20,271 nt of DNA from a virus, in IMG/VR virus record IMGVR_UViG_3300017710_000079, positions 1-20,271 of that record. One strand, 5' to 3'. Below are positions 1-20,271 of this stretch, piece by piece (positions within the stretch are counted from its first letter, which is position 1; each line of letters starts with the position of its first letter). The position numbers and the translations under genes were made by a program. The notes under the pieces are model-generated. The model saw only the letters and a list, made by a program, of their open reading frames with translations, had not been told where the DNA came from and made no database searches.

Positions 1-1261
1 CTTTGATTGATTGTTGTGTTACTAAATGAGTTGCAGAGTCTGAAGCCATATCATCCTCATCTTTTATAGCCGTTCCAGATATGCCAGTATTTAAAACAGG
101 ACTTGTAAGCGTTTTGTTTGTTAGCGTGTCTGTCGTTGCTTTACCTACCAAAGTATCAGTCGCATTAGGTAAGGTAACTGTTCTTGCACCATCGAGCGTA
201 TCAACGGCTAAGACTAAACTATTACTATTTTGATGATATTTAATTGTTGGCGTTGCATCGTTACTAATATCAATACGTTGCTCACCACCTGTACCAAGAA
301 TAAAAACTTGCCCACCAGCTGGCTTTAAATCTATGTCTCCACTTCCTGCAGCTTCTATTGTTAAGCCATCGCTAGAAAGTATTCTATTTCCTGCAGCACT
401 TACTCTAAAAGTAAACTTAGTTGAGCCGCCATCTTTTAAAAATATTTCACCGCCATCAGCGTCTAATATAACATCACCAGAAGCATCTACAGTAAAATCA
501 CCAGTCGTGGTCATTGTATTTTGATTTGTTAATGCAACTGTTCCACTAGCATCAGGTAAATTAATTGTTCTTGATCCCGTTGGATCAGTAACGCCGAATG
601 TTGTAGCATTACTATTCTGATAAAAAAGCATTTCTGGAGTTGCATCATTATTAAATTGTATTCTTTGCTGACCAGAAGTTCCTAGTATGTTTACCTGTCC
701 ACCAGCTGGTTTTAAATCAATATCACTTGTGCCGAGAATAGTACCAATGGTAACAGTGCCTAAAACTAAGTTAAGATTGCTAGAGGAATCTACAAGTAAA
801 TCTCCGTTAGAATCAAAAGACACAAGCTTGGAGGCTCGACTAGCGGCAAGCGGTAGCGTTAGAGATGAAATCCTGGTATCACCAGGGTTAGCTGTTAAAG
901 TCCGGTCAACTCGTTCACTTAATTGCTGAGACATAATAACAAGACTATCGAGCTGTTCATTTAAGCTGGTCGCTAAAAGATCTCCGGCTGTAACAAAATC
1001 TGTTGTCCTGGCAATTGCTCTACCGCCTATGATTGTAAGAACATCTGAGGCAATCAGGGCCGAATCCATTGTCACCGATCCTGTTCCATTAGAATTAATT
1101 GAAACAGTATAATGGGTCGTTAAAGTTTGCAGAGTATTGTTTTTGTAAACTTCTAAATCTGCCGCTGTTAAAATATTAAACGTAAAGGCAAACGGACCAG
1201 TTCCGGTGTTACCTGTGAATTGAACCCTACGAGTTACGTCATTTATTGGAATATCGGCCAT
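1..1261 (-). CDS. Tail fibre / tail appendage protein, N-terminal 420 residues (3' end outside window)
   Basis: The frame starts at the ATG at 1261-1259 (MADIPINDVTRRVQFTGN) and is open without a stop to base 1, so the gene continues beyond the left edge. A GAGGG ribosome site lies 8-9 nt upstream of the ATG. Residues 1 to about 150 resemble the tail-attachment domain of T7-type fibres: a Thr/Asn-rich beta domain with DLEVYKNN and then a segment ending LNEQLDSLVIMSQQLSERVDR, probably a coiled coil. Afterwards it is low-complexity beta-rich sequence with two related blocks starting at DIDLKPAGGQV (residues 180 and 309), separated by a GDVILDADGGEIFLKDGG segment of a kind common in phage fibres. 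The receptor-binding C-terminus is not in the window. Its position directly after the internal core genes matches T7 gp17. The N-terminal assignment is fairly secure; the fibre's target is unknown. Confidence 0.8.
   Translation of the reverse strand, partial: MADIPINDVTRRVQFTGNTGTGPFAFTFNILTAADLEVYKNNTLQTLTTHYTVSINSNGTGSVTMDSALIASDVLTIIGGRAIARTTDFVTAGDLLATSLNEQLDSLVIMSQQLSERVDRTLTANPGDTRISSLTLPLAASRASKLVSFDSNGDLLVDSSSNLNLVLGTVTIGTILGTSDIDLKPAGGQVNILGTSGQQRIQFNNDATPEMLFYQNSNATTFGVTDPTGSRTINLPDASGTVALTNQNTMTTTGDFTVDASGDVILDADGGEIFLKDGGSTKFTFRVSAAGNRILSSDGLTIEAAGSGDIDLKPAGGQVFILGTGGEQRIDISNDATPTIKYHQNSNSLVLAVDTLDGARTVTLPNATDTLVGKATTDTLTNKTLTSPVLNTGISGTAIKDEDDMASDSATHLVTQQSIK
131..337 (-). repeat. 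Internal repeat copy 2 in the fibre gene (residues 309-377)
   Basis: This block begins DIDLKPAGGQVFILGTGGEQ and continues through NDATP, HQNSN and TVTLPNATDT. It matches the block at 518-724 position by position at a spacing of 129 codons, with DNA similarity strongest over the PAGGQV segment. It is a diverged intragenic duplication. Confidence 0.75.
518..724 (-). repeat. Internal repeat copy 1 in the fibre gene (residues 180-248)
   Basis: This block begins DIDLKPAGGQVNILGTSGQQ and continues through NDATP, YQNSN and TINLPDASGT. It is the partner of the block at 131-337. Each block ends in a strand resembling the T(I/V)xLP(D/N)A(S/T) repeats found in many phage fibre shafts. Confidence 0.75.
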
Positions 1262-1286
1262 CTATATAATCCCTCGATTTGTTTGT

Positions 1287-1315
1287 CTTATAGCATATAT
1301 TGTTTTGTTTTCCAA
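1287..1315 (-). promoter_or_regulatory. Candidate extended -10 sigma-70 promoter for the fibre gene
   Basis: Read on the minus strand, TTGGAA (1315-1310) is followed after 17 nt by TATAAG (1292-1287), and the -10 is preceded by TGC, giving the extended -10 form TGnTATAAG. It sits in the short gap between the gp16-like gene and the fibre ATG, which would give a leader of about 20 nt containing the GAGGG ribosome site. The fit is good for a bacterial housekeeping promoter but the region is AT-rich, so chance matches are possible. Confidence 0.5.
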
Positions 1316-1320
1316 TATTA

Positions 1321-3846
1321 TTACCTAAATCCACCACCTGTTGCGATAATACTTGATGGCCTAATAATAAACTTCTGATTGTTTTCTCTCTCCACTCGCT
1401 TCTCCATTCTTCGAAGATAGCCAGGATTGAGTGCTTCTTGAAACTGATACCATATCAAATAATCCATAACCTGTTTGGTGTAAAACAGATTGCCAAAAGG
1501 TATATTGCCTTTAGCAAATCTAAGAACATCGCCGCCTATATCCTCATCACCACCCAAAACAACGCCCCTAGTTCTTTGTAAAAGATCTCCCAACTCAGAG
1601 GCTTCGCTTACAAATGGGCCAGCTAGTGTTTGTAATGTGCCACCGCCATACCTGTTTGCTTCACCGAATAGGAAGTCTCCATATATTCCAAGACCGCCGC
1701 CTTGCATAGCTCCGGCTAAAAAAGTTTCTGGGGAGTGTGGGCGCATTTCACGGCCCTTCATAACCTCTTTGAGTTGCATAACGAAGTAACCCATAACAGT
1801 CGTGCCTACAATAGCATTGACTAGACCCATGTTAGCACCAAACCCTCGCTTTAGCTGATCTGTTGCAGTTGCAGCCCCATAACCATAAAGCTGACGTCCT
1901 AGCGGTTTAGTAAGAGCTGTTACACCAAAAGATTTAAACTGTGTTAAGAACCTTATGCCTTCACCAGCAGCGGTTCCTGGGCGATATCCCCTTCTTAGTA
2001 TTGCTCTTTCCCTTGCCCCAGGCGAAGGAACAGCATTGTCAGCCTCAGACACAAGCAATGCAAAAAAGTTTTGGCGTAATGAAACATCTTCAATCTCACC
2101 AGGTATCAGGTATGTTCTGCCATCCGGCCCTTTCTTAGCGTTCTTACGAGCCTTGTTCCATTTAGCAGCATCAATATCATATATGCTGAGAAGTCTTTGC
2201 AAATCATCAGGTAGCTTGTTAAAACTCTTACTTGCCTCACGACCAAGATCATTAGCAATCATAAGCGTAACACCACGCTTGTTGCTTTCCGTCCAAGGCT
2301 GCAAAAGATTAAGCTTAAAAAACATTGACATCATTTTTGATGTTTGGCCTGGTATGTCATCAGACGCATTGAAGCGGCTCATAAAATCTCCAAGCTGCCC
2401 TTCGATACCAACACCTAGACGATCTGCAAATTCACGCATCTCGCCAGCGTTCATGCCCTTAAATACAGCGCTAAAAGCATCGCCCCAGCTATCCATCAAT
2501 GAGCGCCCCTGATACATCCTGTTTGCCGCAATAAACGCAACATCAGAGAAAGCAGATATAAACGCACCACCTAGTTTAGCCATTGTTTGTAATGATCTCA
2601 TAAAGTGAAAAGTTCTTGCTATGCTGGTGTGAGATCCTAAGTTTACATCTCCAGATATCTCTGCATAAGCAGCTTTAAAATTTATAGCGGCTGCTTCTCT
2701 TTTTAATTTTTTAACTTTTTTTGGGTCACTCTTGTATTTTTCCAAAAGACGCTGTTGAATACGATCAACCATTGCTTTCGGATTAGTTCCTAGCATTTCC
2801 ATCAATGCTGTTGAGCGCAGTGAGGATTGAATATCTTGCACAAACGCCTCACGCAAAGAGGCTCTGCCAAACAGCTGGTCATAATCATACCAATCATCTG
2901 CGCTTTTAAAAGTAAACAAAGCGCTTGCACTTTCACGTTTGGCTAGATTACCAGGCCCCTTAAATGATTTAGATATTTCTGTTCTTTCCGTTTGCGTTCT
3001 AACGCCTGTTGTTATGGCGTCATAAGATCTTTCAAGAAAAGCCTTTCTGTCAGTCGCAAGTTTTTGCACAAGCTCTCTATCTATAAGCATTTCATCGGGA
3101 AGATAAAACTCTCCACTAGCTGTTTTTTGCCAGTTTATTTTTTGACCAATATAATCTACCCATGCCTCTTTGCCGCCCTTAACCATTCTACGAATGTCAT
3201 GGCTTGCACCAACAACCCGACCCTCTTTTAATCGAATAAAAGCTCCAGCCATGTTTTCTCGTTGAAACGCTTGGCGTTGATATTTAAACATAATCTCGCC
3301 CATAGTAACGGCTTCTTTGCTTGCCGTAATTTTTGAATTAGGCAAAGGTTCTTTTTGATTAAGATTTGCTAAGACCCTGGCCACTTCTCTTTCAAAATCT
3401 TTTTTCATATTGTTAAATTGAGTTTTTAAATTTGCTTTTTTTAAATCAGCAATAAACCCACCCATAAACTCAGCCATTAAAGCCTGATTGAGAGCATCAA
3501 CAGATTTTTGTGCGCCTTCAAACTTTGCGTTAACACCAACTAATAAAGCCTCTAGGCCAAGAGAGGGATTGCTTACTGCCTTATCAGCACGTTCTGCTAA
3601 TGCTATTGCTCTTTGTTCTACAATTATATTTTTGTATCGACTGCGCTTTTCAACCATTCTCGCAACGTCAGCTTCATTAATCATAAGCTCACCGCGATTA
3701 AAAACAGATTTATCTAAGTTTTGTAATTGATTAGCGGCTAACCTAGTTTTCTTTTCTGTTTGCAGCTCTGTAAGTATTTCAACTAACTCTTCATCGCTTA
3801 GACGATTAGCATTTGCCTTATCTATAACTTTTAAACAATCTGCCAT
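1321..3846 (-). CDS. Internal virion protein, C-terminal portion of a gp16-like ejection protein
   Basis: This is an 841-aa protein if translation starts at the ATG at 3846. That ATG overlaps the upstream stop as TAATG and is preceded by GAGGT, which is much better than the in-frame TTG 18 nt further up. The middle is mostly charged and helical. Near the C-terminus there is a hydrophobic stretch (about residues 674-691, VNAIVGTTVMGYFVMQL) followed by QGGGLGIYGDFLFGE (about 715-729) and LAGPFVSEASE. The latter motif is characteristic of the C-terminal part of large internal virion proteins in T7-like marine podoviruses. By analogy with T7 gp16 it should be ejected into the host and help form the trans-envelope DNA channel. 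It directly follows another ORF that looks like the N-terminal portion of the same functional unit. Confidence 0.75.
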   Translation of the reverse strand: MADCLKVIDKANANRLSDEELVEILTELQTEKKTRLAANQLQNLDKSVFNRGELMINEADVARMVEKRSRYKNIIVEQRAIALAERADKAVSNPSLGLEALLVGVNAKFEGAQKSVDALNQALMAEFMGGFIADLKKANLKTQFNNMKKDFEREVARVLANLNQKEPLPNSKITASKEAVTMGEIMFKYQRQAFQRENMAGAFIRLKEGRVVGASHDIRRMVKGGKEAWVDYIGQKINWQKTASGEFYLPDEMLIDRELVQKLATDRKAFLERSYDAITTGVRTQTERTEISKSFKGPGNLAKRESASALFTFKSADDWYDYDQLFGRASLREAFVQDIQSSLRSTALMEMLGTNPKAMVDRIQQRLLEKYKSDPKKVKKLKREAAAINFKAAYAEISGDVNLGSHTSIARTFHFMRSLQTMAKLGGAFISAFSDVAFIAANRMYQGRSLMDSWGDAFSAVFKGMNAGEMREFADRLGVGIEGQLGDFMSRFNASDDIPGQTSKMMSMFFKLNLLQPWTESNKRGVTLMIANDLGREASKSFNKLPDDLQRLLSIYDIDAAKWNKARKNAKKGPDGRTYLIPGEIEDVSLRQNFFALLVSEADNAVPSPGARERAILRRGYRPGTAAGEGIRFLTQFKSFGVTALTKPLGRQLYGYGAATATDQLKRGFGANMGLVNAIVGTTVMGYFVMQLKEVMKGREMRPHSPETFLAGAMQGGGLGIYGDFLFGEANRYGGGTLQTLAGPFVSEASELGDLLQRTRGVVLGGDEDIGGDVLRFAKGNIPFGNLFYTKQVMDYLIWYQFQEALNPGYLRRMEKRVERENNQKFIIRPSSIIATGGGFR

Positions 3847-5699
3847 TACGACCTCACCACACAAGCCATACCAGCACGAATAACATCCACTCGTGCCTCA
3901 TGTCCTTTATCTATTTCTTCTATCTCATCTAAAGCTTTTATTTGGTCATCTGTTAGCTCACCTGATGCTCTGGCTTGCGCCACAATCTCAGCTTCTCTTT
4001 CAATTATCTCATCATATGGCGTTACATCTGACACCTCATCAGCGCGTTCTGATGCAGAGAAGTCTGCTAGCTTTTCGCCCTCTGGATCTAAACCCAAACG
4101 AGCAAGCATTTCTTGGCGAACATCCCCGACCTTAATTGATATATCGTGAGCTGCATCAACAGCCATTTGTCCGGTTCTAGCCATACGATCAGCTATTGCT
4201 GCTACCTCATCATCAGGAATGTTTTTATAACCTGACGCCTCAAGCTCCTGACGAATTTCATTACGAAAGTCTATTTCTTTTTCAAAGTCGTTTGCGCCTC
4301 GATGGTATGCCCTCCAAAGATCTGCTTGCTCTTGATCGGCCATAGAAAACGAATAATCCCCGGCAACGTCTTCTTCTATTCTTTGTAACAGCTCATCAGT
4401 TTGCCTATTGCCTAAATACCCAGCCTCGAAAGCTAACTCTGCCATATCATCAAGATCCAAGTCTGAAGCATTATCACTTATAAAACTTACAGATGTTCCA
4501 TTCTTTTTAACGTATCCAGTGCGAGCCTTTATATCTCTGCTTCTTAACTCACCCCTAAAGGTTGGCTTGTTGTCATTAATGCCACCTTTTGATCTAATAA
4601 ATTCACTTAATGTTGGGGGCTTTCCAATAGCTTTTGGCGCAATAATTTCGGCTGTTATGTTTTGATCTGTTATGAATTGCCTGAGAGCCAGATCATACGT
4701 TATACTATCGCCTGTTATCTTGTTTGCTTTTCGTAGATTTTTAACAATTTTATCTGCACGAGCCTGAGCCTCTGCTTCAGAAATAGGTTCTGCGGCCTTT
4801 CTCGCTTCTATAATTTCTGAAAACTCAGATATATCAATAACTTCTTTTTCATTAACACTTCTTGCCAAAATAGTGCCAATACCACCGCCAATAGCACCAC
4901 CAAGAAACAAACCAGCGCCAACATTAAACAAAGCTTCTGACATTGTATAATCAAGCTGTTGATTAGCTGATAACCCATAATAAAAAGGCTCTGTTATTGC
5001 TGCACCAAACGCACCCTCTTTTGCACCAACAACAGCACTACCTCGTATTGTTCCATATCTTGCTAGTGATATTGCTCTGCTACTGCCGCTAACAATAGGG
5101 ATAAACATAGAAGCAAACTCTAGTGGATCTGTTGCCATTGCAGCCATACCGCCAGCAAACTTAGCAGCGCCAGGAACAAAACCCTTTGGCCCAGCTTGTA
5201 TGATTGCTTCCCTAATCATTTCTTCTTTTTTGTTTTGAACAAGCAAGTCAGCTTCTTCTTCTGACATTGCTCGGTCGAAAGTAATGATCTCGCCAAATAT
5301 TTCTTTTAATTCTTCTGGTGTTTTAAATACCCCAATATCTAATGCTTTTTCTTGAAACCTATCAGTCTTTGGTGTTCCTAGTAATTCAAGTATTTCAGTC
5401 GCCCTGGTGCGTAATCTGTCTAGCTCTTGAGGATCTGTTTCTGAAGCTAACTGATTTTCTATTTCGTTTTTTTCTTCTTGGAGAACAGCATCCATCTCTA
5501 AAAACACTTGTCGCCTTGCATCTGTATCTGCGATATTCTGTTCTATTTTATTTTCTATCAATGGTTTCATGGTGGGCATATCAAAGACAGCACCAACAGC
5601 TGTTCCTAGATCAACAGACAGCTCATTTCCGGCTATCTGCCGGAGTATTCTGTTTTCTGTTGCTAGGGTTCTGGATCGCATCATTGGGTTTTTAACCAT
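3846..5699 (-). CDS. Internal virion protein, N-terminal portion of a gp16-like ejection protein
   Basis: This is a 617-aa protein. Residues 1-170 are charged and helical with a likely coiled coil (60-105). Two Gly/Ala-rich hydrophobic segments follow at about 173-205 (ending MFIPIVSG) and 257-279 (GAGLFLGGAIGGGIG). The rest is acidic and helical. Position and hydrophobic segments fit the membrane-associating half of a T7 gp16-type ejection protein. I do not see a recognisable lytic transglycosylase (SLT) domain, which T7 gp16 carries at its N-terminus. The chosen ATG overlaps the gp15-like gene by 19 bp without a clear Shine-Dalgarno sequence. An alternative start is the ATG at 5684, which overlaps that stop as ATGA. 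The stop overlaps the start of the next gene as TAATG. Confidence 0.65.
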   Translation of the reverse strand: MVKNPMMRSRTLATENRILRQIAGNELSVDLGTAVGAVFDMPTMKPLIENKIEQNIADTDARRQVFLEMDAVLQEEKNEIENQLASETDPQELDRLRTRATEILELLGTPKTDRFQEKALDIGVFKTPEELKEIFGEIITFDRAMSEEEADLLVQNKKEEMIREAIIQAGPKGFVPGAAKFAGGMAAMATDPLEFASMFIPIVSGSSRAISLARYGTIRGSAVVGAKEGAFGAAITEPFYYGLSANQQLDYTMSEALFNVGAGLFLGGAIGGGIGTILARSVNEKEVIDISEFSEIIEARKAAEPISEAEAQARADKIVKNLRKANKITGDSITYDLALRQFITDQNITAEIIAPKAIGKPPTLSEFIRSKGGINDNKPTFRGELRSRDIKARTGYVKKNGTSVSFISDNASDLDLDDMAELAFEAGYLGNRQTDELLQRIEEDVAGDYSFSMADQEQADLWRAYHRGANDFEKEIDFRNEIRQELEASGYKNIPDDEVAAIADRMARTGQMAVDAAHDISIKVGDVRQEMLARLGLDPEGEKLADFSASERADEVSDVTPYDEIIEREAEIVAQARASGELTDDQIKALDEIEEIDKGHEARVDVIRAGMACVVRS

Positions 5700-8278
5700 T
5701 CAGTATAACTTAGTGGCTCTTGAGATTTTTCTAACTGTTCGTTTACATAAAATGTGTAATCTTTACGCTTTTTAAGATTGGCATCTCTAGGCACTGTTCT
5801 CATATACTTCATAGGACCAGCATCTAACTCGGTATCATCAGGTCCTTCGTCTGTTGAGGGAGGCATCAAGTCCGTGATACTTTTATTATACATACTCATT
5901 GCTCGTTGAAAGTTGGCCTCATTACCCTCTTCGCCTATGGTTGATATGTTAAAATCTTCTCGTTTAGGCGGCACTGGAAGCTGTAACATATCATTATCGG
6001 AAGGCTCATCTTTATCTATAACAGGTAAGGCTTCTTGAATTGCTTGTGTTACGGTTGTATTAACATTTGCTAAATCTTTAAATTTAATATCTACAAGTTG
6101 ATTATTATCAAACCTTACCGGAAGTAGCTTACCGCTTTCTGTTTGATAATGAAGAACTACTCCGTCTCCAGTGCTATTGTTTAACCACAGACCATTTGAC
6201 GATAATGCCGCTATAGAAACAGCTTCACTTATATAGGCAGGATAATCTTCGACTTGTAATTCTTGAATACCCATCTCTTGCAATTTGCGCTCGTTTAAAA
6301 GGCCGCTACTTGTCAGTATATTACCCTTGCTAATTAGAGCCTCCATATCTTGAGCGTTAAATTGTTTTGGAACAATAAATAGTCCATTAGGACTGTTTAC
6401 AATATTATCAAACTCTGGAAAAATTTCTTTTATTACTCGTGTGGAAGCGGTCTGACCATCTAATCCATCAACGGTCATGTATTTAAACATTAGTTTTTTA
6501 GCAACACCATATTGTTCATTGTATTGCTCTAATGCTGCGCTATCTCCACCTCTTAAATATGCTAGCCTATAATCATTTACGCCTTGTAATAATAGTGTTT
6601 CTGCATCATTAGCAATTCCTGCGCCTTTTGGCTTAAGGTCTTCTTCTTTAGATTGTGACAGCTGCACTAGTTCTAAATGTAAATTTGGATCGTCTGTAAA
6701 AAGGGCTTCAACATATTCAGGCGCTAAACCGTTTTTTCTTAGTTCATCAGCAAACCTGGGGGCTAAATCGCCAAGATTGTTTTGTATTTCTTTGAATATT
6801 GAAATTTCTAGGTCATCATCAATAGCTTGGATGCTTTGTATCATTTGTTGCGCCATATCTTTTGACAACAATCTTCTATCGTTTTGAGGAACGCCCATAA
6901 CATCATATTGAATATTTAAGGTTTCATTAAGACGAGTAAGAGCCATTGCCGCAGTATTTATATTTCCTTCGCCTAATTCTTTAAAAACTGTAGATGTCAA
7001 TTGTGAGGCTTGCTTGTTTGTTTGTGTAACATATGAGGCTGGGTCACTTCGTAAAACTTCTTGCCGTTGAATTAAAGCTGTTTGAAAAGCTTCTGCCCTT
7101 TTTCTTAAAATGTCAGCTTCTGCACCAGTAGCACCTGGCGGTGGGTCGTTTGCCTCATTTTGTAATTCTAATAAAACTTCATTGGCTTTTGCGATTGGCA
7201 TAGAAGATAGTGCGCCATATGTTTTAGCATCTTCTTGGGTGTTTTCCCATTGTCTTAATAACGCATCTAACGTGTCCTGATCATCAAGATAAAGAGCTGT
7301 GAGCTTATCTTCGTCTATCTCAAAGCCTGGCTTAACCTTACCAGTATTTACATAGTATGTTATTGCGTCATCTAATTCATTCGTAAATAAAGATTTGCCT
7401 GTGGTAATTTCTGAATTTAACTCTCTTCTAAATCTATCTTCAAAATTTCTGGTTTGTTCGAAATTCATGCCAGGGTATTTTTCTATTTCTGACAAATCAT
7501 CAATAATAGCTTGCTTCCCTAGAACGTCTGCATTTTCAAATCTAAAGAAAAGGTTTTCTCTTATTGCCGCCTCAACAGTTGAGTCAACAAGCTTCCGAGC
7601 TTTTTTATCGCCTGTGCCTCTTAGCAAAGCTGTTTGAAGAAGATCCTCACCAGCCTTTCTTATGCTTTCTTCAGAAGCCCCTTCGGTCAAAGATAAATCT
7701 AAAACCTTCTGAGCGCCCTCTGTTAATATATTTGTTGTTTTTTCTGCATAAGCGTTCTTAGCTTTTACTGTAACAATCTCTGAATATTTTGTTGAATACG
7801 CTGCATTGTCCTCTGTAATTCTTGCATTGAGAACGCCAGCCGCTACTGGATCAACAACTTGCAAAGACGCAGTATAGCCATCTTGAATATCGCTCATCTT
7901 TTCATTGAATACAAAAATATCCATGTTTGCTTCGTCAGCTTCAGCAACAAGTGTTCTCATATCAGATCGTGCAGCCGTTTCTATTTCAACAACAGCAATT
8001 CTGTTAGCGGCGTCAAAAGCAGCTTGCTCTGCTATTGTTCGTGGCCCGTCTTGTTGCTGTAAAGCAGTTAAAACAGGAACAGCGCCCTCTTCTCTCACAC
8101 GCTCCTGACCTCTGCGCTCTGCTAGTTTTGAACCCTCACGAAACGCAAACTCACCCATTCTGTCTAATTCAGCTGATATAGTTCTTCCCAACTGTGACGC
8201 CTCTCGTGCATCAGCAAAGTCCATGCCGGAAGGCTGTCTAACTTTTATTCCTGTTTTTTGATACTTTGGAAGAACCAT
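5681..8278 (-). CDS. Internal virion protein, gp15-like core / ejection protein
   Basis: This is an 865-aa protein, slightly longer than T7 gp15 (about 750 aa). It is almost entirely helical and charged, with no membrane segment or enzymatic motif visible. The N-terminus (PSGMDFADAREASQLGRTI) and the following EFAFREGSKLAERRGQER segment are typical of gp15-type internal proteins of marine podoviruses. The C-terminal 80 residues contain several Pro/Asp-rich stretches and end SYTEWLKTQ. Its place between the gp14-like and gp16-like genes supports the assignment. An AGGTG ribosome site precedes the ATG by 5 nt. In the virion it would form part of the inner core and of the periplasmic ejection channel. 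Confidence 0.75.
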   Translation of the reverse strand: MVLPKYQKTGIKVRQPSGMDFADAREASQLGRTISAELDRMGEFAFREGSKLAERRGQERVREEGAVPVLTALQQQDGPRTIAEQAAFDAANRIAVVEIETAARSDMRTLVAEADEANMDIFVFNEKMSDIQDGYTASLQVVDPVAAGVLNARITEDNAAYSTKYSEIVTVKAKNAYAEKTTNILTEGAQKVLDLSLTEGASEESIRKAGEDLLQTALLRGTGDKKARKLVDSTVEAAIRENLFFRFENADVLGKQAIIDDLSEIEKYPGMNFEQTRNFEDRFRRELNSEITTGKSLFTNELDDAITYYVNTGKVKPGFEIDEDKLTALYLDDQDTLDALLRQWENTQEDAKTYGALSSMPIAKANEVLLELQNEANDPPPGATGAEADILRKRAEAFQTALIQRQEVLRSDPASYVTQTNKQASQLTSTVFKELGEGNINTAAMALTRLNETLNIQYDVMGVPQNDRRLLSKDMAQQMIQSIQAIDDDLEISIFKEIQNNLGDLAPRFADELRKNGLAPEYVEALFTDDPNLHLELVQLSQSKEEDLKPKGAGIANDAETLLLQGVNDYRLAYLRGGDSAALEQYNEQYGVAKKLMFKYMTVDGLDGQTASTRVIKEIFPEFDNIVNSPNGLFIVPKQFNAQDMEALISKGNILTSSGLLNERKLQEMGIQELQVEDYPAYISEAVSIAALSSNGLWLNNSTGDGVVLHYQTESGKLLPVRFDNNQLVDIKFKDLANVNTTVTQAIQEALPVIDKDEPSDNDMLQLPVPPKREDFNISTIGEEGNEANFQRAMSMYNKSITDLMPPSTDEGPDDTELDAGPMKYMRTVPRDANLKKRKDYTFYVNEQLEKSQEPLSYTEWLKTQ

Positions 8279-8286
8279 CTTTACAC

Positions 8287-8739
8287 CTAACCTGTTAGTT
8301 GCCCGTATCTATATGCACCTGTGCCAATAGTTCCGATAGCCCCTATGACTGATGATTTATACGCTGTATCTCCAGCTTTTCTATAAATATCTGCTTGCTC
8401 AGAAGCTTGGTTAACCGCGAGTATAGCATTGTCAGCGGCTATATTAGCTTCAGTAATACCATCAGCTGTTGAGGCAGTTGCCAAGACCGCAGATGATCCA
8501 GATGTGGGATCAACACCACCAGCCGCAGACCTTGCAATGATTGCGGCTAAAGTATTGTTTAAGTTGCTTAATATGTCAGCACCCTTTTGTTTATATGCTA
8601 TAGCCTCTGTCCGGCCTTTTAGTTGGGCTAGATCTGCCTCTCTACGATATCGATCTCTTTGAGCACGACCAGATTTTATCTGTCCAGCAGCAGAAATTGC
8701 TGAACTTATCATCATCGCTGGAGCTGCAAAACTAGCCAT
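8287..8739 (-). CDS. Internal virion protein, gp14-like
   Basis: This is a 150-aa protein. An Ala/Ser-rich hydrophobic N-terminus (FAAPAMMISSAISAAGQI) is followed by a charged helix (about 22-55, with RAQRDRYRREADLAQLKGR) and then SAAGGVDPTSGSSAVL, which recurs in gp14-type proteins. The C-terminus is again Gly/Ala-rich. T7 gp14 (196 aa) inserts into the outer membrane during ejection; this protein is somewhat shorter but keeps the pattern. An AGGAAG ribosome site lies 6 nt before the ATG, overlapping the stop of the gp12-like gene 2 bp away. It starts the three-part ejection-protein cluster. Confidence 0.75.
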   Translation of the reverse strand: MASFAAPAMMISSAISAAGQIKSGRAQRDRYRREADLAQLKGRTEAIAYKQKGADILSNLNNTLAAIIARSAAGGVDPTSGSSAVLATASTADGITEANIAADNAILAVNQASEQADIYRKAGDTAYKSSVIGAIGTIGTGAYRYGQLTG

Positions 8740-8741
8740 AT

Positions 8742-10940
8742 CTAACTTCCTACACTTAATTTATATTCCAAACCTAATACAGTCATAGGCAATGGAACAT
8801 TTTGAGTTAATGTTATTTGTCCGGTTGCACTATATCCTAAAATACCATGCGCTGTTTTTAATCCGGTAAATGCCTGAATAGGTGTATCGAGAACACTTAC
8901 ACCAAAATTTCTAAACGATATTTGTTTACCGTTAATTACCAGATCTTTTGTTTCATTGAGTAGAGCATCGACCTGGACAATGCGTTTCTTTACACCCTGC
9001 ACAGAACCCGATCCCAATACTGGCTCCGTTGGCATTGTCTTTGCCTGGACTGTATATTCTAATCCCACCTGAAAACTAGACGATGCTGCTCCTGCAAACG
9101 TAATTGTAAATGGAGAAGCCGGAACCGTCTGGGTTGGCTCTACAACGCCATCACGAACAATCTCAACAGTTGCTCCTTGAAGGTGGTCCATCGTTGTTGA
9201 GGAAGCAGCTCCTCCAGTCTTAGCGCTATCTAAGGTTACATCTTTGTCAAACTTTTCTAAATAGTATCGAACTTGCGAATTGACAGTGCGCTTTACAATA
9301 CAAAAAGTATCAGAAATTTCTGTGGCTACAGCAATAAAATTACCATCTGTTGTAAACTGACTGGGTGCTATAACCTCTTGCCCAACTAAAATAGAATACA
9401 CTGACATAGATCCGTCATCGCCATTAACGATAAATAACCGATCTGCCTCATCAGTTGAGGTTGATCTTCGAGTCGCCAAGTCAACAGGATTTTTTATAAG
9501 ATGCGATGAAAGTACGGATATCTGTTGCACTTGGTATGATTTTGTATTTGACCCAAATTGAAATGCGTTTATGGCTTTACCCTGTCTTTGAACAAATACA
9601 GACGCACCGTTAATATCTTCTATCGGAACTCCTGGTTTAGCGCCAAGTCTTGTTTGTGGCCGGATAAGAAAATTTACTGGCGTAACCGGAGAATCTTCTG
9701 ACTGAATAACAACAAACTCACCGCCAGTAGTAAATATTCTAAGATCAGCCCCAGCAATTACGGCTACAATACTATTTAACTGATTAGTGTTTATAGTTGC
9801 TTCTACACCTTCATCATCCAATCCAGTGCCAGGATCAAAGTTAAAGAAATCAATAGCTCTTGATCCCCATATGGTATTGGGCCTGGACTTTGATCCACCG
9901 AAATATAATCTACCCTCATGGAACGTGGCTGATTTTGCCCATCCTCGAGCATTGCTCCAGACATCCTCATAGCCATGTTCACTTTTCCAATTACCGGCTA
10001 CAACTCCACTCGTATCAAAGAACGGAACTTCTGTGACTGCCTTCATTACCGTTGCGCTTACAAACTCTACATATCTGGCTCGTCCAAAAGTAGTATCGAC
10101 TTGAGCAAATTCATTAACGCTTGCCGCTGAGAAAGCCTCAACCTTGTATCCTGTCGTGTTATCTGGTGCTGTAGTCCAAGGTGGGTATATTGTAGCAACT
10201 TTAGTTGAGCCTACATAATCATCAATAAACCTAGATTGTCCTGATCCAGTGCCAGAAGTAAGAGTAACAGACATTCCATTGGGAGCATCATCAGACGAAT
10301 ATGCAGATGAGGACTTCAGTGTAATTGTACTAGCGCCCCCAGCTTGAGCTGTTCCTGTGTCTGTCGTTACGCTTGAAGCTGTAATAGTAATGTTACCAGA
10401 TACTGCGCTGGGGGTAATTGTAAAATTTGGTGAATGTATACTTAAAGCATAAGGATATTGCGGCACATTAGTTAACGGTAAGTTTTCTAACGTCCAGTTT
10501 GTATCTGTGTTTCTAACAAGTCTTTTTGTCTGCAAATCCTCATGGCATAGAATAAGTGTATCGACAGCCTGGGTATAAGTAATTTCATCTAGCATAGCTG
10601 CCGTAATGTCTGAAGCGGCTATATAATCATTGCCCGTTCCATTTATGTTTGCTTGCAGAACACCAGCCTTGAATACATAGATCCGGCCAACAACTAGAAC
10701 TAAAAGAAAACTATCTGTGACGCTAAACTCAAAAGGTATTAGCTTAAATGCTGTAAAGCCTGTTCCAAAGTTATAGATAAACTTTAACCCATCTCTACGC
10801 TTTAGACCGCCTTGAGGTTGTATAATAACATTTGTCGCTTCTTCCAGGGCGTTTTGATATTGTGATAAATCTGTCCTGGCTCGTAATAGCGGATCTAGTT
10901 CACCAACAGAAAAGTTTGTTTGAAACTGAGTAATACGCAT
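8742..10940 (-). CDS. Tail tubular protein B, gp12-like tail nozzle protein
   Basis: This is a 732-aa protein. The first 60 residues (MRITQFQTNFSVGELDPLL, then TNVIIQPQGGLKRRDG) carry the signature start of T7 gp12-type nozzle proteins: FSxGEL, P, RxDL and GGLxRRxG. The rest is long and beta-rich, with FHEGRLYFGGSKSRPNTIWGS around residues 340-360, a motif widely shared in the family. The nozzle is the distal part of the short tail through which DNA leaves. The start codon follows the gp11-like stop directly (TAAATG). Length is close to T7 gp12 (about 794 aa). Identification is strong. Confidence 0.9.
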   Translation of the reverse strand: MRITQFQTNFSVGELDPLLRARTDLSQYQNALEEATNVIIQPQGGLKRRDGLKFIYNFGTGFTAFKLIPFEFSVTDSFLLVLVVGRIYVFKAGVLQANINGTGNDYIAASDITAAMLDEITYTQAVDTLILCHEDLQTKRLVRNTDTNWTLENLPLTNVPQYPYALSIHSPNFTITPSAVSGNITITASSVTTDTGTAQAGGASTITLKSSSAYSSDDAPNGMSVTLTSGTGSGQSRFIDDYVGSTKVATIYPPWTTAPDNTTGYKVEAFSAASVNEFAQVDTTFGRARYVEFVSATVMKAVTEVPFFDTSGVVAGNWKSEHGYEDVWSNARGWAKSATFHEGRLYFGGSKSRPNTIWGSRAIDFFNFDPGTGLDDEGVEATINTNQLNSIVAVIAGADLRIFTTGGEFVVIQSEDSPVTPVNFLIRPQTRLGAKPGVPIEDINGASVFVQRQGKAINAFQFGSNTKSYQVQQISVLSSHLIKNPVDLATRRSTSTDEADRLFIVNGDDGSMSVYSILVGQEVIAPSQFTTDGNFIAVATEISDTFCIVKRTVNSQVRYYLEKFDKDVTLDSAKTGGAASSTTMDHLQGATVEIVRDGVVEPTQTVPASPFTITFAGAASSSFQVGLEYTVQAKTMPTEPVLGSGSVQGVKKRIVQVDALLNETKDLVINGKQISFRNFGVSVLDTPIQAFTGLKTAHGILGYSATGQITLTQNVPLPMTVLGLEYKLSVGS

Positions 10941-11558
10941 TTACTGCCTCACTTCAATTAAAGAATAGTCCTCGACAATTTGCGTTGATTGGCCCCTAGC
11001 ATCAATATTCATAGCTTCACGCATACGGCCACCTCTGCCGTTTTCCCCAGGCGATCCATATGTTAATGCTCTAAAATAGTCTGCTTTCTGTGCTTGATCT
11101 GTAACAGCGATTGCTAATTCAGCCGCCAGCGCTGTTTTTAACAAACGAACAAAATATGGAGGCATAGCAGATTCAGGAACAGTCGCTTGATAATCTATAA
11201 AAACTGTTTCCATACTTGAGTACAACTCATCGCCATATATTTCCCAACCATATCGGACAGATCTTTGATCTGTTCCACTGGTTTCAAAAACGGCTAAAGC
11301 TCCAGTGAGTTGATCTCCTGGAAGCTGATAGGCGTATTTCCATTCGTTAACTGGAGTTGTGGCAAGCCTAGCTAATTGTACTTTTTTTAAACTCCAAGAC
11401 CATACATAAGTAGAAAGTAAAGTATCTCTTAAATCGGGATATAGTCTATCACAAGCTTGAGCGCTATCCGTACCCTCTGTAAAAGACGATATTGGAGCAG
11501 CCCCCAAGGAAATTAAAGTATCTGAACAAATTGAAATGTCAGTATCTCCAGCAGCCAT
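10941..11558 (-). CDS. Tail tubular protein A, gp11-like adaptor / gatekeeper
   Basis: This is a 205-aa protein. DISICSDTLISLGAAPISSF near the start, the aromatic-rich YVWSWSLKK (about residues 51-59) and WKYAYQLPGD (about 73-82) are the hallmarks of T7 gp11 (196 aa), the ring that joins portal to nozzle. The ATG at 11558 is chosen because GGAGGG lies 4 nt upstream. An in-frame GTG at 11570 would add four residues (MEGL) but would place the ribosome site inside the coding region. The gene follows a strong terminator structure, so its expression may rely on readthrough or on a promoter I have not recognised. Confidence 0.85.
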   Translation of the reverse strand: MAAGDTDISICSDTLISLGAAPISSFTEGTDSAQACDRLYPDLRDTLLSTYVWSWSLKKVQLARLATTPVNEWKYAYQLPGDQLTGALAVFETSGTDQRSVRYGWEIYGDELYSSMETVFIDYQATVPESAMPPYFVRLLKTALAAELAIAVTDQAQKADYFRALTYGSPGENGRGGRMREAMNIDARGQSTQIVEDYSLIEVRQ

Positions 11559-11575
11559 CAAGCCCTCCACTGTGT

Positions 11576-11599
11576 AAAAGGGGCCAGTTGCCCAGCCCC
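11576..11599 (-). terminator. Intrinsic terminator downstream of the capsid unit
   Basis: On the minus strand an 8-bp stem (GGGGCTGG paired with CTGGCCCC, with two G-U wobbles) is closed by a GCAA tetraloop of the GNRA class and followed at once by TTTT. It lies 8 nt after the stop of the small capsid-adjacent gene and 18 nt before the gp11 start. The U-run is short, so termination may be partial, which would reduce tail gene transcription relative to capsid. Confidence 0.75.
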
Positions 11600-11606
11600 A
11601 TATTAA

Positions 11607-11885
11607 TTAGTCTGAGTCGGTCGCTGTAATTGTTAGACCATCTGTTACGTCAACAACGCCACTTGCGTTGCTTGCAACATAAACCCATGACAACGCCTGT
11701 GTGCCGCCTGTTGAAGAGCGAACCAACATCGTGTCACCAACCGCTAATGTATTTGCCAAGCTATTAAAATAGCCAGAAGTATTTACATCACCGATTGCGT
11801 CAGTTGTTGAATAACCGTAGAGGCCAGGCGCATCGCCCTTTTTGCCACCACCGTAATTCACGAAACCAGTACTTGAAAAAGCCAT
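11607..11885 (-). CDS. Small capsid-adjacent protein, possible head decoration protein
   Basis: This is a 92-aa Gly/Ser/Thr-rich beta-type protein (STGFVNYGGGKKGDAPGLY, then TDAIGDVNTSGYFNSLANTL and a VGD turn). Proteins with the pattern YxTTDAIxxVNTxGYFN are common just downstream of major capsid genes in podoviruses and siphoviruses. Function has to be inferred from position: a head decoration or capsid-stabilising protein is plausible but not proven. It has an AAGGAG ribosome site 8 nt before the ATG, overlapping the capsid stop codon. It shares a transcription unit with the capsid gene, bounded by the terminator at 11576-11599, which supports high-copy expression. Confidence 0.7.
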   Translation of the reverse strand: MAFSSTGFVNYGGGKKGDAPGLYGYSTTDAIGDVNTSGYFNSLANTLAVGDTMLVRSSTGGTQALSWVYVASNASGVVDVTDGLTITATDSD

Positions 11886-11897
11886 GTGTTAGTCTCC

Positions 11898-12731
11898 TTA
11901 CTCAGTACATGAAATTTTTACGATACCCTCGTCATCAATCGCTATAGCTCCAGCTGAGAACATGGAACTTACTAGGAAAGATGTCTTTTCAGGTATGTAG
12001 TTAACTTCGCTCTTTTGCGAAATGCTTTCGGCATAACCCATTGAGCTTTCGTGCCATGCAAAGCAAGTACGAGTAGATGGCTTTGGAACACCACCCTCAT
12101 CACGATCGCCCATAGTCATTATGTTAAAGCCCATGAACGATGAAACCTCGCCGCGAACAAGAGCCTTGACTACAGCAAAATCACTCGAAGTTACTTCAGT
12201 CTCACTGAGCAACGCATCAAGCTGAGAAGAGTGCATCAATATGTGACGCCCTTCAGCTGGTACGTTTTTTTCATTAAGAGCTTTAGCAGCCGCACGAAGT
12301 TTTGCAATATTCATATTGGTAGTAGAACCACCAACACCAGTTGCAACCGTTGACGGTGATGAAGCCGCATCAAGAGCATCGATGCAAAGTTGATCCATAC
12401 GTCTAGCTATTGCTTTGGAAACAACTTGAACCAGCTCGCTACGCTCATCAAAGTTAACATGAGACTGATGAAAGATATCAGAATACTCTGCAGCGATAAA
12501 ATCAGACATTGTTGCCTGAACATTGCTATAGGTTACGTTTAGCGGAGTTACGTCAGTTTGCGGAACGCGAACCGTTGCAACGCCTTTGCCGATTTTTGGA
12601 AACTTAACTGTGTTTCCCTGAACACCTGTTCGTGTTCTCATAGTGCCGCGAAGCAATGCCTCGCCTTGGTATGCCTGTTTCACTTCTTGATCGAATAGTG
12701 TTACAAAGGCATTAGTGATACTCTGCGCCAT
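11898..12731 (-). CDS. Major capsid protein (HK97-type fold expected)
   Basis: This is a 277-aa protein starting MAQSITNAFVTLFDQEVKQA. It has a VKFPKIGKG / VATVRVP region (43-57), TYSNVQATMSDFIAAEYSDI (67-86), an R-rich helix (VSKAIARRMDQLCIDALDA, 104-122), LRAAAKALNEKNVP, and RHILMHSSQLDALL, where capsid proteins often carry a P-domain strand. It is short compared with T7 gp10A (345 aa) but normal for small podovirus capsids. The AAGGAGG ribosome site 9 nt upstream is the strongest in the window. The preceding gene is the scaffold and the following one a small capsid accessory. The long structured leader and candidate promoter ahead of it suggest boosted expression. Confidence 0.9.
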   Translation of the reverse strand: MAQSITNAFVTLFDQEVKQAYQGEALLRGTMRTRTGVQGNTVKFPKIGKGVATVRVPQTDVTPLNVTYSNVQATMSDFIAAEYSDIFHQSHVNFDERSELVQVVSKAIARRMDQLCIDALDAASSPSTVATGVGGSTTNMNIAKLRAAAKALNEKNVPAEGRHILMHSSQLDALLSETEVTSSDFAVVKALVRGEVSSFMGFNIMTMGDRDEGGVPKPSTRTCFAWHESSMGYAESISQKSEVNYIPEKTSFLVSSMFSAGAIAIDDEGIVKISCTE

Positions 12732-12779
12732 AGCAGAAGCCTCCTTTTAAGGTTTCTAATATAAAACGCTTACCGTTAG

Positions 12780-12866
12780 CCGATGTTTCGGGCGGTCGCT
12801 TGCGTGGAAGTGGTCACGCCAACCAGTGGATTCACCACATAAACGGGCCGCCTTTGGTTATCCGTT
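12780..12866 (-). promoter_or_regulatory. Structured 5' leader of the major capsid gene
   Basis: The 176-bp gap between scaffold and capsid contains no ORF but several small inverted repeats. They are CCGA-AACA-TCGG (12791-12780), GCGTG-N8-CACGC (12819-12802), GTGG-N5-CCAC (12838-12826) and AACGG-N15-CCGTT (12866-12842). The segment is much more GC-rich than the flanking AT-rich stretches. The clustered hairpins suggest a folded mRNA leader, for example for stability, processing or translation control. No known riboswitch class is recognised. Confidence 0.45.
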
Positions 12867-12872
12867 ACACCA

Positions 12873-12901
12873 CATATACACACAAACTACACACATTGCA
12901 A
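12873..12901 (-). promoter_or_regulatory. Candidate sigma-70-like promoter for the capsid unit
   Basis: On the minus strand TTGCAA (12901-12896) and TATATG (12878-12873) are separated by exactly 17 nt, starting just after the stop codon of the scaffold gene at 12908. Transcription would begin near 12866 and give a leader of about 135 nt. Four of six bases match at each hexamer, so support is moderate. Confidence 0.35.
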
Positions 12902-12907
12902 CAATAT

Positions 12908-13687
12908 CTAGTTGTTAACTTCCATCCATTTCTTTTCGATCTTAGTTCGCCATACAGCATCACTCTGCCATCGAGGATCTGCGATCGCTTGCTGAAGATC
13001 TGTTACTGTCATTTCTGGTTCTGCAACAACAGGTTTTATTGGGATATTCTCATTGGTGTATCCCTGGATAAGTTTAGTCAAAGCATTAATACTATCAGCA
13101 TTGTTTATGCTGTAGCTTAGAGCTGCTTTCTCTGCTTCGTTTAAATCAGCTCCCTTGATGTTGCGCTCAAGAAAACTGATTTTTTCCTGGGCATTAGCAC
13201 CAAGCTTTTGCATTTCAGCTCTTCGATCATACTCAATATCTTCAGCCTGTTCGCCATTCATCTCCAAGATCTGACCAGCCAATTCCTCAAACGCCTTCTG
13301 TGAAACGCCATATTCTTTAGCCCAGCTTTTATATACCTCAACAGCCGGATCTTCCAGATCGAGGCCACGATCAACCAAATCCGAAACATCGTAATCACCT
13401 TCTGGTGCTTTATGTTTGCCGGATCTAAATGCTTTTTCCAATTCTGCATAGCTCTTTGCAAGCTTTTCAACATCTGGTCCATCTTCATCCCAAAACTTTT
13501 CTGGATAATAATCAGGCCGATCAATAGGTTCGCCATCATCTTCTGGCGCTTCCTGTTGTTCTGGCTGTTCATGCACAGGCATAGGAGCCTCTGCTTGTGG
13601 TTCATCTTCTTTTGCGTCTATGTTTATTAGCGGCGCTTCTGCTTCCTGCACTTCAACGTTTTCTGTGTTTTCTGTTTCTTCAGACAT
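12908..13687 (-). CDS. Capsid assembly scaffolding protein
   Basis: This is a 259-aa, very acidic protein. Residues 1-55 are Glu/Pro/Asp-rich and presumably disordered. IDRPDYYPEKFWDEDG (55-70) and LAKSYAELEKAF (76-87) match the conserved block of scaffolds in T7-like podoviruses, followed by helical charged sequence. The C-terminus carries LQQAIADPRWQSDAVWRTKI and ends KKWMEVNN, a basic/helical tail of the type that binds the capsid protein. It lies immediately before the major capsid gene, as expected. An AGGAG ribosome site precedes the ATG, inside the last codons of the Bbp19-like gene, with which it overlaps by 8 bp. Confidence 0.88.
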   Translation of the reverse strand: MSEETENTENVEVQEAEAPLINIDAKEDEPQAEAPMPVHEQPEQQEAPEDDGEPIDRPDYYPEKFWDEDGPDVEKLAKSYAELEKAFRSGKHKAPEGDYDVSDLVDRGLDLEDPAVEVYKSWAKEYGVSQKAFEELAGQILEMNGEQAEDIEYDRRAEMQKLGANAQEKISFLERNIKGADLNEAEKAALSYSINNADSINALTKLIQGYTNENIPIKPVVAEPEMTVTDLQQAIADPRWQSDAVWRTKIEKKWMEVNN

Positions 13688-13937
13688 TATCGCTCCTATC
13701 CACCCTTTTAATAATTATCCGAACAAGATCAGCCGCACCTTCTCGAAAGTAGCCTTGACTTGGATCTTCTCCAGGAAACCAGGATGGTTGTTCTATTGTT
13801 ATCTGCCTCAGATGACTAAGCACCTTTTGGCCTTCCTGTGATTTAAATAACCTACCATATAATATATCTAGGTCATCCGCTTTCTGCGGTTTCGCCTGTG
13901 CCTGGTCTAATCCTTCCCAACCTTCAGCCGAACTCAT
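13680..13937 (-). CDS. Bbp19-like small phage protein
   Basis: This 85-aa protein has YGRLFKSQEGQKVLSHLRQI (about 27-46), EQPSWFPGEDP (49-59) and YFREGAADLVRIIIKRV (63-79). The pattern of F-x-S-x-E-G-x-x-V-L-x-x-L followed by a FREG helix matches the Bbp19 domain named after a Bordetella phage protein, usually found between portal and scaffold or capsid genes. Its role is not established; a head-assembly role is inferred from position. The ATG overlaps the portal stop as ATGA, with GGAGCG 8 nt upstream. Confidence 0.75.
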   Translation of the reverse strand: MSSAEGWEGLDQAQAKPQKADDLDILYGRLFKSQEGQKVLSHLRQITIEQPSWFPGEDPSQGYFREGAADLVRIIIKRVDRSDNV

Positions 13938-15493
13938 TGCAACGCTCCGGCAACAGTTTCATCTGTTGGCATTTCTGGCTGTTGCTCAGCCATCATAGCT
14001 TGCTGCATTTGTTGCATCATTGCCTGTTGTTCTTCTGGTGTATTGAGCAATCGAGCATCGATACCCATCTTTTCAGCAATGAAATCTACCATCTCTGGTA
14101 TGTTTAGTAATGTCTGGCCCATTGGCCCCATCGCATTAGCAATCTGCATAAAATTAAGAAGTTGATTTACCTCTTCCATTTTTGGCGCTTCTGCCAATGG
14201 TGACACTGGTACAACTTTAACTTGAACACCGTTTACCTTTAGAGGCATACGAATAAATCCCTGGCGATCGAGAACATATAAAGTCCTGGATACCAACGGT
14301 ATCATTATCTCAGTCATCAATCGACCGAAAGCAGACCCCAGATTTGTAGCCAGTTCACGCTGGCGCTGGGCGATCTCTGTGGCTGACCTGGCGCTCATTG
14401 TATCTGGTGGTAAACTATCATCCATCAAGATCTTTTTAATGTTCATTGTAAGATCCTGAATAACAATCTGACTTGTGTTAAAATCCCCAGCTCGGGGTAA
14501 AGGAGCCAGGGAAGCACCTTGCGGCCCACCATTACGCGCAACTGGAATAATTGCACCTGGTTGTATTTTAATATTCTGGGGGTTTAATACACCATCGTCA
14601 GCTGCAAGGAATACACCAGATATCGAAAGACTTGCGTTCTTTAATATCAATTCTTTTGTTTTGTTTAGCGTTTTAATATCTGCAATCGCATCAATTAACG
14701 GGCCTCGACCATAAACTTCACCAGCTGTTTTACTGAACCTGGCAACAATAAACGGACTGCTATCCATTTCTCGATACACCAACTCTTGCTGTTTGTGCGG
14801 CCAAACCACATGATAGTGGTACCGTCCACTTTCCTGATCAAAAATTATAGCATCGAATAAATCTAGCTCTTCGTGTGGCTTATCATCAATCGCTGTTTGA
14901 AGCTCTGGCGTTATTTTAACGTCACGAAACTCTCGCTTAATGGCTTCCGATTTAATCCGTAGCTTACGATATACGTTATCGATCATACCATAAGCACCTT
15001 CTTCGATCGCTACCAAGTATTGCGGAACAGCTAAGAAACGCAAAGGGGTTACTGCATCGCCTGGCGTAATCATCATAACAGCTGTGCCTACAGAAAGATC
15101 TAAAAGAAACTCACCCATTGCCAGGTCAAAACTTGTCTGCCGTAGCTGGTCAAACATGATATCCACATAAGCATCGAGTATTTCTTGCGCTCGCTCTTTC
15201 TCATCATCTGGAACAGCTGAACCTGGTTCTAACCTACACCATTTACGCATTGGTGGGAAAAGGCCGGACTGCATTCTATTCGCAAATCTTTTTGTAGACG
15301 ATACAGCCGTACTATCAAAAACTCTTTGTGTTTTGTTTTTGCCTGGGGTTTTACCTTCGTAATAACCGCCATACAAATTTCTTTGTGGCAGAGCAAACTC
15401 ATAACAATCTTCATAGATTGAGCGCCATTCATCTTTTCGAGCCTGTGCTTTTGCCTCACGACCCATCACTTCTTTTACATTTAACTTAGGCAT
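13934..15493 (-). CDS. Portal protein, T7 gp8-type head-to-tail connector
   Basis: This is a 519-aa protein, the usual length of T7-like connectors (T7 gp8 is 536 aa). The N-terminal helix with YEDCYEFALPQRNLY is typical of the family. It is followed by VFDSTAVSSTKRFANRMQSG (about 58-77), FPPMRKWCRLEPG, and GEVYGRGPLIDAIADIKTLN with the conserved YGRGP motif near residue 260. MSARSATEIAQRQRELATNL near 360 is the crown/wing helix common to this family. The last 40 residues are Met/Gln-rich. It forms the dodecameric ring through which TerL packages DNA. It overlaps the preceding DUF6321-like gene by 8 bp and the following gene by 4 bp. Confidence 0.93.
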   Translation of the reverse strand: MPKLNVKEVMGREAKAQARKDEWRSIYEDCYEFALPQRNLYGGYYEGKTPGKNKTQRVFDSTAVSSTKRFANRMQSGLFPPMRKWCRLEPGSAVPDDEKERAQEILDAYVDIMFDQLRQTSFDLAMGEFLLDLSVGTAVMMITPGDAVTPLRFLAVPQYLVAIEEGAYGMIDNVYRKLRIKSEAIKREFRDVKITPELQTAIDDKPHEELDLFDAIIFDQESGRYHYHVVWPHKQQELVYREMDSSPFIVARFSKTAGEVYGRGPLIDAIADIKTLNKTKELILKNASLSISGVFLAADDGVLNPQNIKIQPGAIIPVARNGGPQGASLAPLPRAGDFNTSQIVIQDLTMNIKKILMDDSLPPDTMSARSATEIAQRQRELATNLGSAFGRLMTEIMIPLVSRTLYVLDRQGFIRMPLKVNGVQVKVVPVSPLAEAPKMEEVNQLLNFMQIANAMGPMGQTLLNIPEMVDFIAEKMGIDARLLNTPEEQQAMMQQMQQAMMAEQQPEMPTDETVAGALQ

Positions 15494-15776
15494 TTCTACT
15501 CTCGTTTCGTTTACTTATAGACGCTGCTTTCTTTCTGGCATCTGCTTTTGAAGAAGCACCCCAGGCGCGGAGGGATAAGAGCAGCCTAGTAGGTCGCCCC
15601 TTGCTATCACGCTCCGGCCCAGAGTTCCCTGCCATTCGAGCCAGGAAGGACGCTCGGCGAGGGTTATCGCCTGTCTTTACCGGAGCTTTTAGTTTTGAGC
15701 CTGTTGTCCGATTAAAGAAGGCCCGACCAGCAGCGTTTAAACCGCCTTTAGGATTTTGATGTACTTTTTTTACCAC
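15486..15776 (-). CDS. DUF6321-like phage protein
   Basis: From the GTG at 15776 this encodes 96 aa. The conserved part is NPKGGLNAAGRAFFNRTTGS, LKAPVK, NPRRASFLARMAG, GPERDSKGRPTRLLLSLRAW and a final helix SKADARKKAASIS. This set of motifs recurs in small basic phage proteins annotated as DUF6321; function unknown. The frame is open up to an ATG at 15863, but the extra 29 residues are antisense-free shadow sequence of the overlapping upstream gene (same DNA, other frame) and have no ribosome site. GTG at 15776 starts close to the usual family start (KKVHQNPKGG). The start is therefore uncertain. It overlaps the upstream gene by 29 bp and the portal by 8 bp, which suggests coupled translation. 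Confidence 0.75.
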   Translation of the reverse strand: MVKKVHQNPKGGLNAAGRAFFNRTTGSKLKAPVKTGDNPRRASFLARMAGNSGPERDSKGRPTRLLLSLRAWGASSKADARKKAASISKRNESRNA

Positions 15777-15954
15777 GAGGCTTTGCCTTTTTCTTTGGGG
15801 CTTTTTCCTTTGGAGCCTTTCCACCTTCCCACGCTTCATTGACTTCGGGAGTAGAAGGGTCATCCGCGACTAGGTGACCCTTCTCGTTTCTTGCCCTTTT
15901 CGGGTCTGCCTCAACTCTATGAAATACTCTTGGATCTTCTTTAATTTTTGTCAT
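15748..15954 (-). CDS. Small basic phage protein of unknown function
   Basis: This 68-aa protein has VFHRVEADPKRARNEKGHLV (10-29), DDPSTPEVNEAWEGGKAP (31-48) and a Lys-rich tail. The central EKGHxVxDDPSTPxVNEAW pattern appears as a stand-alone small protein in other phages, in my recollection of the family, so it is not just a random frame. No catalytic motif is visible. The ATG overlaps the preceding stop as ATGA. Its 3' end overlaps the DUF6321-like gene in another frame over an A7 run (15765-15771). Confidence 0.6.
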   Translation of the reverse strand: MTKIKEDPRVFHRVEADPKRARNEKGHLVADDPSTPEVNEAWEGGKAPKEKAPKKKAKPRGKKSTSKS

Positions 15955-16394
15955 GCTAAATTCAAAAGTTTAGTTTTTAACTTCGCTAACCTTTCGTCCT
16001 TCTGTTTATAAAATTTCTTACGTCTTTCCTTACCTTCGGCCTTTTGTTTTTCTAAGGCTTCTCGTTTTAATCTTGCTGCTCGTTGAGCTGCAGTTTCACC
16101 TTTTGAGCCGCTGCTATTGCGCCTTGACCGCATATTTTCTACTACTTGCTGACTACGTTTTGATCTATCATCGAGCCTAGCATAATAGCCAATATCTTTG
16201 TCTTTTGCCCCTATATCCATCAAGAAATCATCTTTTGCTTTTTCTAAAGAAGTTTTGCTTTGTGTAAACTTTTGATTTCCTGGTGATGTATTTCCAGATG
16301 ATATCTGCCTACCCGTATATTGAGAATAACCATCTGATATAATATTTGTTTTTTTAGATTTGTTTGAAAAAAAAGAAAACTTTTTCTTAGCCAT
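15951..16394 (-). CDS. Lysine-rich hypothetical protein
   Basis: This is a 147-aa protein, very basic (MAKKKFSFFSNKSKKTN at the start), Ser/Asn-rich in the first half, with a long charged helix from about residue 100 to the end (AAQRAARLKREALEKQKAEG, then KERRKKFY). I do not recognise the family. The composition suggests a nucleic-acid-associated or coiled-coil virion accessory protein, which is inference only. It starts 3 nt after the preceding stop, with only a weak GGCGG ribosome site, and ends in an ATGA overlap with the next gene, so it is an integral operon member. Confidence 0.6.
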   Translation of the reverse strand: MAKKKFSFFSNKSKKTNIISDGYSQYTGRQISSGNTSPGNQKFTQSKTSLEKAKDDFLMDIGAKDKDIGYYARLDDRSKRSQQVVENMRSRRNSSGSKGETAAQRAARLKREALEKQKAEGKERRKKFYKQKDERLAKLKTKLLNLA

Positions 16395-16396
16395 AA

Positions 16397-16624
16397 CTAG
16401 CCGCCAAGCTTTTTCTTAATTTCATTCATAGCAGCACCTTCTTGTCTAAGAGGTGAGAATAATAACCTCATACCGCCAGTTCTGATCAAACGTCTGCGCC
16501 TTTGTGCGCCTCTCATTTGCGTTGTCTCCTGCGCCTCGGCTCTTTCTTCTTGCCGATCAATTACTTCTTCTGTTGGTGTAGCTGCCGCGACTGGTGCTTT
16601 CTTTTTTGGAAAAATACCGCTCAT
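16397..16624 (-). CDS. Small hypothetical phage protein with Arg-rich segment
   Basis: This 75-aa protein starts directly after the preceding stop (TAAATG). Sequence features are MSGIFPKKKAP, an Ala/Pro/Thr linker, an acidic stretch IDRQEERAEAQE, then RGAQRRRRLIRTGGMRLLFS and a basic C-terminus. Small proteins with this acid/RRRR/TGG layout occur between terminase and portal in marine phages; function unknown. The tight junctions on both sides support translation. Confidence 0.6.
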   Translation of the reverse strand: MSGIFPKKKAPVAAATPTEEVIDRQEERAEAQETTQMRGAQRRRRLIRTGGMRLLFSPLRQEGAAMNEIKKKLGG

Positions 16625-17107
16625 TTATTCAAACCTTACCATTGAATAATAGTCAGCCCCCTCTGGACCAAACTTTCTGTGTTTACACTCTACCTCAAAA
16701 TGTAGTGCTTTGGCAAACCTTAATGCTACCATATGTTGTGATTTTACAAAAATTTGCATCCTTCTGATACCGGATGTAGCCATTACCTCGCTTAAAAGCG
16801 CTCTTGCGCCTATCAAAGTAGACCTTGTGTGATTTTCTAGTCCTTCGCCTGGAATAAACCATGCCTCCACCACGCCAGGCCAAACATCTCTTACACCAAA
16901 CACGCAAATAACTTTGCCTCGACCGATAGCTGCCCAACTCCAGCCATGCTCAGAGTTTTCCCAAACATAATCTAAATACCCAGAAATACTATCGGCATAC
17001 TCTTTTTCGTGTGGCCCCAGGTCTATGCTTAGAAGATGATTGTATTGTAGCGGCACAATCTGTTCGTCCGGCCTCATTTTAAACGTAGGAAGCTGTATAA
17101 GGCCCAT
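16625..17107 (-). CDS. gp13-like GNAT-fold protein
   Basis: This is a 160-aa protein similar in layout to the phage Gp13 / DUF2833 group, named for T7 gp13 and related to GNAT acetyltransferases. Visible are the beta-strand pair WSWAAIGRGKVICVFGVRDV (57-76), EAWFIPGEGL (81-90), the helix after the expected pyrophosphate loop (STLIGARALLSEVM, 96-109), strand RRMQIFV and the C-terminal ALRFAKALHFEVE (128-140). The classical acetyl-CoA loop (Q/R-x-x-G-x-G/A) is degenerate, so catalytic activity is uncertain and a virion-assembly role is possible. The ATG overlaps the terL stop as TAATG with no evident ribosome site, suggesting translational coupling to TerL. Confidence 0.75.
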   Translation of the reverse strand: MGLIQLPTFKMRPDEQIVPLQYNHLLSIDLGPHEKEYADSISGYLDYVWENSEHGWSWAAIGRGKVICVFGVRDVWPGVVEAWFIPGEGLENHTRSTLIGARALLSEVMATSGIRRMQIFVKSQHMVALRFAKALHFEVECKHRKFGPEGADYYSMVRFE

Positions 17108-18630
17108 TAAAACACGCTGAAGTCGCTATTCGCAGTATATGACCCTTGCTGAAACGTAGAGCCATATGATCCTCTTCGTAAGCGTCTTTGTTCACCGCCA
17201 CCTAGCATGAGATACCCAAAAGCATCGCCACAGTGCGAATGTTCATTCTTTACTGGCGCATCTTTAAATCTTTCCTGACCAGCGCCCAGGCTTTGCCTTT
17301 TGAAAAAATACCCACCGCTAAGTGATTTACGCAGCCTTAAACATTTTTTATCGACAACTAGCCCTGGTTTACCGCTTACGAGCCTGGACATTGGGGAAGC
17401 GCCAGCTTCTCGTCTTACCTGAAAAGCATTGCTATCTGTTGGTTGTGCTTTAAATCCGATAGATCTTAGATGATCGAAGGCCGTAACCTCATAGATCTCA
17501 TCGCGTTTATTACCAGCCGGATCACCCCATATCAGGATTTCATTCTTAGAATACCGTTCTGCTATTCTTCCCAGGAGTTCCTGGCCAAATCGCTCAAGCC
17601 CCATGTCAAACGTGACCAGCTCATCGCAAACACGCCACGCACCGCCCTGGGTTCTCTGCCCAAAGATAGCTGCCGGAGTTAAACCAAAGTCAACACCGAT
17701 TTGTATTGGATAATATGGATCTACTTCCACATCACCGGACATCAACTCATCATCATACTCAGGCCAAACTGGTCTGCCTTCCTGGACAAATGTATACATT
17801 CCCTGGGCATAACATCGAATCCAATCTAAATTCTTACCGCCAAGCAGCTGTTGATAGTAACCTGGTGGCAGATTGTTTGCGTTTTCAGCATTTTCATTGA
17901 CACGCCACCATTTTGCACCAGAAAACACAAAGCCTTGGGCATCAGGGTTATCATCCGGCACTTCATCCGGTGAAGCTTGCAAAACACCGCCTGGCTGTCT
18001 GAAGAACGTCCAGGGAAAACTTCCCTTGATTGGGTGCTTTTCTGCTACCTCATGCCACCAATGATCACTATCTGGTGGGTTTGTATCCATCCAAATGCCA
18101 TACCAAGTAGGACCGCCATCAGATTTTGTAGGATATCGGCCAACTCTGTGCGTTAATCCATCGATTACTGCTTTGGGAAGCTCTCTAGCCTCATTAACCC
18201 AGGCACCAGTGAGTTCCAATGATAATAATTTTCTGACGTCTTGCGGAGAAGACAATGCCATGAATATAACTTCGCAATCTATTCCAGGGATATCGCCCCT
18301 GGTTGGGATCTTAATGTGATGCGAAATAGGTGGTTGCCAGCGCATACCGCCCCACACATCTTCGGGAAATAATTCTTGCCAGGTTTTGATAGTTGTCGTG
18401 CGCAGCTCGGGATATGTGTTCCTCACGATGACAAAACGCGAGTACTTGATCCCATCTCTAGGAGATGGCTTTTGCTTGACCGCCCTTAACATTATCTCGG
18501 CTGCGCAACCATAGGACTTACCAGATCCAACCGGACCCATCAAGCCCCTAATAAAACTCTGGTCATGTAAAAACTTCCAAACAGTCGGGCTGTTCTCAAA
18601 GTTTAAATCAAGGCTGGGGATCGCGCTCAT
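17107..18630 (-). CDS. terL: Terminase large subunit
   Basis: This is a 507-aa packaging motor. The N-terminal ATPase has Walker A GPVGSGKS (32-39), a Walker B-like strand ending GAWVNEARE (142-150, catalytic E likely in this segment) and the coupling motif TNPP (183-186). The C-terminal RNase H-like nuclease has VDFG (D314), IWGDPAGNKRDE (D370) and HCGDAFGY (D469), giving the three acidic metal ligands. Length and layout are normal for phage TerL. It starts at 18630 with AGGA 5 nt upstream, inside the 46-aa ORF. It works with TerS and the portal to pump DNA into procapsids. Which end type it makes (cos, pac or terminal repeats) cannot be read from here. Confidence 0.95.
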   Translation of the reverse strand: MSAIPSLDLNFENSPTVWKFLHDQSFIRGLMGPVGSGKSYGCAAEIMLRAVKQKPSPRDGIKYSRFVIVRNTYPELRTTTIKTWQELFPEDVWGGMRWQPPISHHIKIPTRGDIPGIDCEVIFMALSSPQDVRKLLSLELTGAWVNEARELPKAVIDGLTHRVGRYPTKSDGGPTWYGIWMDTNPPDSDHWWHEVAEKHPIKGSFPWTFFRQPGGVLQASPDEVPDDNPDAQGFVFSGAKWWRVNENAENANNLPPGYYQQLLGGKNLDWIRCYAQGMYTFVQEGRPVWPEYDDELMSGDVEVDPYYPIQIGVDFGLTPAAIFGQRTQGGAWRVCDELVTFDMGLERFGQELLGRIAERYSKNEILIWGDPAGNKRDEIYEVTAFDHLRSIGFKAQPTDSNAFQVRREAGASPMSRLVSGKPGLVVDKKCLRLRKSLSGGYFFKRQSLGAGQERFKDAPVKNEHSHCGDAFGYLMLGGGEQRRLRRGSYGSTFQQGSYTANSDFSVF

Positions 18631-18748
18631 TTTTATCCTGCAATGTTTCCTGGCTTATTTGTCTGATTGATCTTAATGCTTCTTCGAGAGCCTCAATCCT
18701 TTGCTCCAGCATTAGAAGTGCTACCTCAAGTCTTGCTGTCTTGTCCAT
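18608..18748 (-). CDS. Small coiled-coil ORF between the terminase genes (46 aa)
   Basis: This ORF encodes MDKTARLEVALLMLEQRIEA followed by LEEALRSIRQISQETLQDKN and ERDPQP. Its ATG at 18748 has a GGAGGT ribosome site 5 nt upstream (18759-18754), which is the best-placed site in this cluster, while terS itself lacks a clear one. It begins within the last codons of terS in a different frame, fills the gap of about 95 bp before terL and ends 23 bp inside terL. The sequence is amphipathic with leucines in heptad-like spacing (L7, L11, L14, L21, L25) and predicts one helix, possibly a dimer. I do not recognise the family. Small helical proteins are sometimes packaging accessories; that role is inference from position. 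Confidence 0.6.
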   Translation of the reverse strand: MDKTARLEVALLMLEQRIEALEEALRSIRQISQETLQDKNERDPQP

Positions 18749-19145
18749 CAATGACCTCCGCATACTCAGTTGTTTGCGGCCCCTTCATGTTAATACCAAC
18801 AATCGAAGGCTTATCACTCTCTTGATCTGGACTATCCAGAAACCCAGCTGCTTTAGCCAGGACACGCAACACCGAAACCTTATCGTGCATCTCAATCGCA
18901 ACCCGACCATCTGGCATAGGTGTTATTTTTTTAATAGCTCTCAACGCATAATCAGGAATATCCTTTTCATCCTTCATCGTACCATCAAGATTAATAATCT
19001 CAGTAATCGAAGTTGTACCCAGAGCAATCAATTCCTGGGCAACAACCTCTTTGTTACTTTCTAACGTGGCACTCGTCCTGACCTTTTTCTGTGTAACGCG
19101 TACACCACCAAACCGACCAATAGGAGTTTGCCTCGTTCTAGCCAT
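18726..19145 (-). CDS. terS: Terminase small subunit
   Basis: This is a 139-aa protein. The recognisable part is NLDGTMKDEKDIPDYALRAI (52-71), GRVAIEMHDKV (80-90) and LRVLAKAAGFLD (93-104), the pattern of the C-terminal half of Terminase_2-type small subunits (LDG, ALRAIK, HDKxxALRxLGK). The usual N-terminal helix-turn-helix region is not obvious. Residues 1-30 are basic and Gly/Thr-rich (MARTRQTPIGRFGGVRVTQK), and may bind DNA in a different way. Immediate proximity to terL supports the call. The ATG overlaps the preceding stop as TAATG. Confidence 0.8.
   Translation of the reverse strand: MARTRQTPIGRFGGVRVTQKKVRTSATLESNKEVVAQELIALGTTSITEIINLDGTMKDEKDIPDYALRAIKKITPMPDGRVAIEMHDKVSVLRVLAKAAGFLDSPDQESDKPSIVGINMKGPQTTEYAEVIDGQDSKT
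18754..18759 (-). promoter_or_regulatory. Ribosome binding site that decides the 46-aa ORF
   Basis: GGAGGT on the minus strand, 5 nt before the ATG at 18748, inside the end of terS. It is a full-strength Shine-Dalgarno sequence at an ideal distance, and no other start codon lies close enough to use it. Confidence 0.7.
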
Positions 19146-19444
19146 TAAATCAATAACAGCTTATCGCCGTCCCATTTTTTGTTCTTCATGTCTTGGTATG
19201 TTTCGCTATCTTTAGAAATTTCAAGAAAAAACTCAGGATCACCATCCCATCTCTCAGGCCCAATAACAATACCTGGCGCTCTATCCTCACCCCTTTCGTT
19301 ATGATACGAACTCACGCCAAATAACTTTCTATCAAGTTCAATAAAGCTTTCGCTTAATTCGTTATCTCCATCACGCTCGTCATCTCGATACGCATTCAAA
19401 GATTTTCTAAGCAAGAAATATTCATACGGTGTCAATACAATCAC
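19145..19444 (-). CDS. Hypothetical protein upstream of terS
   Basis: This is a 99-aa acidic protein starting with GTG at 19444, supported by AGGAGGT a few nt upstream that overlaps the stop codon of the previous gene. The N-terminus MIVLTPYEYFLLRKSLNAYR looks like a helix. The rest is Asp/Glu/Gly-rich with two WDGD motifs (FERWDGD-like at about 64-68 and KKWDGDKLLLI at the end). The family is not recognised and no catalytic motif is visible. It is co-transcribed with terS (1-bp overlap). Confidence 0.65.
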   Translation of the reverse strand: MIVLTPYEYFLLRKSLNAYRDDERDGDNELSESFIELDRKLFGVSSYHNERGEDRAPGIVIGPERWDGDPEFFLEISKDSETYQDMKNKKWDGDKLLLI

Positions 19445-19453
19445 AGCAACCTC

Positions 19454-19711
19454 CTAAAATGGGATCTCATCTTCAAAATCTTTGCCAGCATTATTATTTT
19501 GCTGAGAAGATTGATTATCCAACTTACCCTTATCGTCCATCGGAAATAAGCTTAACCAAATCTCGGCTTCCTGGTTAGGTATCGGCAACGCATTTAACTT
19601 TATACGCATACCCTTACTGTCCTCAAAGGCTATACCCATCTTCACCCAATCAGATTTATCAGGATCACTCCTGCGTTTCTGACCCTGTACTACGTTATAC
19701 ATTTTTTTCAT
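19454..19711 (-). CDS. Small protein with an SSB-type acidic C-terminal tip
   Basis: This is an 85-aa protein. MYNVVQGQKRRSDPDKSDWV, then KMGIAFEDSKGMRIKLNALP and WLSLFP form a short beta-rich domain, followed by a Gln/Asn-rich linker and the terminus DFEDEIPF. That end closely resembles the D-D-I-P-F tip with which single-stranded DNA-binding proteins recruit partners. The body is shorter than a standard OB-fold SSB (about 110 aa domain), so a small SSB-like or SSB-tip-mimicking replication accessory is proposed, not a proven SSB. AGGAAGG lies upstream of the ATG at 19711; a second in-frame ATG is three codons later. It is the first gene after the 200-bp intergenic region. Confidence 0.6.
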   Translation of the reverse strand: MKKMYNVVQGQKRRSDPDKSDWVKMGIAFEDSKGMRIKLNALPIPNQEAEIWLSLFPMDDKGKLDNQSSQQNNNAGKDFEDEIPF

Positions 19712-19787
19712 TTTAGTTCCTTCCTATTATTCTGGTATCGCACTTATCTCAGGAAAAATCCAGAAAATATTTATGTGGTACACTGTA

Positions 19788-19837
19788 GCAGTACGCCAGG
19801 GGGGTGGGGGCCAAGGGTGTCACTTTTGCAGAACGCC
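19788..19837 (+). repeat. Pair of GCAGWACGCC direct repeats
   Basis: GCAGTACGCC at 19788-19797 and GCAGAACGCC at 19828-19837 differ at one base and are 40 bp apart, roughly four helical turns, so they lie on the same DNA face. They flank the G-rich tract. Candidate binding sites for a phage protein such as TerS or a regulator. Confidence 0.5.
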
Positions 19838-19869
19838 TGACATTTTTTTTATTGCGGCTCAAAAATTAA

Positions 19870-19885
19870 CATAATGTATATTATG
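19870..19885. promoter_or_regulatory. Dyad CATAAT-N4-ATTATG, possible operator
   Basis: Six-base inverted arms around a GTAT centre overlap the proposed -10 element. Such placement would let a dimeric repressor block the promoter. No regulator gene is in the window. Confidence 0.4.
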
Positions 19886-19909
19886 CGAAAACCTATGGCG
19901 TTTTGTCAT
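19880..19909 (-). promoter_or_regulatory. Candidate promoter for the packaging operon
   Basis: On the minus strand ATGACA (19909-19904) is followed after 18 nt by CATAAT (19885-19880), each one base from consensus. The -10 lies inside the dyad at 19870-19885. Transcription would start about 160 nt before the ATG at 19711. Confidence 0.4.
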
Positions 19910-19913
19910 ACCC

Positions 19914-20271
19914 TCATAACCTTTTATCCTTCACTATTCCTTTTATTATATCGTTTGTTCTATAATCCTTAGACTTTCCTAGTGCTTTTGATACCGGCAC
20001 TTGGAAATATCCTATGCCACGCGCCATATCGCGTCGGTTTTTGTAGCAGTATTCGGCATGGTTCTTCAGTATTGCAGACCATTCCTCCATTGATAGTCCG
20101 TCTTTAATCCAGTGTGACACAGTCTGAATATCTCTTTCATTAATGTTGCGAGGTGTTCCATAACTTTCACATATCCTCAGAAACAAAGAACAAAACCTTC
20201 TAGCATCATTATATATATTATCTTTATTATTCGTTATAATGTTCTCGTTTGTGTTACCTCTAGGTGTAACA
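19914..20271 (-). CDS. C-terminal part of a probable phage replication-initiation-like protein (5' end outside window)
   Basis: The frame is open from the right edge to the stop at 19914, about 118 residues; a TTG inside it at 20186 is not a convincing start. From the edge it reads VTPRGNTNENIITNNKDN, then ARRFCSLFLRICESYG, a helical middle (ISVSHW-like segment with TVSHWIKDGLSMEEWSAILK) and YFQVPVSKALGKSKDY near the end. The Asn-rich linker after VTP followed by a helical C-terminal domain is a layout seen in phage replication initiators of the O / helix-turn-helix type. With the SSB-tip protein downstream, a replication role is plausible but not proven; no catalytic motif is present in the visible part. 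Confidence 0.5.
   Translation of the reverse strand, partial: VTPRGNTNENIITNNKDNIYNDARRFCSLFLRICESYGTPRNINERDIQTVSHWIKDGLSMEEWSAILKNHAEYCYKNRRDMARGIGYFQVPVSKALGKSKDYRTNDIIKGIVKDKRL

Follow-up and report, generated by a model that had tools for sequence, protein, structure and literature searches.

A 46-codon gene under purifying selection bridges terS and terL in a relative of Methylophilales phage MEP301 and is likely an accessory gene of an exchange slot

At the border between the two terminase subunit genes of the window (the whole viral record analysed here, 20,271 nt), a small ORF lies on the minus strand and overlaps both of its neighbours, the arrangement of the region being as follows:

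17107–18630, minus strand: terL, 507 aa (PHROG terminase large subunit, E 6e-26; 66.7% to the TerL of MEP301)
18608–18630, minus strand: 23-nt overlap between the end of the small ORF and the start of terL (from the coordinates of both ORFs)
18608–18748, minus strand: small ORF, 46 codons plus stop, whose translation gives a predicted single-helix protein of family F1 in a shortened form
18636–18639, minus strand: AGGA, the weaker ribosome site of terL, within the small ORF (from the sequence; 5 nt spacing; -4.1 kcal/mol)
18726–18748, minus strand: 23-nt overlap between the end of terS and the start of the small ORF (from the coordinates of both ORFs)
18726–19145, minus strand: terS, 139 aa (Pfam Terminase_2, E 2.1e-5, 25.6 bits, slightly below the cut-off of 26.1)
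18754–18759, minus strand: GGAGGT, the ribosome site of the small ORF, within terS codons (from the sequence; -10.2 kcal/mol; the same position is used in relatives)

The 46-aa product of the small ORF (18608–18748, minus strand) is MDKTARLEVALLMLEQRIEALEEALRSIRQISQETLQDKNERDPQP, and the 3' end of terS (19145–18726, minus strand), which contains both the GGAGGT and the ATG of the small ORF, is GCGGAGGTCATTGATGGACAAGACAGCAAGACTTGA. The coordinates of terS and terL leave a gap of 95 nt (18631–18725) that the small ORF fills, overlapping terS and terL just as the original prediction had described, and the GGAGGT that it had placed 5 nt from the ATG is indeed present, with a predicted anti-SD pairing energy better, as had also been claimed, than that of terS (-10.2 vs. 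-0.7 kcal/mol, with terL at -4.1 kcal/mol) and ranking third among the 22 window starts, which were listed by hand. An alternative in-frame ATG at 18763 would give a product of 51 aa and is without a comparable ribosome site. By TerL, no annotated phage comes nearer than MEP301, which is also the closest phage in culture. Elsewhere in the window, minus-strand ORFs of 68 and 125 aa share 116 nt, read in different frames, at 15748–15863.

As a six-frame scan of the window returns 102 ORFs of 40 aa or more, which is what might be said in favour of a chance ORF, an open frame by itself is little evidence of a gene. Codons 9–39 of the small ORF, however, which are free of overlap with both terS and terL, show a pN/pS of 0.25 (pS 0.654, pN 0.161; 18 of the 19 distinct relatives, the most divergent one, L028, being excluded), and among 12 close relatives the variable sites number 9, 4 and 26 of 31 at codon positions 1, 2 and 3, respectively. 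When the non-overlapping codons were compared pairwise with the window sequence (L002) as the reference and significance was assessed by 20,000 randomisations, 12 synonymous and 1 non-synonymous differences were counted for L017, 13:2 for L021, 12:2 for L015 and 13:7 for L005 (0 of the 20,000 randomisations being as extreme in each case), and 7:2 for L003 (5 of 20,000); the two other frames of the same strand gave 6:45 and 1:50 over four pairs, and in the window itself they are interrupted by 4 and 2 stops. The purifying selection in the non-overlapping part that the original prediction had proposed to look for is thus there, lifting the small ORF above the chance expectation, and together with the pairwise synonymous excess it rules out a chance ORF, to which we attach practically no credence. 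That the small ORF is a real protein-coding gene under natural selection, as had been suspected, is near certain.

AlphaFold2 (14 aligned rows) predicts one helix for its product, spanning residues 3–42 at a mean pLDDT of 88.5, in agreement with the small helical protein initially envisaged, and the sequence suggests that the protein probably self-associates as a coiled coil. The coil ARLEVAxxMLExRI aligns with longer members of the family designated here as F1, which run on into EIRDxAxxSEGVEFYAMLAxKAL; their conserved SEGVEFYAM segment is absent from the window copy, which, judging from this alignment, is a shortened F1 member. In a wider scan covering the best 80 of 90 relatives plus one bacterial contig (81 loci), the longer form was seen with many different N-termini, and this terL was found at most 250 nt downstream of F1 in 30 of the 81 loci and not in the other 51, some of which end soon after the match, so that the neighbour would fall beyond the sequence end. 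F1 follows a large ORF that we take to be primase-like in L239 and lies upstream of a presumably RusA-like ORF in L253. A scan of genome contigs returned one F1-like match, in a Rhodobacteraceae metagenome bin.

Searches of the F1 members queried gave PHROG matches of E 0.0037 at best (phrog_17876, one distant member) and no Pfam or NCBIfam match over the curated cut-off, and three F1 query sequences found no match at E ≤ 1 among 50,697 annotated phage records. The best Pfam match of the window protein itself is DnaB_bind (E 0.0076, below its cut-off), and, with this and phrog_17876 being weak matches and the only ones, assigning a function to F1 by database was given up. The small protein has no match to Terminase_2 (PF03592) at E 1 and no nuclease match in the PHROG, Pfam and NCBIfam searches. 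An RNA element was rejected, as no Rfam family reaches its gathering score anywhere in the window. No paper on the small ORF turned up in the literature searches, and SEGVEFYAM occurs in none of the papers searched.

The content of the terS–terL border changes among the relatives of the window. Of 80 TerL relatives (84–100% identity; the best 80 of 383, many of them near-copies), 74 have a readable junction, and these hold F1 (37), nothing (19), a transporter (7), a coil designated F3 (7), a methyltransferase (2) or something else (2), i.e., ORFs other than F1 occupy the slot in 18; counted as 53 distinct junction contexts, the respective numbers are 27, 10, 6, 6, 2 and 2. Mapping the slot content onto a TerL tree (58 distinct rows) takes at least 16 changes, and near-identical TerLs accompany F1, a transporter, a methyltransferase or an empty slot. 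F1 is kept without exception in the 18 rows of the tree closest to the window, so it may matter more there than “accessory” suggests. No F1 copy was found in 14 of the 19 empty-junction records, nor in L053, although these records are fragments of 5–48 kb, which leaves the absence of F1 short of proven; as a control, the same search recovered all 13 known carriers, of which 6 are model members, and did not match MEP301.

As to the cargo other than F1, the transporter matches Pfam Vut_1 above the cut-off and the NCBIfam queuosine precursor transporter below it, and occurs in L026, L040, L042, L049, L068 and L069 as well as in L025 (1888–3014), where it forms a cassette with a protein of 201 aa (phrog_15826, of unknown function) and ends inside terL. 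A strong PHROG DNA methyltransferase match (5e-33) was obtained for the slot ORF of L063 (2513–3001, the one tested), and L046 has such a slot ORF too. In L015 (554–1207; counted as F1), a GIY-YIG-type endonuclease ORF, which falls slightly below the Pfam cut-off and matches a PHROG endonuclease at 5e-9, sits between F1 and terL, its start overlapped for 23 nt by F1 and its own end lying 29 nt inside terL. A small helix-turn-helix-like protein is encoded between terS and coil F3 in L064 (2463–2687; similar ORFs in L066, L067 and L070), the tested copy from L064 matching HTH_31 below the cut-off and phrog_664; as TerS here matches the C-terminal part of Terminase_2 alone, a split TerS is conceivable.

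Morons are defined by variable presence among close relatives and by a promoter and terminator of their own. The small ORF is present in some close relatives and replaced or absent in others, and no consensus site was found in the slot (17000–20271 scanned, with other promoter types outside the scan). Because relatives swap or lack the small gene, an accessory gene is more probable than a permanent component of the motor for packaging, and the small ORF is likely an accessory gene in a terS–terL exchange slot.

A GGAGGT or GAGGT embedded in the last terS codons, 5 nt before the ATG, is found in all 37 F1, all 7 transporter and both methyltransferase junctions, and, in a weak form, in 3 of the 7 F3 junctions. 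When the junction is empty, GGAGGT, GAGGT or GAGG at 5–6 nt precedes terL itself in 13 of 19 cases. In the remaining 6, what follows the embedded site is a 10-codon ORF with its stop within terL. This ORF, MMKNERDTQP (L050–L052 and L054–L056), starts at the embedded site at the terS end and might be a remnant of lost cargo. At the other side of the slot, the last ORF ends 4–38 nt inside terL in 73 of the 74 window-clade junctions (the exception being L053), and the median terL site is -8.0 in empty junctions (10 contexts), -4.2 behind F1 (24) and -3.7 behind the transporter (3), the site and overlap values depending on the rule chosen for the terL start. The sites behind F1 and the transporter are weaker than those of the empty junctions (Mann–Whitney p 1.3e-5, for distinct contexts that are related by descent), whereas the strong terL site behind F3 (-8.8, 6 contexts) speaks against a simple rule.

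An upstream stop overlapping a downstream start, as expected of a translationally coupled pair, is seen both here (23 nt) and in 73 of the 74 junctions; the other expectation, a downstream start that is masked or without its own site, does not hold, as terL has its AGGA at 5 nt and the predicted RNA leaves its start open (unpaired 0.66, vs. 0.19 for the small-ORF start). These values are more in keeping with the small ORF being coupled to terS than with terL being coupled to the small ORF, and coupling by an unmasking of the terL start was rejected because that start is already open. Overlapping genes are common in compact phage genomes, and so are weak sites, with 13 of 54 MEP301 starts at -2.9 or weaker, so that neither proves coupling. 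Translational coupling of the small ORF to terL is nevertheless a plausible prediction, and the overlap, the succession of a strong and a weaker site and their persistence through cargo exchange fit a hand-over of ribosomes from the slot gene to terL, the chances of which we consider about even.

Codons 1–9 of the small ORF (18722–18748) resemble those of terL in relatives, which may indicate a duplicated junction. In terL-start likeness, window-type starts outrank nearly all of the 264 control starts, and the top 5% is reached by 10 of 32 distinct cargo starts, nine of them being of the related window type, so a duplicated terL start remains a lead.

The MEP301-like sister clade has a coil of its own, F2, which precedes terL in 74 of 74 readable junctions (81 loci), is predicted to be helical, evolves under selection (pN/pS 0.21 over 31 of the 50 distinct sequences) and includes MEP301 gp46 (QRV71474.1, hypothetical protein). 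Like the window protein, gp46 is a short predicted helix encoded directly before terL behind a strong ribosome site, and its gene overlaps the terL start, in this case by 11 nt; unlike the window protein, to which it has no detectable sequence relation, it is kept in every readable junction of its clade. The F2 ORFs end inside terL in 67 of the 74 junctions and upstream of it in 7, a terS-embedded ribosome site is found in 20 of the 74, and terL is almost without a site (-0.9, 30 contexts). The median for F2 starts is -8.3, a value biased by taking the best start within the first 20 codons. A PAPS-reductase-type ORF lies between coil F2 and terL in L140 (738–1538, tested), and also in L141 and L163. 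The search for F2 in 15 window-clade records found none, both sister-clade controls being positive, and hhalign detected no homology among F1, F2 and F3, so that a common origin of the three coils found before terL was rejected.

In phage T7, genes 18.5 and 18.7 (Rz/Rz1) lie between terS and terL and are thus small genes in the same place as the window ORF. The window protein differs from Rz/Rz1 in having no cysteine and no hydrophobic membrane stretch, i.e., neither the lipobox nor the membrane anchor of a spanin. The terminase neighbourhood is described in PMC10448857 as a hot spot of exchange and of homing endonucleases, which, like the slot studied here, lies beside the terminase and has unstable content (see the GIY-YIG-type ORF of L015), but the window cargo is not a nuclease and neither is most of the cargo in this slot. 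The same paper describes an HNH nuclease gene upstream of the terminase in HK97, which, like the window ORF, is a small gene beside the terminase, and whose product, unlike the window protein with its lack of nuclease matches, is a nuclease acting together with the terminase (PMC10448857).

The explanation that we lean towards, while crediting it with somewhat less than an even chance, is that of an accessory gene for a helical protein, located in an exchange slot of MEP301-related phages and passing ribosomes on to terL. Ribosomes arriving at the end of terS would start the small ORF at the strong GGAGGT buried in the terS codons, its translation would yield a short helical, probably self-associating protein, and the ribosomes would stop 23 nt inside terL, from where some might continue to terL, aided by the weaker AGGA; the protein itself would most likely be a helical adaptor or inhibitor acting on another protein rather than an obligate part of the packaging motor. 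It could also be that the same accessory gene overlaps terL as a matter of mere tight packing and that terL is translated independently, which is what the AGGA of terL, its open start and the strong terL sites behind F3 would argue for; we find this rather unlikely, however, as, regardless of the cargo, 73 of 74 junctions have a last ORF that reaches into terL, whose own site is weaker when F1 or the transporter lies upstream.

The packaging cofactor of the original prediction, a helix that would bind TerS or TerL and aid the motor in this subclade, with the unrelated coils F2 and F3 doing likewise elsewhere, has in its favour the selected and predictedly helical coil before terL in all readable MEP-clade junctions, the retention of F1 in the 18 rows closest to the window on the tree and the HK97 nuclease that, according to PMC10448857, acts with the terminase. 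The claim was nonetheless left unsupported, as TerS runs directly into TerL in 19 of 74 related junctions, 14 of these 19 records and L053 show no F1 copy elsewhere, the 15 window-clade records show no F2 copy, F1 members are also located away from this terL and the three coils have no detectable relation; a cofactor is possible but unlikely overall, and disfavoured for the window's clade. Were the act of translation alone what matters and the peptide irrelevant, the ten-codon ORF preceding terL in 6 of the 19 empty junctions would be readily understood, but the conservation of amino acids outside the overlaps makes this very improbable, and a fusion of the small ORF with TerL by frameshifting, in spite of the overlapping frames, is scarcely credible, given that the phase requires a +1 shift and that terL has its own ATG and AGGA.

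On a broader level, it is possible, if doubtful, that the terS–terL border acts as a translation-based “plug-in” slot: the buried site would be terL's own when the junction is bare, the cargo would capture it, terL would then depend on handed-over ribosomes and each exchange would retune the TerS:TerL ratio, with the window gene being one such plug and a selected helical protein at the same time. This analysis adds F1 as an uncharacterised phage protein family, and the lesson for annotation is that an ORF of fewer than 50 codons in a gap of the terS–terL type can be real. The bare-to-occupied junctions accompanied by nearly identical TerLs, in turn, represent a natural series for the terminase subunit ratio under gene insertion.
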